A stretch of 45,893 bases of DNA, from positions 1-45,893 of the IMG/VR virus record IMGVR_UViG_3300036792_000545; one strand, 5' to 3'. The notes below the pieces were generated by a model. That model was not told the origin of the DNA. It saw only the letters and a program-made list of their open reading frames with translations, and did not search any database. This DNA is from a virus. Positions 1 to 45,893 of the stretch are shown piece by piece. The translations under genes and the position numbers were made by a program. Numbering within the stretch: the first letter of the stretch is position 1; each line of letters starts with the position of its first letter.

Positions 1-1158
1 TCATTCCCCGACCTCACTGATTAATTTGTCTTGCGCAAACACCATATGCATCGCCCGCTCGCTCGCGACCCGCATGCGCTCGAAGTCCGCCTCGCCATAA
101 ACATTCATGGTCGTGTGCGTGTCCGAGTGCCGCATCAGGTCCCGCATCATCTCCGGTTCTGCACCGCTAGCCTTCAGCAGATTTTTGAAGCTGTGCCGGA
201 ACGTGTGCCAGCCCAAATTGAAATTCAGGCCGATTGCCCTCCCCATCGCGCGCAGCGTGTTGAACTGAATATGCTGCGAGTTGAATGGCTTCTTCCCGTC
301 CTGCGCTGGGCTCGCGAAAACCCAGTCATCCTGTGCGCGATACGCCGTGAAGCTGTAGAGCGCCAGGAACGCCTTCGCGACGAACTCTGGTACCGGGATG
401 AGGGAATCGGATCGCTCCGTCTTCACAGCGCCCACACGGCCATCTACGATGGCGCGCTGAATGTGCAGCTTGCCCGCCAGGAAGTCGAAGTCCGCCCATT
501 GGATCGCGAACAGCTCCGAGGCGCGCAGGCCCAGGCAGTAGGCCCCGCATAGCATCGCGCGTATCCGAACATCGCCCTGCTTCGATAGCAGCTCAAGGAA
601 TTGCTTTGGTGTGATCGTGCGCGGCGTCCGTGTGCGCTTGGTCGCGCCCTTGATGCTGAACAGCGACATGGGGTTCGCGGGCCACGGCGCCCATCCCCAC
701 AGCATCGCGAACTTGCAGAGCAAGCGCATCTGCGCATGGATGTGCCCACGCGTCCGGCTGCTCGCATCTAGTCCATTGATCCACTCGCGGACCTTCATTG
801 CATCGAGCGCCGCGAGCGCCGTCTCGCCCCAGGCCGGCACGATGTGGATGCGGTGGATCTGCATGTAGCCGCGGCGCGTGGAATACCGCTCTGGCATCTC
901 CTCCTGCTCATAGCGATATACCACATCCGCGAACTTGCGAGTGAGCGCAAGAATTGCGGCTGGCGCGCGATTCATATCGTCGCGGATGTGCTGCGCGGCC
1001 CGAGATGCTTTCGCTTCGGTTGGAAACTGCGACTTTAGGCCAACTCTGAACCGAGGCCGCGCAGGCTTTACGCCGGCAGTGTTCTTGAAGCGGATGAACC
1101 AGCACAGCCCGTCTGCCGTCTGGATCTGTTCGAGCGTTCCCTTTTGATACCGCGCCAT
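1..1158 (-). CDS. int: Tyrosine recombinase (phage integrase)
   Basis: Site-specific tyrosine recombinase of 385 residues that would insert and excise the phage genome. The N-terminal half holds an arm-binding-like segment and a SAM-like core-binding domain (about residues 70-155). The catalytic domain follows with a full active-site set: Arg212 in GLRASELFAIQW, Lys246 in VKTERS, His318 and Arg321 in WHTFRH, His344 in LMRHSDTHTT and nucleophile Tyr354 in MNVYGE. ATG at 1158 was preferred over an upstream GTG because GGAGGAGG lies 4 bases before it. The stop codon is the first three bases of the window. It lies beside the excisionase gene on the same strand, the usual int-xis pair. Confidence 0.96.
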   Translation of the reverse strand: MARYQKGTLEQIQTADGLCWFIRFKNTAGVKPARPRFRVGLKSQFPTEAKASRAAQHIRDDMNRAPAAILALTRKFADVVYRYEQEEMPERYSTRRGYMQIHRIHIVPAWGETALAALDAMKVREWINGLDASSRTRGHIHAQMRLLCKFAMLWGWAPWPANPMSLFSIKGATKRTRTPRTITPKQFLELLSKQGDVRIRAMLCGAYCLGLRASELFAIQWADFDFLAGKLHIQRAIVDGRVGAVKTERSDSLIPVPEFVAKAFLALYSFTAYRAQDDWVFASPAQDGKKPFNSQHIQFNTLRAMGRAIGLNFNLGWHTFRHSFKNLLKASGAEPEMMRDLMRHSDTHTTMNVYGEADFERMRVASERAMHMVFAQDKLISEVGE

Positions 1159-1171
1159 GGCGCCTCCTCCG

Positions 1172-1197
1172 AACACTTTATTTACACGTCAAGTGTC
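1172..1197. promoter_or_regulatory. ACACTT/AAGTGT inverted repeat upstream of int
   Basis: ACACTT at 1173-1178 and AAGTGT at 1191-1196 form an inverted pair in the gap between the excisionase stop and the integrase start. The same half-sites, with almost the same spacing, occur upstream of the excisionase gene (1420-1445). This suggests shared Xis or repressor binding sites, or integrase arm-type sites. The assignment is inferred from the repetition only. Confidence 0.4.
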
Positions 1198-1209
1198 GCG
1201 AGGCCGATA

Positions 1210-1392
1210 CTACACAGACTGGAATAGTTTGTCCATAGCTGTCCGTGTAGTGCGCCATTTGCTTCCAATTTTCTTGCCCGGGATGGCACCTTCCTCGAAT
1301 CTGCGCACCACCGTGCGGGTACTCAGGCGCAGTAATTGTGCAACTTCTTTAATATCTAGGAATTCGCTTTGCTTCACGTCAGCCTGTGCCAT
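1210..1392 (-). CDS. xis: Excisionase-like HTH protein (MerR/HTH_17 type)
   Basis: Small DNA-binding protein of 60 residues. After a short lead it has the typical helix-turn-helix-17/excisionase pattern: FLDIKEVAQLLRLSTRTVVRRF, followed by a wing with GAIPGKKIGSKWR. Proteins of this type bend DNA at att sites for excision or act as small regulators of int. ATG at 1392 was chosen because GAGGG lies about 8 bases upstream; a TTG at 1413 would add seven residues. It is adjacent to and co-directional with the integrase, which supports an Xis role, though a purely regulatory role is possible. Confidence 0.8.
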   Translation of the reverse strand: MAQADVKQSEFLDIKEVAQLLRLSTRTVVRRFEEGAIPGKKIGSKWRTTRTAMDKLFQSV

Positions 1393-1419
1393 TAGTGTTC
1401 CCTCCACAAACAAATTTAG

Positions 1420-1445
1420 ACACTTTTTAGTGTACTTGCAAGTGT
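1420..1445. promoter_or_regulatory. Operator-like repeats between xis and the replication operon
   Basis: The divergent gap between xis (minus) and the first early gene (plus) contains ACACTT at 1420-1425 and AAGTGT at 1440-1445. A perfect 10-bp palindrome, ACTTGCAAGT, lies at 1434-1443, and more GTGTA-type repeats follow to about 1458. This is the expected place for promoters driving xis-int leftward and the replication operon rightward. No convincing -35/-10 pair with normal spacing was found. Confidence 0.45.
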
Positions 1446-1494
1446 AGTTTTGGTGTATTGTTGTTTTCGTACCGCAGACACCTGAGAGGGACGC

Positions 1495-1764
1495 ATGACC
1501 GACACCTCGAACAAGAGCAGAGAAGCGATCTTCATCCCGCCACCGGGAGCGATGCAGTTTGAGCTGCGCGAATTTCCTGGCCTATGCGCGTGGGTGCGAC
1601 CCGAGAGTACGCCGGTGCAGTTTAACCAGCACTGTAAATGCACCGAGGGCCACACGGTCGTTCCCGGAGGCTTACCAAAAGGCCTTGGGCCGAGCAAATC
1701 GGTTGGTGATCCCACTCACTGGAATATGGCCTTGTGCGCATGCATCGGGAGGATCATCGAATGA
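1495..1764 (+). CDS. Hypothetical early protein, first gene of replication operon
   Basis: 89-residue protein with no recognised family. It has several cysteines and histidines (HCKC near the middle, CAC near the C-terminus) that could bind a metal. The ATG is preceded by GAGAGGG. It is the first gene of a run in which each stop overlaps the next start by one to four bases, so it marks the 5' end of the left early operon. Function unknown. Confidence 0.65.
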   Translation: MTDTSNKSREAIFIPPPGAMQFELREFPGLCAWVRPESTPVQFNQHCKCTEGHTVVPGGLPKGLGPSKSVGDPTHWNMALCACIGRIIE

Positions 1765-1985
1765 CCCCCTGCCCGCACTGCCACCACACCTACCTCCACG
1801 CGCCCCGCTGCCCCTCCCCACATCTGCTGCCCGCTTATGCGGTGCGCCCCGCCCCGCCCGCGCGCTGCCCTGACTGCTCAAGCCTGCGACCGGGCGTGCA
1901 TCGTGCGGTCTGCCCAGTGCGCGAGCTGGGTGCTGGGGTGATCGAGGTGCCGGTGCGGGGTGAGGGATTGGAGGGCGCGCGGTGA
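1761..1985 (+). CDS. Small Cys-rich (zinc-ribbon-like) protein
   Basis: 74-residue protein beginning MTPCPHCHHTY, with a second CPDC motif near residue 36 and a proline-rich middle. Two paired CxxC motifs suggest a small zinc ribbon. Its ATG overlaps the previous stop as ATGA. It is one of many tiny putative zinc-binding proteins in the early region. Function unknown; a DNA-binding or protein-adaptor role would be a guess. Confidence 0.6.
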   Translation: MTPCPHCHHTYLHAPRCPSPHLLPAYAVRPAPPARCPDCSSLRPGVHRAVCPVRELGAGVIEVPVRGEGLEGAR

Positions 1986-2743
1986 GCGGCCATCTTTTCC
2001 CTGGAAGTCGTCGCGTTGTTGTCGGATTCTCTGGCGGGGTCACGTCGGCTTGGTGCGCTGGCTGGGCGTTGCGCAACTTCCCAAAGGATGAGGTGGTCCT
2101 GCTCTGGCATGACACCAAGGAAGAGGACGGGGACACATACCGCTTCCTCATCCAGATGGCGGAGGCACTAAATCACCCCATCACGGAGCGCTCAGATGGT
2201 CGGAGTGTCACCGAATTGAGCCACGACATGGGGATGCTGCCAAACGACCGAGCGGCATTCTGCTCGCGCATATTAAAGCGCGAGCAGGGGGAGAAGTATT
2301 TCCACGAGCTCCGGCGCGAGGGCGTGACCGAAATTATCAAGGTGGTCGGGTTTAGCGCGAATGAACCTGACCGCGTGCAGAACATGACGGCGCACAGTTG
2401 GCGCGATGGATACACGCTTCGTTTTCCCATTATTGAGGAGGGCATCACAAAGCAGCAATGCGCCGAATGGTGCTCGCTCGTTATGGGGCTGCCTATCCCT
2501 GATATGTACCGGTGGAGTGATCACGCGAACTGCCCAGGGTGCGTGCGCGGCGGAAAGGATTACTGGCTTGCGGTTTTACGTGAGAAGCCAGAGGTATTTG
2601 CGCAACGAAGTGGGCTAGAGCAGGAGTTCGGACACACCTTCAGTTCGCGATACTCCCTCATCCAGATAGCCGCTGAAGGAATGAAGCGTAAGGTAAACCG
2701 CCGCGAGGCAATCGATATTGCGTCCTGCGAGTGTGGCTCATGA
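1982..2743 (+). CDS. PP-loop ATPase, PAPS-reductase/DndC-like
   Basis: 253-residue protein of the PAPS reductase / N-type ATP pyrophosphatase superfamily. The PP-loop is SGGVTS at residues 17-22, after the beta strand VVVGF. A CSRILK segment and a cysteine pair in NCPGCVRGGKDYW (about residue 185) match the shape of phage 'PAPS reductase-like' proteins. These enzymes adenylate a substrate and often act in sulfur chemistry; DndC, which works in DNA phosphorothioation, is a relative. No DndB/D/E partner is seen here. It starts with GTG overlapping the previous stop as GTGA. The exact substrate cannot be told from the sequence. Confidence 0.82.
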   Translation: MSGHLFPGSRRVVVGFSGGVTSAWCAGWALRNFPKDEVVLLWHDTKEEDGDTYRFLIQMAEALNHPITERSDGRSVTELSHDMGMLPNDRAAFCSRILKREQGEKYFHELRREGVTEIIKVVGFSANEPDRVQNMTAHSWRDGYTLRFPIIEEGITKQQCAEWCSLVMGLPIPDMYRWSDHANCPGCVRGGKDYWLAVLREKPEVFAQRSGLEQEFGHTFSSRYSLIQIAAEGMKRKVNRREAIDIASCECGS

Positions 2744-2904
2744 TCGCCCACCAGCACCAACGCCGCCGCGCGTCCGCGAACCAAGACGCCCACAAGTGGC
2801 AACTCCACGACGGCGATTACATCTGCGCGAACTGCGGCAAGACTGCGGACGAGACAGCGGAACAGGATGAGCCGGGCGTGTGCTGGGCGCAGGTGGAAGG
2901 GTAA
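2740..2904 (+). CDS. Small zinc-finger-like protein
   Basis: 54-residue protein, basic at the N-terminus (QHQRRRASANQ) and with YICANCGK followed by a later VCW cysteine. One CxxC plus extra Cys/His residues suggests a tiny metal-binding domain. Start and stop overlap both neighbours (ATGA on the left, TAATG on the right), which is strong context for a real translated gene. Function unknown. Confidence 0.6.
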   Translation: MIAHQHQRRRASANQDAHKWQLHDGDYICANCGKTADETAEQDEPGVCWAQVEG

Positions 2905-3965
2905 TGGCTCTCCGCGGAACGTTGACCCATCGCAAGACGCGCCGGCTCGCGCAGGCGCTCAAGATTCCCGCGTGCTATGCACTGGGCGTCCTCGAGGCGC
3001 TGTGGCACGTCACGGGCGAGCAGGCGCCGAGCGGAGCAATCGGCAAGATGTCGAACGCTGACATTGCGATGGAGATGTTCTTCGATGGTGACCCTGACGA
3101 GCTGGTGAAGGCGCTGATTGAATCTGGATTGGTAGACGCGCACCCTGAGCACCGCCTGGTCGTCCATGACTGGCACAACCACAGCGACGATGCGACCAAC
3201 GCGCGTCTCGCCAGGACTGGCCATCTTTATGCAAACGGAGAAATGCCTCGGCTCACGAAGTTCTCACTAAAAGAGCGCGAGGCGATCCTCAGCAGATTCG
3301 CAGATCTGAGCGCACAACGGCGCACAACGGCGCACAAAAGCGCACTACCAGAGCCTGTGCCTGTTCCAGATCCTGTTCCAGATCCTGATCCTGAGCCAGC
3401 CAAGAGAGCCGAGCCACCCCTCACCCCAGAGATGATCGCGAAGAAGATCCAGATCGAAACCGGCATCGTCACCGACCGCGGCTTCCGGGTCATCTGCGAC
3501 GTCGTGAAGCGCGAGCAGGGACTCGGCATCGGCCCAGACGCGATCTGTTCCGCGATGAACGACGCATGGTCCGCGTATCAGCGTGCGAAACCGTCGCTCG
3601 AGTTCACCTGGGGCGCGGAGAAGTTCTTTGGCGAGGCGAACTGGAAGGATTCAACCGGTTGGCCGTGGAAGCAAAGCAGCACTGGAGGCAGCAATGGAAC
3701 GCATCGGATCAGCAACGCGCAGCAACGAGAGAACGAGTCCAAAGCCAACATTGACGCCGCAGGAGATTGGCTCATTGAGCAGCTGCATGGCGCGGGCCAA
3801 GTCGTACTTCCCGAACCAGGTCATCACCGCGGAGACGTCGAAGGCGTGGCTTCTGGACTGGGCAGCAATCGCGGGCCGGTACGGGATGGCTCGATTCGAG
3901 ACAGCGATCGGGAACATCTGCCGGCGAACGGAATGGTTCCCGCTCCCGGTGGCTATCGAAACTGA
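2904..3965 (+). CDS. Replication initiator / replisome organizer (lambda O-like role)
   Basis: 353-residue protein. The N-terminal ~110 residues look like a winged-helix phage replisome-organizer domain: HRKTRRLAQAL, a GVLEALWHVT segment, IGKMSNADIAMEM and RLVVHDWHNH are typical. A Pro/Asp linker (PVPVPDPVPDPDPEP) follows and then an alpha-helical C-terminal domain. The linker DNA carries tandem repeats (3311-3345 and 3357-3400), like the iteron origin inside lambda O. ATG at 2904 overlaps the previous stop. The last 272 bases overlap the next gene in another frame. With no helicase or primase in the window, it probably recruits host DnaB through the next protein. Confidence 0.75.
   Translation: MALRGTLTHRKTRRLAQALKIPACYALGVLEALWHVTGEQAPSGAIGKMSNADIAMEMFFDGDPDELVKALIESGLVDAHPEHRLVVHDWHNHSDDATNARLARTGHLYANGEMPRLTKFSLKEREAILSRFADLSAQRRTTAHKSALPEPVPVPDPVPDPDPEPAKRAEPPLTPEMIAKKIQIETGIVTDRGFRVICDVVKREQGLGIGPDAICSAMNDAWSAYQRAKPSLEFTWGAEKFFGEANWKDSTGWPWKQSSTGGSNGTHRISNAQQRENESKANIDAAGDWLIEQLHGAGQVVLPEPGHHRGDVEGVASGLGSNRGPVRDGSIRDSDREHLPANGMVPAPGGYRN
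3311..3345. repeat. 10-bp tandem repeats in initiator gene (possible origin iterons)
   Basis: CGCACAACGG occurs twice exactly (3311-3320, 3321-3330), then CGCACAAAAG and a final CGCAC. Shortly after, CCTGTTCCAGAT-type 12-bp units are repeated. The 10-bp period is not a multiple of three, so copy-number change would shift the reading frame. The position, between the two domains of the initiator gene, matches the lambda O/ori arrangement. No obvious AT-rich unwinding tract is next to it, so origin function is an inference. Confidence 0.45.
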
Positions 3966-4266
3966 GTGTGGCGAACTGAAAGCACTCTCGACCCAGCAGC
4001 AGGGTTCAACGCTGAACCTGTTCCGGTGCCCCGCCTGCGAGTTCGATTGTGCGAGCACCGCGGTGCCGAAGTGCTCGCAGTGTGGCCAACTCATGGCATT
4101 TCGCGCTCGTGGCGTGGACCCCTGCACCGAGGAGGACAAGCGGCGCAGGCTGGCGAACGCACCGCACGATTCGCGGTACGAGTTCATGCATTTGGGCGCG
4201 GGCATGAAGGGTTTGGAGTATGAGGTGTTGGAGCGTCGGAGATTGAAGAAAGGGAAGGTGGCGTGA
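3694..4266 (+). CDS. Probable replication accessory (helicase-loader-like) protein with zinc ribbon
   Basis: 190-residue protein. Residues about 45-90 (KAWLLDWAAIAGRYGMARF then RRTEWFPLPVAIE) resemble the helical module of phage DnaC/P-type loaders and replication accessory proteins. A zinc ribbon follows (CPACEFDC ... CSQCG), then a basic C-terminus. ATG at 3694 has GGAGG seven bases upstream, so the gene starts deep inside the initiator gene in a different frame. Stop and next start overlap as TGATG. Position after the initiator suggests a lambda P-like job. The exact function is uncertain; a simple zinc regulator is the alternative. Confidence 0.6.
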   Translation: MERIGSATRSNERTSPKPTLTPQEIGSLSSCMARAKSYFPNQVITAETSKAWLLDWAAIAGRYGMARFETAIGNICRRTEWFPLPVAIETECGELKALSTQQQGSTLNLFRCPACEFDCASTAVPKCSQCGQLMAFRARGVDPCTEEDKRRRLANAPHDSRYEFMHLGAGMKGLEYEVLERRRLKKGKVA

Positions 4267-4535
4267 TGGCTGGATGCACATGGGTTACTCGCAAGGAAAC
4301 GAGCAAGAAGGTATCGATGACATGCGGCGCTCTACAGGACGACCGGTCGATGTATTGCCCGAAACATAAAGTCATGTTCGACGGGCAGGACGATGACAAC
4401 AAGCGCCGCATGGCCAAGGTGCGGGCCGCGAAGGATCGAAAGAAGATCATGCGCGACATGCTACCGACTTCTCCGCTGCGCGCATATAACCCGGCATTCG
4501 ACGAAGGCAGAAAGCGCGAAGGCTACAGCCAATGA
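4266..4535 (+). CDS. Small zinc-binding protein, copy 1 of a tandem pair
   Basis: 89-residue protein. The N-terminal half has the order C-x-W, then MTCGAL, then S-x-YCPKHK, recalling the small Cys/Cys/Cys-x-x-His module at the C-terminus of GcrA-like proteins. The rest is strongly basic (KRRMAKVRAAKDRKK). The next gene repeats the module, so the two are probably a duplicated pair. ATG overlaps the upstream stop. It may bind nucleic acid through its basic tail; that is an inference. Confidence 0.65.
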   Translation: MAGCTWVTRKETSKKVSMTCGALQDDRSMYCPKHKVMFDGQDDDNKRRMAKVRAAKDRKKIMRDMLPTSPLRAYNPAFDEGRKREGYSQ

Positions 4536-4723
4536 TCGGCAACTGTGCATTCAAGGGTTTTTGCAGAGTGCTACCTGAGACTGGCTCGCAATTCTGCCCG
4601 CGACATAAGGCGCTTATTGATCACTTCGGCGTGTCGCGCGCCGAGGAGATTGAATTCTCGGAAGCCAACGAAGACGACCTCCCGGATTTCGATGATTTCG
4701 ACGATGACGAGGATGACGAATGA
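4532..4723 (+). CDS. Small zinc-binding protein, copy 2, with acidic tail
   Basis: 63-residue protein with NCAFKGFCRV, then SQFCPRHK, the same Cys/Cys/Cys-x-x-His layout as the preceding gene. In contrast to that basic partner, the C-terminus is extremely acidic (EDDLPDFDDFDDDEDDE). An acidic tail can mimic DNA or bind a basic partner, so the two neighbours may interact; this is speculation from charge. ATGA overlap with the previous gene. Confidence 0.65.
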   Translation: MIGNCAFKGFCRVLPETGSQFCPRHKALIDHFGVSRAEEIEFSEANEDDLPDFDDFDDDEDDE

Positions 4724-5016
4724 GCCCGCACCTAACCCACAAACTCGACCGCCGCCGCCACTCATGCGTCTACCTGTCGCCAATCTATGACGAGCAGCGC
4801 AACCGCAGCCTGCTCACGAGGGACGCAGTAGTCGCGCGTGCTGAGCGTATTCGCGAGCGATTATTGCGGGAATTTTCACCTAAGCGAATCATGCTGAACC
4901 GCTTGGATAACCCGTACATGACTGACCTCGCGCGGATGGTTCTGGTCAACGACATGAGGCGCAAACAGGCAACGTGCCGCGCGCCCGAGGCTTTCCAGAG
5001 AAAGGTAACCAAATGA
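4720..5016 (+). CDS. Hypothetical basic early protein
   Basis: 98-residue basic, mostly helical protein with no recognised family. A central RAERIRERLLREF helix is visible. It starts with ATG overlapping the previous stop (ATGA) and ends in overlap with the next small gene, so it belongs to the same operon. Function unknown. Confidence 0.6.
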   Translation: MSPHLTHKLDRRRHSCVYLSPIYDEQRNRSLLTRDAVVARAERIRERLLREFSPKRIMLNRLDNPYMTDLARMVLVNDMRRKQATCRAPEAFQRKVTK

Positions 5017-5183
5017 AGCCAAGCAACCGTAGTGAATTCGTCCACGCCGCCCTCCGCCATATCCCCTGCCGCTTTTCCCTCTGCCGTCACGCCGCGAAGG
5101 CGACGCGGATACTGCATGTGCCGGGGTCGCGGATACAGGAAAGCATGAATTTGGCGCTGACGAAGGTTCGGAGGCCGGCATGA
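5013..5183 (+). CDS. Small hypothetical basic protein
   Basis: 56-residue basic protein (MKPSNRSEFVHAALRH...) with CRFSLCRH in the middle. The ATG is at the ATGA overlap with the previous gene, and the last codons overlap the start of the next. No family recognised. The tight coupling is the main reason to call it a gene. Confidence 0.5.
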   Translation: MKPSNRSEFVHAALRHIPCRFSLCRHAAKATRILHVPGSRIQESMNLALTKVRRPA

Positions 5184-5599
5184 CTCGAAAACAATGCTGG
5201 CGCTATAAGTGCGACTTCTGCGGAAAGGTCGGCTATTCCGGCGGCCACATGAAGCGCCATGAGAACGGTTGCACTATGAACCCAAGCCGCATATGCCGCA
5301 TCCACAAGAACGCCGATGTGCGCTACGAGAACCCAGGCCCACTTCCGGTAGCGGAATTGATTGCGCATCTTCGCGCCCACGGAGGCGATTCCGACCATGG
5401 TCTAGAAGCGCTGCGCGATCTAGCTGAGGATTGCCCATGCTGCATGTTCGCCGCGATCCGCCAGATCGGATGGCATCGCGGCCATGTAGACGAGGACGGA
5501 TATTCGGAGCCACGCATAAAGTTCGACTTCAAGGAGGAGCTGAAGCGGCTATGGGATGGAGCCAACGAACGGGCCGTAGAGGGGGAGTTCTATGGCTAG
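5180..5599 (+). CDS. C2H2-like zinc-finger protein
   Basis: 139-residue protein. Near the N-terminus YKCDFCGKVGYSGGHMKRHENGC is a C-x2-C ... H-x3-H arrangement, close to a classical C2H2 finger, which is uncommon in bacteria but found in phages. A second Cys/His group (ICRIHK, then CPCCMF) follows. The C-terminal half is acidic and helical. It is the last gene of the left operon and ends 7 bases before the stop of the convergent repressor gene. Confidence 0.65.
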   Translation: MTRKQCWRYKCDFCGKVGYSGGHMKRHENGCTMNPSRICRIHKNADVRYENPGPLPVAELIAHLRAHGGDSDHGLEALRDLAEDCPCCMFAAIRQIGWHRGHVDEDGYSEPRIKFDFKEELKRLWDGANERAVEGEFYG

Positions 5600-5606
5600 T
5601 TCTCCC

Positions 5607-5816
5607 TCACTTCTTCGCGATCTTCTCGTACTTCCGTTCCTGCGGCACTTCCCGGTAGCCGAACACCTGCGCCACTGCATCACTGATCGGTTTCGTGCCA
5701 TTGAGCAGGAGGGACAGGTAGCCGGGACTGATCCCAATCTCTTTGGCGTAGGCGCGGAGGGAGTCGGCCTGATCGACCTCCTCCTGCAGGAACGCCCGAA
5801 ATTGAGTCTCCGTCAT
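5607..5816 (-). CDS. Short HTH repressor (Cro/CI-type DNA-binding protein)
   Basis: 69-residue DNA-binding protein. Residues about 18-48 form a lambda-repressor-like helix-turn-helix (SLRAYAKEIGISPGYLSLLL, then NGTKPISDAVAQVFGY). There is no C-terminal peptidase or dimerisation domain, so it is not a self-cleaving LexA/CI protein. It is divergent from the 6008 gene across a repeat-rich operator region and convergent with the left operon, so it is the best candidate immunity repressor. No Shine-Dalgarno precedes the ATG and the predicted promoter places the RNA start at about the ATG, suggesting a leaderless message. Confidence 0.8.
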   Translation of the reverse strand: MTETQFRAFLQEEVDQADSLRAYAKEIGISPGYLSLLLNGTKPISDAVAQVFGYREVPQERKYEKIAKK

Positions 5817-5822
5817 GCGTAG

Positions 5823-5851
5823 AGTGTACCCCGATTGCGAATACGGTGCAA
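5823..5851 (-). promoter_or_regulatory. Repressor promoter giving a probable leaderless mRNA
   Basis: On the minus strand TTGCAC (complement of 5846-5851) and TACACT (complement of 5823-5828) are separated by exactly 17 bases. The -10 box ends 6 bases before the ATG at 5816, so transcription would begin at about the start codon. This matches the missing Shine-Dalgarno and resembles lambda PRM, which also yields a leaderless cI message. Confidence 0.6.
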
Positions 5852-5862
5852 AATCGGGTTCG

Positions 5863-5882
5863 GTTGAAAATAGTTGAAAATA
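5863..5882. repeat. 10-bp tandem repeat in immunity control region
   Basis: GTTGAAAATA is repeated directly at 5863-5872 and 5873-5882, between the repressor promoter and the operator repeats. The tract is AT-rich compared with its surroundings. It may be part of the rightward promoter or a protein-binding site; the sequence does not decide. Confidence 0.5.
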
Positions 5883-5891
5883 ACGGCTAAA

Positions 5892-5987
5892 CGGATTCCC
5901 GTGTTGTTTTCGACTTTCGTTCGCTTTTGCACTTTTTAGCTGATTTCGGATTTCCGTATTGAAAACAACACTGGAATCCGAAATCAG
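5892..5987. promoter_or_regulatory. Three-copy operator array (immunity region)
   Basis: A 15-bp motif, CGGATTyCmGTrTTG, occurs at 5892-5906 (plus), 5947-5961 (plus) and 5966-5980 (minus). Copies 1 and 3 extend into a 20-bp inverted repeat (5892-5911 against 5961-5980) with one mismatch. A second perfect 13-bp inverted repeat, CTGATTTCGGATT / AATCCGAAATCAG, lies at 5940-5952 and 5975-5987. A fourth CCGTATT core sits on the minus strand near 5840-5846. Three related sites between divergent repressor and early genes are what a lambda-type OR1-OR3 operator looks like. Confidence 0.7.
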
Positions 5988-6007
5988 AAGCAGCCATTGG
6001 AGCCTTT

Positions 6008-6439
6008 ATGAATAAGGAAAAGGAGTTGCCCCCATTGAGTGAGGAGGCAAAAAAAGACACGCGACGCTATTACATTCAGGCGTTTGCGGAACGTGAAACC
6101 CAGCTCGGCGACGCCCTGAGACAAAGCCTTATTGCCAGGCGAGCGTTTCACAATCTGAACGGATGTAACCAGTATTTCGAGCGCTGCGAAAACATTGTGT
6201 GCAATCCAGTTCCAACGCTTGCTTGTATCGACAAGTCGGGATCGGGAGCCATTCCCGGGGATCGCGTAAAAGTAGAGGAAATTGCCCAACTAAAGAGCGA
6301 GATCCAGCAGATGCGGGAATTGCTGGCGAAGTCTTCCGCTCTCCATAGAGCATCGCTCGGGGGGTATGTCATGTATAAGACAATCGAATCCTTCCTCGCG
6401 GATGGAAATCAACCCAAAGCGAACGAAAGTAAGGACTGA
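6008..6439 (+). CDS. Hypothetical protein, first gene of rightward early operon
   Basis: 143-residue mostly helical protein with a coiled-coil-like stretch (KVEEIAQLKSEIQQMRELL, near residue 90). No known domain and no clear HTH. GGAG lies 5 bases before the ATG. It is the first gene behind the operator array, the place usually held by cro, an antirepressor or an antiterminator; nothing in the sequence confirms one of these. Codons are less GC-rich than in the flanking operons. Confidence 0.65.
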   Translation: MNKEKELPPLSEEAKKDTRRYYIQAFAERETQLGDALRQSLIARRAFHNLNGCNQYFERCENIVCNPVPTLACIDKSGSGAIPGDRVKVEEIAQLKSEIQQMRELLAKSSALHRASLGGYVMYKTIESFLADGNQPKANESKD

Positions 6440-6579
6440 TTTTGTGCCCTCAACAAGTTCAAATCAACACGGAAATACGAATAGCCAAAATAACTGTTGC
6501 AATGTATTCTGATTCGGAATACAGTTCTCGCACTGAGAAAGCAGCACGAACCTTGCAAGTGAGAGATGGGGATCCAGAG

Positions 6580-6729
6580 ATGCGATGCGAAAAATGCAAT
6601 GGAGATGGAGACATCCCCGCACAGGAGCATTGGACGGCAAACGAGACTTGCCCGGATTGCAATGGGTCTGGGAATAGCGACTCGCCGCGCAAATACCCCG
6701 ACAACCGACCGAAGGTTTTCATCGACTAG
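6580..6729 (+). CDS. Small DnaJ-type zinc-finger protein
   Basis: 49-residue protein with two DnaJ-like cysteine repeats, CEKCNGDGD and CPDCNGSGN, which together would hold one zinc. No J-domain is present. The start is uncertain: ATG at 6580 is used because the conserved part begins there; ATG at 6502 or TTG at 6442 would add 26 or 46 residues, in sequence that looks poorly coding. It may act as a protein- or RNA-binding adaptor. The family is recognisable; the role is unknown. Confidence 0.55.
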   Translation: MRCEKCNGDGDIPAQEHWTANETCPDCNGSGNSDSPRKYPDNRPKVFID

Positions 6730-6793
6730 GCCACTTCTAAATCTATATCCACCAACCGCACAGCCGGGGCGCATCCAGCAGAAGGGGAACGCA

Positions 6794-7090
6794 ATGGACA
6801 ACAAGCTTCGCGATCTCGTAGACGCCATCATGCGGCAACCCGCAGTCGAACTTCAGCGCGACCGCATCGGCATACCGTCCGAACTCGCCGACGCGATGTG
6901 CGATGTGGCTTCGGTCACGGGCAAGATGTTCGACCTGTCAGGGATTCACGATGCGAGCTTCGGCGCAGTTCTGAGCGCGGAAGAGGTCGGGACTTATGCC
7001 GAGTTCGAGGCGATGAATTGCACGATCGCGGAGACGGAAGCTGGGGAAATTAGGGAATTTATGTCCTACCAAATGGAGCACTCATGCTAA
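6794..7090 (+). CDS. Hypothetical early protein
   Basis: 98-residue acidic helical protein (MDNKLRDLVDAIMRQ...). No recognised family. A good Shine-Dalgarno, AAGGGGAA, stands before the ATG. It overlaps the next gene by 7 bases. Function unknown. Confidence 0.65.
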   Translation: MDNKLRDLVDAIMRQPAVELQRDRIGIPSELADAMCDVASVTGKMFDLSGIHDASFGAVLSAEEVGTYAEFEAMNCTIAETEAGEIREFMSYQMEHSC

Positions 7091-7362
7091 TCAAGTTCAC
7101 GCATCGTAATGCAACCAATCTCGCGGTCCTGATCGTGGCCGTGTTCGCAGCCATCTTCGCAGGCCTCGCCATCTCCTCCGTCGTCATCATCGGCATTCTC
7201 GCGATGGCAGCCATGAAGGTGTTCTGGGTCGCGCTCGACAGCATCCGCGAGGTCAGGGATATCCACCATCGCAACTGCACTGACCGCGAGGCTGCGGAGG
7301 ATTACCTGTTGCGGCGGCGCGAGCATATCGCCGAGCACGCGCGGGAATTGGCAGGACGGTGA
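7084..7362 (+). CDS. Small membrane protein
   Basis: 92-residue protein. Residues about 13-50 form one or two hydrophobic segments (LAVLIVAVFAAIFAGLAI and VVIIGILAMAAMKVF). The C-terminal half is charged and helical and should lie in the cytoplasm. Early-operon inner-membrane proteins of phages may act in superinfection exclusion or membrane-stress functions, but there is no family match to support either. Confidence 0.6.
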   Translation: MLIKFTHRNATNLAVLIVAVFAAIFAGLAISSVVIIGILAMAAMKVFWVALDSIREVRDIHHRNCTDREAAEDYLLRRREHIAEHARELAGR

Positions 7363-7463
7363 TGAGCAATCCAAAGGTTTACGAAGTCGAGATGTTCATC
7401 GCGTGTGTGGTGCTGTACGCGGTTATCGAGGGAATCATCATGTTGGCGAGAGGGGTGAAGTGA
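7362..7463 (+). CDS. Very small membrane peptide
   Basis: 33-residue peptide MSNPKVYEVEMFIACVVLYA..., with one hydrophobic span (residues 11-28) and a basic end. It is linked to both neighbours by TGATG overlaps and follows another membrane protein, so translational coupling is likely. Function unknown. Confidence 0.5.
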   Translation: MSNPKVYEVEMFIACVVLYAVIEGIIMLARGVK

Positions 7464-7744
7464 TGGCGAAGTGGGAAGCGGTTTGTTCCAGTGAAGAAGA
7501 GGGAGATGTAGTCATAGATGGCTATCATCTATTGCAGGATGGCGATTATGTCGGATTCATCCCTGGCCATATCGCAATCGAGATCACCTGCAAGTTGAAC
7601 GCGTTCGATGAGATGCTGGCGGCGCTGAAGGAAATCCAGATGCTTGATGACTCTGGCCCAGCTGGACTCACCTGGGTTGAACTCGGGAAGGCTCGCAACA
7701 TTGCAAGCGAGGCAATCGCCAAAGCGGAGGCCGCCAATGTCTAA
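7463..7744 (+). CDS. Hypothetical early protein
   Basis: 93-residue protein with a beta-rich N-terminus (WEAVCSSEEEGDVVIDGYH) and a helical C-terminus (FDEMLAALKEIQML). No recognised family. The ATG overlaps the upstream TGA and the end overlaps the next gene by 8 bases. Function unknown. Confidence 0.6.
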   Translation: MAKWEAVCSSEEEGDVVIDGYHLLQDGDYVGFIPGHIAIEITCKLNAFDEMLAALKEIQMLDDSGPAGLTWVELGKARNIASEAIAKAEAANV

Positions 7745-8282
7745 CCTACCCGCTGGCGTCACCGACCGTGAGATCGACCGCGCGCAGCTTGCCGACGACG
7801 AGGTTGTTCCCTGCGCCTACTGCCATGCTTCCACTGATTACGAGAGCAAGGGAATCGTAGAGGTTTGCAACACGCTGGGGACGAAGTATTTCTGCAACAA
7901 TACCTGCCGCTCGAACATGGTATGGGACGAGACCTATACTACTTCGGGACGTGCGGACCTGCTGCGCACGGTCGCCGCGTTGCACTTACTGATGGAGTCG
8001 GATGTGCTCAGCAGGGCTCCTGCGATCACGATCTATGACGCGGACGAGGTAAGCGATGGGATGACTGAGTATAGCGTCTATCGCTTCTCCGAGTTCCGCA
8101 AGATGGCGCTCTCATTCCTTGACGTGCTCTCCCCTGATGGATGCGCGTGGGCAACCGAGGCGCAGGACATGGCCGGTGACTTCGGTGGCGAACTGAGTGC
8201 GAAGGCGGTCGCGAGCTTCACCAAGATGGCCAACGCAGTCGGCAAGACTGGGGAAGCGAAGGTACTCGATGTCACAGCATGA
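7737..8282 (+). CDS. Zinc-binding (MYM/FCS-like) protein
   Basis: 181-residue protein. The N-terminal region has CAYCH at residues 25-29, then VCN, FCNNTCRSN: a Cys pattern like small FCS/MYM zinc fingers. The rest is helical, without a known domain. A second protein of similar Cys style (FCSDKC) is encoded two genes downstream. Probably a protein- or nucleic-acid-binding accessory factor; function unknown. Confidence 0.6.
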   Translation: MSNLPAGVTDREIDRAQLADDEVVPCAYCHASTDYESKGIVEVCNTLGTKYFCNNTCRSNMVWDETYTTSGRADLLRTVAALHLLMESDVLSRAPAITIYDADEVSDGMTEYSVYRFSEFRKMALSFLDVLSPDGCAWATEAQDMAGDFGGELSAKAVASFTKMANAVGKTGEAKVLDVTA

Positions 8283-8925
8283 GGAAGTTCAGTTGCCGGC
8301 GTTGGATGATCGCAACATGCAGGATCTCTTGTTGGGAGACTCGCACCCTGCTTATGTTGAACGGTGCGTGCAGTTGCTAGATGCCCGCTCCCAGATCGCT
8401 GCGCTGACCGAGCAGGTGGAAACATTGACAGCCGAGAGCGTTCGCGCTCGGGAAGCTCGCCGAAACCACGCTGAGACCTTGCGCGGGATCGCAAAAATGG
8501 ACCCCGCAACGGATAGCGAGCGCATGAGGCAGTGGGCGCGGGATGGCCTTTCTGGATATGTCGCCACCTATGAGATGACCCTCCGCGAGTTTGAGCAGAG
8601 ATTTGAGAAGGCCGAGGCGCTGGTGAAGGCCAACGCCGCAGACGCATCATGGGCGCGAGCAAACCGCAGTAAGTTGGCCGATTGCGAAGATGCTTTGCGG
8701 AAGGCTGAGGCTGAACTCGACGCGCTGCGGGAGCGAGCCGAGGATGCGGAAGGGGCGGCGGACAGGGCACGCAAGGGCAGAGCCATTACCGAGTCCGAGA
8801 ATGCCAGGATGTGGGAGTTGCTGACGAATTCCGCCTACGCAATGAAGCACCCGAGCAAGACCGGGAGGTCGGTGACTCTCCAGCTTGCTGCCCTGATCGA
8901 ATCCTTCCTAGCGGGGCAATCATGA
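8269..8925 (+). CDS. Coiled-coil early protein, paralogue of 11629 product
   Basis: 218-residue protein dominated by heptad-like repeats: QIAALTEQVETLTAES near residue 40, then long charged helices to about residue 180 (RKAEAELDALRERAEDAE). The C-terminal piece, SENARMWELLTNSAYAMKH, resembles the 'MRELL' tails of Ea22-type phage proteins. The 11629-12339 product has the same QIAALTxQVExL block. Lambda-type early 'Ea' proteins are often like this and dispensable; the function is not known. Confidence 0.6.
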   Translation: MSQHEEVQLPALDDRNMQDLLLGDSHPAYVERCVQLLDARSQIAALTEQVETLTAESVRAREARRNHAETLRGIAKMDPATDSERMRQWARDGLSGYVATYEMTLREFEQRFEKAEALVKANAADASWARANRSKLADCEDALRKAEAELDALRERAEDAEGAADRARKGRAITESENARMWELLTNSAYAMKHPSKTGRSVTLQLAALIESFLAGQS

Positions 8926-9164
8926 GGACCTCCGGCTATGTATGCGCTTGCGGCATGCGCAAGGGCGAAGCGAATCGGTGGCTGCTGGGCGTGCGCACAC
9001 TGCACGCCTGGCAGGACAGCAACCCCAGCGTTCTCGATGCGCCTGTTGTCGCGCTACGCCCATGGGACCATGCAATGGCATTATCGCCCGGCGTTCTGCA
9101 CTTTTGCAGCGATAAATGCGCGCTCGCCTGGCAGGCGCGGGAATTGGAGAGGATGGGGAGATGA
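8922..9164 (+). CDS. Small Cys-rich zinc-binding protein
   Basis: 80-residue protein with YVCACG near the N-terminus and HFCSDKCALAW near the C-terminus: a two-part Cys site likely to hold one zinc. ATG overlaps the previous stop and its last bases overlap the exonuclease start (ATGA). It shares the FCxxxC style with the 7737 product. Function unknown. Confidence 0.6.
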   Translation: MRTSGYVCACGMRKGEANRWLLGVRTLHAWQDSNPSVLDAPVVALRPWDHAMALSPGVLHFCSDKCALAWQARELERMGR

Positions 9165-9994
9165 GCGAGCTAAACGGGTTCTACGAAAACATGCCCTACG
9201 AGGAGTACGCGAAGATCGACGCCCTGAATGGATCCTCCATCGTGCATATGCGTCGCTCTCCGCTGAAGTATCGGCACATGAAGGACAACCCGCAGCCGGA
9301 GACGCCTGCACTCAAGCTCGGCGTGATCGCGCACAGGATGATCCTCGAGCCCGCGCTCATGGGCGAGATCGCGATCTGGGGCGCGCGTGAAGAGGAGAAA
9401 GTTCGGCGTGGCAAGACTTGGGACGCATTCCAGGACGAGCACTACGGAAAAATGATCCTGACCGCAGACGAGTATGAGGCCGCACGCGGTGTCGCCTGCG
9501 CTGCGAGACTGTCTCCACTCATTGACCGCTACGTGAGTGCGCCGGGCCCAACGGAAGTATCGATCTTCTGGCGGCATCCATACACGAATCGCCGCATGAA
9601 GGCGCGGCTCGATAAGTGGATCCTCTCCATGAACACGGTCATGGATCTGAAGTCGACCCGTGACTGCACCAGTTACCGCTTCGGAGGTCAGTCTGCATCG
9701 CTGGGCTATCACATCAAGATGGCGATCCAGTTCGAGGGGGTGAAGGTTTTGACCGGACGTGAGCCTGAAATGCGACTAGCCGCGATCGAATCAAAGGCTC
9801 CCTACGAGTGCGCAGTCTATCGCGTAACCAAAGATGTGATCCTGCAAGGCCTCGAAGAGAAAGACAATCTCGTGGCCAAGCTGGATGAATGCGAAGCGTT
9901 GAACCAGTGGCCACCGGAGCAGGATTGCGAAACAGATTTGATCCTTCCTGCGTGGTCAATGTCGAGCCCGCTCGATGAGTTAGTCGAAGTCTAA
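9161..9994 (+). CDS. RecE/ExoVIII-like PD-(D/E)XK exonuclease
   Basis: 277-residue nuclease of the RecE C-terminal / DUF3799 type, which resects double-stranded DNA 5'->3' to start phage recombination. The fold's markers are in order: GVIAHRMILEP with His58, Glu132 in PTEVS, MKARLDKW with Asp151, the core MDLKST (Asp162-x-Lys164), then GGQSASLGYHIKMAIQF carrying the motif-IV Tyr183 and Gln190. The length fits a stand-alone nuclease domain. The next gene encodes an OB-fold-like protein usually found beside such nucleases; no Beta/RecT annealase was recognised. GTG/ATG overlap with the previous gene supports the start at 9161. Confidence 0.85.
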   Translation: MSELNGFYENMPYEEYAKIDALNGSSIVHMRRSPLKYRHMKDNPQPETPALKLGVIAHRMILEPALMGEIAIWGAREEEKVRRGKTWDAFQDEHYGKMILTADEYEAARGVACAARLSPLIDRYVSAPGPTEVSIFWRHPYTNRRMKARLDKWILSMNTVMDLKSTRDCTSYRFGGQSASLGYHIKMAIQFEGVKVLTGREPEMRLAAIESKAPYECAVYRVTKDVILQGLEEKDNLVAKLDECEALNQWPPEQDCETDLILPAWSMSSPLDELVEV

Positions 9995-10039
9995 CCCGAA
10001 CCTGCGGTCAAACCCGCCACCCCGAAAAGGATAACGATC

Positions 10040-10615
10040 ATGGCGCTGCCACATAGCTTCAGCGAGTTGTACCCAAACCGCTTCCTTCACGCCGACATAC
10101 TCAAAGGCAAGAAGGTGTGTCTAACCGTCAAAGACATCTTCATCGAGAACATGGAGGGAGAGAAGAAAAAGAAGGAGCCTAAGGTGGTCGTATCGTTCGT
10201 TGAGCGACCGCTTGAGTTGGTCTTTGCGAAAACGAATGGCCATTGCCTTAAGCGAATGTTCGGGAGTGACCCTCACTTGTGGGTAGGTAAGCGAGTCGTC
10301 CTATTCCCAAGCACGACTACATTCGGGGCTGAGATTGTCGAGTGCATCCGCATCTGGGGCTCTCCTGATATTGAAGCCGACTTCCCCATTAGCGTCCCGC
10401 AGGGGCGCAAGAAGCCTCTGGAAATGGTCATGCACAAGATTCGTCCAGGCGAGTTCGGATTCAAGGGATCGCCCAATGTCGCCCCCGCAATCACCGACCA
10501 GATCGCAGTCGCCGACGACCGTATGCGCGAGCTGGTCGGGGTGCCGGATGCGGAAGTGGACTATCCGGACACGAGCGACGATGGGCCGCGGGATTATGGA
10601 TTTGGAGGAGAGTGA
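10040..10615 (+). CDS. Probable OB-fold ssDNA-binding/recombination partner
   Basis: 191-residue protein. The first ~120 residues match a phage family seen beside RecE-like nucleases: LPHSFSELYPNRFLHA, then KVCLTVKDIF, KVVVSFVERPLELVFAKTN and WVGKRVVLFP, a beta-rich layout expected for an OB fold. It probably covers or anneals the single strand made by the exonuclease. The family resemblance is from memory of similar phage proteins; the biochemical role is an inference. A 45-base gap separates it from the nuclease gene, and AAAAGGA lies before the ATG. Confidence 0.6.
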   Translation: MALPHSFSELYPNRFLHADILKGKKVCLTVKDIFIENMEGEKKKKEPKVVVSFVERPLELVFAKTNGHCLKRMFGSDPHLWVGKRVVLFPSTTTFGAEIVECIRIWGSPDIEADFPISVPQGRKKPLEMVMHKIRPGEFGFKGSPNVAPAITDQIAVADDRMRELVGVPDAEVDYPDTSDDGPRDYGFGGE

Positions 10616-10616
10616 T

Positions 10617-10760
10617 ATGGACGCGAACGACAGTCCTGTTTTCTACAACAACCTATATGACGATCTCGTCAAGCAGACGCCAAAAGAGGTTTGGGATCAA
10701 TACCTCGAAAACGGTTACACGATGAGGGAAGCGATAAAAGAGGAGCGTAGTTATGCCTAA
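10617..10760 (+). CDS. Small acidic hypothetical protein
   Basis: 47-residue acidic protein (MDANDSPVFYNNLYDDLVKQ...). The ATG comes one base after the previous stop, with GGAGGAG close upstream, and the end overlaps the nuclease gene by 8 bases. No family recognised. Confidence 0.5.
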   Translation: MDANDSPVFYNNLYDDLVKQTPKEVWDQYLENGYTMREAIKEERSYA

Positions 10761-11100
10761 GCGCAAAGGTCCGGAAGCGCTCCCAAAGGAGCTGAGCGAG
10801 GGGGAGGAGGAGTTCGCTTGGCTGTGCAAACTCCACAGCCTCACCCCTGAGCGCGAGCATGTTTTCTGCCTCTATAGGAAGTGGCGCTTCGACTTCGCAT
10901 GGCCAGATAAGAAGATCGCGGTCGAGATCGAGGGCGGAACCATGTTTGGCAAGAGTCGCCACTCTCGTGGCCAGGGGTTCGCATCGGACTGCCGGAAATA
11001 CAACACGGCCGCACTCATGGGCTGGAGGGTGCTGCGCTTTACGACTGAGATGGTGAAGTCTGGATGCGCCATAGATAGCGTTATGGAGGTGATTTCCTGA
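10753..11100 (+). CDS. DUF559/VSR-like PD-(D/E)XK endonuclease
   Basis: 115-residue nuclease-like protein. The core is KWRFDFAWPDKKIAVEIEGG: Asp48, then Glu58-x-Glu60, followed by a conserved-type KYNTAALMGWRVLRFTTEMV helix-strand end, typical of DUF559/very-short-patch-repair-like folds. Phages often place a resolvase (RusA or similar) here, so it may trim or resolve recombination intermediates. The fold is likely; the substrate is unknown. The next ATG overlaps its stop (TGATG). Confidence 0.72.
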   Translation: MPKRKGPEALPKELSEGEEEFAWLCKLHSLTPEREHVFCLYRKWRFDFAWPDKKIAVEIEGGTMFGKSRHSRGQGFASDCRKYNTAALMGWRVLRFTTEMVKSGCAIDSVMEVIS

Positions 11101-11453
11101 TGACCAGAAACATCTTCTTCGACCTATGCGACGACGAACCCGCGCTCCCCATCGCACCTGTGCGCACCATCGCCATCACCGATGCGATCCGGCGCGAGGA
11201 TTCAGCCAAGCAGGCGGCGCGGCGAGTCAAGATCACCTGGCAGTTCAGGCCAACGCCGAAGATTCCGAAGCCGCCCACGCAGAAGAAGACGCACTGCCCG
11301 CATGGCCACCGATGGACGAAGGACAACATCTACATCGAATCCACCGGCGTCAAGCGGTGCCGCACATGCCGCCATGAGAGCCAGCGGGCGTCCATGCGCA
11401 AGCGGCGCGCGGCAGCGCAAGAGACAGCGCAGAAGAAAGCGAGGGAAGCATGA
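11100..11453 (+). CDS. HNH-like zinc-binding protein
   Basis: 117-residue basic protein. Its centre, CPHGHRWTKDNIYIESTG followed by KRCRTCRHES, is the treble-clef-like CPxGH...CxxC module found in many phage HNH-type or zinc-binding proteins. A full HNH catalytic set is not evident, so nuclease activity is doubtful. The C-terminus is a long basic/Ala helix that could bind nucleic acid. Overlaps both neighbours. Confidence 0.65.
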   Translation: MTRNIFFDLCDDEPALPIAPVRTIAITDAIRREDSAKQAARRVKITWQFRPTPKIPKPPTQKKTHCPHGHRWTKDNIYIESTGVKRCRTCRHESQRASMRKRRAAAQETAQKKAREA

Positions 11454-11632
11454 GTAATGTGAAGCTGGAGGTTGGGAAGATGGCCCCCAAACTCGATGAC
11501 GCAGGCCTGCAGATCCTTGCCTGCTCTGTCGCTATGCAGATGATGATGGAGGACGCGAGGCCACCAGCGCACGAAGGTAACACGCACAATGACGTTACGG
11601 GGTACTTCAACAGGAAGAGGAGATCGCGATGA
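11450..11632 (+). CDS. Small hypothetical protein
   Basis: 60-residue protein with a Met-rich helix (LACSVAMQMMMED) and a basic end (FNRKRRSR). The ATGA overlap with the upstream gene and the overlap with the next ATG mark it as translated. No family recognised. Confidence 0.5.
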   Translation: MSNVKLEVGKMAPKLDDAGLQILACSVAMQMMMEDARPPAHEGNTHNDVTGYFNRKRRSR

Positions 11633-12339
11633 GTAAGGAAAGGACGGGGATGAACGAACCGAAGGAAGTGGAGTTGCCGGAGTTTGACTACGACGATTGC
11701 TCCAAGGAGGACGCCGAGTATGGCGAATCGTTTGCCAAGATGGTGATCGGTAAAGGATATAACGGAGACATTCAGGATGCCATAGCGGTAACTCGCTCGG
11801 TCCTGCACCGATACAAAAGAGAACTCCGTGACGCCCTAACCCAGATCGCCGCGCTGACAGCGCAGGTTGAGGAGTTGAGTGCAGATAATGCACGCCTAAC
11901 TCAGGAATCAATCGATGAATTCAACTCCACGGAAGACCAGATGGGAGAGATGAAGCGGCGGTACGAAAAAGCCGAGGCCGAACTAACCGCTCTGACTGCG
12001 CAGGTGGAGGAGTACGAAGGCCATAGAAATCATTTTGGTGGCCTTCTAAAAACAGCGGAAGATAACAACTCCGTTCTCGCGGATAGGCTTGCGGAATCCC
12101 TGCACGCCACGATAACAGCCGAGGCCGAACTCGCAACGCTGCGGGAGGGGGAGACGGTCAGCTATCGGATTGATAGAACGATGGTCGGAGGAGTCGAGCA
12201 GAAGTGGGAATACCTGTCTGAATCAGGCGCTCGCGATATATACGACGAAGTGAAAGGTTGGCCAGACAACAAATCGCTTACTCTCTCTGAAGTCATCACC
12301 CGCGAGCGCATCCTGGACGCCGGGAAAGGGGAGGAATGA
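11629..12339 (+). CDS. Coiled-coil early protein, paralogue of 8269 product
   Basis: 236-residue protein. An acidic N-terminus precedes two related heptad blocks, QIAALTAQVEELSADNARL and ELTALTAQVEEYEGH, and a C-terminal globular part (SYRIDRTMVGGVEQKWEYL). It shares the QIAALTxQVExL block with the 8269 gene, so one probably arose from the other or both from a common module. Probably an accessory (Ea-like) protein; function unknown. Confidence 0.6.
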   Translation: MSKERTGMNEPKEVELPEFDYDDCSKEDAEYGESFAKMVIGKGYNGDIQDAIAVTRSVLHRYKRELRDALTQIAALTAQVEELSADNARLTQESIDEFNSTEDQMGEMKRRYEKAEAELTALTAQVEEYEGHRNHFGGLLKTAEDNNSVLADRLAESLHATITAEAELATLREGETVSYRIDRTMVGGVEQKWEYLSESGARDIYDEVKGWPDNKSLTLSEVITRERILDAGKGEE

Positions 12340-12500
12340 TGACAAAGTGGCGAGCAGATTTGGTAACTGGAAGTCTGCTCATGCTGAACAATCATTTGCA
12401 GGCGTTATCCAAGGATGGGTGGGAGTTTGTATCTTTCTGCCCATTCCTAGATACGAATAAGCCAGCGTGGACAGTCATCGCCAAGAAGGAGCAGCAATGA
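12339..12500 (+). CDS. DUF4177-like small protein
   Basis: 53-residue protein with the layout of DUF4177: LNNHLQALSKDGWEFVSF, then TVIAKK at the end. Such proteins are widespread and of unknown function. ATG at 12339 overlaps the previous TGA and its own stop overlaps the next ATG. Confidence 0.55.
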   Translation: MTKWRADLVTGSLLMLNNHLQALSKDGWEFVSFCPFLDTNKPAWTVIAKKEQQ

Positions 12501-12826
12501 ACCAAGCATATCGGGATGAGCTGAAGCGGTTAGAAGTAGAGGCAACACCGAGGCCATGGGAGCACACTGGGCGAGATGGGAATAACTGCCTAGACACTCC
12601 AAGGGGCTGCACTATGTGCGATGAGCAGTATTACCCGTGGACTCCAGACGCAAATGACTTCGCTTTCATCGCTGCTTCGCGCAACGCTGCGCCTGATCTC
12701 TTAGCTGAAAACGAGCGGATGCGGGAGTTGCTGAAGGACGCCCTTGAGGCCTATGACGACGATGAGGATTTCACCTATGCGTCTGCCTATGAGCGAATTC
12801 GGGAATTCCTCGCGGAGCATCCATGA
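12497..12826 (+). CDS. Ea22-like phage protein
   Basis: 109-residue protein typical of lambdoid Ea22-type sequences: ATPRPWEHTG, then NDFAFIAASRNAAPDLLAEN, ending in an ERMRELLKDALEAY helix. A CTMC motif lies between. These proteins are common in the early accessory regions of temperate phages and their role is unresolved. GGAG precedes the ATG. Confidence 0.65.
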   Translation: MNQAYRDELKRLEVEATPRPWEHTGRDGNNCLDTPRGCTMCDEQYYPWTPDANDFAFIAASRNAAPDLLAENERMRELLKDALEAYDDDEDFTYASAYERIREFLAEHP

Positions 12827-12975
12827 AGCGCACGACCCCAGCACGCAGGACAGTCGCCAAGGCGCGCAAGAAGGCGTCCGCAGATAGGGCCTCCGACCGG
12901 GATATGTTCCTGAAGGCGGTGCAGGAGTTGAGCGGGAAACCAGCAGTGGCGCAAGCCGGAAAGAAGGGGAAATGA
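12823..12975 (+). CDS. Small highly basic protein
   Basis: 50-residue peptide with a very basic N-terminus (KRTTPARRTVAKARKKAS) and basic tail (QAGKKGK). Charge suggests nucleic-acid binding. ATGA overlaps on both sides show it is part of the operon. No family recognised. Confidence 0.5.
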   Translation: MKRTTPARRTVAKARKKASADRASDRDMFLKAVQELSGKPAVAQAGKKGK

Positions 12976-13289
12976 ACAGAGTCCTTACGGTGGCGATGCG
13001 CGATGGAAGCGTGTGGGCTGTACCTGTGAGCGTCATCGCCGAAGAGCGCGCACGAGCCTACGCCTCAGAATTCGAAGGGGACTTGGAGCGGTCCCTCGCG
13101 GAGGATACTCTCCCGCTGTTCCGAGATTCTGAATACGAAATCAAGGATTGGGCCGTCAACAATATGAACTGGTCCGACGTAGCGCATGCGGCTTACCTGC
13201 TGCGCCCGCCCGCTCCACTGACGAACTCCGACAAGCAGTATGCCTGGAATAGCGGAGCGAAGGGGGTCGAGGTGATTAGCCTGTCGTGA
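12972..13289 (+). CDS. Hypothetical protein, last gene of early operon
   Basis: 105-residue protein starting MNRVLTVAMRDGSVWAVPVSVIAEERARAYA when read as two adjoining parts, a beta hairpin followed by a helix; it resembles small phage proteins of unknown function. Its last ~15 residues follow a PPAPLTNSD linker. It is the final plus-strand gene before the convergent lysis cassette. Confidence 0.6.
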   Translation: MNRVLTVAMRDGSVWAVPVSVIAEERARAYASEFEGDLERSLAEDTLPLFRDSEYEIKDWAVNNMNWSDVAHAAYLLRPPAPLTNSDKQYAWNSGAKGVEVISLS

Positions 13290-13300
13290 CTTTGAGATTG

Positions 13301-13374
13301 GGGAGTGGCGCCTTTGGATGCTGTCTCAGCCGGCATGTATCCCATCGGTTCCGGATTGCTCCGGGGCCACTCCC
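13301..13374. terminator. Structured convergent intergenic element
   Basis: GGGAGTGGC (13301-13309) pairs perfectly with GCCACTCCC (13366-13374). The 56-base interior holds a further hairpin, CCGGA/TCCGG, around 13351-13364. It sits between the convergent early operon and lysis cassette, so it may end transcription from both sides. No T-tract follows either arm, so a factor-dependent terminator or a small structured RNA is also possible. Confidence 0.4.
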
Positions 13375-13394
13375 GCACCGTCAATATCGAGCGA

Positions 13395-13895
13395 TCAGTG
13401 TACTGCGGGGTAGCTGTACATGCAATTCCCGATCAGCAGCGGGCTCAGGTGCAGCGTCTCCGGTGTGACCAGATGCGCGAACTCCTTAAGCACATTAAGC
13501 ATCATCATGCCACCCGTGCACAGGGCCTCGTATTGCAGGCAGCTGCACATGATGCGCCGCGGGTCTTCGATCCTCTGGTCATGGAACAGGATGCCAAGAA
13601 TGTCCGCGTAATCGTAGGGCGTGCCGATCTTGGACTCAAGTAATCCCATCGCGAGCTCATATTGCTCATCGGTCAAATGGAGTGCGTACTGACGCTCCCA
13701 GACGATCTCACTTTGCGGTGTCCAGTCGAGCGGCATATCTTTCACGCCGAAGCCCGCATGAGCGCCGATCCACCCGTCTCCAGCGCGATTCTTTGCCTCG
13801 ACATGGTCGGCATACGCCACCGTGCCTTCGGCAAACTTGATCGCGTTGGAGACGAATCCCTTCGTAGCCATGAAGCGGAGGGTGTAGATCTGCAT
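13395..13895 (-). CDS. Permuted NlpC/P60 (papain-like) peptidase-like protein
   Basis: 166-residue protein with the order of a circularly permuted NlpC/P60 (YiiX/LRAT-like) fold: a His in YADHVEAKN (about residue 31) comes first and a Cys in MCSCLQYEAL (about residue 118) follows GTPYDYADILG. Such proteins can cleave peptidoglycan amide bonds or be inactive relatives. It is the last gene of the lysis cassette, so a role in wall degradation is reasonable. Catalysis is not certain from the sequence. Confidence 0.5.
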   Translation of the reverse strand: MQIYTLRFMATKGFVSNAIKFAEGTVAYADHVEAKNRAGDGWIGAHAGFGVKDMPLDWTPQSEIVWERQYALHLTDEQYELAMGLLESKIGTPYDYADILGILFHDQRIEDPRRIMCSCLQYEALCTGGMMMLNVLKEFAHLVTPETLHLSPLLIGNCMYSYPAVH

Positions 13896-13905
13896 CGGTG
13901 GCTCC

Positions 13906-14433
13906 TTACGCGACTGGGGTGTTGGTGGTCGCGGTCGATGCCGGGATCGCGTTCAGGCTGGCGACAGCCGCATTCACCCAGTTGGTGATCGTGGTCGTGG
14001 TCGGCGTCGACATACCATTCGCGGCTGCGTATGCGGTGAACGTGGGGGTAACGGCCGCAACCACAGCTGCCAACTTCTGCGCGCTGGTGCCCGACTGTGC
14101 GCCCGCTGCGATTGCTGCTGTCTCTGCGGACACAATCTCGGCCACGGTGGCGTTGTACAGCGCCGAGATTCCGGGGAGAGCGACTGCGACGAAGGGCTCG
14201 GCGGCCTGCGCTACCGTAACGGCGACCGAGAAGAACTTCTTGAGCTCATTGCCGACGTTGGAAAGGATGCTGGTAAACGAGAGTGCCACGGGAATCTCCA
14301 GTGCTACGGGTTGGGTTGCGGGTTGAACTGCGGGGATGGACGTTGGGGAGGAAACTTGCACCATCGCATTCACGGTCGCGAGCGAGGCGGCGTGATCGTA
14401 GCGCGGAACTGCGCGGCGAAATGGCCAATTCAT
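13906..14433 (-). CDS. Hypothetical Ala/Thr-rich protein of the lysis cassette
   Basis: 175-residue protein of low complexity. After a short basic N-terminus there is a Pro/Val region, a moderately hydrophobic stretch (SVAVTVAQAAEPFVAVALPG) and helical Ala-rich segments. ATG at 14433 overlaps the upstream stop (ATGA); earlier starts would run through the holin-like gene. It may be a membrane-associated lysis accessory, but no family is recognised. Confidence 0.55.
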   Translation of the reverse strand: MNWPFRRAVPRYDHAASLATVNAMVQVSSPTSIPAVQPATQPVALEIPVALSFTSILSNVGNELKKFFSVAVTVAQAAEPFVAVALPGISALYNATVAEIVSAETAAIAAGAQSGTSAQKLAAVVAAVTPTFTAYAAANGMSTPTTTTITNWVNAAVASLNAIPASTATTNTPVA

Positions 14434-14627
14434 TTGGGAGGGTCCGCCACACTCGGCTCCTTGATGTTGAAGAACTGGTGCGCGGCGGAGTATGCCCATG
14501 CGTACGCAGTCCCCCACGTGAGCGTGCTTCCGGGCGCGGGCATGGTCTTGATCGCCGCGGTCACCACAAGCGGAACCACGACGCTCAGGGCTTCTTTGTG
14601 CGCGGTCAGGAACGCGAGGATGTTCAT
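14430..14627 (-). CDS. Holin-like small membrane protein
   Basis: 65-residue protein (MNILAFLTAHKEALSVVVPL...) with one clear hydrophobic segment, ALSVVVPLVVTAAI, and a second weakly hydrophobic helix (GTAYAWAYSAAHQFF). Size, membrane character and position directly after the lysozyme gene (ATGA overlap) fit a holin or pinholin. No named holin family is evident, so the call rests on context. Confidence 0.55.
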   Translation of the reverse strand: MNILAFLTAHKEALSVVVPLVVTAAIKTMPAPGSTLTWGTAYAWAYSAAHQFFNIKEPSVADPPK

Positions 14628-15199
14628 GCCGCCACCTTCATGCTGTACGCCTGCGAGAACTGTTGCGCAGTCCAAGTGTTGCGCGCGATCCCGGGTCCGT
14701 TGCGGTGACACTGACCGGCACACGTCAGCCAGTCCTCTTCGCTCGCGGCGTGGTTGAATACCGGGTATCCGGTGCGCAGCTCGCCGAGCCCGAGGTTGTA
14801 CGCCATGTCCAGAGTCGCGAGCTTCGCCGGTTCGGGCCATGCCGTGTAGGTTGAATAAGTGGCCGCGAGCTGGGCATCGATCGCGCCGAGCTCCACTTTG
14901 AGCATGTGCAGCATGTCCACGTCCGTCAGCATGAGCGAAGCCGCCCACTTGTAATAGGACGCCGTGAATCCGGGTTGCGACTTTTTCACGCGGGCGAACT
15001 CGGACGCGATCTCCTTCGCGGTGGCGCTCCGGCTGAAGTCAGTGATGTACCAAGGGAGCGCGAGGGCCGCATCGAGGTTGGCCAGCATGAGTCCGATGGC
15101 TGCCGTCACGTTCGCCGGCTTGGCGCTGTCGAGGTACATGAATGGGATCTTGCCCTCGAATGCGGCAGTGTTCTCGGCGGCGTCATCCAGATAGCTCAT
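14624..15199 (-). CDS. GH24-like endolysin (phage lysozyme)
   Basis: 191-residue muramidase-like protein that would cut the glycan strands of peptidoglycan. The catalytic triad pattern of T4-type lysozymes is visible: Glu15 in AFEGK, Asp24 in FMYLDS (nine residues later, as in T4 E11/D20) and Thr32 in NVTAAIG. Further on, KLATLDMAYNLGLGEL matches the LDxAYNLG signature of phage lysozymes and the region ending NHAASEEDWLTCAGQCHRNG fits the WxxCxxxCHRNG part. No signal peptide, so it needs a holin; candidates flank it. Confidence 0.82.
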   Translation of the reverse strand: MSYLDDAAENTAAFEGKIPFMYLDSAKPANVTAAIGLMLANLDAALALPWYITDFSRSATAKEIASEFARVKKSQPGFTASYYKWAASLMLTDVDMLHMLKVELGAIDAQLAATYSTYTAWPEPAKLATLDMAYNLGLGELRTGYPVFNHAASEEDWLTCAGQCHRNGPGIARNTWTAQQFSQAYSMKVAA

Positions 15200-15208
15200 C
15201 TGCCCTCC

Positions 15209-15460
15209 CTATCGCAGTAACGCTTCCACTCCCCACTTGAGCGCCACCCCGACGACGGCACCGCCAGCAGAGCAGCCTACGACCCACTTCTCCAGCCGCG
15301 AAATGCGCCTGCCGTGGTCCTTTTTCCACCCCGGCTGACCATTTCCGAAAGTGTCCCGGTCGTGTAGTTCGAGCACCGCGAATCGCTTGCTCATATCCTC
15401 GCGAATGGCTGAGAGGTCATCCAGCACCCGGCGCTCAAATGCGTTCAATCCGCCGTCCAT
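15209..15460 (-). CDS. XhlA-like holin/lysis membrane protein
   Basis: 83-residue protein. A charged N-terminal helix (FERRVLDDLSAIREDMSKRF) is followed by a basic stretch (HGRRISRLEKW) and one C-terminal transmembrane segment (VVGCSAGGAVVGVALKWGV). This matches hemolysin XhlA-type holin partners. It is the first gene of the lysis cassette, divergent from the acyltransferase promoter region. Confidence 0.65.
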   Translation of the reverse strand: MDGGLNAFERRVLDDLSAIREDMSKRFAVLELHDRDTFGNGQPGWKKDHGRRISRLEKWVVGCSAGGAVVGVALKWGVEALLR

Positions 15461-15490
15461 GCGCCAAGGCTCCTCATGCTCGCTCCCTTA

Positions 15491-15518
15491 TTGCAAATGC
15501 AACATCATTAGCGATAAG
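15491..15518 (+). promoter_or_regulatory. Promoter of the acyltransferase gene
   Basis: TTGCAA (15491-15496) and GATAAG (15513-15518) are 16 bases apart in an AT-richer gap. A small GGCCT/AGGCC hairpin (15606-15621) lies in the leader. The gene's strand is opposite to that of all neighbours, so it must have its own promoter; this is the best candidate. Confidence 0.45.
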
Positions 15519-15657
15519 TTTAATGCGCCAAATTGCGCACGTCAACGCAAAAGAAGTGTGGTCAGGAGGCGATGCGGAAGATAGGATGGCTGGCATGGTC
15601 GCGTAGGCCTGTTCAGAGGCCGCCGCGCAAAGTCATCCTGGTAAGAGGAGAACACCC

Positions 15658-16785
15658 ATGCCGACCGAAGTCTATACCATGCAGAAAAATAGCGAACGAA
15701 AGCAGTTCGCGGGAATTCAGGCGCTCCGTGGGATTGCTGCATGCATGGTCGTTGCTACGCATGCAACATTTCTATGGAGTCAGGATTTTGGGGGCAACAA
15801 TAATTCTTCCTTTTGGGAGAATGGGTCTTCTGGGGTAGACATATTCTTCGTCATAAGCGGGTTCGTCATGGCGATCTCCATCAAGAATCTAACGTGGTCA
15901 AAATTTATCGGAAGACGCCTGCTTAGAATCGCCCCGCTCTACTGGCTGATCACTTCGCTCACACTGCTCAAGTTGTTAGCAATTGCGATTCACCCATCGC
16001 TCGCAATCAACGCCACGCACCTTCACGTGCCATTGGATTACATCCTGGCATCCTTTTTATTTATCCCCTACCGAAACTCGGTCGGCCTCATACAGCCAAT
16101 TGTTTCTGCGGGATGGACGCTCTCTTTTGAGATGTTCTTCTATTGCCTATTTGCTCTTGCTCTGGCGCTCAAGGTGCACGTAGTTCGCTTCCTGACCCCC
16201 ACGCTTATCATCCTCGCGTTGGTTGGATTGCTCCACACGGGCAAATGGCCCTCAGTGACCGAATTAGCTAGCCCGCTGCTACTGGAGTTCCTCGCCGGGG
16301 TTCTTCTGGCATATGCGGTAGGATTCGGTTTCCGCATAAACGCTGCGGTCTCTTCATTCTTAGGAATCATTGGATTTTCGGGGGTCATGACTCTCCATAT
16401 TCCCAATTTTCCCGGAGGAAGAGCGCTAGCATGGGGGGCTTCCGCCTTCCTTGTCGTGCAAGCATTCGTGATGCTCGAAGATAAGCTCGGGACCTTCATC
16501 CCTCGCTGGATTTTGCGCATCGGAGATGCCTCCTACTCGCTTTACTTGGGACACATGCTTGTAGGTTTGGCGGCCGTCCGGATCATCATTATGACTGGCA
16601 TTCCATCCTCCAGCGAGGCACTCCTTGCCGCCATATTGATAGTAATTTCAGTCGCGACTTCGCTGCCATTGCACAGTTACGTCGAGAAGCCGCTTACGGC
16701 GTGGTGCTCGCGTGCGTGGAGTCGTGATGCACGGCTAGTTGATGACCGTATAGCTCAAGCACGCCGGGTTAGTCGTACGGTCTGA
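15658..16785 (+). CDS. Acyltransferase-3 family protein (OafA/YrhL-like), lysogenic conversion candidate
   Basis: 375-residue integral membrane O-acyltransferase with about ten hydrophobic helices. Family signatures: IQALRGIAACMVVATHA with the catalytic-type His near the end of helix 1, SSGVDIFFVISGFVM, RRLLRIAPLYWL, WTLSFEMFFY, GDASYSLYLGH and a final YVEKPLT. Such enzymes O-acetylate surface glycans. In phages like P22, SfV and Sf6 this changes the O antigen and blocks superinfection. It lies alone on the plus strand between the lysis cassette and the tailspike gene with its own promoter and less GC-rich codons, as expected of a moron. AAGAGGAG precedes the ATG. Confidence 0.9.
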   Translation: MPTEVYTMQKNSERKQFAGIQALRGIAACMVVATHATFLWSQDFGGNNNSSFWENGSSGVDIFFVISGFVMAISIKNLTWSKFIGRRLLRIAPLYWLITSLTLLKLLAIAIHPSLAINATHLHVPLDYILASFLFIPYRNSVGLIQPIVSAGWTLSFEMFFYCLFALALALKVHVVRFLTPTLIILALVGLLHTGKWPSVTELASPLLLEFLAGVLLAYAVGFGFRINAAVSSFLGIIGFSGVMTLHIPNFPGGRALAWGASAFLVVQAFVMLEDKLGTFIPRWILRIGDASYSLYLGHMLVGLAAVRIIIMTGIPSSSEALLAAILIVISVATSLPLHSYVEKPLTAWCSRAWSRDARLVDDRIAQARRVSRTV

Positions 16786-16915
16786 CCTGTGACAATCTGG
16801 AATGATGCTCCTGCTGTGCACTGCCCGATCGCGAAGGGCGCGAGCGCAAATAATCCTGCCGCATTACAGGTGACCCCAAGGATCCAGGTGTGAACGCGCA
16901 CAACAGCGGTGCAGG

Positions 16916-19675
16916 TTAGAAGCAGGTGTAGGAGAAGTAGTATGTCGTGCTTGCTACAGTTACCTGGTTCATTGCCATCGTCGCACTTCCCGCACCGCCA
17001 CCTGCCCACATTGGCCAGTACCCCGTGAAGGGAGTGATCGTACACGCCATATTGTGCGGGGGTGCGACGGTAGGGGTAAGGGTGACCAGTGTCGTGTTGG
17101 ACGAGGAGACACTACTTGCCGCATACTGTACCACCCCAGAGGTTGCCGTACACATGAACCCGATAGCGCAGGTAGCAGTCCCATTGGTGCCCGCGCTCGT
17201 CATCCCACCGTTTCCGATGTAGTACTGCGAGGAGGTCGTGCCGTTTACCGTAAGCGGATAGGGAGGCTCATTGCTGCTGCTCCATCCCGGTCCGATGCCG
17301 ACGTTCTTGCTGAGATCATCAGCCCATAGGATATTCGTGAACGCGTTGCCGCTTGCCCCGGGCTGGTCTACATCTTGGTAGGTGTTATCAGTCTGCCGGT
17401 AGCCAATCTGGAAGTAGCAGTTGCTGGTGCTATTGAGTGGGTGCGCAAGCGCGAAGGTAGAACCCTTAGCACCAAGGAGCGTTTTGCAGATGGTCGCCCC
17501 GTTGGTCCCTGCGGGTTCCGGCGTTTGGAATACGGTTGGGGATCCTATGCCTAGCCCATTGACGTTGCCATAATCGAGGCCACCGCTGTAGATGACCTGC
17601 GAACGCGGAATAGGGGGAGACCCTGCTCCAACGGCAGTCGCGAAACAATGCGTCATATTTCCGGTCACCGTCATCGAACCGGAGTTTGCAAACGAGGCGG
17701 AACTATTCGCAAGGTACACATCGCAAGCAGCAGACCCATCTACCTCTCCGCTCAGGTTTACGGTGCCTCGGATGATGGTCGTCCCATTGCCGAGATTGAA
17801 CACGCGATCGCCAGTCCCGCCCGTGTTCACCTTCGCGTTGATCGTATTCCCGAATAGGCCCGGAGGTGGTTGGCTCCCGGATGCGGCGACCGTGCAGAAT
17901 CCGTACGAATTCGTGCCGGTGAGATCGAAGTGGATGTTGGGCCACGAGTTATAAAAGAAGCTCCCACCCGCTGTCGTCATGGACGGGTCATTCACGAAAC
18001 TAACCGCGCAGGAATTTGACCCCACCGCAAACTCGATGCCGCCCCATTCCTGCTCTTCGGTATAGCCGGGCTCGCCATTCGTAAAGCCGTTGTACATCGT
18101 AATGCCAGTAGCCCCTAGGCTGAACGTGTTGTGCGTCATCTTGAAGAAGGTGCGGGAGTACAGGTGGAAAGTTGCCGCGGTGTCAGAAAACGTAATGAAG
18201 CAGTTGCGCATCTCGCCCGAGTTGAAGGTATTTTCTCCTTTGATAGTGACGGCATCCGTACTTGCACCCGTGAATGAGTGGCCCGTGAATGTGATCGTCG
18301 AGCCCTTGCAGTCTAGAACTGGTCGCGTGATGTAGGGTGTCGATGTGGAGTTTGGGATGACCAGCGTCGTCGCCGACACCGTATACTGCTGGGTCGGGTT
18401 CAGGTCCACCTCCACGCCGGATTGCGGGCTACCCGAGGACCCTGCTTGGGAGGTGAAAGCTGCATTGATCTTGGCAGCAATATCTCCGCCCGATTGGTCA
18501 TCAGCCAAGACGATATAGTTCACGCTGGGTGCAAGGAAGGGGTTGCCGAACCCGATCGAGTGCGTCCCTGACGACCCTGCACACGTGAAGTTGAAGTTCA
18601 TATTTGGGTTGGCACCTGAACCCACCGCGTTGGAGCTGCTGCAGGTGTCGTACACGGATTGAGTGCCATTCCAGTACGCTGCCGAATAGGAGAATGCCGG
18701 GCTGCCATAATTTGCGGAAGATGTCGCGGTCGCGTTAGGCAGCAGTGCGGCGTTCGAGTTTCCAGGTGCCCCTACAACCTGAAGGCTGCCAGCAGCCCCT
18801 ATAACGACGGTGCTGTTGAAGGTATTTCCGTTCGAAAAGGTGTTATAGGAGCCAGACAGCTGCGCATAGTTATTCGCAGCTACGCCCCCGAGGCTGCTGG
18901 CGTTGACCGTCCCCGTAGACGTATATCCCAGCGATGAACCTGCCCCCACCACCATCGCTGCACTGGTATTCGTGCCTCCGGTGATCGCCGAAAACGGACT
19001 CGCAGGTACCGTGCAGCTCGCGCCGAGGGTGCAGGTCTGCCCGTTTACCGTTGTGCTCGGATTGGCGAGCGCAGAATTCGGGATCGCGCTGGCCGCCACG
19101 GCCAAATTCGGCGTGCTGGTCGCGTTTGTCACCGTTGGCACTAGCCACGATGGCCATGATCCCGCAGGAGCCGTGAATGTGGTCACCGATCCACCACTGA
19201 ACGGAGCCCAGCATGCCGCCGTGGTTGAGCTCGTAATCAGGGCGTATCCGGTCGCGCTGGACGGCCCCACACAAATCGCCACGCCATTCAGGTAGTTCGC
19301 CGCGATCGTGCCAGCGCCCGGCGCCAGCGATCCGCCAGATGCCATCGTCAGCGTGGCCGCGCTCGCTCCATTGGTCACTGATGCCCACGAGGGCGAGCCG
19401 ACCGTCATCGACGTGCAGGCGAATGCGTGCGTCGAGGTGCTGTAGGTCAGCCCATGCAGTCCGTCGCTCGCGCAGTTGTACATTTGCTCGAATGCGATGA
19501 CGGTGGCCGAGGTCGCAATCGGAATCTGGTCGGCTGCGGTGGGCTGAGTGCCAAGGCCGCCATTTGCGGGGGGGAGCACGCCGCGCACCTGCGTCTGCAG
19601 GTTGATCGTCTGCGCGAACGCGGGCACGCCCAGCACGAGCGCAAGAATAAAGCTAAGCCGTCCAATTCGCCGCAA
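16916..19675 (-). CDS. Tailspike/tail fibre with Sec signal peptide and beta-helix
   Basis: 919-residue adhesin or depolymerase. It begins with a classical signal peptide (MRRIGRLSFILALVLG, then VPAFAQ), followed by the GVLPPANGGLGT segment seen in phage fibre proteins. Long Ser/Thr/Gly-rich repeats follow, then a right-handed beta-helix-like part (from about residue 400: IVLADDQSGGDIAAKINAA, later GNTINAKVNTGG and NLSGEVDG). The C-terminal tail is Thr-rich. The TTG at 19675 was chosen because CAGGAG lies about 5 bases upstream. It follows the ejection and appendage genes, the usual place for receptor-binding proteins. A Sec signal on a virion protein is odd. Confidence 0.75.
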   Translation of the reverse strand: MRRIGRLSFILALVLGVPAFAQTINLQTQVRGVLPPANGGLGTQPTAADQIPIATSATVIAFEQMYNCASDGLHGLTYSTSTHAFACTSMTVGSPSWASVTNGASAATLTMASGGSLAPGAGTIAANYLNGVAICVGPSSATGYALITSSTTAACWAPFSGGSVTTFTAPAGSWPSWLVPTVTNATSTPNLAVAASAIPNSALANPSTTVNGQTCTLGASCTVPASPFSAITGGTNTSAAMVVGAGSSLGYTSTGTVNASSLGGVAANNYAQLSGSYNTFSNGNTFNSTVVIGAAGSLQVVGAPGNSNAALLPNATATSSANYGSPAFSYSAAYWNGTQSVYDTCSSSNAVGSGANPNMNFNFTCAGSSGTHSIGFGNPFLAPSVNYIVLADDQSGGDIAAKINAAFTSQAGSSGSPQSGVEVDLNPTQQYTVSATTLVIPNSTSTPYITRPVLDCKGSTITFTGHSFTGASTDAVTIKGENTFNSGEMRNCFITFSDTAATFHLYSRTFFKMTHNTFSLGATGITMYNGFTNGEPGYTEEQEWGGIEFAVGSNSCAVSFVNDPSMTTAGGSFFYNSWPNIHFDLTGTNSYGFCTVAASGSQPPPGLFGNTINAKVNTGGTGDRVFNLGNGTTIIRGTVNLSGEVDGSAACDVYLANSSASFANSGSMTVTGNMTHCFATAVGAGSPPIPRSQVIYSGGLDYGNVNGLGIGSPTVFQTPEPAGTNGATICKTLLGAKGSTFALAHPLNSTSNCYFQIGYRQTDNTYQDVDQPGASGNAFTNILWADDLSKNVGIGPGWSSSNEPPYPLTVNGTTSSQYYIGNGGMTSAGTNGTATCAIGFMCTATSGVVQYAASSVSSSNTTLVTLTPTVAPPHNMACTITPFTGYWPMWAGGGAGSATMAMNQVTVASTTYYFSYTCF

Positions 19676-20183
19676 GGGAATCTCCTGTCTGTAGCGCCGT
19701 CGCAAGCGTTACCGTAGCGCCGCTGATCGTGTACCCGAGGTTGAGGGTAAGTCGCATGCCGTTCTGGAAAAGATTCAGCGAGCCGGTTGGCGGCGCCGAT
19801 GGCAGCACGAAAACGCTACCTGGGATCGCGCCCGTGATCGTCCCTGCCGTCGTGGAGCAATCCACATACGAGATCGACGCACCCCCTGATCCGCCATTCG
19901 GGTACTGGTCCGCGTATACAAGGGGCGCCGCAAAGAGTGGGTGATTGTAGACGATGGTGTACGGCGCCCCCGAAGCCTGCACGTAGGGCTGCGCCTGCCC
20001 GAATCCATCCGAATAGAACGGATTCATGCCAGCATCCCCAGCCGCATCCGCATACACGGTCGCTAGCGGACTCGGGGGCAGGCTGGTTGTGGTCGCAGGC
20101 TGGGTGCAGATCCAGATCTCCGCACCCGAGAGCGGCGTCCCCTGCCCGTCCGTGACCGTCAGATTGAATGGAACTATGGCCAT
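19653..20183 (-). CDS. Tail appendage protein with Ig-like N-terminus
   Basis: 176-residue protein. The first part, FNLTVTDGQGTPLSGAEIWI, looks like a carboxypeptidase-regulatory or Ig-like beta sandwich; the rest is Gly/Ser/Thr-rich with YTIVYNHPLFAAPLVYADQY. Placed just upstream of the tailspike gene and overlapping its start region by 23 bases. Probably an adaptor or chaperone joining the tailspike to the hub; this is inferred from position. Confidence 0.55.
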   Translation of the reverse strand: MAIVPFNLTVTDGQGTPLSGAEIWICTQPATTTSLPPSPLATVYADAAGDAGMNPFYSDGFGQAQPYVQASGAPYTIVYNHPLFAAPLVYADQYPNGGSGGASISYVDCSTTAGTITGAIPGSVFVLPSAPPTGSLNLFQNGMRLTLNLGYTISGATVTLATALQTGDSLAANWTA

Positions 20184-20193
20184 TTCGTCTCCG

Positions 20194-20892
20194 TTACAGG
20201 ATTTTTGCCGCGATGGTTCCGGTCCCCGTGATGCCGCTCACGAGGAAACGGTAGAAGTTGCCCTGCGTGAGCGTGAACTGTGCCACTGGCCCAGTCGTGT
20301 ATGCTCCCGACTCGACTGCAGCCACAACGCCATTGGGTACGGTGGTGCTCGAAACGGTCGTGAAGTTGCCATCTTCATTCGTGACTGCTTCCTGCAGTAC
20401 TACCGTAGCCGCCGTCGGCATCGTCGGGAAGCTAACCTCGGTCGTGATCGTGCGTTGACCTCCGCTGCGAGGCTGCTGAATGCAGATCGCGATGGACGCG
20501 CCCGCAACCAGCGTCTCGGGGATCTCTGGCACCTCGACAATGGAAGTGCCCGCGTCCGCGGTCGCGGACTGGGTGCTGAACGTCCCCGAGAAGGTCAGAC
20601 TCCCCTGCCCGGTCGTCGCCGTGAACGCGGAGCCGGTTAGCGCGGCCCGGCTGACATTGAACGCGCCCGACTGCGAGGCCGTCTGCTGAATCGAGACAAG
20701 CGCGCCCACGAGCGGGATCTCGCCCTCGACGATGGTCCCGGTCACGATGGCGGATGCGGTGCTCGACGTGATCGACGAGATGTTGATGCGCGTGTTCGCC
20801 TGGCGGTAATTCTTCGAGCCAAAGAGGTAGTTGGGGACGCCCTCGATCAGCAGCGGTGCGGGGGTGAATGGAGAGTTTACGTATGCGGGCAT
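20194..20892 (-). CDS. Virion structural protein, beta-rich
   Basis: 232-residue protein with beta-strand and Thr/Ser/Val-rich composition throughout and no charged helical region. Its start overlaps the stop of the preceding gene by one base. No named family is recognised. Position between the ejection-type proteins and the tail appendages suggests a tail or head-fibre component. Confidence 0.55.
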   Translation of the reverse strand: MPAYVNSPFTPAPLLIEGVPNYLFGSKNYRQANTRINISSITSSTASAIVTGTIVEGEIPLVGALVSIQQTASQSGAFNVSRAALTGSAFTATTGQGSLTFSGTFSTQSATADAGTSIVEVPEIPETLVAGASIAICIQQPRSGGQRTITTEVSFPTMPTAATVVLQEAVTNEDGNFTTVSSTTVPNGVVAAVESGAYTTGPVAQFTLTQGNFYRFLVSGITGTGTIAAKIL

Positions 20893-22214
20893 TATTTGTC
20901 CTCTCGGTTCGCGAACACCGGAGTGGCATTGCGCGGAAGGAAGCGGTTGGGGATGTCCTGGAAGGCTTTGCCAGCGCGATACATGCCCGCGCCGGCCGTC
21001 GTCTCAATGGGGAAGGTTGCGAGGTCGCGCATCTTACTCAGCGGCGTCCCGCGGCCGGAACTGCGGCTTAGGGAATCCTCCGCAGCACGCAGATCGCCGT
21101 ACCGCTGCGAGAGCGGCTTTAGATCGGGAACCGCTTCCTCAAGATTGGAGCGCAGTCCCCCACGCATATCGCGGCGCACCTCGTTCACGCCTTCCACCTC
21201 GGGATCAGGATTGAAGCGCGTATTCCTGTCGAGATTCTTGACGGACGCCCAAAGATCCGGAGCAGAAACATTCGGAGGCGCCGAAGGTCCATATACCGGC
21301 CCCGATGCCCCCGGCGCGGGCTGTTCCGTGGATGCCCACAAGTCGTTGAGTGGCTGCGTGTTCTTGCCGCCGCCGAACCCACTCATGATTTCGCCCGCGT
21401 CCATGATCGGCTGCTCGACAGAGTTCGCGATCGCAGCCTTGGGGATCGTCCGCGTAGTTCCGTGCACCGCATCGCTCACGCGCTGGCCGGCGGCCGGAGT
21501 CGCAGTCTCCAGGTTGCGTTCGGCAGAGAACTTCGAGAGCGCGGGCACGACGCCTTCCTCGATGGCGCCGCGGGCCGGGTTCTGGCCATACTTCATAATC
21601 TTGGGTGTGGCTTCGAGCGCATGGTTGACGACGCCGAGACCACCGCGCTCGAGCGCTGGGCCGGCGGCGCGCAACCCTTCCACGCCTACTTCCGGCACGA
21701 GTGCCCCGCCAACAAGTCCGGTCATCGTCCCGGCCATGCCTGCATCATTACCAGCGTCGTGCTGCATCTGCGCCTTCGCAAGCGCGGGTCCAACGACGGG
21801 AACCGCGCGCCCGAAGTCGCGGCGCGTCTCTTCCGAAAGTCCAGTCTTCTTATAGTCGTCGATGCCCTTCGCGACATTGTCCCGCGTGTTCGCCCAAATC
21901 CCTTTTGCGCCCTGCACGACAGGGTTGGAGTCATATTCCTCTGCCGACTGACCCATCGGAAGAATCGCCTTCGAGATGTTGTTGGCGGTGTCGATAGGGT
22001 GCATGAATGCGCGGCCGATGGTGGACAGTCCCGACGAATCCGCAGCCGAGGAGAGAAAGCCTTCGCCGCCCGTAGATGATGGATCACCCCCTCCTTGCTG
22101 CCAAATCTTCCAACTCGCATCATTGCCCGCAGGCGCAGCACTGCCGCCCGCTGGCGCCGCGTGCATCTTTGCCGCCTCTACTTCCCACGGATCGGCCTGT
22201 GGCTGCTGTGCCAT
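20892..22214 (-). CDS. Internal virion (ejection-type) protein
   Basis: 440-residue protein with Ala/Pro/Gly-rich N-terminus, several amphipathic helices and a glycine-rich hydrophobic segment (GMAGTMTGLVGGALVPEVGVE, about residue 160). This composition is typical of podovirus proteins carried in the capsid and ejected with DNA to build a channel. ATG at 22214 overlaps the previous TAA. There is no direct motif match, so the call is from composition and order. Confidence 0.55.
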   Translation of the reverse strand: MAQQPQADPWEVEAAKMHAAPAGGSAAPAGNDASWKIWQQGGGDPSSTGGEGFLSSAADSSGLSTIGRAFMHPIDTANNISKAILPMGQSAEEYDSNPVVQGAKGIWANTRDNVAKGIDDYKKTGLSEETRRDFGRAVPVVGPALAKAQMQHDAGNDAGMAGTMTGLVGGALVPEVGVEGLRAAGPALERGGLGVVNHALEATPKIMKYGQNPARGAIEEGVVPALSKFSAERNLETATPAAGQRVSDAVHGTTRTIPKAAIANSVEQPIMDAGEIMSGFGGGKNTQPLNDLWASTEQPAPGASGPVYGPSAPPNVSAPDLWASVKNLDRNTRFNPDPEVEGVNEVRRDMRGGLRSNLEEAVPDLKPLSQRYGDLRAAEDSLSRSSGRGTPLSKMRDLATFPIETTAGAGMYRAGKAFQDIPNRFLPRNATPVFANREDK

Positions 22215-23536
22215 TATTTGCCCACCGTCCATCCATCCTGCGCCGCGAGCGCCTTCGCCTGCGCCGCATTGCCGCCCGTCTGCCCGAGGTAATAGCGCAT
22301 CGTGGCCGAGCCGGGAACGCGATCCGGGCCGTCATCGGGTGCGCCCATGTATTGCGCCGTCGCCCGCGACTTCTTCGCATCCTCCGCATACCGCGACTGG
22401 CCGAGCCCGACCATCTGCCGCATCTGCTGCGGAGAGAGCGTCACGCCGGATAGATATCCGTCACTGTCGAACTTCGACTGCATGCCCTGTAGCCAAGGCT
22501 GCGACTGCTTCGCCTCGTTGATGATGTCCTTAGTCATGCGCGCGCCCTTTTGCAGGCCCATCGTCATGCCGAGGTGGTTCGCCAGCAGGTTCAACATCGC
22601 CTGCTGGTCGTGATCCTTGATCGCCTTCTCGTAGCTCTCCGTCATCACGTTCATGCGTTCGGCAGAGTCGAGGGTCGGCTGATATGCCTTCAGAATGTCG
22701 TTCTTCTCGGCGCGGTCCTGCGCACGGCCAGAGTTCACATTCACAACGTTCGGTTTCTCGTAGTGCACGCCCTCGTCTGCGACCTTGTTCCCCTGCGCAT
22801 CAAGCCCGTAGACGTGCGGCTTGCCATCGGGTCCAACTGTGGTCTGGTAGTCCATCTTCGCCGGCGCAGGCTGCTTCTGGAGCGAGGTGATCGCATCCGA
22901 GATGTGCTGCACGATTGGATCTTGCGCAGGGTCGCGATTCTCCTTGATTGCCTGATTGACCGCGTGCGCATAGGCGGTCGCAAGGCTTGGCTCGGGCGCA
23001 GGCGCATCCTCCAGCTCTGCAGCCTTGTCATTCGCCTCCCGCGTCAGTGCCGACGACTGGTTATGCGTGTCCGCTGCCCTCTGTGGAGCCTCAGCCGTCT
23101 CCTGATCACGCGCGCTGTCGACCGAGTTCTGCGCAACTTCGGAGTTCAGCCGATGCGCGAGCTGGTTCTCATTAGCTTTCTCGTTCAATTCCGTGCCGGG
23201 GATGTTCATCATCGTGGCTGGCGCGAAGATGTCGCCCGCAATGTTGCCCGCAACCGAGAGAACGTGCGCGATCTTGCCCATCGTGCCCGGATGGTTGTCC
23301 GCGGTACCCCACGGGTTCGCCTGATTCCAGCGCACCTTCTGGAGTTGCTGCTGGTCGTTGCTAATCTGCTGCTCGCCCACGGTCGGCGTGCGCGTGACCT
23401 GAGGGGCGGGCGTGGGCGCGAACACAGGCGCAGGGCCGGGCATATTGACCGGAACGGGCGCGGGCGCGGCGCCAGCATCCTGCGGTGACATCATGGGAAC
23501 CCACGGATTAGGCGCGATAGGGAATGGAGTTGTCAT
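22214..23536 (-). CDS. Internal virion (ejection-type) protein
   Basis: 440-residue protein. A Pro/Ala-rich N-terminus (residues 1-50) precedes a helical, Gln/Asn/Ala-rich body with many charged segments. No catalytic motif was seen. Lies between two similar Ala-rich genes and overlaps both by a few bases. The three genes together resemble the P22 gp7/gp20/gp16 ejection set; which corresponds to which cannot be told. Confidence 0.5.
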   Translation of the reverse strand: MTTPFPIAPNPWVPMMSPQDAGAAPAPVPVNMPGPAPVFAPTPAPQVTRTPTVGEQQISNDQQQLQKVRWNQANPWGTADNHPGTMGKIAHVLSVAGNIAGDIFAPATMMNIPGTELNEKANENQLAHRLNSEVAQNSVDSARDQETAEAPQRAADTHNQSSALTREANDKAAELEDAPAPEPSLATAYAHAVNQAIKENRDPAQDPIVQHISDAITSLQKQPAPAKMDYQTTVGPDGKPHVYGLDAQGNKVADEGVHYEKPNVVNVNSGRAQDRAEKNDILKAYQPTLDSAERMNVMTESYEKAIKDHDQQAMLNLLANHLGMTMGLQKGARMTKDIINEAKQSQPWLQGMQSKFDSDGYLSGVTLSPQQMRQMVGLGQSRYAEDAKKSRATAQYMGAPDDGPDRVPGSATMRYYLGQTGGNAAQAKALAAQDGWTVGK

Positions 23537-24096
23537 TGGGCGAGCTTGTATCCCTGCATCGCGGTTCCCGCTGCGCCATTGAGGCTATTGAGGACGCCCA
23601 TGCTCTGCTGGAGCCATCCGGAATTGTTCGCGTTTGTAGCCGCATTCAGGTCCGGCGCTTCCTGCCCGGTCGCGTCCAGCATCCCCGAGGTATCGGTGCC
23701 GTACATGCTCTGCAAGCCCTTCTCCGCGTCCTGCTTCTGCGTCTGCTTCAGGTTTGCGTCTGCCGCCCCGATGCCTTCTGCGGTCGAGGCCGCTGCCTGC
23801 GTCCGCGAGCGTGCGGCGCTATCGAGCGCGGTCTGGAATCCGCCGCCGTTGCGCGTCCGCGCTGCCATCTGGTTCGCCTGGCCGACAATACCCGCGTCTG
23901 CGCCCCCCGCGCCTGCAGCAGCATCACCCAGCATGGCTGAGGTGTCCTGCTGGGAGTATCCCTGTGGATTGGTCAGTTCGCTGGTGAGGAATGGGGTGAG
24001 CGTCGAGCCGATGCCTGATGCATCTGCGCCAAGCTGTGCGCCCGTATCAGCTGCTGTGGTTGCTGCTCCTTGGGCCTGGCCCACTGCTGATCGCAC
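23533..24096 (-). CDS. Ala/Gly/Gln-rich internal virion protein
   Basis: 187-residue low-complexity helical protein (TTAADTGAQLGADASG..., with NQMAARTRNGGGF in the centre). GTG at 24096 with GGAGGA just upstream was chosen; the frame stays open a little further upstream but with no standard start. Its beginning overlaps the GNAT-like gene by 50 bases. The composition resembles P22 gp7-type ejection proteins. Confidence 0.5.
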   Translation of the reverse strand: MRSAVGQAQGAATTAADTGAQLGADASGIGSTLTPFLTSELTNPQGYSQQDTSAMLGDAAAGAGGADAGIVGQANQMAARTRNGGGFQTALDSAARSRTQAAASTAEGIGAADANLKQTQKQDAEKGLQSMYGTDTSGMLDATGQEAPDLNAATNANNSGWLQQSMGVLNSLNGAAGTAMQGYKLAQ

Positions 24097-24478
24097 ACGT
24101 CCTCCGAGACCATAGATTCCAGTCGGGACGGTCAGGGAGCCATCCTAGCTGGAGCAACCTCCGGTCGAAGCCAATCGGGGGAACGGATGCATGCGTTTCA
24201 TCCAAACCCTGCCAATATGCTTCAGCCAAGAGGCGATCCTGAAGCTCCTGGATCGCGTTCCACTTCTCATGCGGCCTTCTGCTCGGATCAACCAGCAGAA
24301 ATGTCTCGTAACACACTTTGTGCAACCCTGCTGCGACGATATTACTCCCGTTTTCCGTAGCCACCAACATATTTATGAAGAGAGGGCTGGAAAGATCCGG
24401 GAAATCATATTCAGCGCTGCTTTGGGCATGAATTCTCCGCAATTCGGCGAGGTCGGAAAGCGCGAACGGGCGTATCAT
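24047..24478 (-). CDS. GNAT-like acetyltransferase in the virion gene cluster
   Basis: 143-residue protein. The first part, IRPFALSDLAELRRIH, is a standard GNAT N-terminus; NIVAAGLHKVCYETFLLVDP gives the central strands and HEKWNAIQELQDRLLAEA the pyrophosphate-side helix. The canonical Q/R-x-x-G-x-G/A acetyl-CoA loop is only weakly preserved (SRRPHEKWNA), so activity is uncertain. Similar GNAT-like proteins are found in other P22-like phages near the ejection genes. The last 50 bases overlap the next gene. Confidence 0.6.
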   Translation of the reverse strand: MIRPFALSDLAELRRIHAQSSAEYDFPDLSSPLFINMLVATENGSNIVAAGLHKVCYETFLLVDPSRRPHEKWNAIQELQDRLLAEAYWQGLDETHASVPPIGFDRRLLQLGWLPDRPDWNLWSRRTCAISSGPGPRSSNHSS

Positions 24479-24510
24479 GGGTCTAGTTTAAACCTGATGA
24501 GGAGTAAGCC

Positions 24511-24798
24511 GTGAGCGATTTCGATCCCGAAAAGGTGGAGCGGTTGCAGGTAGCAGATGAATACAATATGTGCCCAGCGACCGATCCGGCATTTCCAGTG
24601 TTCGTATCTGAATCCGACTACGACAAACTTCTGGAACTGTACCGCGAGGCCGTGATGGTAGCGGACCGGGCACTCTTCCAAGCCAGCGGAGAACCGTTTG
24701 TGATCAAGTGGCCCTCTCTGCCAGATTTCTCTTCGGCGACACCGCGGGCCGCATCTGCACCGTCCCCAGTCCTACCCCCGACTGCTGCCCAGAGTTAG
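24511..24798 (+). CDS. Small plus-strand gene inside the late region
   Basis: 95-residue protein with an acidic, helical first part (DFDPEKVERLQVADEY, then ESDYDKLLELYREAVMVAD) and a Pro/Ala/Ser tail. GTG start with GAGGAG six bases upstream. It is divergent from the GNAT gene and its last 95 bases run antisense to the end of the 24704-25303 gene. This isolated opposite-strand placement suggests a separately expressed moron. No known family. Confidence 0.5.
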   Translation: MSDFDPEKVERLQVADEYNMCPATDPAFPVFVSESDYDKLLELYREAVMVADRALFQASGEPFVIKWPSLPDFSSATPRAASAPSPVLPPTAAQS

Positions 24799-25303
24799 AC
24801 CCCGTCCCGCTACCAGTGCTCGGCAGCAGCGCCATCTGCGTGGTGCCACCCATCGTGATCGGCGCCGGGCTCGACCCGCCGTAATACGTCATCGGCGAAG
24901 GGTCGCTGCCTGGGTACTGCGCGACCGTTCCCACGTAATAGGAGTGATTCGCTCCGGTCGCATCCTTTGTCGGAAGTGGGAAGGGAGCCGGTGACCGGCT
25001 GGCTCCGTGGTCGTGCACGATCGGCTGCGAGAATTGCGGATTGGTCGAGATATGGGTGAGGTACTGCACGCCCTTCTGGATCGGCGCCGAGTGATTCACC
25101 GTCACCTGCATGTACTCGCCCGCTGTCGTCACATTGACTGACTCGGGCGGCGCCGGCGCGGCGATCTTCCCGACCGGGGCGACGGCTGCATTCTGGCCGA
25201 GCGCGTTGATCGCTGGCAATATTGAATTGCGTAGGAATAGTCCCAATTTCGGGAATGAGTTCTCGATATCGGTAAGCAGCTGGCCGCCCTGGAGGTCTGC
25301 CAT
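24704..25303 (-). CDS. Virion structural protein
   Basis: 199-residue protein. A helical N-terminus (LLTDIENSFPKLGLFLRNS) is followed by a beta-rich middle and a Gly/Ser/Thr C-terminus. ATG at 25303 lies just 2 bases after the tail-hub stop, so the two are probably translated together. Position after the hub suggests a tail needle, plug or fibre-attachment protein; no motif confirms this. Confidence 0.55.
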   Translation of the reverse strand: MADLQGGQLLTDIENSFPKLGLFLRNSILPAINALGQNAAVAPVGKIAAPAPPESVNVTTAGEYMQVTVNHSAPIQKGVQYLTHISTNPQFSQPIVHDHGASRSPAPFPLPTKDATGANHSYYVGTVAQYPGSDPSPMTYYGGSSPAPITMGGTTQMALLPSTGSGTGSNSGQQSGVGLGTVQMRPAVSPKRNLAERAT

Positions 25304-25305
25304 TG

Positions 25306-28300
25306 CTATTTCACCCCGCGAATCGTATTCCATACATCCTTCGCGCCCGCCAGGATCGCGCGTGACAGGCTGATTGCGCCAGTGCAGGTGAATTCCATGA
25401 ATGTCCGCTGCGCTACGAAATTGCAGGTAAACTCGCGGTCCTCCAGTGCAGGATTCTGCGCGCTAAATCCGCCCGGCACCGTCCATGGGTAATATCCGTT
25501 CGTCGAATCATCCGGACCCAGCAGCTGATTCGGCAGCAGTCGCACGTTCGCGGTTGCACTGTTGCTCATGGTCAGCGTCCCGTACTTCCAGCGCTTGCGG
25601 AACATGCCCAGCAGCGGATACTTTGCCGCGTGGGTCGCGCTCCCGAATCCGGCCGTCGTGTACAGGAAGCTGATCGGGGTGCCGTCGTCGGTTTCGTTCG
25701 TCGGATCGAGCGCATACACCTTCGAGGACGCGATGCCGTTGCAGATGTACATTTGCTGCTGCGGGGGCGCATAGCTGGTCGTGACCACTTCCGCATGGCC
25801 GCCTGCTTGCGTCACTGTCGTTATCTCCGCGCCTCCCTGCTGCACGAACGCGGCATATGGGCTGGGAATCTGCCAGATCGACCACTTCCGCCGCATGTCG
25901 ATCGCGTTCAGGGTGCCGAACATAGTCGTGTGCATCCCCGGCGATGACATAATTTCGGCGCCCGAGTCGATGCCCTGATAATTCAGCATCAGCATCACGT
26001 TTGGGCTCGTCGGGGCCGCGTTCGCCGGCGCATTCGGAAGCCAGAAATTCGGTGTCGGCAGCGGAATTCCAACCAGCAGCCGCCGCGCCACCACATCATT
26101 CTTGATCCAGATCGAATTCCCAGCACTCCAGTTGATCGCGTCCCATATCTGGTAAATCTCCTGCATGATCTTGCCAGGCTGGCCACCGGCGAAGAGGTAG
26201 ATTCCGTTCCGGCACCCGCTCACTATCCACTGCTCGCCCACGTCCGAGGAGTTGATTCCGATCGAACCGGATTTCTGCGACACCTCATTGATTGTCCAGT
26301 TCGCAGGCTCGAGATTCGCGCTCGCCTGCGTCGAGTACATGCTCGATCCCTTCAGGAAGTAGAGCGTGTCGTACATTTCCTGCGCGAAATTGACCGGTTG
26401 CGGGTTGCCATTGAGGATGAGTTGGTTATCGCCATCGACCGACTCGGGATTGGCCACATAGGAGGCGTAAACGGTCGTGGCCAGAACCGGGATAGCCGTG
26501 TTGAAGACCTCGATGCGATCAATCTCCAGGTCCGCCCCCGGTGCCATATTTTGTCCATAGACCCAGATGACGAGTGCGGGCGGGACCGTGGCAAAGGGTA
26601 CCGTCAAGAAGGTTCCCGTGTAGGTAGCGTATGAGGTTGACATGGCGGAAAACTGGACGCCGAAGCTGCCATAGGCGATCCCATTCGCCACGAGTTGGAT
26701 CTCCAGAAAACCTCCCGTGATTCCAGACGGGCAGCGCGCTGTAACTCTGACGGAATACGCTGTGTTCGCGTTGATGATCGGGACTTGGTAATAGTCTTGG
26801 TAGGCGCCCTGCTGGATCAGCCCGCAGCCAGAGGTGATCATGGACGCCGAAGTATTCTGAATATAGTATGAGTTACCAAAAATTGGAGACACAACCAATT
26901 TTCCATATTGGTCGGGTATCGTCCACCCCAGCGGAACTGCCTTTGCTCCGGGATTGTAGCCGCCATCGAAACTGAGATTCAGGAAGTTCTGGATCTTGTT
27001 CTGGCAGAGTCCATAGAAATTCCTGCTCGCGTAATTCACGATCCAGCCCGGATTTCCAATCTCGATCAGGTTGAAGAGATTATTTCCCTGCACATCGCAG
27101 GCCTGCGCCGCGAGTAGCACCGAATCCGTAAAGAAGAAACTTCCGGATGTCGTCACGTTGTCCATGATCACGGTCGCGGTCGCGGTATAGGCCACGTTTT
27201 CGACGATGTACTGCACGGGAACCGGGATATTGAAGAAGAATCCGCCCGGAACGCCCAGCGCGCCGCTCTCCGTGAACAGGAAGTAGCGCCCGACCACGTT
27301 CGGCGGACCGATCGCAGCCTGCGAATAATTGATCGCGGTCGTGTTGTTCGGCACCGTGAAGGTCACTGGGATGCTCGGCGGCGTCCAGTAGCCATTCCGC
27401 GTAATGAACCCCATGCAGCCCTGTTTCGTGCCTGCGGAGACGTACTGGCCAACATTGCTGACGGTGATGACGCCGCCGGTACCAGTTCCATAGATCGGAC
27501 TGTTTGAGGTTCCAAGCGTCAGCATACCCGGCTCGAAGTCGAACTCGGTACCCGCTGTCGTCGCCTGGCCTGATTCGGACTGTGCCCCGTAATTAGTCGC
27601 GGCGCTGAAATTGTTGATTGTGAAGGTTCCGAGATTTGTCCCGGTCACCGCCGCGATCGTATTGTTGACGACGTTCAGTTGCCCGTTTGCGTTCAGGGTT
27701 CCCGTAATGGTAACGAGCTGTCCGGCGGTGGGGTTCGCGCCCGATACCACCGCATACGAATAGGTCGCGATGCCACTCGTGAGCGAGGTTTGCGTGATCG
27801 CCATCGCGCCCGAGTTCAATGTCTGCGTGATCGGCCACGTCGCATCCCAGGCGGTGACCGAGTTCCCGCTCACCACCGCGCTCGTCCCCACCGTGAGCTG
27901 CGGCACCGGCACGGAGGTCGTCATGGTCGCAAGGGTGCGTTGATAGTGCGCGGTGTAGCTCGGCTGCCCACTGCCTGAGTAAAGCGTATACACGGAAGTG
28001 GATACCTGATATGTAAAATAGTAGAACTGGCGAGGCTGGCCCGGGGGCGTGCCCTCGCCAACGCTGGTCACGATCACCGTATACGGCCCCTGCGTCGCCG
28101 GCCCTCCAGTGAAGCTGGTATACAGATAGACCGCGTTCCCGGAGTTGAAGGCGTTTACAAGGTCTGCATCCGCCGGCCCCTGCGTCGAGTCCGCATAGTA
28201 GACCGTGACCACGTTCCCAGCCTGATTCGATCCCGGCCCGGTCGATTGCAGGAAGTAAGCAAATTGCCATGCCTTCGCCGTGGGCTGCGTGATTGTCGAG

Positions 28301-29325
28301 ATGGCGTAGGTGGTCGACTGCGCGGAGCTCGCAGAAAATACAGGAGGCGCGCCCGGACCAACCTGCGATATGCGATCAATCCATTTCGGCGTGTACTGGC
28401 GCGGGATGTCGCATCCGGCCGTAAGGTCGTTGAATGCTAGGTACTCGACATCGGGGCCATTGACGCCATTCGCATAGGAACCAGGAGTGATCCCCTCATA
28501 TGCCAGCGTCAGGGTGCCAGGGTTGTTCGTGGCGTCCTCGACCCACAGATCGCCATTCGCATCAAGCGAGAGATTCTTCCATGCTCCGTCCTGCGCCTCG
28601 AAGCTTGTGACGAAGTTGAAGTTCGCATTTGCGGTCGTGACTCCGAGCTGCACCGTCATATAGCCAAGGAACAGTTCCGCAAGTGGAAACGCGCTGGACG
28701 CGGTGATCTGCACGCCAAATTCGGTTCCATTCGCAGCCGCAGCCGTAAGCGCGGCGCCCCACGAATTACCGAGACCTCCCAGCGTGAAGGTTCCGGCCGA
28801 GCTCGGCACGCTCACCGTCTGCGCGACCCCGGCTGCGACACCCGCGATCAGGAGTTGCGCCGAGAGCGTAACTACGGAAGTCGCATATCCATTCAGCGAC
28901 AGAATGACGCCAGTTGGGGTAATTGTGGATGGAAGGTTGAACCCGAACCCAGTTATGTTGAGTGGATCAGCGCCAGGGACATATTGCCGCGGGGGGAGCC
29001 CGTGGACTGGAGTGGTTACGACTGCCGTTCCGGGGTAGCACGACGCATAGCCAGATCCTCCGATCAGCACCGCGCCCATGTCGTTCCATGGAGCGGGGCC
29101 TGTCACGTCTGCTACAGACGTAGCCCCATTTGGCCCGACCGACTCGCCAGAATAGGTGTAGACGCTCGTGGTTCCGGGGCGCAGATGCGTCTCTCCCACA
29201 AGATAGTCGTTGTCGTAGCAGCGCGGGCTCGCCCCCTCAGGAAGGGAGTCGGGACTCGCCAGCGTGACGAGTCCCAAGAATGCTTCAAGCGGAACGGGAG
29301 CGAGTGCCGGAGTGATGTTGTGCAC
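25306..29325 (-). CDS. Large tail hub / packaged-DNA stabilisation protein (P22 gp10-like)
   Basis: 1339-residue virion protein. The N-terminus has the gp10-type opening: LEAFLGLVTLASPDSLPEG, CYDNDYLVGETHLRPGT. The last ~450 residues contain beta-propeller-like repeats (TLYFLKGSSMYSTQAS-type, SGCRNGIYLFAGGQPG, MYICNGIASSKVYALDP), also typical of hub proteins that close the portal. Between them lie about 600 residues of Ser/Thr/Gly-rich Ig-like repeats, so it is nearly three times the P22 length. It probably plugs the portal and carries the tailspikes. It starts overlapping the previous gene's stop by one base. Confidence 0.6.
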   Translation of the reverse strand: MHNITPALAPVPLEAFLGLVTLASPDSLPEGASPRCYDNDYLVGETHLRPGTTSVYTYSGESVGPNGATSVADVTGPAPWNDMGAVLIGGSGYASCYPGTAVVTTPVHGLPPRQYVPGADPLNITGFGFNLPSTITPTGVILSLNGYATSVVTLSAQLLIAGVAAGVAQTVSVPSSAGTFTLGGLGNSWGAALTAAAANGTEFGVQITASSAFPLAELFLGYMTVQLGVTTANANFNFVTSFEAQDGAWKNLSLDANGDLWVEDATNNPGTLTLAYEGITPGSYANGVNGPDVEYLAFNDLTAGCDIPRQYTPKWIDRISQVGPGAPPVFSASSAQSTTYAISTITQPTAKAWQFAYFLQSTGPGSNQAGNVVTVYYADSTQGPADADLVNAFNSGNAVYLYTSFTGGPATQGPYTVIVTSVGEGTPPGQPRQFYYFTYQVSTSVYTLYSGSGQPSYTAHYQRTLATMTTSVPVPQLTVGTSAVVSGNSVTAWDATWPITQTLNSGAMAITQTSLTSGIATYSYAVVSGANPTAGQLVTITGTLNANGQLNVVNNTIAAVTGTNLGTFTINNFSAATNYGAQSESGQATTAGTEFDFEPGMLTLGTSNSPIYGTGTGGVITVSNVGQYVSAGTKQGCMGFITRNGYWTPPSIPVTFTVPNNTTAINYSQAAIGPPNVVGRYFLFTESGALGVPGGFFFNIPVPVQYIVENVAYTATATVIMDNVTTSGSFFFTDSVLLAAQACDVQGNNLFNLIEIGNPGWIVNYASRNFYGLCQNKIQNFLNLSFDGGYNPGAKAVPLGWTIPDQYGKLVVSPIFGNSYYIQNTSASMITSGCGLIQQGAYQDYYQVPIINANTAYSVRVTARCPSGITGGFLEIQLVANGIAYGSFGVQFSAMSTSYATYTGTFLTVPFATVPPALVIWVYGQNMAPGADLEIDRIEVFNTAIPVLATTVYASYVANPESVDGDNQLILNGNPQPVNFAQEMYDTLYFLKGSSMYSTQASANLEPANWTINEVSQKSGSIGINSSDVGEQWIVSGCRNGIYLFAGGQPGKIMQEIYQIWDAINWSAGNSIWIKNDVVARRLLVGIPLPTPNFWLPNAPANAAPTSPNVMLMLNYQGIDSGAEIMSSPGMHTTMFGTLNAIDMRRKWSIWQIPSPYAAFVQQGGAEITTVTQAGGHAEVVTTSYAPPQQQMYICNGIASSKVYALDPTNETDDGTPISFLYTTAGFGSATHAAKYPLLGMFRKRWKYGTLTMSNSATANVRLLPNQLLGPDDSTNGYYPWTVPGGFSAQNPALEDREFTCNFVAQRTFMEFTCTGAISLSRAILAGAKDVWNTIRGVK

Positions 29326-29723
29326 TAGTAGCTCCGGACGAACTCCGCGGAAAATTCGATGTTGTCGGCGGTGATCGCGGCCCCATTCGCGATCTCAAGA
29401 CCGGTGTTGCCGATCAGGATGCGCAGCGCATTGTTGGTCTTGTCCCAGACGTAGGTGTAGGGAGGAATCGTAGTCTCGCCCTTGCCGATCGAGTAGAAAT
29501 ATGCCTCGCACGGCTGGGTAGTCTGCGGGCTCCATTGGGCGCCCTGGAAGTGGTTTCCCGTACCGCCATCGACCAAACCGGTCCAGACGGTAGGGACGCC
29601 GCCGGTGATGTAGGTGCCGCCGGCCAGAAGGGCACAGGAACCCTGCAAGATCTGGCGGCGCATGGTGTTGTCGACGCCATAAGGGTGTGCGTACACGGTG
29701 AGAGTTGCGGTGGCATTGGCCAT
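29325..29723 (-). CDS. Small beta-rich virion protein
   Basis: 132-residue protein (MANATATLTVYAHPYGVDNT...), beta-rich with a Gly-rich turn region and a conserved-looking YTYVWDKTNNALRILI strand pair. It lies between the adaptor and the hub. It may be a capsid decoration or tail-tip protein. No family recognised. Confidence 0.55.
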   Translation of the reverse strand: MANATATLTVYAHPYGVDNTMRRQILQGSCALLAGGTYITGGVPTVWTGLVDGGTGNHFQGAQWSPQTTQPCEAYFYSIGKGETTIPPYTYVWDKTNNALRILIGNTGLEIANGAAITADNIEFSAEFVRSY

Positions 29724-29779
29724 GAGTCTTCTCCTCGAAAACTAGTTGCGGGTTGGGGCGCTCCTCGCGCTGTTGGACA

Positions 29780-30592
29780 TCAGAGTTGCCACAGCCAGCA
29801 GAAATCTGCCGTGGCTGCGTCGCCGTACTGTGCGCGCTGGTTCTCGATCCACTGCTGCTGGCGCACAATGTTGAGCCTGAGTTTGCCCATGTACTTGTCG
29901 CCCTCTGCCGCCGCGGTCGCATACTGGTCCGGAGCGAACCGCCGCGCATAGAGCACGAGCATTTTCGCCACGACTGCGTTTTTGCAGCCGAGGATGGGCA
30001 CATAGGAGGTTGAGAAATTGAGGGTCTCCGGGTTCAGGAATTCGGGCAGCGTGATCTGACACCGCAGGCGCAGGTCGCGGCTCGTGAGCGCGCCCGGCAT
30101 CCACAGCGAATTCTGCCGCATCTCCCACGATCCCATGCGGTCGCCCTGCTGCACGGGTGCGAGTCCCATCGGAGCTGTGTCGAGTGCGTGCATGCTGCCC
30201 TGCGTCCCGCTCAGCCGCTCCCAGACGCGGAACAGGCGCTGCATCCCGAGCGGGAGTTTCCACTGCGAGTGCCACTGGTATCCGTCGAAGAATCCGGCAT
30301 AGGAGAGCGCTACCTGGATCAGCGGATTGGGCGCAGAGAGCGCCGGCAGCCCAAGTAAGAGGTAATTGTCGAGGATGAGCGCAGAATCGCCCACGTTGGC
30401 CAAATCGCTGAACACGTCATCGATAGCCGCATTCATGAAGTTGAGTAGGAAAGGGGATACGTTGGTCGCGATCAGGCCCTCGCCGGGCGTATCGGTCGCG
30501 CCGCTCATATCGTCGTTGATCGAATTTCGGAACAGGTCCGCGATGCTCTGCAGGCTTGGATACCGCTGGTTCCCGCCGATCGCCGTCGTCAT
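29780..30592 (-). CDS. Head-tail adaptor-like virion protein
   Basis: 270-residue protein, mostly helical at the N-terminus (SLQSIADLFRNSIND, AAIDDVFSDLANVGD) with a basic C-terminal helix (LRLNIVRQQQWIENQR). It contains DLRLRCQITLPEFLNPETL, then CKNAVVAKMLVLYARR. Location between capsid-region genes and the tail hub fits a portal-vertex adaptor or completion protein. This is a positional call. Confidence 0.5.
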   Translation of the reverse strand: MTTAIGGNQRYPSLQSIADLFRNSINDDMSGATDTPGEGLIATNVSPFLLNFMNAAIDDVFSDLANVGDSALILDNYLLLGLPALSAPNPLIQVALSYAGFFDGYQWHSQWKLPLGMQRLFRVWERLSGTQGSMHALDTAPMGLAPVQQGDRMGSWEMRQNSLWMPGALTSRDLRLRCQITLPEFLNPETLNFSTSYVPILGCKNAVVAKMLVLYARRFAPDQYATAAAEGDKYMGKLRLNIVRQQQWIENQRAQYGDAATADFCWLWQL

Positions 30593-30686
30593 CGCTTTCC
30601 TCTCTACTTCCCCGGCTCTGCTCCAGTGCGCTTACGGAGACATGGCGCAAGCGCAGTGAAGCAGTTCGCCGGTGAAGGTTCTTGGC

Positions 30687-31559
30687 TTACGCCATCTCTT
30701 TCGGCGGGCGACCGGGGCCGCGCTTCGGCTCCTGCTCCCACCAGATATGCTCCTCGGGAACGTCCGCCTTCGCCTTGACGCCGGCAGCAACGGCGCGCTT
30801 CCAGTCGATGACGCAGGCACCAACGCCGGGAACGACATGGAATGCGATTCCCGCCTTCACCGTCTCACCGCAGTTCGGGCATGCCTGTTTAATCTCGACC
30901 TTGTTATGCCAGTCGGCCTTGATACCCAGCGATTCCATCGCCATGTTGATGTCGGGATGCTGGCGCAACCAGGAGCGGAACCCCTGCGGGTTGCTGGCCT
31001 GCTCCTCAAATGCCTCATCGACAAGCGCCTGATAGGATTCGTCGCGCGCCTGTTCCGCACGCAGCAGCTCGGCCTCGGTCGGCTCATCGTACAGCGAGTA
31101 GAAGACGCCGAGTTTGGCGAGGTCGACATTCGCTCCGGTGGAGAAGTAGGCTGCCTGGCCGGCGCTCAACCTGTAGTACAGGTCGGTGCTGGGATTGTTC
31201 GGGTTGATGATGTCGACCGCGACGCGAATCCCCGCCTCATCGCGCGGCTCAACCTCAACGCGCTTGCCGCCGCGCTCAGCATCCACAGCGATCTGCTGCG
31301 GCGGATCGGGAACGGCATAGCACTTCACATAGCGCTCGCCGCCCTTGCAGCCCTTCAGTGTGCCCTTGAAGTAGACGTGCTTCATGGGGAAGTCGCGCCG
31401 CGCCACCGAGAAGATGTTGATGTGTCGGTGAATGGGGTACATGCGCGGCATGTCGCTGGGAATGCCGCGGCCGTAGAGGTCAGGATTCTCCTTGCGCATG
31501 ATCGGCGCGGCCAGGGGATCGGTGAAGTCGTGTACGCGGGTGACTGCGGAAGTTGCCAT
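30687..31559 (-). CDS. Structural-region protein with zinc ribbon and AT-hook-like tail
   Basis: 290-residue protein. The first half is a mixed beta/helix domain; near residue 228 ACPNCGETVKAG gives one half of a zinc ribbon and the C-terminus ends in PKRGPGRPPKE, an AT-hook-like core. Both features suggest contact with DNA, yet the gene lies in the virion cluster after the capsid genes. It could be packaged with DNA or help with head maturation. The family is not recognised. Confidence 0.55.
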   Translation of the reverse strand: MATSAVTRVHDFTDPLAAPIMRKENPDLYGRGIPSDMPRMYPIHRHINIFSVARRDFPMKHVYFKGTLKGCKGGERYVKCYAVPDPPQQIAVDAERGGKRVEVEPRDEAGIRVAVDIINPNNPSTDLYYRLSAGQAAYFSTGANVDLAKLGVFYSLYDEPTEAELLRAEQARDESYQALVDEAFEEQASNPQGFRSWLRQHPDINMAMESLGIKADWHNKVEIKQACPNCGETVKAGIAFHVVPGVGACVIDWKRAVAAGVKAKADVPEEHIWWEQEPKRGPGRPPKEMA

Positions 31560-31560
31560 G

Positions 31561-32205
31561 TCAAGCTCCTAGTTGCATCATGCCAAGTTGGGTGCGCTGT
31601 GCGATCGCCATCGCCTGCGCCATCGTGCGCTCCATCAGTTCCATGCGCTTCTGCACCATTGGCGAGCCGCGGCGGATGCGGTGCGCGCTACGAGAGTCGG
31701 CAAGGATGCGATCAGCCTCCGCCTCCTCAGCTGCCTGCTCCTCCTCAAACACCGCGAGCTTCTGATCATCCGTGAGCCGGTTCCATCCCTGGATCAGTGG
31801 AATCATCACATCGAGGATGAAATGCGTTGGCTCCATCCGCGTCGTGTACCACTCGCTGCCGATTAGCTCGCGGTGGATCAACTTGCGGATGCAGCGATAG
31901 CGGCCGTGATATGGATACTGGCCCAACGTCACGAGGCCGGTGTGCTCATCGGTGTGGTCCTTATACCAGCGGTAGGCGGTGCCGTTGAACTCGGCAGGCT
32001 CCCACATCATGATCGCCCAGCACGCCTCGCCGCCGAGCGCAGGCACATCGCGGTAGCCCTCGAACCCATCCTTCATGAAGTAGCCGCCGTCGCGCATGCT
32101 CGCGGACTCACCCCATACGAGCTTGAAGCGTGGCTCTCCGTAGCGGTTCGTTCCGCCGACGCGGGTCAGGCGCTCCTGGAACCACTCGGGGCACTCCCTA
32201 AACAT
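31561..32205 (-). CDS. Hypothetical structural-region protein
   Basis: 214-residue protein. A Trp/Tyr-rich first part (MFRECPEWFQERLTRVGG, then YRWYKDHTDEHTGL) precedes a strongly helical charged C-terminus (LTDDQKLAVFEEEQAAEEAEADRI). ATG at 32205 overlaps the GroES-like gene's stop by a few bases; earlier starts are inside that gene. No family recognised. Position suggests a head-completion or scaffold-accessory role. Confidence 0.55.
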   Translation of the reverse strand: MFRECPEWFQERLTRVGGTNRYGEPRFKLVWGESASMRDGGYFMKDGFEGYRDVPALGGEACWAIMMWEPAEFNGTAYRWYKDHTDEHTGLVTLGQYPYHGRYRCIRKLIHRELIGSEWYTTRMEPTHFILDVMIPLIQGWNRLTDDQKLAVFEEEQAAEEAEADRILADSRSAHRIRRGSPMVQKRMELMERTMAQAMAIAQRTQLGMMQLGA

Positions 32206-32590
32206 AGGGATGGCGCCCTTTCCCAGTAGGAAATTCACTGGATCTCTGCTGGATTCCACCGCTCGTCTTTACGCGCCCCTGAATGTCGTCATAGCGGATG
32301 AGATAGAACTTGGTCGCGCCGGGCAACTCATCCTCGACCCTGAATGTCTGGTAGTCGCGGCCAAACTCGTTGGTCTTCACGATGTCGCCCACCTTATAGG
32401 GCATCGGGACCATCAGGCCGCCGCGCGGGAACTGCGTGTCGCAGGAGAGCACCTTTCCAAACTGCGGCTTGCGGGACGCCTTGTGCGTGCGGACAATCTC
32501 TTGCCCATTCGCCATCACTACACCAGTTCCAGTTGCGTTCTCCACGGGAATCTCTTCGATCAGCAGTACGTCAAGGAATGTCTCGATCAT
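32198..32590 (-). CDS. GroES-like co-chaperonin
   Basis: 130-residue protein with a GroES-like order of segments: FLDVLLIEEIPVE (first strand), a loop with GTGVVMANGQ, KPQFGKVLSCD, MPYKVGDIVKTNEFG and finally KFYLIRYDDIQGRV, matching the K-x-G-x-V, K-V-G-D-x-V and Y-L-I-R-x-x-D-I landmarks of Cpn10. The GroEL-binding mobile loop (about residues 18-40) seems long. The gene lies directly after the major capsid gene, as expected if, like T4 gp31, it helps GroEL fold capsid protein. The C-terminus extends beyond the GroES fold. Similarity is by eye. Confidence 0.6.
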   Translation of the reverse strand: MIETFLDVLLIEEIPVENATGTGVVMANGQEIVRTHKASRKPQFGKVLSCDTQFPRGGLMVPMPYKVGDIVKTNEFGRDYQTFRVEDELPGATKFYLIRYDDIQGRVKTSGGIQQRSSEFPTGKGRHPYV

Positions 32591-32633
32591 GTCTCTCCTG
32601 AAACCGGGGGTGATGCGCTCACCCCCGAAGCGG

Positions 32634-33989
32634 TTAGAGGTTTACGACAGGGAGTCCCTGCAGATAGAAGCCGCCCTTGGGATTGTTGTTGACGAGCTGG
32701 AATCCACGCTCGTAACCGAACATCTGCGAGTCGTAGTACGTCGCGTTCGCACCGCCACCGATGGCCGGAACCGCAGCGATCGTGTTGCCGGGGGTCCACT
32801 CATGCAAGCGGGTCGGGAACAGTTCGCCGAAGTACCAGTCGTCCTCGACGATGTAGTCCATGCGGGTCGGCTCTGCGGTCGATGCCCAGACGACATCCTC
32901 ACCGAGGAACGTCTTCTGCATCATCTTGCGCGCGGTGTCGGGAACGTTCTCCTTCTCGCCCTCATCCAGCCGCGTGTAGCCGGTGCTGTAGAAGTTGTTC
33001 GAGAGGGGAAGCCCCTGCGCCGCATTGCCGAGCCAGAACGCCTTCTGGTTCGCGTCGTAGTCATCGCCCAGGGCACGCATGCGAATCGCCTGGATGCGCT
33101 GTGCAGTGGAGTTGACGACGGCGCCGTTGCCGCCGAAGTTGATGGTGGGAGTCGAGAGGCGGCCGGGATAGTTCGCCTTGGCGATGCCACCGATGGTTCC
33201 GGTGTTGCCGTTGGCGAGCCAGTAGTCCTTGCCGAGGATGGACGACCCAGCCGCACCAGTGGCACCCTGCACGACGAGGATGTCGCCGGTCGTGGTGCCA
33301 GTCGGGAGCGCAGTCGTCGAGTAGACCGTCTGCGCCACCGGATCGACGTAGCTGATGGTGAAGCTGCCGCGATTGGTGCCGCCGACCGCCGAGAGCACCT
33401 GCACGGTCTGCTGGTCCGAGAACGAGCCCGCCGTGTTCAGGCCGACGATGCTGGAGTAGGTCGGGGAGCCGGAAGCGCCGCCGCCAGTCGCGTTGTTCAC
33501 GGTCGCGGTGGTCGGGATCTGGTCGATGGTTCCCGATCCGTCGCGGTGGATGATGCCCTCGACTCCGTTGTCGAAGGCCTTGAGCGAGTTCTGCAGCTCC
33601 TCGCGCTTGATCTTGACGAGGCCGCGGTCCTTGCCATCGGTCGCCTGCATCGCGAGGTTCGAAATCTCGCAGACGTTCACGAGGCGCACTGGAGCGGCCA
33701 CAAAGCCATCGAAGGTCGAGCCCGTGCCGCGGCCCCAGGTGAAGATCGCGCCGGAGGTGTCCGCAGTCGCCTGCTGGATCGCAGCGCCACCCTGCGCACG
33801 GAAGGGAACGCGCATCGGAGCGCGGCTGACGCCTCCGCCCTGCGTCGCGTTCGAGATGTCCATCTTGTGAGCGCCCTTTTCGAGGCGCGTCAGGAAGCGG
33901 TCAAAATGCTGTTGGTAGTCGGGGATCTCTTCGACCCATGCATCGAGCTCAATGGCCTCTGCGGCCAGCTCGTTCATTGGAACGCCCAT
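32634..33989 (-). CDS. Major capsid protein
   Basis: 451-residue protein that should form the icosahedral shell (HK97 fold). The N-terminal ~100 residues are helical, with LERRASFQ-like character absent but FRAQGGAAIQQATADTSG and EISNLAMQATDGKDRGLVKIKREEL typical of phage capsid proteins that follow scaffold genes. Residues 180-290 are a Gly/Ser/Thr insertion domain; the C-terminal part (TARKMMQKTFLGEDVVW, VEDDWYFGELFPTRLHEW) has the P-domain feel. It follows the portal and scaffold genes and is preceded by its own strong promoter and leader. The product call rests on size, order and the promoter. Confidence 0.75.
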   Translation of the reverse strand: MGVPMNELAAEAIELDAWVEEIPDYQQHFDRFLTRLEKGAHKMDISNATQGGGVSRAPMRVPFRAQGGAAIQQATADTSGAIFTWGRGTGSTFDGFVAAPVRLVNVCEISNLAMQATDGKDRGLVKIKREELQNSLKAFDNGVEGIIHRDGSGTIDQIPTTATVNNATGGGASGSPTYSSIVGLNTAGSFSDQQTVQVLSAVGGTNRGSFTISYVDPVAQTVYSTTALPTGTTTGDILVVQGATGAAGSSILGKDYWLANGNTGTIGGIAKANYPGRLSTPTINFGGNGAVVNSTAQRIQAIRMRALGDDYDANQKAFWLGNAAQGLPLSNNFYSTGYTRLDEGEKENVPDTARKMMQKTFLGEDVVWASTAEPTRMDYIVEDDWYFGELFPTRLHEWTPGNTIAAVPAIGGGANATYYDSQMFGYERGFQLVNNNPKGGFYLQGLPVVNL

Positions 33990-34020
33990 CGGTAACCCTC
34001 AAAAGCAAGCTAGGCAGCGT

Positions 34021-34122
34021 TTCCGCTCCCGCGTTGATGTCTCAACGTCTTTCCGCTCACTCAAGGGCTAACGAGATTGAAACCGGGCTCGACCGGGCCT
34101 TGATGCTAATGCAACTTCAATC
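34021..34122 (-). promoter_or_regulatory. Structured 5' leader of the capsid gene
   Basis: The leader between the promoter and the capsid ATG holds several pairings: TTCAATC/GATTGAA arms (34116-34122 with 34075-34081) around a CCCGG/CCGGG hairpin near 34084-34098, and CGTTGA/TCAACG (34032-34047) with a 4-base loop. TTCCGCTC is repeated at 34021 and 34051 on each side of this hairpin. It may stabilise the capsid message or end upstream transcription. No riboswitch family is recognised. Confidence 0.45.
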
Positions 34123-34125
34123 GCA

Positions 34126-34153
34126 ATAATACCACTTTACATATCCGCGTCAA
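34126..34153 (-). promoter_or_regulatory. Strong sigma70-like promoter for the capsid gene
   Basis: On the minus strand TTGACG (complement of 34148-34153) and TATTAT (complement of 34126-34131) are 16 bases apart, a near-consensus promoter. The RNA would start near 34119, giving a leader of about 130 bases before the capsid ATG. It lies in the only sizeable gap of the late region, after the fibre-like gene. Confidence 0.65.
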
Positions 34154-34178
34154 CCGAAAACCATACTTCCTGCAAATC

Positions 34179-35060
34179 TTAGTAATCCTCAAGTACCAGC
34201 GAACCGGTAGTGGTCGCTCCGGTTACCGTTACCGCCGTGGTGCTGACCGATGTGGCAATCGACGCCGCCACATTATTGCTGGCGTAAACGCTGGGAGCGT
34301 TTACGAATGCCACTGGGTAGGTATAGCTGGCCGTGCCCAGGCATGCTGCAAGATGGATTGTCACCCGCTTATTGACGCTACCCTGAAAGGGCTCTACGAA
34401 TACTGCCTGCCCGGAGGTGCTGCAAGATACAGTGGTCTGATTGCCGGTGATAGTAAGTGCTTTTGAAGCACTCAATGTGGCCATCCCTCCAAAACTTCCA
34501 CCGTTGTTCAGGTAGGCTTTCTGAATAAATACTTCAGACCCCAGGGGGTGAGCAGGGCTGCCATATAGATACCAATCTTGATTGTTATCGAAGCAGGTCG
34601 CACTTGCTGCATAGCTAACCCCGGAAGACCATACGTGCTGGACTAAGCACCCATACCCAGAGGGGATCCCATTTGTCGAGCCGCTATTCGTTGAGGTAAC
34701 CTGCGTCAACGTACTCGGAGTCGCTGTGGCATCCCCATTCAAGGTTCCTGGGTAGAGCGTTCCTGCTGCCGGTGTGACTCCGCCAATCACTGCACCGTCG
34801 ATCGTGCCGCCAGTGATGGCCGCTGTTGCTCCACTGCCCGGCGCTGCAGCGATCGGATTCCACCATGTCGGGTTGGAGGATGGAGTCTCGACGGCATTGT
34901 TTGACTGCAGCGAAACATATGTCGTCCCGTTGTAGGTGACAATATTGCCCGCCGTGTACACCGTGTAGGAGTTCCACGCATCTCCTGGGCGTGGACCAGT
35001 CTGCGCTACAGCGAATATGGGGAGGAGCAGCAACAGCAATGCGGCGAAGCGAACTTTCAT
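34179..35060 (-). CDS. Secreted/fibre-like protein with CBM5/12-type chitin-binding module
   Basis: 293-residue protein with a perfect-looking Sec signal peptide (MKVRFAALLLLLLPIF, then AVAQ). Residues about 28-68 form a carbohydrate-binding module of the CBM5/12 kind: WNSYTVYTAGNIVTYNG, then YVSLQSNN and NPTWW, with the aromatic residues expected for chitin or cellulose binding. GGTIDGAVIGGVTPAAGTLYPG recalls tail-fibre segments, and a beta-rich C-terminus follows. It sits between the scaffold and capsid genes, where head fibres or decoration proteins are often encoded. The export signal is unexplained. Confidence 0.65.
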   Translation of the reverse strand: MKVRFAALLLLLLPIFAVAQTGPRPGDAWNSYTVYTAGNIVTYNGTTYVSLQSNNAVETPSSNPTWWNPIAAAPGSGATAAITGGTIDGAVIGGVTPAAGTLYPGTLNGDATATPSTLTQVTSTNSGSTNGIPSGYGCLVQHVWSSGVSYAASATCFDNNQDWYLYGSPAHPLGSEVFIQKAYLNNGGSFGGMATLSASKALTITGNQTTVSCSTSGQAVFVEPFQGSVNKRVTIHLAACLGTASYTYPVAFVNAPSVYASNNVAASIATSVSTTAVTVTGATTTGSLVLEDY

Positions 35061-35069
35061 GGTTCTCCT

Positions 35070-36383
35070 TTATGGCTTGCGAACTTGAATCCACTTTCCG
35101 GTGCGGAGCCGATAAATCTTCTGCGTTAGATCGGACAGCGGCGTACCCTGATGGTCGATCTCATGCATGGGCGGCTTCACGGAGACAACCTGTACCTGCC
35201 GGCCGGACACAACTGCCGGCTTGGCAACACCGGGGCGCGCGGCGACAGCAGGCTTTGGCTTCCCCCCGCTCAGAAACGAATCCCACCGCTCGGCCTTGAC
35301 CGCCTCGAATGCCTGCTTTCCCTTAGCCGCGAGATTGATCTTGATCCAGTTCTTCACGGCTGCAGGATCTGGATTCTTCTGGCCTCGATACAACTTCAGC
35401 TGCTTGTCGTAGTTCGGATCAGCCTTGCACGCTGCTGCAATCTTGGCCTTGAAGTCGGATATCGCCGCCTGCTTCTGCGTCTCTGAGAGTTTCAGGCGCT
35501 GCGCATAGGGCTTGAACAGCTCGTCAAACTTGTCGTTCTCCATCTTGACGGCATCGGGGCGGATGTTTGTCTTCCAGTGCTGCTCCTGCTTCTCCTGCTC
35601 GAACTGCGTCCTCTCCTGCTGGAACTTGTCGCGGTCAGTATCGGTCGCCGCCGGCGTCTTGAGCGTGCCCGCCTTGTCCGCCTGCGCGTTGAACCATGCA
35701 CCCATACGCCCAAGTGTCTGCAGCGTGAACTGCATCTTCGTCTTTTCGTCGAAGCGCGGGTCGTTCTGCGCATTCAGCACGTCCACCAGCGAATTGAACT
35801 CCTTCACCAGGTCGGAGGACGCGAGCGCGCTCACGAAATGTGGCAGGATCGCAGCATTGTAGGCAGCTGGGTCGGACTTCATCACGCGATCGAGTATGGT
35901 TGGCGTCAGCTTGGCCAGGCCGGAGTTGAAGTCGTCCCCCAGAGCATCGAGCGCCTTCGGATCACCGGATGCGAGCAGGCTGTCGACCTCCTCCGTCTGC
36001 GTCAGGCGCTCCTGCAGCTCCGTGATCGCCTCGGCGCCGCGCACGTCGCCCACTGCGAGCGATTCCAGCAGCGCGTACTTCTCGCGCACGCCGTCGACTC
36101 CCTTCGGCTCCAGTTGCTGGAGCGCGAACAAGCGCGCGTGGTTGTCGCGGGACGCTTTAGCGAACTTTGCCTGATCGGGATTCGCCGCCTCCCATGCCTT
36201 CGTAGCTGCGCGGAATTCGCGGGAGAACTTGGTCGTGTAGGGGTCGTCCTTCGCCGATGCGGAGGTGGCTTCTTCACCATCGGCTACTTCTGGAGATTCG
36301 GGCGAGTCGCCTTCTTGGGTTTCGAGTTCTCCTAGTTCAGCGTCAATCTCTGGTGTATCCAGAACTGCATCCATTCCGTCCAT
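35070..36383 (-). CDS. Scaffolding protein
   Basis: 437-residue, highly charged, mostly helical protein. The N-terminus is acidic (DTPEIDAELGELETQEGD), the centre has coiled-coil-like Gln/Glu/Lys runs (FQQERTQFEQEKQEQ) and the C-terminus is basic (RLRTGKWIQVRKP), which fits a scaffold that touches the capsid subunits through its basic tail. It lies between portal and capsid genes, the P22 order portal-scaffold-coat. The name is by composition and position. Confidence 0.7.
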   Translation of the reverse strand: MDGMDAVLDTPEIDAELGELETQEGDSPESPEVADGEEATSASAKDDPYTTKFSREFRAATKAWEAANPDQAKFAKASRDNHARLFALQQLEPKGVDGVREKYALLESLAVGDVRGAEAITELQERLTQTEEVDSLLASGDPKALDALGDDFNSGLAKLTPTILDRVMKSDPAAYNAAILPHFVSALASSDLVKEFNSLVDVLNAQNDPRFDEKTKMQFTLQTLGRMGAWFNAQADKAGTLKTPAATDTDRDKFQQERTQFEQEKQEQHWKTNIRPDAVKMENDKFDELFKPYAQRLKLSETQKQAAISDFKAKIAAACKADPNYDKQLKLYRGQKNPDPAAVKNWIKINLAAKGKQAFEAVKAERWDSFLSGGKPKPAVAARPGVAKPAVVSGRQVQVVSVKPPMHEIDHQGTPLSDLTQKIYRLRTGKWIQVRKP

Positions 36384-36396
36384 GTCTCAGTCTCCC

Positions 36397-36543
36397 TTAT
36401 TCCGCGCCATGCGCTTTTGCGAACTCTTCCGCTTCCTTCTTCGAGCGGAAAGCGAATCCGACGAGAAATAGGTCTTCGGAGCCTCCCCGCGAAGGTGTTC
36501 GGATCACGCAAATTCCTGGTGCAAACTCATACGGCTTTGTCAT
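36397..36543 (-). CDS. Small hypothetical protein between portal and scaffold
   Basis: 48-residue peptide (MTKPYEFAPGICVIRTPSRG...), with a beta-strand first half and a helix ending EEFAKAHGAE. The gene fits the small gap, 4 bases after the portal stop. No family recognised. Confidence 0.5.
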   Translation of the reverse strand: MTKPYEFAPGICVIRTPSRGGSEDLFLVGFAFRSKKEAEEFAKAHGAE

Positions 36544-36547
36544 GTCT

Positions 36548-39130
36548 CTAGCTCAACTTTCCGCTTGGGTTAACCATGCTCGTCTTCTGCTTTACCGGAA
36601 CCCCATTCGCATCCACGCCGTTCTTCTCGACGGTGACCTCATGCGGCACCAACTCCTGCGAATCTTCCCAGTCAGCGACCGGAGCCTGTACGCCCAGCGC
36701 GCCCCATGCCTGCGCCTGCACGCTCGGCGGCGCCTTGTCGATCGCGGCCGTGACTGAGAACTTGGCATCGATCGGCGGCACCGGCGTCAACTTCGCCTTC
36801 ATCTGCTCATGCTCCTGCCAGTGCAGCTTCAGGTTCGCGTAGATCGCCTGCTGCTCAGGCGTTCCATTCTTAAACTTGCGGCCCTCGGTAGAGGTCATGA
36901 GCCCAAGCGTGATCGCGGAGTGGATAGCGTGGTTCTGGCTGCCATCCTGTGCCACGGGGACGCTCGACACCTGCGGCGGCATAGACTGCGCGGCCTGCTG
37001 CAATTGCTGGAGCGCCTGCTGGCCCTGCGGCGTCTGCGCTTCGGGATCGCCTTCCGCCGCCTGGATCTGCTGCAGGAGCGGAAGCAGTTGCGGATTCGGC
37101 ATCGGACCCGACTGCATCAGCAGTTCAAACTCGCCTTCCTGCTCCTCAACCGCATCGAGGCCGGGAATGGTGAGCCCAGACAGCGATGGGAACTGGCCGA
37201 AGTGGGTAAGGTTGCGCGGATCGCTCGCAATCGCGTTGTAGAGCGCGACCGACTTGCCATTCTCGAGCAGCCCGGCCGCCTGCGCTTCCTGTTCCGCCAT
37301 CGTCTGCGGCATCGCCAGCGTCTCTGGGTAGCAGAGTGCATCGCCCTGCAACTTCGCGAGCTCCACCTTGAGTCGACCCTCGCCAGGAATGTGTCCGCCA
37401 ATATCCGTCACGCGGTTCTGTGCCGCGGAGATAACGGCCTGCTGTGCCGCGTTCGCGATCCCGTAGCAGATCTGGCTCCACGGCATCGAATAGACCTGCA
37501 GCGCCGTGTCGCGCTTGAGCTTCGCGGTCTGGAAGACACCCTGATCAGCGCCTCCCTCCTCGCCGCCGAACATGGCCGGCTGCGCTCCGTCCATCGCCTC
37601 GGGTGCGCCGTCGATGCACCACTGGACGAATTCGAAGATTCCCGTAGTGGGTTGTGGAACGTTCTCGACGCCAGTAATCTGTGGAATCGTCATTCCCGAA
37701 GGCAGGCCAGTAACTGGAGTCGCCTTCGCTGGGTCATTCGACTGCGAGTTCATTGCCTGTACGTCGATGTACGGCTCCATCGCATACCGGCGCGGAACGC
37801 AGGAGCGGAAGTAGCGGTCGAGAAGGCTGATATTCGCGTTCAAGACCTTCTGGATGGGGAGATAGTTGGTCCCGATCGCGCGTCGGTTCTGCCCCGGCCC
37901 CTGCTTCGCATGCAGGACTGTGAGCTTCTTGTTCATGCCCTCATTGCGGACGAATGCGAGCTCGCCAGCAGCATGGACTACCAGAAGCCCGCGGGGGAAG
38001 TTATCGAAGAAAACTTTCTGCGCATCCTCGTCCTTGATGGCGAAGTACTGACTCGGGCGATACCATGTGAAGGTTTCGGTGCTGTCCTGCTGCCAACTCT
38101 CTCCCGAAGAGGTTGATGTCTGCACGGCGAGTCGTACATTGATACGGGCCATGCGGTCCATCTGATCGGACCCACCGACATTACCTCCGGATATAATCTT
38201 GTCCTTGATCCAAGGGTATTTTGCTTTCAGCGTGTTGTTGTTGCGCTCCTTCGAGAGTCGCAGCCATGGCATCTGCGCCATCTTGTCCGCCATCATTGGA
38301 ACCTTTGCTTCAAGCTTGCCAAAGGATTCCGTGATCTCACGCACAGCTGGAACGTCGGTATCGGCGGGAGCGGAATCAGTTGCCTCCGCAGCCTGTTCGC
38401 CGGGCGCGATCATTTCACTCTCGGGAGCGACACCAACTGCCTGCTCCTCACCGAAAACCTGCCGCGGCTCGTCCGGAGTCTCCGTGTCCCATGTCTGCTC
38501 ATCGGCCACCGAGTGCGTATAGAGCACAACGCGATCATCGGTGTAGAATAGGTTCGCGACCTCGCCTACGACTTCCTTGATGTTCGAGTCGTTGAGCCAA
38601 ATCTTGACGTACTTCTCTGCCTCGTCCGCCGCGGTCTGGTCCTCTGGCCGGTCATCGCGCTTGGGCACGAACATGACACCGGGGATCTGCTGCGCGAGCG
38701 CAGACGTTATCTTGTCCTGGCGCGCGCCGAGGACATTGACCGAGAACATCTTCCCGGAGTTCTGGCTTTGCATGATCTCGGAGCCGGATGCACGCGAACC
38801 ATTCACCGCGCCCACCATGCCCCAACCCTGCTTCGAGCTGTTGATGAACTGGTAGTTGCGCACCATCAACTGCAGCTCCCAAGCCTGCAGCACCTCCCAC
38901 AGGCGCGCGGCGGAATCTGCTCGGGTCGCAGTCTCGGTCAGGTCATCTACGGCAGACTTGTACGAGCCCAGTTGGTCGGGTCCGAAGATCGGCTCAGGCG
39001 ACACGTCCCACGCGGCGTACTTGCCGGGGACGTAATCGTAGTCAGAGAAGTTGAGAGGAGTGAGTGCACCCGCGTCTTCGGGTGCTGGTGTATCGTCGGC
39101 GGTTGGGTCGATCTTGGGCGTCGTCGCCAT
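36548..39130 (-). CDS. Portal protein (P22-like)
   Basis: 860-residue protein that should form the dodecameric DNA gate. After a Pro/Ala/Asp-rich N-terminus there is the portal-like body: AARLWEVLQAWELQLMVRNYQF, FSVNVLGARQDKITSALAQQIPG, then VKIWLNDSNIKEVVGEVANLFY. The C-terminal part is Gln/Pro-rich (PLLQQIQAAEGDPEAQTP), like the long helical barrel of podovirus portals. Length, and location directly downstream of small genes next to terminase, fit P22-like portals rather than HK97-like ones, which are shorter. Confidence 0.75.
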   Translation of the reverse strand: MATTPKIDPTADDTPAPEDAGALTPLNFSDYDYVPGKYAAWDVSPEPIFGPDQLGSYKSAVDDLTETATRADSAARLWEVLQAWELQLMVRNYQFINSSKQGWGMVGAVNGSRASGSEIMQSQNSGKMFSVNVLGARQDKITSALAQQIPGVMFVPKRDDRPEDQTAADEAEKYVKIWLNDSNIKEVVGEVANLFYTDDRVVLYTHSVADEQTWDTETPDEPRQVFGEEQAVGVAPESEMIAPGEQAAEATDSAPADTDVPAVREITESFGKLEAKVPMMADKMAQMPWLRLSKERNNNTLKAKYPWIKDKIISGGNVGGSDQMDRMARINVRLAVQTSTSSGESWQQDSTETFTWYRPSQYFAIKDEDAQKVFFDNFPRGLLVVHAAGELAFVRNEGMNKKLTVLHAKQGPGQNRRAIGTNYLPIQKVLNANISLLDRYFRSCVPRRYAMEPYIDVQAMNSQSNDPAKATPVTGLPSGMTIPQITGVENVPQPTTGIFEFVQWCIDGAPEAMDGAQPAMFGGEEGGADQGVFQTAKLKRDTALQVYSMPWSQICYGIANAAQQAVISAAQNRVTDIGGHIPGEGRLKVELAKLQGDALCYPETLAMPQTMAEQEAQAAGLLENGKSVALYNAIASDPRNLTHFGQFPSLSGLTIPGLDAVEEQEGEFELLMQSGPMPNPQLLPLLQQIQAAEGDPEAQTPQGQQALQQLQQAAQSMPPQVSSVPVAQDGSQNHAIHSAITLGLMTSTEGRKFKNGTPEQQAIYANLKLHWQEHEQMKAKLTPVPPIDAKFSVTAAIDKAPPSVQAQAWGALGVQAPVADWEDSQELVPHEVTVEKNGVDANGVPVKQKTSMVNPSGKLS

Positions 39131-39136
39131 CAGTCC

Positions 39137-39334
39137 TCAGTGCTTCATTGCCTTAAAGCCAGCGGCCGAGATCGCGCGCCGACGAATGAGTGGATCTTTC
39201 GAGTGCTCGGCTTCCTTCAGGCGCTCATTCGGGATCGGGCGATCGAGCGGGATGCCAAGGTCTTGATGCAATGCACCCTTCTTGACGGTGAACGATCCCT
39301 TCTTGCCGAGGTCAACGTGCTGAATCTTCGCCAT
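39137..39334 (-). CDS. Small basic protein before the portal gene
   Basis: 65-residue basic protein (MAKIQHVDLGKKGSFTVKKG...; then RRRAISAAGFKAMKH). It matches small phage proteins commonly encoded directly before the portal gene, of unknown role. It overlaps the previous gene by 23 bases and ends 6 bases before the portal start. Confidence 0.55.
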   Translation of the reverse strand: MAKIQHVDLGKKGSFTVKKGALHQDLGIPLDRPIPNERLKEAEHSKDPLIRRRAISAAGFKAMKH

Positions 39335-39539
39335 GCTTCACCTCCATCACCACGAAGTCGCCTACTCGCGTTTCTTGCGGGATTGGTGAACTGAAGTAGA
39401 TTGTGTTCGTGGTTCTATCGATGCGATCCACAGATGCTGCCCCGAGGAATCGCTTACTTTTGGGTCGATAGATGCCACACTGCATAGGCAACCCATCACA
39501 CTCAAATGTCAGATCATCTCTGAACTCAAGACTCTTCAT
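39312..39539 (-). CDS. Small hypothetical beta-rich protein
   Basis: 75-residue protein (MKSLEFRDDLTFECDGLPMQ...), beta-rich, with a likely small barrel in IDRTTNTIYFSSPI. ATG at 39539 lies inside the preceding gene's last codons. No family recognised. The end overlaps the next start. Confidence 0.5.
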   Translation of the reverse strand: MKSLEFRDDLTFECDGLPMQCGIYRPKSKRFLGAASVDRIDRTTNTIYFSSPIPQETRVGDFVVMEVKHGEDSAR

Positions 39540-39624
39540 GCTTCCTCCGCAACAGCAACCACGTGATGCCGATCCCAATCAGCAAACCGAACAGGAATGC
39601 GGCGTTGCAGTCGTCGCCGATCAT
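39526..39624 (-). CDS. Tiny single-span membrane peptide
   Basis: 32-residue peptide MIGDDCNAAFLFGLLIGIGI..., ending LLLRRKHEES: one transmembrane helix followed by basic residues. ATG at 39624 overlaps the previous stop as ATGA and its end overlaps the next gene by 14 bases, so it is probably translated. It could be a spanin-like or accessory lysis peptide; this is a guess. Confidence 0.45.
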   Translation of the reverse strand: MIGDDCNAAFLFGLLIGIGITWLLLRRKHEES

Positions 39625-39866
39625 GCCCAGACCATCCATTCCTGCAGGCCATCCACGGATGCCGGACACACATACATCTGCGCCTGCCGAAACGTGTACT
39701 CTGGAAATCTGGCCCGCGTTCTCCGCCAATCTGCCACCGCAAGAAGCCAGTGGACATAAAGCCAAATCGGAAGGTCGGCGCTGTCATCGGGAAGGTCGAC
39801 TACGCGCAGCCCCTTGCGGAGCAGATGCAGGAGATCTACTGCGCGATAGCAGAGCCACTCGATCAC
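39621..39866 (-). CDS. Hypothetical Trp/Arg-rich protein
   Basis: 81-residue protein starting with GTG (VIEWLCYRAVDLLHLLRKG...), helical with many Leu, Trp and Arg residues; FPEYTFRQAQMYVCPASV near the end. GTG at 39866 overlaps the previous stop as GTGA, with GAGAGGG just before it. No family recognised. Confidence 0.5.
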   Translation of the reverse strand: MIEWLCYRAVDLLHLLRKGLRVVDLPDDSADLPIWLYVHWLLAVADWRRTRARFPEYTFRQAQMYVCPASVDGLQEWMVWA

Positions 39867-40219
39867 ATGCCCTCTCCCGGCTCTTCGCCACCGCCCGCGC
39901 AATCCGCGGCAAACTTGTGCGCCTCGCCTGCGCTCCCATGCTGGCTCTCATGCGAGTGCCCGTCCGGATGCATGACGTGGACCGTGTGCGTGCCGGCTGC
40001 ATGGTCGTGCGCAATGTCGATCTGCGCGGCGGGACCGTGCTCCTGGGCGAGTGCGGCGCCGTCAGAACCCTCAGTAGGCTCGGCTCCATACTCGGGCTCA
40101 CCTTCGCCGCCCATTGCGGGCTTGGCTGCGGGCTTGCGTGCAGCGAGCTTGCGATCTTGGTCGCGCATCGCAGAGTGGTTGGTGAAGCGGGAACCGTCGC
40201 CGGCGGTGAATGCGCACAT
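39863..40219 (-). CDS. His-rich small protein
   Basis: 118-residue protein. The middle, HDHAAGTHTVHVMHPDG followed by HSHESQH, has about eleven histidines and could bind Zn, Ni or Cu. The rest is Ala/Gly/Glu-rich. ATG overlaps the previous TAA (TAATG). It sits in a group of small genes between terminase and portal. Function unknown; a metal-binding head protein is only a possibility. Confidence 0.55.
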   Translation of the reverse strand: MCAFTAGDGSRFTNHSAMRDQDRKLAARKPAAKPAMGGEGEPEYGAEPTEGSDGAALAQEHGPAAQIDIAHDHAAGTHTVHVMHPDGHSHESQHGSAGEAHKFAADCAGGGEEPGEGM

Positions 40220-40452
40220 TACTGGGCCTCCTTGGGCTCGGGCGTGGGCTCTTCTGCGGAGGGCTGTTCGGGAATCGGAGACTTCGAAGCAGCCACCGCA
40301 TCCGTGAACGCCTTGTCTGCGTTCTGGGCCACAGACGGGTTCGGCGCGAGATGGGGCGCTGGGTAATAATCGATAACTCCATCCCGGATCGCTGCTTCCA
40401 CTGCGGAGATGCGCTCATTCAACTTCGCGAGTTCGGTTTCGTAGTAGGCCAT
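40219..40452 (-). CDS. Small hypothetical protein with coiled-coil start
   Basis: 77-residue acidic protein. It starts with a helix, MAYYETELAKLNERISAVEA, continues to YYPAPHLAPN and ends in a Pro/Glu tail. No family recognised. Its stop overlaps the next start (TAATG). Confidence 0.5.
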   Translation of the reverse strand: MAYYETELAKLNERISAVEAAIRDGVIDYYPAPHLAPNPSVAQNADKAFTDAVAASKSPIPEQPSAEEPTPEPKEAQ

Positions 40453-40457
40453 TGCTA

Positions 40458-40745
40458 TTACTCCTGAAATTCCTGCAGCCCTTTTGCTTGCAGCGATTCC
40501 CAGTCGGAAGACATGACCGGGGCGTAAATGGGACGCACGGGAGCCTTGGACTGCGCTTCGAGTGCTAGGGCGACGTTGGCGAGGGTGGATTCGAGAGTGT
40601 CCAGCCGCTTCATGATGGCAGCGATGCCTCCGCGAAGCTCGCCAATCTCATTCCTGGCGCAAACGACCTGATTCTCTGTCAGACGAATACGATCAGTTGC
40701 TCCAGCGATCCCAAACCACGCGCGCACTCTGTCCCGAATCCGCAT
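40458..40745 (-). CDS. Small coiled-coil protein
   Basis: 95-residue protein beginning MRIRDRVRAWFGIAG, followed by a long heptad-like helix (TENQVVCARNEIGELRGG, then IMKRLDTLESTLANVALALE). ATG at 40745 is used because the earlier start would begin inside the tRNA gene. It may be a small head or lysis-associated coiled-coil protein. No family recognised. Confidence 0.5.
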   Translation of the reverse strand: MRIRDRVRAWFGIAGATDRIRLTENQVVCARNEIGELRGGIAAIMKRLDTLESTLANVALALEAQSKAPVRPIYAPVMSSDWESLQAKGLQEFQE

Positions 40746-40809
40746 ATGCGCCGAGATTAACACATGGATATGGAAAGTGGTAGTTGAAAATGAGAACTCA
40801 TTCGCATAT

Positions 40810-40883
40810 TGGCACCGGGAAGCGGAATCGAACCGCTGCATTCAGTTTTGGAGACTGAGGTTCTGCCACTAAACTATCCCGGC
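40810..40883 (-). tRNA. tRNA-Trp (CCA anticodon)
   Basis: A 74-base cloverleaf including an encoded CCA end. Acceptor stem GCCGGGA pairs with TCCCGGT (G1-U72 wobble at the top), discriminator G. D stem GTTT/GAAC; anticodon stem TCAGT/ACTGA with the loop CTCCAAA, giving CCA = Trp; T stem AGCGG/CCGCT with loop TTCGATT. All stems pair, so it should be functional. It lies between the large terminase gene and the small-protein cluster, on the late strand, and would be transcribed with the late genes. Confidence 0.92.
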
Positions 40884-40895
40884 AGCGAAAGTCTA

Positions 40896-42461
40896 TCACT
40901 GCCAATAGTGCAGCGGCTTGTTCGCGTTCTTGCGTCGCTCCGTCTCCCGCAGGCGCATGAAGTGCTGCGCTACCGGATCCGTCTCCGCGGCAATCGCCTC
41001 AGCCAGCAACTCCTCCCGCGTCTTGGCATGCGGCACGACCGAGAACGTCATCGCCAGGCAGTCCGCGTTGTCGGGCGAGGAAAGCCCGCGCCGCTTCATG
41101 TCGTCCTTCTTCTCAAGCTGAATCTGCCCGTCCGCATTCGAGAACCCGTACTCAGGACCGGTCAACTCGTCGCCCAGCTCAGGATCGTCTGGGATATCCG
41201 CATCGCCCTTGAGCCAGTCGCGCATCATTCCCCAGACCTCGGCGCGGCGATTGAAGTACATGTCTCCGTCGACGGGTGAGCCGCCACCGTGGAACTCGTG
41301 AACAGTCTTGAATACCTCTGCGAGTGGGTCGCGGTTGCGCTTGCACACCTCGTGCATGTCGCGCAGATTGTCGATCACGCCGGCGCCGATGCCATCGCCA
41401 TCCACGACTGTCTCCCGCGGCTTGAGCTCGCGCATGAACTGGGCCACATGTCGCGACAGTTGCACCGTGTCGAGCCCGCGGTACTTGGCCAGGATAGTGA
41501 ACTTTAGCCCCTGCCGATATCCGATGATGCTCTGATCATCTCCGAACCGCGCCACGTCGACGCTGAGCACGCCGTGCTGCCGCTCATATTCCTCTGGCGG
41601 GCAGGTGTAGGCGCGGCACATGTCCACGATGTCGGACGGGATGAACTGCGTGGATCCAGCGCGCGGAAACTCACCCTTGACGCGCACCCGTACAAAGTCC
41701 GAGTCGTCGCCATAGTCTGCGACCCACTTCTCAAACAGCGCCTTGTTCGTGCCGGGAATCGTGCGCGAGTCAATCTGCTTGCCCTTCCAGCGGTGCTTAA
41801 GCTTGCCGAAGCACTCACGGAAGCGGCCAGTGTTCTGCGTCGGGTTGCCGAACGCCACCCAGATGATCTCCGTGTCCTCGTCGGTGAGCGCCCCCTCGGT
41901 CACCTCCCAGACTTTATCCGCGATCGAGCTCGACTCGTCGTAGATGACCACGATGCGGCGCCCATAGTTGTGCAGGCCGGCGAATGCTTCCGTGTTGTTC
42001 TCGCTCCAGGTGACCGCATCCGCACGCCACAGCCGCTCATGGCCCTTTTCGCGCGACACGATGCTCTCGGCCTTGATATCCCACCAATGCGCGTTGATCG
42101 CCATGCGGAACCACTTGCTTACCTCGGGCCACGTCTTGGTCGCGAGTTGCTTGCCAGTGCCGGCCGTCACCACAATGCGGCAGTCGTCGCAGGTACTCAT
42201 CGCCCAGTTCATAATCATGGCGATCAAAGCGGACTTGCCGATGCCGTGGCCGGACGAGATGGAAAGCTGCAGCGGCGTAAAGCGTTCGGGGCCGTTCAGG
42301 TGATCGCGGATCGTCCGCAGCACGTCACACTGAAACTCGCGCGGGCCGTCGATCTTGGACAACTCTCCAGGCTCCGACCATGGGAACGCGTAGCGCGCAA
42401 ACCCGAGTGGGTCGCGCACGAAGCCGGCAATGTCGTCGATGAGTTGTTCGGCGGCGGTCAT
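40896..42461 (-). CDS. terL: Terminase large subunit
   Basis: 521-residue packaging motor. ATPase domain: Walker A GHGIGKS at residues 71-77 and Walker B VVIYDE at 171-176, whose Glu is the catalytic base. Coupling-type NPTQNTGRF follows. The RNase-H-like nuclease has Asp302 in SVDVARFGDD, Asp354 in VVDGDG and Asp464/467 in SSPDNADCLAM. The length is normal. Translation is coupled with the small subunit (ATGA overlap). The motor takes DNA from concatemers into the prohead through the portal. Confidence 0.95.
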   Translation of the reverse strand: MTAAEQLIDDIAGFVRDPLGFARYAFPWSEPGELSKIDGPREFQCDVLRTIRDHLNGPERFTPLQLSISSGHGIGKSALIAMIMNWAMSTCDDCRIVVTAGTGKQLATKTWPEVSKWFRMAINAHWWDIKAESIVSREKGHERLWRADAVTWSENNTEAFAGLHNYGRRIVVIYDESSSIADKVWEVTEGALTDEDTEIIWVAFGNPTQNTGRFRECFGKLKHRWKGKQIDSRTIPGTNKALFEKWVADYGDDSDFVRVRVKGEFPRAGSTQFIPSDIVDMCRAYTCPPEEYERQHGVLSVDVARFGDDQSIIGYRQGLKFTILAKYRGLDTVQLSRHVAQFMRELKPRETVVDGDGIGAGVIDNLRDMHEVCKRNRDPLAEVFKTVHEFHGGGSPVDGDMYFNRRAEVWGMMRDWLKGDADIPDDPELGDELTGPEYGFSNADGQIQLEKKDDMKRRGLSSPDNADCLAMTFSVVPHAKTREELLAEAIAAETDPVAQHFMRLRETERRKNANKPLHYWQ

Positions 42462-42925
42462 TCAGAGTTGCGCGTGCGCGCCTTCGCGATCCGGTCAGCG
42501 AGGGAAACGTCGATACTGCCCGAGTGATCAAGGCCTAGGCGCTCCCCATACTTCTTCGGCGCCAACTGGCCAGCGCGCTTCATGAGCGTCTGCACGATCA
42601 GCTTCGAACGCTCCACGTTGTCCGCAACCTTGACCTGATCGCCCCACTCCTGCGTGGTCGTGATCGTGCCGACAAGCGGTTCATATGCCACATTCAAAGC
42701 GAGATCGGCAATCGTGTCGCCCTGCAGTTCGCGCGCGCGTGCGGATTGCTTCGCGAACTCTTCATTGTCGCGCAACCACTTGTAAATAGTTGATAATCCG
42801 GGAGTTTCCGGAATCTCTACACGAACATACGCGAGAATGTCTTCGAGCCCGAATCGAGTCGTCGCGAGCATCTCGCAGATGCGGTCAGCGACATCCTGAT
42901 TGAACGGAATCGGCGGGCGCGCCAT
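42458..42925 (-). CDS. terS: Terminase small subunit
   Basis: 155-residue DNA-recognition subunit. The start holds an HTH-like module: VADRICEMLATTRFGLEDIL, then PETPGLSTIYKWLRDNEEFAKQ, the form seen in terminase small subunits of Sf6-like and related phages. The centre is a coiled-coil-like oligomerisation part and the end (KKYGERLGLDHSG, then SLADRIAKARTRNSE) is where it would touch TerL. It overlaps terL by four bases. Confidence 0.85.
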   Translation of the reverse strand: MARPPIPFNQDVADRICEMLATTRFGLEDILAYVRVEIPETPGLSTIYKWLRDNEEFAKQSARARELQGDTIADLALNVAYEPLVGTITTTQEWGDQVKVADNVERSKLIVQTLMKRAGQLAPKKYGERLGLDHSGSIDVSLADRIAKARTRNSE

Positions 42926-42985
42926 ATACGGAAAATCATATCACGAAGATGAAAATGAATTCGCAGTAGCAAGATGGGAGGCGAG

Positions 42986-43050
42986 CCCTGAAGTGCGGAA
43001 CCCTTCGATCACTCGGACAAGTCCGGCTCTCTGCGGTTGCGCCTTCAGGG
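42986..43050. promoter_or_regulatory. Nested stem-loop near the terminase genes (candidate packaging or RNA element)
   Basis: CCCTGAAG (42986-42993) pairs perfectly with CTTCAGGG (43043-43050). Inside, AACC/GGTT and then CGGA-CAAG-TCCG (43014-43025) give a nested hairpin. It occupies the 275-base gap just upstream of terS, where cos or pac sites are often found, and might also be a terminator or structured RNA. No cloverleaf can be drawn, so it is not a tRNA. Confidence 0.4.
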
Positions 43051-43128
43051 TAGCATGCGCGTCAAGCCCTCACACCCCCTGCATCAGATCACTACCGCAA
43101 AATAATTTTCCCTTATTGCATTTCTATC

Positions 43129-43157
43129 TTGGCGTAAAAACTGTTTTAGCGCATGAT
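43129..43157 (+). promoter_or_regulatory. Promoter of the 43.2-kb small-gene cassette
   Basis: TTGGCG (43129-43134) and CATGAT (43152-43157) are 17 bases apart in an AT-rich stretch, 43 bases before the first gene's ATG. AGGAGA lies before that ATG. The match is moderate (-10 box 4 of 6). Confidence 0.4.
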
Positions 43158-43200
43158 GTTTATGTAAGCAAGTGGTCGCCAACCACATAGGAGAAACACA

Positions 43201-43449
43201 ATGAACACTCTGACGATCAGCATGAACCACAACAAGTCCACCAACATCGAAGGCAAGACCATCTACTACGATGCGCTCAATGCGCAGGGACGCGGCAAGA
43301 AGGTGGCCGTCATTTCGGGTGAGTTTGAGGTCGTATCGCACCAGTTTGGGGACTCGGTAAAGCTCGCTGATGGCACGTATGCCCTTCGGGAAGTCCTTTC
43401 TTTTGCGAAGCGCGGCGAGCGCGGCCTCACGCTTACGGAGGCAATCTAA
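43201..43449 (+). CDS. Small hypothetical beta-rich protein
   Basis: 82-residue protein with beta-type sequence (TLTISMNHNKSTNIEG, then KKVAVISGEFEVV), followed by a short helix and strand. No recognised family. AGGAGAAACACA precedes the ATG; the stop overlaps the next start (TAATG), so the two genes are coupled. It lies opposite in strand to the terminase genes and may be expressed in the lysogen. Confidence 0.6.
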   Translation: MNTLTISMNHNKSTNIEGKTIYYDALNAQGRGKKVAVISGEFEVVSHQFGDSVKLADGTYALREVLSFAKRGERGLTLTEAI

Positions 43450-43649
43450 TGCAGGAATCCTGGAAGGGTTTTGACGCCAAGCAGGTACTCAATCAGTCCG
43501 CTGCCGACACGGAAGGCCGCAAGTGGATCACTATTGACGGTGTCGAGTACACCGTCAATGCTCACGACCGCGTAGAGCTCAACAATGGCAATTGGGCCAG
43601 AACTGTGGTCATCGAGAGCGCGGACAACCGCGTAGTGCTCGTCTATTAG
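43449..43649 (+). CDS. Small hypothetical protein
   Basis: 66-residue protein with a helix (WKGFDAKQVLNQSAAD) and a beta-rich part (WITIDGVEYTVNAHDRVEL). No family recognised. It is translationally coupled with the preceding gene. A toxin-antitoxin pair was considered, but no known fold supports it. Confidence 0.6.
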   Translation: MQESWKGFDAKQVLNQSAADTEGRKWITIDGVEYTVNAHDRVELNNGNWARTVVIESADNRVVLVY

Positions 43650-43684
43650 CCTCCGCCGCGCCGATCCTACGGTAAGCGGTGCGT

Positions 43685-43721
43685 CCGAGGGTGGTACCTC
43701 GGGGCCGGTACGTAACCCGGC
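43685..43721 (+). terminator. Two adjacent hairpins after the two small genes
   Basis: CCGAGG/CCTCGG (43685-43690 with 43697-43702) and GCCGG/CCGGC (43704-43708 with 43717-43721) form two neighbouring stems between the 43449 gene and the next one. No T-run follows, so they could weaken read-through or lie in the leader of the following gene. Confidence 0.35.
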
Positions 43722-43732
43722 AGAAGGCCCCC

Positions 43733-43921
43733 ATGCTCGACCTCTCCCAAGTCCCCGATGCCGATATCTTCCGCGAAGCAAGCAAGCGCATGGCCGCTCG
43801 GCCTGGTCATGGACAGGGGCGCCCGAAGAAGCTATCCCCGTGCCCTAAGTGCGGAGCGGAGATGGGCTATATGGAGCTCCGCAAGCATTTGCCCAAGTGC
43901 GATGGACGTGCATCTAGCTAG
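43733..43921 (+). CDS. Small zinc-finger-like protein
   Basis: 62-residue protein. After a basic linker (ARPGHGQGRPKK) comes CPKCGAEMGYMELRKHLPKC, which is C-x2-C ... H-x3-C, a one-zinc finger. ATG at 43733 has AGAAGG upstream. The stop TAG shares two bases with the stop of the convergent HTH gene. Function unknown. Confidence 0.6.
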   Translation: MLDLSQVPDADIFREASKRMAARPGHGQGRPKKLSPCPKCGAEMGYMELRKHLPKCDGRASS

Positions 43922-44133
43922 ACCCCCTGCATCAGCTCCGCAATCGTCAGCGCGAAGCCCGCGGCCAGCTTTTCGATGCTGCCCAGGCAGGCCTCACGGT
44001 GACCGTTTTCGAGGTTGCTGATGTGCTGTCGGCTCAGCCCAGTTCGCTCGCTGATCTGCTCTTGGGTAAGACCGCGCTCTTCCCGCAAACTATTGATCCT
44101 TCTGCCAAATCTCTGCTGGACCGTTTTTTGCAC
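43918..44133 (-). CDS. XRE-family HTH regulator
   Basis: 71-residue single-domain regulator. It has a textbook XRE helix-turn-helix: RINSLREERGLTQEQISERTG, with LSRQHISNLENGHREACLGS as the recognition part. The start is uncertain: GTG at 44133 gives a normal-length protein, while GTG at 44172 would add 13 residues. A 14-bp perfect palindrome at 44169-44182 lies just upstream and is its likely operator. It may be a second immunity or lysogeny switch besides the 5.6-kb repressor. Confidence 0.72.
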   Translation of the reverse strand: MQKTVQQRFGRRINSLREERGLTQEQISERTGLSRQHISNLENGHREACLGSIEKLAAGFALTIAELMQGV

Positions 44134-44168
44134 GATCCAGCATGACCCATAAATTGTAACGTCCGCTA

Positions 44169-44182
44169 TCACGTATACGTGA
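44169..44182. promoter_or_regulatory. 14-bp palindromic operator upstream of XRE regulator
   Basis: TCACGTATACGTGA is a perfect palindrome. A related half-site, CACGTACG, follows at 44183-44190. It lies between the XRE gene and the upstream winged-helix gene, in the place where an autoregulating HTH protein would bind. Confidence 0.55.
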
Positions 44183-44222
44183 CACGTACGCCCAGTTGAT
44201 GACTTTCCCTGCCTCCCTTCGC

Positions 44223-44573
44223 TTATTCGTCGCTGGATCGCGGCAGATCGATGAGATCGCCTTTTGCGATAAGGTTTCCGTTTTTGAGATTGAGATCGAT
44301 CGAGAAGGTGATGTTGTTGCCACCCCGCTTCTTCCCGATCATGTTGCCGCCGGCTATGAGCGCATCATGGATCTCCTGCCGAGACATTGGCCTTCCCGCC
44401 TCTTGGATCAAAATCCGTATGGCGTTGATGGGCATCATCTCGTAGAAGCGCAGCGACGAATCGCCGCTCCGCAGGTTGACTGCCTGGTTCAAGATCTTCA
44501 GGGCATCTTTCTTTGCCTGAATCTCCATCTCCATGATTTCGATCTCGCGCACTAGCTGCTCTCTGGCATCCAT
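44223..44573 (-). CDS. Winged-helix (HARE-HTH-like) protein with coiled-coil start
   Basis: 116-residue protein. Residues 1-30 form an acidic coiled-coil helix (REQLVREIEIMEMEIQAKKD). From residue 45 there is a winged-helix pattern: INAIRILIQEAGRPMSRQEIHDALI as helices 1-3 and NNITFSIDLNLKNGNLIAKGD as the wing. Such proteins regulate transcription or occur with restriction systems. Here it stands alone beside the XRE gene. Function unknown. Confidence 0.6.
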   Translation of the reverse strand: MDAREQLVREIEIMEMEIQAKKDALKILNQAVNLRSGDSSLRFYEMMPINAIRILIQEAGRPMSRQEIHDALIAGGNMIGKKRGGNNITFSIDLNLKNGNLIAKGDLIDLPRSSDE

Positions 44574-44580
44574 AATTGTC

Positions 44581-45030
44581 TCAGTCTTTGTACAGGTGGG
44601 AGACTACCTCTTGCTCCTCGCCATATGTCCGAAGAAGGACACGAGGCGACACCGCAGGAAGTCCTAGGCCAAGTATACCGATGAAGCGCTCGTTGAGGTT
44701 GGCGACGACAAGCTTACGAATCGTCGCATGCTTCTCGCAAACCATATCAAGACAGATAGATCCATCGGCTGTGGGGTGCTGCAAAATCTCTAGCAGCACG
44801 GCACGGCGGCTTGATCGAGATTCGAGATAGATCATAGCCAGATCGCGGATTGGGATCTGCGGAGAGAAGACCCCTTCCGGATAGGCACATACCCCTTCAC
44901 CCGCAGCGTCGTACTCTTTCTCCGTGCCAGGGGTGAACCGCCGCCCGTGTTTACGTAGTGCCAGATTTAGGCCAAAAGCGGCACATCCAACGATGCAAAT
45001 AGCGAGCCCAACCTCAAGATATGCGTGCAT
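44581..45030 (-). CDS. Membrane-anchored hypothetical protein
   Basis: 149-residue protein with one N-terminal hydrophobic helix (EVGLAICIVGCAAFGLNLAL), followed by a basic segment and a soluble helical domain (RDLAMIYLESRSSRRAVLLEI). No recognised family. Its start overlaps the end of the preceding membrane protein gene by 17 bases, so the two are probably made together. Confidence 0.55.
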   Translation of the reverse strand: MHAYLEVGLAICIVGCAAFGLNLALRKHGRRFTPGTEKEYDAAGEGVCAYPEGVFSPQIPIRDLAMIYLESRSSRRAVLLEILQHPTADGSICLDMVCEKHATIRKLVVANLNERFIGILGLGLPAVSPRVLLRTYGEEQEVVSHLYKD

Positions 45031-45721
45031 TGCCTTCCCTCGAACCGTGAAGTCCTAACTCAGGAGCGTCCGGCGCGGTCGGGCGTGATTCCCGATCCGC
45101 GATAGCCGCGATGAACCAAACAAGTAAAGCGCCAAGAGAAACAAAGTCGCACAGGTGGCAAATTGCCTTGTGAGCGATGAAATAGTCGAGCGCCCCAGCA
45201 TTAGCAGCCGAGGTCGCACCGAAGCCGATGATTTTGAGTAGTAAGGACTTAGGGAGAGGTGCAGATAAATAAATTGTATAAGGAAGCGCCATCCCGATCA
45301 TGGCGCAAATCGCGACCGAGAAGGCCTGATCCCATGCTAGGAGGAGTCGCCAATCTGGAGACTTGAGTAGCACAAGCGCGGGCTCGGCGGCGCGGATGCC
45401 AAAGGCGAATGAGATGCCACCGATGACTTGGATTGAGGCGAACGAACGGCGGGAGGGTAGCCCGCGGAGGCGGACTGTATTCAGGAGCGCCAGGGCTCCG
45501 AACAGGGCGATTCCCTCATAAAGGAAGACCGACGTGCGGTAGGCCGCGGAGTAGACCCGCAGGGAGCAAAATAGCGCGACACTTAGGCCCACAGAGCCTA
45601 CCAGTACTCCGGCGGCCAGGTAAGCCCTCATGAATCCCTTGCTCGCCACTGAGACGCCAATCTGAATCGCAAGCGTGGCCAGCATTAGATGAAGGGTAAG
45701 CGGGTCTATGCGAGTGTGCAT
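45014..45721 (-). CDS. Multi-span membrane protein
   Basis: 235-residue protein with about six or seven hydrophobic helices, for example LMLATLAIQIGVSVAS, AAGVLVGSVGLSVALF, YEGIALFGALALLN and FVSLGALLVWFIAAI. A CHLC motif near residue 190 is the only notable pair of cysteines. Proteins of this kind are found in Acidobacteriota genomes, from memory. No enzymatic motif. It might be a lysogeny-expressed moron or a host gene at the prophage edge. Confidence 0.6.
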   Translation of the reverse strand: MHTRIDPLTLHLMLATLAIQIGVSVASKGFMRAYLAAGVLVGSVGLSVALFCSLRVYSAAYRTSVFLYEGIALFGALALLNTVRLRGLPSRRSFASIQVIGGISFAFGIRAAEPALVLLKSPDWRLLLAWDQAFSVAICAMIGMALPYTIYLSAPLPKSLLLKIIGFGATSAANAGALDYFIAHKAICHLCDFVSLGALLVWFIAAIADRESRPTAPDAPELGLHGSREGNARIS

Positions 45722-45737
45722 TAGACCCGCCCCAAGA

Positions 45738-45893
45738 CTACTTCAGGCTGGGGGTACAGGGCGGACACGGGAAAGGTAGAGAAGTGGTTCCCTGTGGTTC
45801 TGGATGCGTCGCGGGGATGGTGGGGGTGGTGGCGATCGCGGTCAAGGCGAAGCCAAGTAGGGCGGCGGCAGAAAAGCGAAGGATGGTTTTCAT
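45738..45893 (-). CDS. Small secreted peptide at the window edge
   Basis: 51-residue product: signal peptide MKTILRFSAAALLGFALTAI, then a Pro/Thr-rich mature part with CPPC (PFPCPPCTPSLK). The start codon is the last three bases of the window. Mature length is only about 30 residues. Function unknown; the third exported-type product in this phage. Confidence 0.5.
   Translation of the reverse strand: MKTILRFSAAALLGFALTAIATTPTIPATHPEPQGTTSLPFPCPPCTPSLK

Follow-up and report, generated by a model that had tools for sequence, protein, structure and literature searches.

Predicted Sec signals on spike-like proteins of Acidobacteriota tailed phages: a possible periplasmic route to the virion

To our knowledge, known tail spikes fold in the cytoplasm and have no signal peptide. 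The phage DNA examined here contains a large spike-like ORF that opens with a predicted Sec signal, which raises the question of whether its product is exported and, if so, whether it still belongs to the virion. A sequence-only reading of this DNA had called a genuine Sec signal on such a gene unexpected, and we agree. The DNA analysed (the window) is the whole 45,893 nucleotides of IMG/VR record IMGVR_UViG_3300036792_000545. It represents a tailed phage, with an integrase (1-1176), a small terminase (Sf6-like) and a large terminase (PHROG match), and its late operon lies on the minus strand, where the spike is followed by a likely endolysin. The best explanation, to which we assign a probability of roughly 60%, is that such proteins are tail spikes exported by Sec, oxidatively folded in the periplasm and joined to virions at lysis.

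The spike ORF has the following elements.
16916-19675, minus strand: spike- or fibre-like protein of 919 aa with a predicted Sec signal; TTG start; mature part 898 aa with 20 cysteines
19613-19675, minus strand: signal peptide MRRIGRLSFILALVLGVPAFA, predicted cleavage before Q22
19682-19686, minus strand: Shine-Dalgarno AGGAG, separated by 6 nt from the TTG at 19675

The coordinates, strand, length, start codon and AGGAG first reported for this ORF all proved correct on re-check. With a slash marking the predicted cut, the precursor begins MRRIGRLSFILALVLGVPAFA/QTINLQTQVRGVLPPANGG (mature start QTINL), in which an n-region (MRRIGR), an h-region (LSFILALVLGV) and a c-region (PAFA/Q, cut after residue 21) can be told apart. 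The ORF thus combines the marks of a Sec and signal peptidase I substrate, namely an n-h-c signal, an A-x-A site and a start backed by a Shine-Dalgarno sequence. When window ORFs of at least 90 aa were scanned with one heuristic score, it ranked first (6.4), followed by the ORF at 34179-35060 (5.9) and the next at 5.1; the earlier description of a normal signal peptide with an AxA site holds. The claim that no alternative start follows the signal needs a small amendment: in-frame GTG codons occur at residues 30 and 33, past the predicted cleavage site, though neither has a Shine-Dalgarno sequence. The frame also stays open to a further TTG at 19705, 10 codons upstream, with no good ribosome-binding site there. 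These GTG codons, and the usual cytoplasmic location of virion proteins, would favour an inert or artefactual signal, arising from a downstream translation start or from an uncleaved hydrophobic start on a cytoplasmic virion protein. We find this hardly credible, given the bare GTGs and the evidence from relatives presented below.

Little can be read from the mature spike directly, and the beta-helical character first ascribed to it found no confirmation. It has no Pfam or PHROG family match, and its single-sequence AlphaFold model reached a pLDDT of 34, which makes a fold search on it meaningless (no significant fold match was returned). No full-length homologue was found in IMG/VR or among GenBank phages, and a degenerate DNA pattern for A-Q-x-I-[ND]-L-x-T-Q-V matched only the contig of one relative, L001, itself. 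The surroundings of the ORF are more informative.
14624-15199, minus strand: probable endolysin (weak PHROG endolysin match), the gene that follows the spike on the late strand
19653-20183, minus strand: 176-aa protein without signal; its first ~95 aa make up a domain found fused to a signal in L003/L052, L004/L051 and L028/L054
20194-20892, minus strand: conserved 232-aa tail-operon gene, an anchor gene just upstream of signal-bearing spikes in relatives
25306-29325, minus strand: conserved core tail protein of 1339 aa without signal, 63% identical in L001
32634-33989, minus strand: capsid-like protein of 451 aa, role inferred from position, used as an anchor for finding relatives
34179-35060, minus strand: second signal-bearing protein, 293 aa, with a CBM_5_12 domain, MKVRFAALLLLLLPIFAVA/QTGPRPGDAW and 4 cysteines

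A 23-nt overlap between the spike start and the 3' end of the 176-aa gene suggests that the spike is expressed as part of the operon. The interval from spike to endolysin holds an Acyltransferase_3 or O-acetyltransferase gene on the other strand (15658-16785, plus strand) that is probably a surface-modifying conversion gene.

Queries with the capsid-like protein and with the core tail protein of 1339 aa retrieved 24 related IMG/VR contigs and 5 contigs from Acidobacteriota MAGs, one of them Granulicella, from which we take the host phylum to be Acidobacteriota. For comparison, 14 clade records, of phages or prophages, were counted, comprising the window, L001, L103 and those stretches that reach past the conserved tail genes; 13 stretches were taken, and L061 and L063, which end before the spike position, were left out. 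Large spike-like genes with predicted Sec signals occur in all 14. In 13 of the 14 the signal-bearing spike lies directly downstream of the homologues of the genes at 20194 and 19653, the last conserved tail genes. The positional exception is L001, whose 859-aa spike lies in the head-gene region and has the same N-terminal module along with a GDSL hydrolase domain. Precursors in other records include those of L051 (1572 aa, MFRKLVFLLVTLGVSFGAAKA/QSYG), L054 (1440 aa, MRRYLGFLVLLMAPLAFS/QSYY), L056 (836 aa, MKKLAILLLLSVSAFA/QQINL), L059 (1501 aa, MRLKKTLALLLFASPLLG/QSPV) and L060 (796 aa, MRKVGISLLLLLFVRVIAA/QTIN). Their signals diverge in sequence and keep a hydrophobic core and an A-x-A/Q-like site, with Q at +1 in 31 proteins; the 12 signal proteins called in 20 pieces of the Granulicella genome are too few to tell whether this is a habit of the host. 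By the same score, and with every start within 30 codons tried, none of 208 core structural N-termini in the clade records has a signal, which speaks against an inert signal on the spikes. Beyond the spike-like genes, only a handful of small accessory genes have signals. Several of these, of ~95 aa, lie near or between portal and scaffold genes (L011 8229-8516, L012 2050-2337, L021 8232-8519, L025 2831-3121). Lysis genes come after the spike cluster in most records, and phage lysozymes lie downstream of spikes in relatives.

Beside the conserved tail core, the spike genes behave as variable, module-shuffled units in their C-terminal part. One N-terminal module is common to the window, L001, L053, L055 and L056, and the spikes of the window and L001, phages whose 1339-aa proteins are 63% identical, are alike in the N-terminal 57 aa only.

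A second signature accompanies the signals. Even cysteine numbers are favoured in exported bacterial proteins (PMC7678975). We assembled 36 distinct signal-bearing proteins, chosen by signal and partly by eye, never by their cysteines; 33 contain cysteine, and in 30 of these the number is even (binomial p 7e-7), versus 74/161 core structural homologues (Fisher p about 7e-7), both p values being approximate because modules are common to some of the proteins, which are not all independent. The count is 29/31 among signal-bearing proteins of at least 200 aa; of 9 more signal-bearing proteins collected subsequently, 8 have an even number. Cysteine makes up 2.0% of the signal-bearing mature parts vs 0.8% of the core structural homologues. 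Rich and evenly numbered cysteines suggest disulfide folding outside the cytoplasm, and such a bias in the mature parts would be unexpected for cytoplasmic proteins with an inert signal. Of the disulfide enzymes, VKOR is present in 3/3 host MAGs and DsbA in 2/3. The paired cysteines suggest that the spikes leave the cytoplasm to fold before joining the particle.

Signal-bearing spike-like genes are found beyond this clade. Tunturi_1 is a cultured, plaque-forming podovirus of Tunturiibacter (PMC11924767), whose capsid and large tail protein have no detectable similarity to those of the window. It nevertheless shows the same gene run as the window clade: its gp12, gp13, gp14, gp16 and gp17 all have signals and are followed by a lysozyme; gp14 is named 'tail spike protein' and gp17 'virion structural protein', names that are predictions. 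Tunturi gp17, which is 29% identical to a spike of L052 over 751 aa, has a CHB_HEX_C domain and a sub-threshold Beta_helix Pfam match. No signals were seen on the fibre genes of Tunturi_3 and Tunturi_4 (late genes, first 50 kb of each), so not every phage of this host has the trait. A Mu-like prophage (matches to MuA, a MuB-like protein and repressor) from a different genome within the host order contains a similar run, of four consecutive signal-bearing genes (L105 3615-10357, minus strand), and the CHB_HEX_C module recurs there. This cluster borders a peptidoglycan hydrolase (lysis) gene rather than tail genes, and lies upstream of genes assigned to terminase and tail by their order and size. 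By these sequence comparisons, signal-bearing spike-like genes recur in three phage lineages of one bacterial phylum, a further point against an inert signal. The earlier suggestion that the start was captured from a secreted host protein finds no support as a single event: the distribution is clade-wide and includes two unrelated lineages, with differing signal sequences and with disulfide-type cysteines alongside. Export before lysis is the best supported of the options first raised, and export of the signal-bearing spike-like proteins as predicted from their sequences is well supported.

Whether the exported proteins would also enter the particle is a separate matter. The domain of the 176-aa gene stands directly behind the signal in L003/L052, L004/L051 and L028/L054, with several more cysteines in two of these. 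In the PDB, a profile of nine such anchor-like domains had as its top match, a weak one (E 0.054), the chains of the tail spike from cyanopodophage Pan3 (9vyg), and Foldseek with a model of the 176-aa gene (five sequences, pLDDT 50) placed 9vyg and the Pam1 tail machine at the top (E 0.2). Profile and fold search both point to the tail spike or tail machine of podophages, a weak indication in which neither match is significant alone. Because the proteins occupy the spike position, behave as receptor-binding genes and have the anchor-like domain in some relatives, and because the late genes of Tunturi_1 and of the window clade show no further large, variable candidate for receptor binding, their best reading is as virion spikes, virion membership being what we infer. 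A term search of the main text of PMC11924767 found neither 'mass spectrometry' nor 'structural protein'.

The main rival would make them secreted enzymes or adhesins (depolymerases, esterases, carbohydrate-binding proteins) that use spike modules and never enter the particle, their release before or at lysis clearing polysaccharide, spreading progeny or blocking reinfection. Secretion of this kind fits the signals and the disulfide pattern, and carbohydrate-related modules are frequent (CBM_5_12 in the window, the GDSL hydrolase of L001, CHB_HEX_C in Tunturi gp17 and the Mu-like prophage). The operon position of the signal-bearing genes varies; and a spike homologue in a genome contig (L104 6056-9747, minus strand), 39% identical to the Granulicella prophage spike, is paired with a 242-aa signal-bearing gene; DUF3738 and SdpI genes lie nearby, no prophage is recognisable around the pair, and the two may be a remnant or domesticated. 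Against this rival stand the signal-fused anchor-like domain in three relatives and the lack of any other receptor-binding candidate noted above, and we consider it somewhat unlikely. (Profile matches L106-L108 were discarded, as their alignments hardly reached beyond the signal.) Quite improbable, in our estimate, is that these are lysogenic-conversion proteins, displayed by the lysogen and altering its adhesion or excluding superinfecting phages. The integrase, the relative embedded in a 63-kb Granulicella contig and the O-acetyltransferase-type gene adjoining the spike are in keeping with that role, but the signal-bearing genes lie inside the late operon, no surface anchor is seen, and plaque-forming Tunturi_1 has the same kind of genes (PMC11924767).

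On the preferred reading of exported virion spikes, the gene product would be a tail spike or fibre that binds the receptor. It would be synthesised as a precursor for Sec and exported late in infection. Signal peptidase would cut it before Gln22, and it would fold in the periplasm with disulfide bonds introduced by the host oxidative system (VKOR/DsbA), while heads and tail cores were built in the cytoplasm without it. Once the endolysin opened the envelope, the two pools would mix and the exported spikes attach, at or after lysis. Purified P22 spikes, according to the older literature, can be added in vitro to spike-less particles. We know of no tailed phage with a split assembly line of this kind, in which exported spikes dock on spike-less virions. 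The proposal has against it that the cytoplasm is where tailed phages are normally finished. The anchor-like gene without signal in the window's own lineage also counts against it, since an exported spike would then have to meet a cytoplasmic partner. So does the location of the L001 spike and the window's CBM_5_12 protein in the head region, as accessory genes behave; the latter sits between the scaffold-like and capsid genes and is missing at that place in L001-L004. Stated for Acidobacteriota tailed phages in general, with spikes Sec-exported, disulfide-bonded in the periplasm and docked on spike-less virions at lysis, the proposal is in our judgement an even bet.

The clade proteins resemble podovirus tail spikes (the P22 gp9 type and the Pan3 and Pam1 tail machines) in that they lie where the tail operon ends and have a putative anchor-like N-terminal module, a variable C-terminal part and, in relatives, carbohydrate-directed modules; they differ in their Sec signals and paired cysteines. 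The filamentous phage protein pIII is a receptor-binding virion protein that loses its signal by cleavage and has disulfide bonds, and as proposed receptor-binding proteins with a signal and a disulfide signature the clade spikes are similar; filamentous phages assemble in the membrane, whereas the present phages are tailed, with terminase, portal and head. Morons of the lambda Lom and Bor type are signal-bearing genes in or beside late operons, but their products are small lipoproteins or outer-membrane proteins that lysogens express, whereas the clade proteins are large, modular and often several per phage. Sec-exported endolysins of tailed phages (Lys44 of Oenococcus phage fOg44, and SAR endolysins) are late proteins passing through host Sec (PMC6116005); unlike the proposed spikes, they are periplasmic lysis enzymes rather than host-recognition proteins. 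Phage DGR target proteins have no signal peptides (PMC6199706). Sec signals on tail spikes were not described anywhere in the literature searched, which lay mostly outside subscription journals.

If the proposal is true, several soil-phage lineages make their host-recognition proteins by a route other than the textbook one, and tailed-phage virions need not be assembled entirely in the cytoplasm. Spikes with disulfide bonds might withstand acidic soils better, and would be unable to act within the producing cell. For annotation, proteins that look like secreted enzymes of bacteria may be receptor-binding proteins of phages. The idea can be tested directly with Tunturi_1 and Tunturi_2, which are in culture.

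Elsewhere in the window, 45014-45893 (minus strand) holds a multi-membrane CHLC-motif protein and, at the window's end, a short signal-bearing ORF (MKTILRFSAAALLGFALTAIA); the CHLC-motif gene (45014-45721) was considered as a disulfide enzyme and set aside, its Pfam search being empty. A PAPS-reductase-like gene at 1982-2743 (plus strand) has a weak Pfam match under the cut-off, and a tRNA-Trp (CCA) gene at 40810-40883 (minus strand) adjoins the large terminase gene.

Follow-up and report, generated by a model that had tools for sequence, protein, structure and literature searches.

A Cpn10-family co-chaperonin encoded directly after the probable major capsid gene of an uncultivated phage

Does the small gene lying directly behind the probable capsid gene of an uncultivated phage encode a GroES-like co-chaperonin and, if it does, on which chaperonin and for which proteins would it act? 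The gene belongs to IMG/VR record IMGVR_UViG_3300036792_000545, whose full 45,893 bp were analyzed and are called the window here. The record probably represents a temperate phage, with an integrase-family protein encoded at 1-1176, and the structural genes of the window lie on the minus strand. The initial annotation placed the reading frame at 32198-32590 on the minus strand with 130 residues, exactly as found here. It begins with ATG, has AGGAGAG just upstream, and encodes a protein of 14.6 kDa.

Sequence searches confirm that this protein belongs to the Cpn10 (GroES) family. Taken alone, it matches phrog_3188, "co-chaperonin GroES", in a nearly full-length alignment (E 2.1e-6, residues 3-107), while being diverged from the sequences in phage records. 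Its match to Pfam PF00166 (Cpn10) spans residues 5-105 and scores 15.8 bits (E 0.015), under the gathering cut-off of 21.1, and single-sequence matches to GroES in the PDB are weak (best E 0.037). Relatives give clearer results. The protein of L057, 66% identical to that of the window, reaches 24.0 bits in Pfam Cpn10, and eight of the nine relatives' proteins scanned exceed the curated cut-off, the ninth (L061) falling short by 0.5 bit.

These relatives were gathered with the portal protein as query, which returned 52 viral loci, and with the capsid protein, which returned one; an iterated profile search of the reading frames in those loci then yielded 24 Cpn10-like frames, counting that of the window; contig ends truncate two of the 24. 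A profile built from an alignment of 18 of these frames (A1) retrieves solved GroES chains in the PDB with a best E of 5.8e-7. All 18 members match Pfam Cpn10 at E<=1 (best 8.1e-11), and the reverse search, run with the family profile, reaches Salmonella GroES with E 9.4e-7. In tblastn against a set of 50,697 phage records, the window protein, its relative from L043, the window and L009 capsid proteins and the portal protein all remained without a match, and the L009 co-chaperonin reached 14 records, none with an E below 1. Likewise, a scan of viral contigs with the window protein and one of genome contigs with the portal protein returned no relative.

The gene is under purifying selection, since dN/dS is 0.07-0.16 in the seven close pairs, whose dS lies between 0.02 and 0.8. 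The window and L060 genes give 0.26 at a dS of 1.65, and distant pairs, which are near saturation, reach values of up to 1.0.

Predicted structure points the same way. The AlphaFold2 model has moderate confidence (mean pLDDT 69.2), with values below 50 at residues 26-30 and 33-39 and a C-terminal tail that is also low in confidence. Strands are predicted at residues 8-13, 44-49, 53-56, 59-62, 70-73, 95-99 and 103-106, with a low-confidence loop at 26-39; in structure comparison this arrangement agrees with Cpn10, bearing out the strand and loop order read from the sequence at the outset. In a Foldseek search of the PDB, ranks 1 to 28 are all Cpn10-type chains (E 1.3e-4 to 0.39, best probability 1.00), including two 7ekq rows that are Cpn20/Cpn23 subunits; the Cpn10 rows have TM-scores of 0.39-0.49 when normalized to the length of the query. 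The comparison with GroES and T4 gp31 that had been proposed as a check finds resemblance to both: VIA aligns the model with GroES 4pko_O at Z 8.8 (89 residues, rmsd 3.3 A) and with gp31 at Z 6.7 (2cgt) and 6.4 (1g31). Among the viral models of BFVD, those named GroES top the match list. At this moderate confidence, the protein is thus predicted to adopt the Cpn10 beta-barrel.

Two other accounts of the resemblance were rejected. Chance similarity to Cpn10 is ruled out by the family and structure searches together with conservation. A relationship to alcohol dehydrogenases, which have a GroES-like domain, is rejected on VIA scores of Z 5.0 or less against 8.8 for GroES; Pfam ADH_N appears in six of the 18 A1 members, with a best E of 0.0092.

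Within this fold, the phage proteins depart from bacterial GroES in specific segments, measured as the number of residues between conserved anchors. GroES proteins of Salmonella and of three Acidobacteriota metagenome-assembled genomes (MAGs) are homologous to the window protein over the barrel, and the window protein has K-P-x-x-G after the mobile loop, as host GroES does. In these GroES proteins the mobile-loop segment spans 29 residues, the roof 26 and the C-terminal segment 23-24; the corresponding counts for the window protein are 37, 25 and 30. Across the 22 aligned members of the phage family, the mobile-loop segment measures 33-42 residues and always exceeds that of GroES, by 4-13 residues; the roof has 25 residues in 16 members and 17 in six, and the C-terminal segment has 30-35.

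The predicted mobile loop of the window protein, at about residues 23-40 (32471-32524, minus strand), is marked by low pLDDT and by the D7-G45 spacing of 37 versus 29, an insertion of about eight residues relative to GroES. It carries V-V-M near the position of I-V-L, the hydrophobic GroEL-binding tripeptide of GroES, and of I-I-I in host GroES, in a register set by inspection; MAFFT placed the host I-I-I-P elsewhere. Near relatives have G-I-V or I-V-T-P in the loop, and the larger subgroup is less canonical; in the family as a whole, many members show I-x-I or less. With a hydrophobic motif this variable, some members may not bind GroEL. The roof hairpin region, at about residues 49-65 (32396-32446, minus strand; strands 53-56 and 59-62), is kept in the window protein, where the G45-V71 spacing is 25 versus 26 in GroES, and is lost in the six aligned members with a spacing of 17.

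These features make the comparison with T4 gp31, already drawn in the initial annotation, an apt one. Like gp31 (1g31, 2cgt), the family combines the Cpn10 fold with mobile-loop and C-terminal segments longer than those of GroES, and some of its members lack the roof hairpin; unlike gp31, the window member keeps it. PMC6318259 gives the flexible loops of gp31 as 22 residues versus 16 in GroES and describes its roof loops as absent. Counted as above, gp31 has 34, 19 and 35 residues, figures drawn from an uncertain alignment, since at the four anchors gp31 has other residues. The window protein and gp31 are 16% identical over the VIA alignment. The distant relative L124, with 27, 18 and 23 residues, indicates that roof loss also occurs without a longer loop.

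Upstream of the gene in transcription order lie the terminase large subunit gene (40896-42461, minus strand), about 50% identical to those of Pseudomonas phage AF and of epsilon15-like phages such as Salmonella phage SPN1S, a probable portal gene (36548-39130, minus strand; 860 aa) and a probable scaffold gene (35070-36383, minus strand; 437 aa). The portal assignment comes from size, position and homologues in the 52 viral loci, and that of the scaffold from its place between the portal-like and capsid genes, where relatives have homologues too; neither protein matched a named family in Pfam or PHROGs. Between the scaffold-like and capsid genes, 34179-35060 (minus strand) encodes a protein of 293 aa whose hydrophobic N-terminus resembles a signal peptide and which contains a CBM5/12 carbohydrate-binding module (Pfam E 1.1e-7).

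The gene at 32634-33989 (minus strand; 451 aa, 47.9 kDa) likely encodes the major capsid protein, although this identity is less firm than that of the Cpn10 protein. It follows the portal-like and scaffold-like genes, and its family, with a mean column identity of 75%, matches NCBIfam capsid_maj_Podo below the cut-off in 17 of 22 members (best E 3.5e-5). PHROGs and PDB profile searches with the capsid protein gave unconvincing matches, and its structure model is uninformative (mean pLDDT 40.6), with a beta domain at about 144-250 that finds middling matches to common folds. The statement that the co-chaperonin gene directly follows the capsid gene therefore stands for the spacing, as it starts 43 nt past that gene's stop codon, and is only as firm as the likely capsid identity. 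Less apt is the earlier rationale of a large capsid protein, because 47.9 kDa compares with about 56 kDa for T4 gp23, as given in PMC6318259. At that mass, a normal chamber of GroEL and GroES would have room for the capsid protein.

The link between the two genes, in turn, is real and extends across the group. Scans with the capsid alignment found 44 viral and five genome loci, making 50 records with the window, of which 41 are informative in having at least 500 nt past the capsid gene; these are not dereplicated, and some are near-identical. A Cpn10 gene follows the capsid gene in all 41, directly in 30 and after an insertion in 11. The family profile detects it in 40, and the forty-first is L124, whose capsid protein is 41% identical and whose Cpn10 frame scores 49.5 bits in Pfam, so the pairing persists down to 41% capsid identity. 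The next gene downstream (31561-32205, minus strand), of the "g232" family, is a conserved neighbor with a homologue in 40 of the 41 informative records. Its likely ATG at 32205, inferred from the first conserved residues, produces an 8-nt overlap with the end of the co-chaperonin gene. Wherever both genes were scored (39 of 39 records), Cpn10 lies between the capsid gene and g232. Nine records have shorter downstream sequence: three contain a partial Cpn10 gene, and six end within 185 nt without one. Such constancy suggests a special relation between the Cpn10 and capsid genes.

In the 11 records with an insertion, the gap between the capsid and Cpn10 genes measures about 375-708 nt and holds another reading frame. 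Eight of these frames were scanned: six belong to the recombination endonuclease VII family (in L009, L010, L012, L021, L027 and L039) and two have no clear family. The endonuclease VII family genes resemble free-standing mobile endonucleases.

Whether the two genes also share a transcript, as first proposed, is less clear-cut. The common strand, the 43-nt gap and the lack of a promoter-like site on the minus strand within that gap make it plausible, but the gap also holds a perfect 9-bp GC-rich hairpin (32605-32627, minus strand) whose counterparts are terminator-like in several relatives. This stem is reached in one of 200 dinucleotide shuffles; it lacks a full T-tract, its tail having only three T in a row, and a terminator scan of the window did not list it. 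Among 34 distinct 130-nt regions past the capsid stop codon (counted without records having less than 600 nt downstream and without repeats of an identical region), 20 have a stem reached by at most 10 of 200 shuffles, and the stem sequences differ between those relatives' hairpins. The other 14 miss that mark, and in many of these the stem is imperfect or a gene has been inserted. In L078, L082, L104, L105 and L118 the hairpin is followed by five or six consecutive T. Lying between the genes, the hairpin suggests a step down in expression from capsid protein to lid, a reading taken from sequence in which the hairpin is no proven terminator. Upstream of the pair, a promoter-like site is present about 140 nt before the capsid gene, at 34126-34153 (minus strand; 10 of 12 positions, with TG preceding the second hexamer); 1.4 such sites are expected by chance in the scanned region.

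The likely partner of the protein emerges from the hosts. This is a phage of soil bacteria, and the five genome loci with a related capsid gene are all Acidobacteriota MAGs, one of them named Granulicella. Each of the five encodes its own high-scoring GroES and GroEL (the latter in two pieces in G009), with groES adjoining groEL, and three carry a second, phage-type Cpn10 over the cut-off. GroEL was found neither in the 45,893-bp window nor in any of ten related phage records, which may be fragments. As none was found there, the phage co-chaperonin most likely caps the GroEL of the host.

Together, these observations favor a lid on host GroEL that aids the folding of phage proteins, above all the capsid protein, with a probability of roughly 0.85. 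Seven copies would form the lid, and its mobile loops would bind the apical domains of host GroEL. The folding chamber would then be closed, allowing phage proteins to fold inside. The main client would presumably be the capsid protein encoded just upstream, and the lid would be used late in infection. A more elaborate version can be put forward only tentatively: in this group of Acidobacteriota phages, a lid dedicated to the capsid protein that has been altered independently at the same three places as T4 gp31, with a hairpin or weak terminator between the genes, conserved in structure and not in sequence, setting the dose of lid relative to capsid protein.

The closest alternative drops the capsid protein as special client and keeps the rest. 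Here, the protein would stand in for host GroES, or add to it, in folding many clients, and adjacency to the capsid gene would reflect late expression alone. T4 gp31 can substitute for GroES with host clients, according to PMC6318259, and phage GroES genes also occur in other contexts: in PBR31 the gene precedes that of the terminase, and in B8b it lies upstream of the tape measure gene (PMC4294664). The capsid pairing that holds to 41% capsid identity speaks against this alternative in a suggestive way, short of proof, and leaves it a possible but doubtful reading.

It is quite improbable that the Cpn10 fold has instead been repurposed as a virion part, for capsid decoration or head completion, with GroEL binding lost. 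In many phages a decoration protein is encoded immediately behind the capsid gene, a place that the gene at issue occupies, and it is always linked to structural genes. Its loop motif is variable, and it evolves faster than the capsid protein (47% against 84% identity between window and L002). Nevertheless, sequence and fold are closest to co-chaperonins, and the mobile-loop segment is predicted to be disordered and has often retained hydrophobic residues. In other phages, GroES genes located near head genes are also annotated as co-chaperonins, an annotation that is no test. A Cpn10-like takeover factor that blocks or redirects host GroEL and gives no folding help is very unlikely. Binding through a changed mobile loop could fail to lead to folding, yet nothing direct favors this and the gene sits among late structural genes, linked to that of the capsid.

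Co-chaperonins encoded by phages are not new. A GroES gene lies close to head genes in Roseobacter phage CRP-902, ct2G2228 and phage 023Pt_psg01, as in the window, but there it precedes the head-protein gene and three genes separate the two, whereas the window gene is directly downstream. Elsewhere, a phage GroES gene adjoins the phage's own groEL, and the 10 kb surrounding gene 31 of T4 contain no annotated capsid gene, unlike in the window. Cpn10 is also a core gene of a flavophage family, according to PMC8776804. The case described here is set apart by its unvarying position behind the capsid gene together with gp31-like remodeling, and it adds an uncultivated group of Acidobacteriota phages whose GroES-like protein is locked to the capsid gene. 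Its roofed and roofless members, with varied loop lengths and similar capsid proteins, offer a clean test set for the old question of what a phage-made lid adds in a host that already has GroES.

Elsewhere in the window, the plus strand carries a phosphoadenosine phosphosulfate reductase-like gene at 1982-2743 (phrog_424, E 5.5e-41) and an O-acetyltransferase-like gene at 15658-16785 (phrog_3333, E 1.6e-49), the latter possibly with a role in surface antigen conversion. A tRNA-Trp gene with anticodon CCA lies at 40810-40883 on the minus strand, just past the 3' end of the terminase gene.

Follow-up and report, generated by a model that had tools for sequence, protein, structure and literature searches.

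The window, i.e. the whole stretch of DNA analysed here, is a virus record of 45,893 bases from a soil phage. Its terminase shares about 48-50% identity with the terminases of the epsilon15-like Salmonella phage SPN1S and of Pseudomonas phage AF. The phage is probably an epsilon15-like podovirus and its host an acidobacterium, an indirect assignment based on one MAG contig and on related prophages: alignment of the capsid against genome contigs yielded a single contig of an Acidobacteriaceae MAG, that of the portal none. Relatives were collected by a portal search, which returned 52 related viral contigs, and by capsid searches, which gave more; such virus records may be incomplete. In about 60 relatives the order terminase-portal-scaffold-capsid-GroES-like is conserved wherever the stretch is covered, and it is because of this order that the genes at 35070-36383 and 32634-33989 (both on the minus strand) are named scaffold-like and capsid gene, neither giving an informative match in Pfam or PHROGs. 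In the window as in nearly all relatives, the capsid gene is directly followed by the GroES-like (Cpn10) gene (32198-32590; PHROG 3188, E 2e-6), whose product may act with a chaperonin or may itself be a capsid protein of that fold. Between the terminase and portal genes lies a tRNA gene (40813-40883, minus strand; RF00005, 65 bits), the only element retrieved by an Rfam scan of the window.

Between the scaffold and capsid genes, a position given correctly in the preliminary description and confirmed here by synteny, lies an intact reading frame of 293 amino acids (34179-35060, minus strand) starting with ATG. Nine bases separate the scaffold stop from this ATG, and they include a ribosome-binding site, AGGAG (35065-35069, minus strand). 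The gene is absent from the approximately 60 related phages, even from one with an 84% identical capsid; its GC3 is 0.59 as compared to 0.69-0.85 in the other structural genes measured, and part of the spacer preceding the capsid gene can be aligned with the spacer of relatives lacking the gene. Taken together, these comparisons identify 34179-35060 as accessory and as an insertion immediately following the scaffold gene. The spacer itself, the capsid-gene leader (33990-34178, minus strand), is kept in relatives without the insert and contains blocks conserved across them (GAGACATC), possibly a late regulatory or RNA element; conservation of an RNA fold in it is weak, amounting to six pairs. 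Other inserts occupy the head-gene gaps of relatives, for example HNH-like and GIY-YIG-like endonucleases, with families read from sequence (L010 12265-12855, L021 16635-17231, L027 16081-16683, L039 8750-9238, L082 7024-7626; L015 11397-11945, L030 7799-8329). A protein of 98-100 amino acids, possibly a decoration protein, is encoded between the capsid and GroES-like genes (L017 14673-14975, L083 3836-4132), and a further signal-bearing insert within the head module, a gene for 95 amino acids, is found between the portal and scaffold genes (L005 and L007, both 12709-12996; L091 2050-2337).

The product of 34179-35060 begins with a predicted Sec signal peptide (residues 1-19; 35004-35060, minus strand), MKVRFAALLLLLLPIFAVA followed by Q, in which a K/R-containing n-region, a Leu-rich core and a c-region with an AxA-type site, cut between AVA and Q, are all present. 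Straight after the signal comes a CBM5/12 module (residues 28-67; 34860-34979, minus strand), which scores 32.2 bits against PF02839 (E 1.1e-7), above the curated cut-off of 26.2, and which matches the chitinase A1 domain 1ed7 in the PDB (E 4e-5). Both the signal and the module had been proposed from the bare sequence, and both hold, the one by a sequence rule and the other by profile search. For the mature protein, single-sequence structure models reached a pLDDT of 35; the module reached 60, with no more than a beta hairpin. A low-complexity, fibre-like linker follows (residues 74-135, GGTIDGAVIGGVTPAAGT; 34656-34841, minus strand), and the C-terminus (residues 203-293; 34182-34454, minus strand) is formed by a domain of the tail-fibre tip type. 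Neither Pfam nor PHROGs recognised a virion-attachment domain in the protein, which also lacks a short motif that several primary spikes have behind their signal.

Single-sequence scans of viral contigs and of a phage collection with the whole protein returned no match, fragments from its middle and C-terminus found nothing convincing in phages, and C-terminal scans of viral contigs confirmed no relative. In 349 searched genomes from the class to which the Acidobacteriaceae MAG with the capsid relative belongs, one strong match was found: a 976-aa ORF of an Acidobacteriota siphophage prophage, located directly after the tape measure gene and provided with its own signal peptide. The C-terminal domain is 56% identical to the end of this prophage fibre (G350) over 80 amino acids, and two of the four Cys residues that follow the predicted cut align with Cys residues of the fibre. 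Judged by this alignment, the last 90 or so amino acids are convincingly homologous to a tail-fibre domain. A full-length match (36%, residues 14-293) was rejected, the alignment being convincing for the C-terminal part only. Of the fibre-like repeats initially described, the C-terminal portion thus stands, but the middle of the protein is without a convincing match in database search.

The remaining matches in the host class are mostly secreted proteins of collagen-like type in which CBM5/12-like modules recur (L108-L126), and these proteins likely represent the source pool of the phage module. One further match in the 349 genomes lies in a prophage tail-tip protein. In the tailspike of one relative (G009), a signal peptide precedes a CBM5/12-like module that reaches E 2.5e-6 within that genome but stays below the Pfam cut-off. 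With so many such repeats in host secreted proteins, one may ask whether 34179-35060 is a mere passenger, a fragment of a host protein gained by recombination and without function for the phage, as its low GC3 and its occurrence in one phage only would also allow. We regard this as very improbable: the reading frame is intact and has a ribosome-binding site inside a structural cluster, and its C-terminal domain matches a prophage fibre and not the host proteins.

Like 1ED7, the CBM5/12 module comprises 40 amino acids and keeps the aromatic core, but its fusion partner is the tip of a phage fibre and not an enzyme. Trp687 and Gln679 are given as chitin-binding residues of ChiA1 in a work cited by PMC8449059; in our alignment an equivalent of Gln679 is present, whereas that of Trp687 falls into a two-residue gap. 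Chitin is unsupported as ligand because this Trp is missing, and chitin binding by the protein appears doubtful from the alignment. In general, carbohydrate-binding modules are a known component of phage adhesion devices (PMC8540738).

The protein is not the only candidate for export in this phage. Its tailspike (16916-19675, minus strand) has a TTG start with a ribosome site, a Sec signal, MRRIGRLSFILALVLGVPAFA followed by Q, and 20 Cys residues in the mature part, so that the signal-bearing tailspike of the preliminary description is real. As in SPN1S and Tyrion, it ends the tail module beside an acyltransferase gene on the opposite strand (15658-16785), a neighbourhood which suggests conversion of surface polysaccharide. 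The tailspikes of SPN1S, AF and Tyrion, in contrast, have no signal and only 5-9 Cys residues.

We then surveyed the tail-end genes of the window and of ten soil podoviruses related to it, using lists compiled partly by reading. All large ORFs for spikes or fibres that follow the conserved 230- and 180-aa tail genes bear a Sec-type signal, and in the ten relatives such genes often stand two to five in tandem; a large spike candidate free of a signal was not found in these phages. Among 135 conserved morphogenesis orthologues there was one signal-like match, where alternative starts were allowed within 30 codons as compared to 75-80 codons for the spike list; with the same 75-codon window applied to all genes, one annotated orthologue scored. 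It should be noted that signals were called with a home-made rule and some by eye, the rule having missed three signals of the cultured phage Tunturi 1 that are plain to the eye.

Cysteine residues follow the same division. Their density is 2.08 per 100 amino acids in the exported proteins versus 0.56 in morphogenesis proteins (p=1.7e-12). For counting parity we used 32 proteins of at least 200 amino acids from the window, its relatives, Tunturi 1 and four siphoprophages, with truncated ORFs excluded; they fall into 28 homology clusters, the signals thus preceding largely unrelated proteins. The mature Cys count is even in 30 of the 32 (p=1.2e-7) and in 26 of the 28 clusters, each taken once (p=1.5e-6), as against 38 of 94 morphogenesis proteins having any Cys. 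Even and enriched Cys residues are the pattern expected from disulfide bonds, and for the spike and fibre class Sec export with disulfide formation is strongly indicated by these sequence features. VKOR, a periplasmic oxidant, is encoded in 39 of 61 host-class genomes, including the MAG bearing the capsid relative.

To our knowledge, the assembly of tailed phages is otherwise cytoplasmic, and it is taught so. This would favour a reading in which the signal is not used for export and the hydrophobic N-terminus, which could insert into the tail collar, is kept as an anchor in tail or membrane, with assembly remaining in the cytoplasm. Such an anchor seems improbable to us in view of the canonical cut sites followed by Q and of the even, enriched Cys residues. 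Moreover, the same fibre domain occurs without a hydrophobic stretch: an N-terminal domain common to four siphophage fibres (E 1e-6 to 1e-44) is immediately preceded by a signal in two of them, whereas the other two proteins start at the domain. By sequence, the signal of the siphophages gives the impression of having been added to a fibre that is ordinary in other respects; among other acidobacterial siphoprophages, some have fibre signals and some do not.

Signals on spikes are also present in cultured phages. In the acidobacterial podophages Tunturi 1 and 2 (PMC11924767), gp12, gp13, gp14, gp16 and gp17 carry signals, gp12-gp14 being annotated as tail spike or pectin lyase. Cys residues number 20 in gp12, 10 in gp13, 20 in gp14 and 32 in gp17 of Tunturi 1, and 34 in the gp17 of Tunturi 2, which is 96 amino acids longer. 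In their Sec signals and in the even Cys counts of the large members, these proteins resemble the spikes of the window; yet by structural genes the Tunturi phages belong to another lineage (no phmmer match), and no CBM5/12 was found in the four spikes scanned, unlike in the window protein. The fibres of Tunturi 3, 4 and 5 show neither signal nor Cys enrichment. Tunturi 3 lacks the trait on the same host strain as Tunturi 1 and 2, and therefore the trait is not explained by host or habitat alone. The main text of the Tunturi paper (PMC11924767) does not discuss signal peptides, and our literature search, largely confined to openly available journals, turned up no description of tailed phages whose tail spikes bear signal peptides. 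The system of exported phage adhesins suggested from the window is thus well supported and, through the relatives, Tunturi 1 and 2 and the Cys parity, reaches far beyond it.

A phage protein passing through the host Sec system before lysis is known from exported endolysins such as Lys44 of fOg44 (PMC6116005), which however is a lysis enzyme, the window protein being a probable adhesin of the receptor-binding type. Counted against virion use of exported spikes is that, once in the periplasm, they are kept apart from cytoplasmic virions until lysis. Exported spikes could join cytoplasmic particles at or after lysis, much as purified tailspikes of P22 attach to heads in vitro. As a general proposal, plausible and put forward tentatively, some acidobacterial tailed phages would send their spikes through Sec, lock them by disulfides in the periplasm and join them to finished particles only at lysis.

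Alternatively, the exported adhesins or depolymerases might be free in the medium and never on the virion, serving for instance as decoys or loosening exopolysaccharide for the progeny. The CBM protein would suit this role, having a Sec signal without a recognised attachment domain, being dispensable in about 60 relatives and carrying a module typical among secreted proteins of the host class. On balance we consider this reading rather unlikely: with signals on all large spike candidates no signal-free spike would be left to the particle, which favours virion use for the spikes as a class, siphophage fibres with and without a signal have the same N-terminal domain, and the C-terminal domain of the CBM protein itself is of the tail-fibre type. 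The case for virion attachment is weaker for this protein than for the spike class, because it has no attachment domain and relatives dispense with it.

For 34179-35060 we consider it fairly probable that the product is an accessory, late, Sec-exported and disulfide-stabilised fibre, meeting virions at or after lysis. Judging from its spacing, the gene would be translated with the late head-gene cluster; the product would be exported via Sec, lose its signal between AVA and Q and form its disulfides in the periplasm. The mature protein would have a CBM5/12-like module for glycan binding near its N-terminus and a domain of the tail-fibre tip type at its C-terminus, and would belong to the same class as the phage's own tailspike. 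Its role may be that of an additional head or tail fibre, or of a free glycan-binding protein released at lysis. A head fibre, as originally envisaged, has no direct support; proximity to the capsid gene carries little weight, because homing endonucleases and other inserts are found in the head-gene gaps of relatives. A decoy made by the lysogen, the other role envisaged, likewise lacks direct support and fits poorly: the late-gene setting, with a start nine bases behind the scaffold stop and a ribosome site of its own in a structural cluster, argues against production by a lysogen, and promoter-like sites occur at about chance level.

If the general proposal is true, these phages complete their virions outside the cytoplasm. 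Sec signals and paired Cys residues on every large spike candidate imply either that assembly follows such a different order or that there is a large set of secreted adhesins, and the presence of the trait in Tunturi 1 and 2 and its absence from Tunturi 3, cultured phages of one host strain, make the question directly testable. It is also relevant to the encounter of soil phages with the exopolysaccharide of acidobacteria. In annotation, signals of this kind could lead to phage spikes being taken for secreted host proteins. Finally, a protein with a CPAC/CTAC motif behind an H-x(2,3)-H stretch close to the N-terminus recurs in several acidobacterial prophages and phages (L128 7830-9161, L152 3987-5150, L153 1658-2863, L058 10741-11811).
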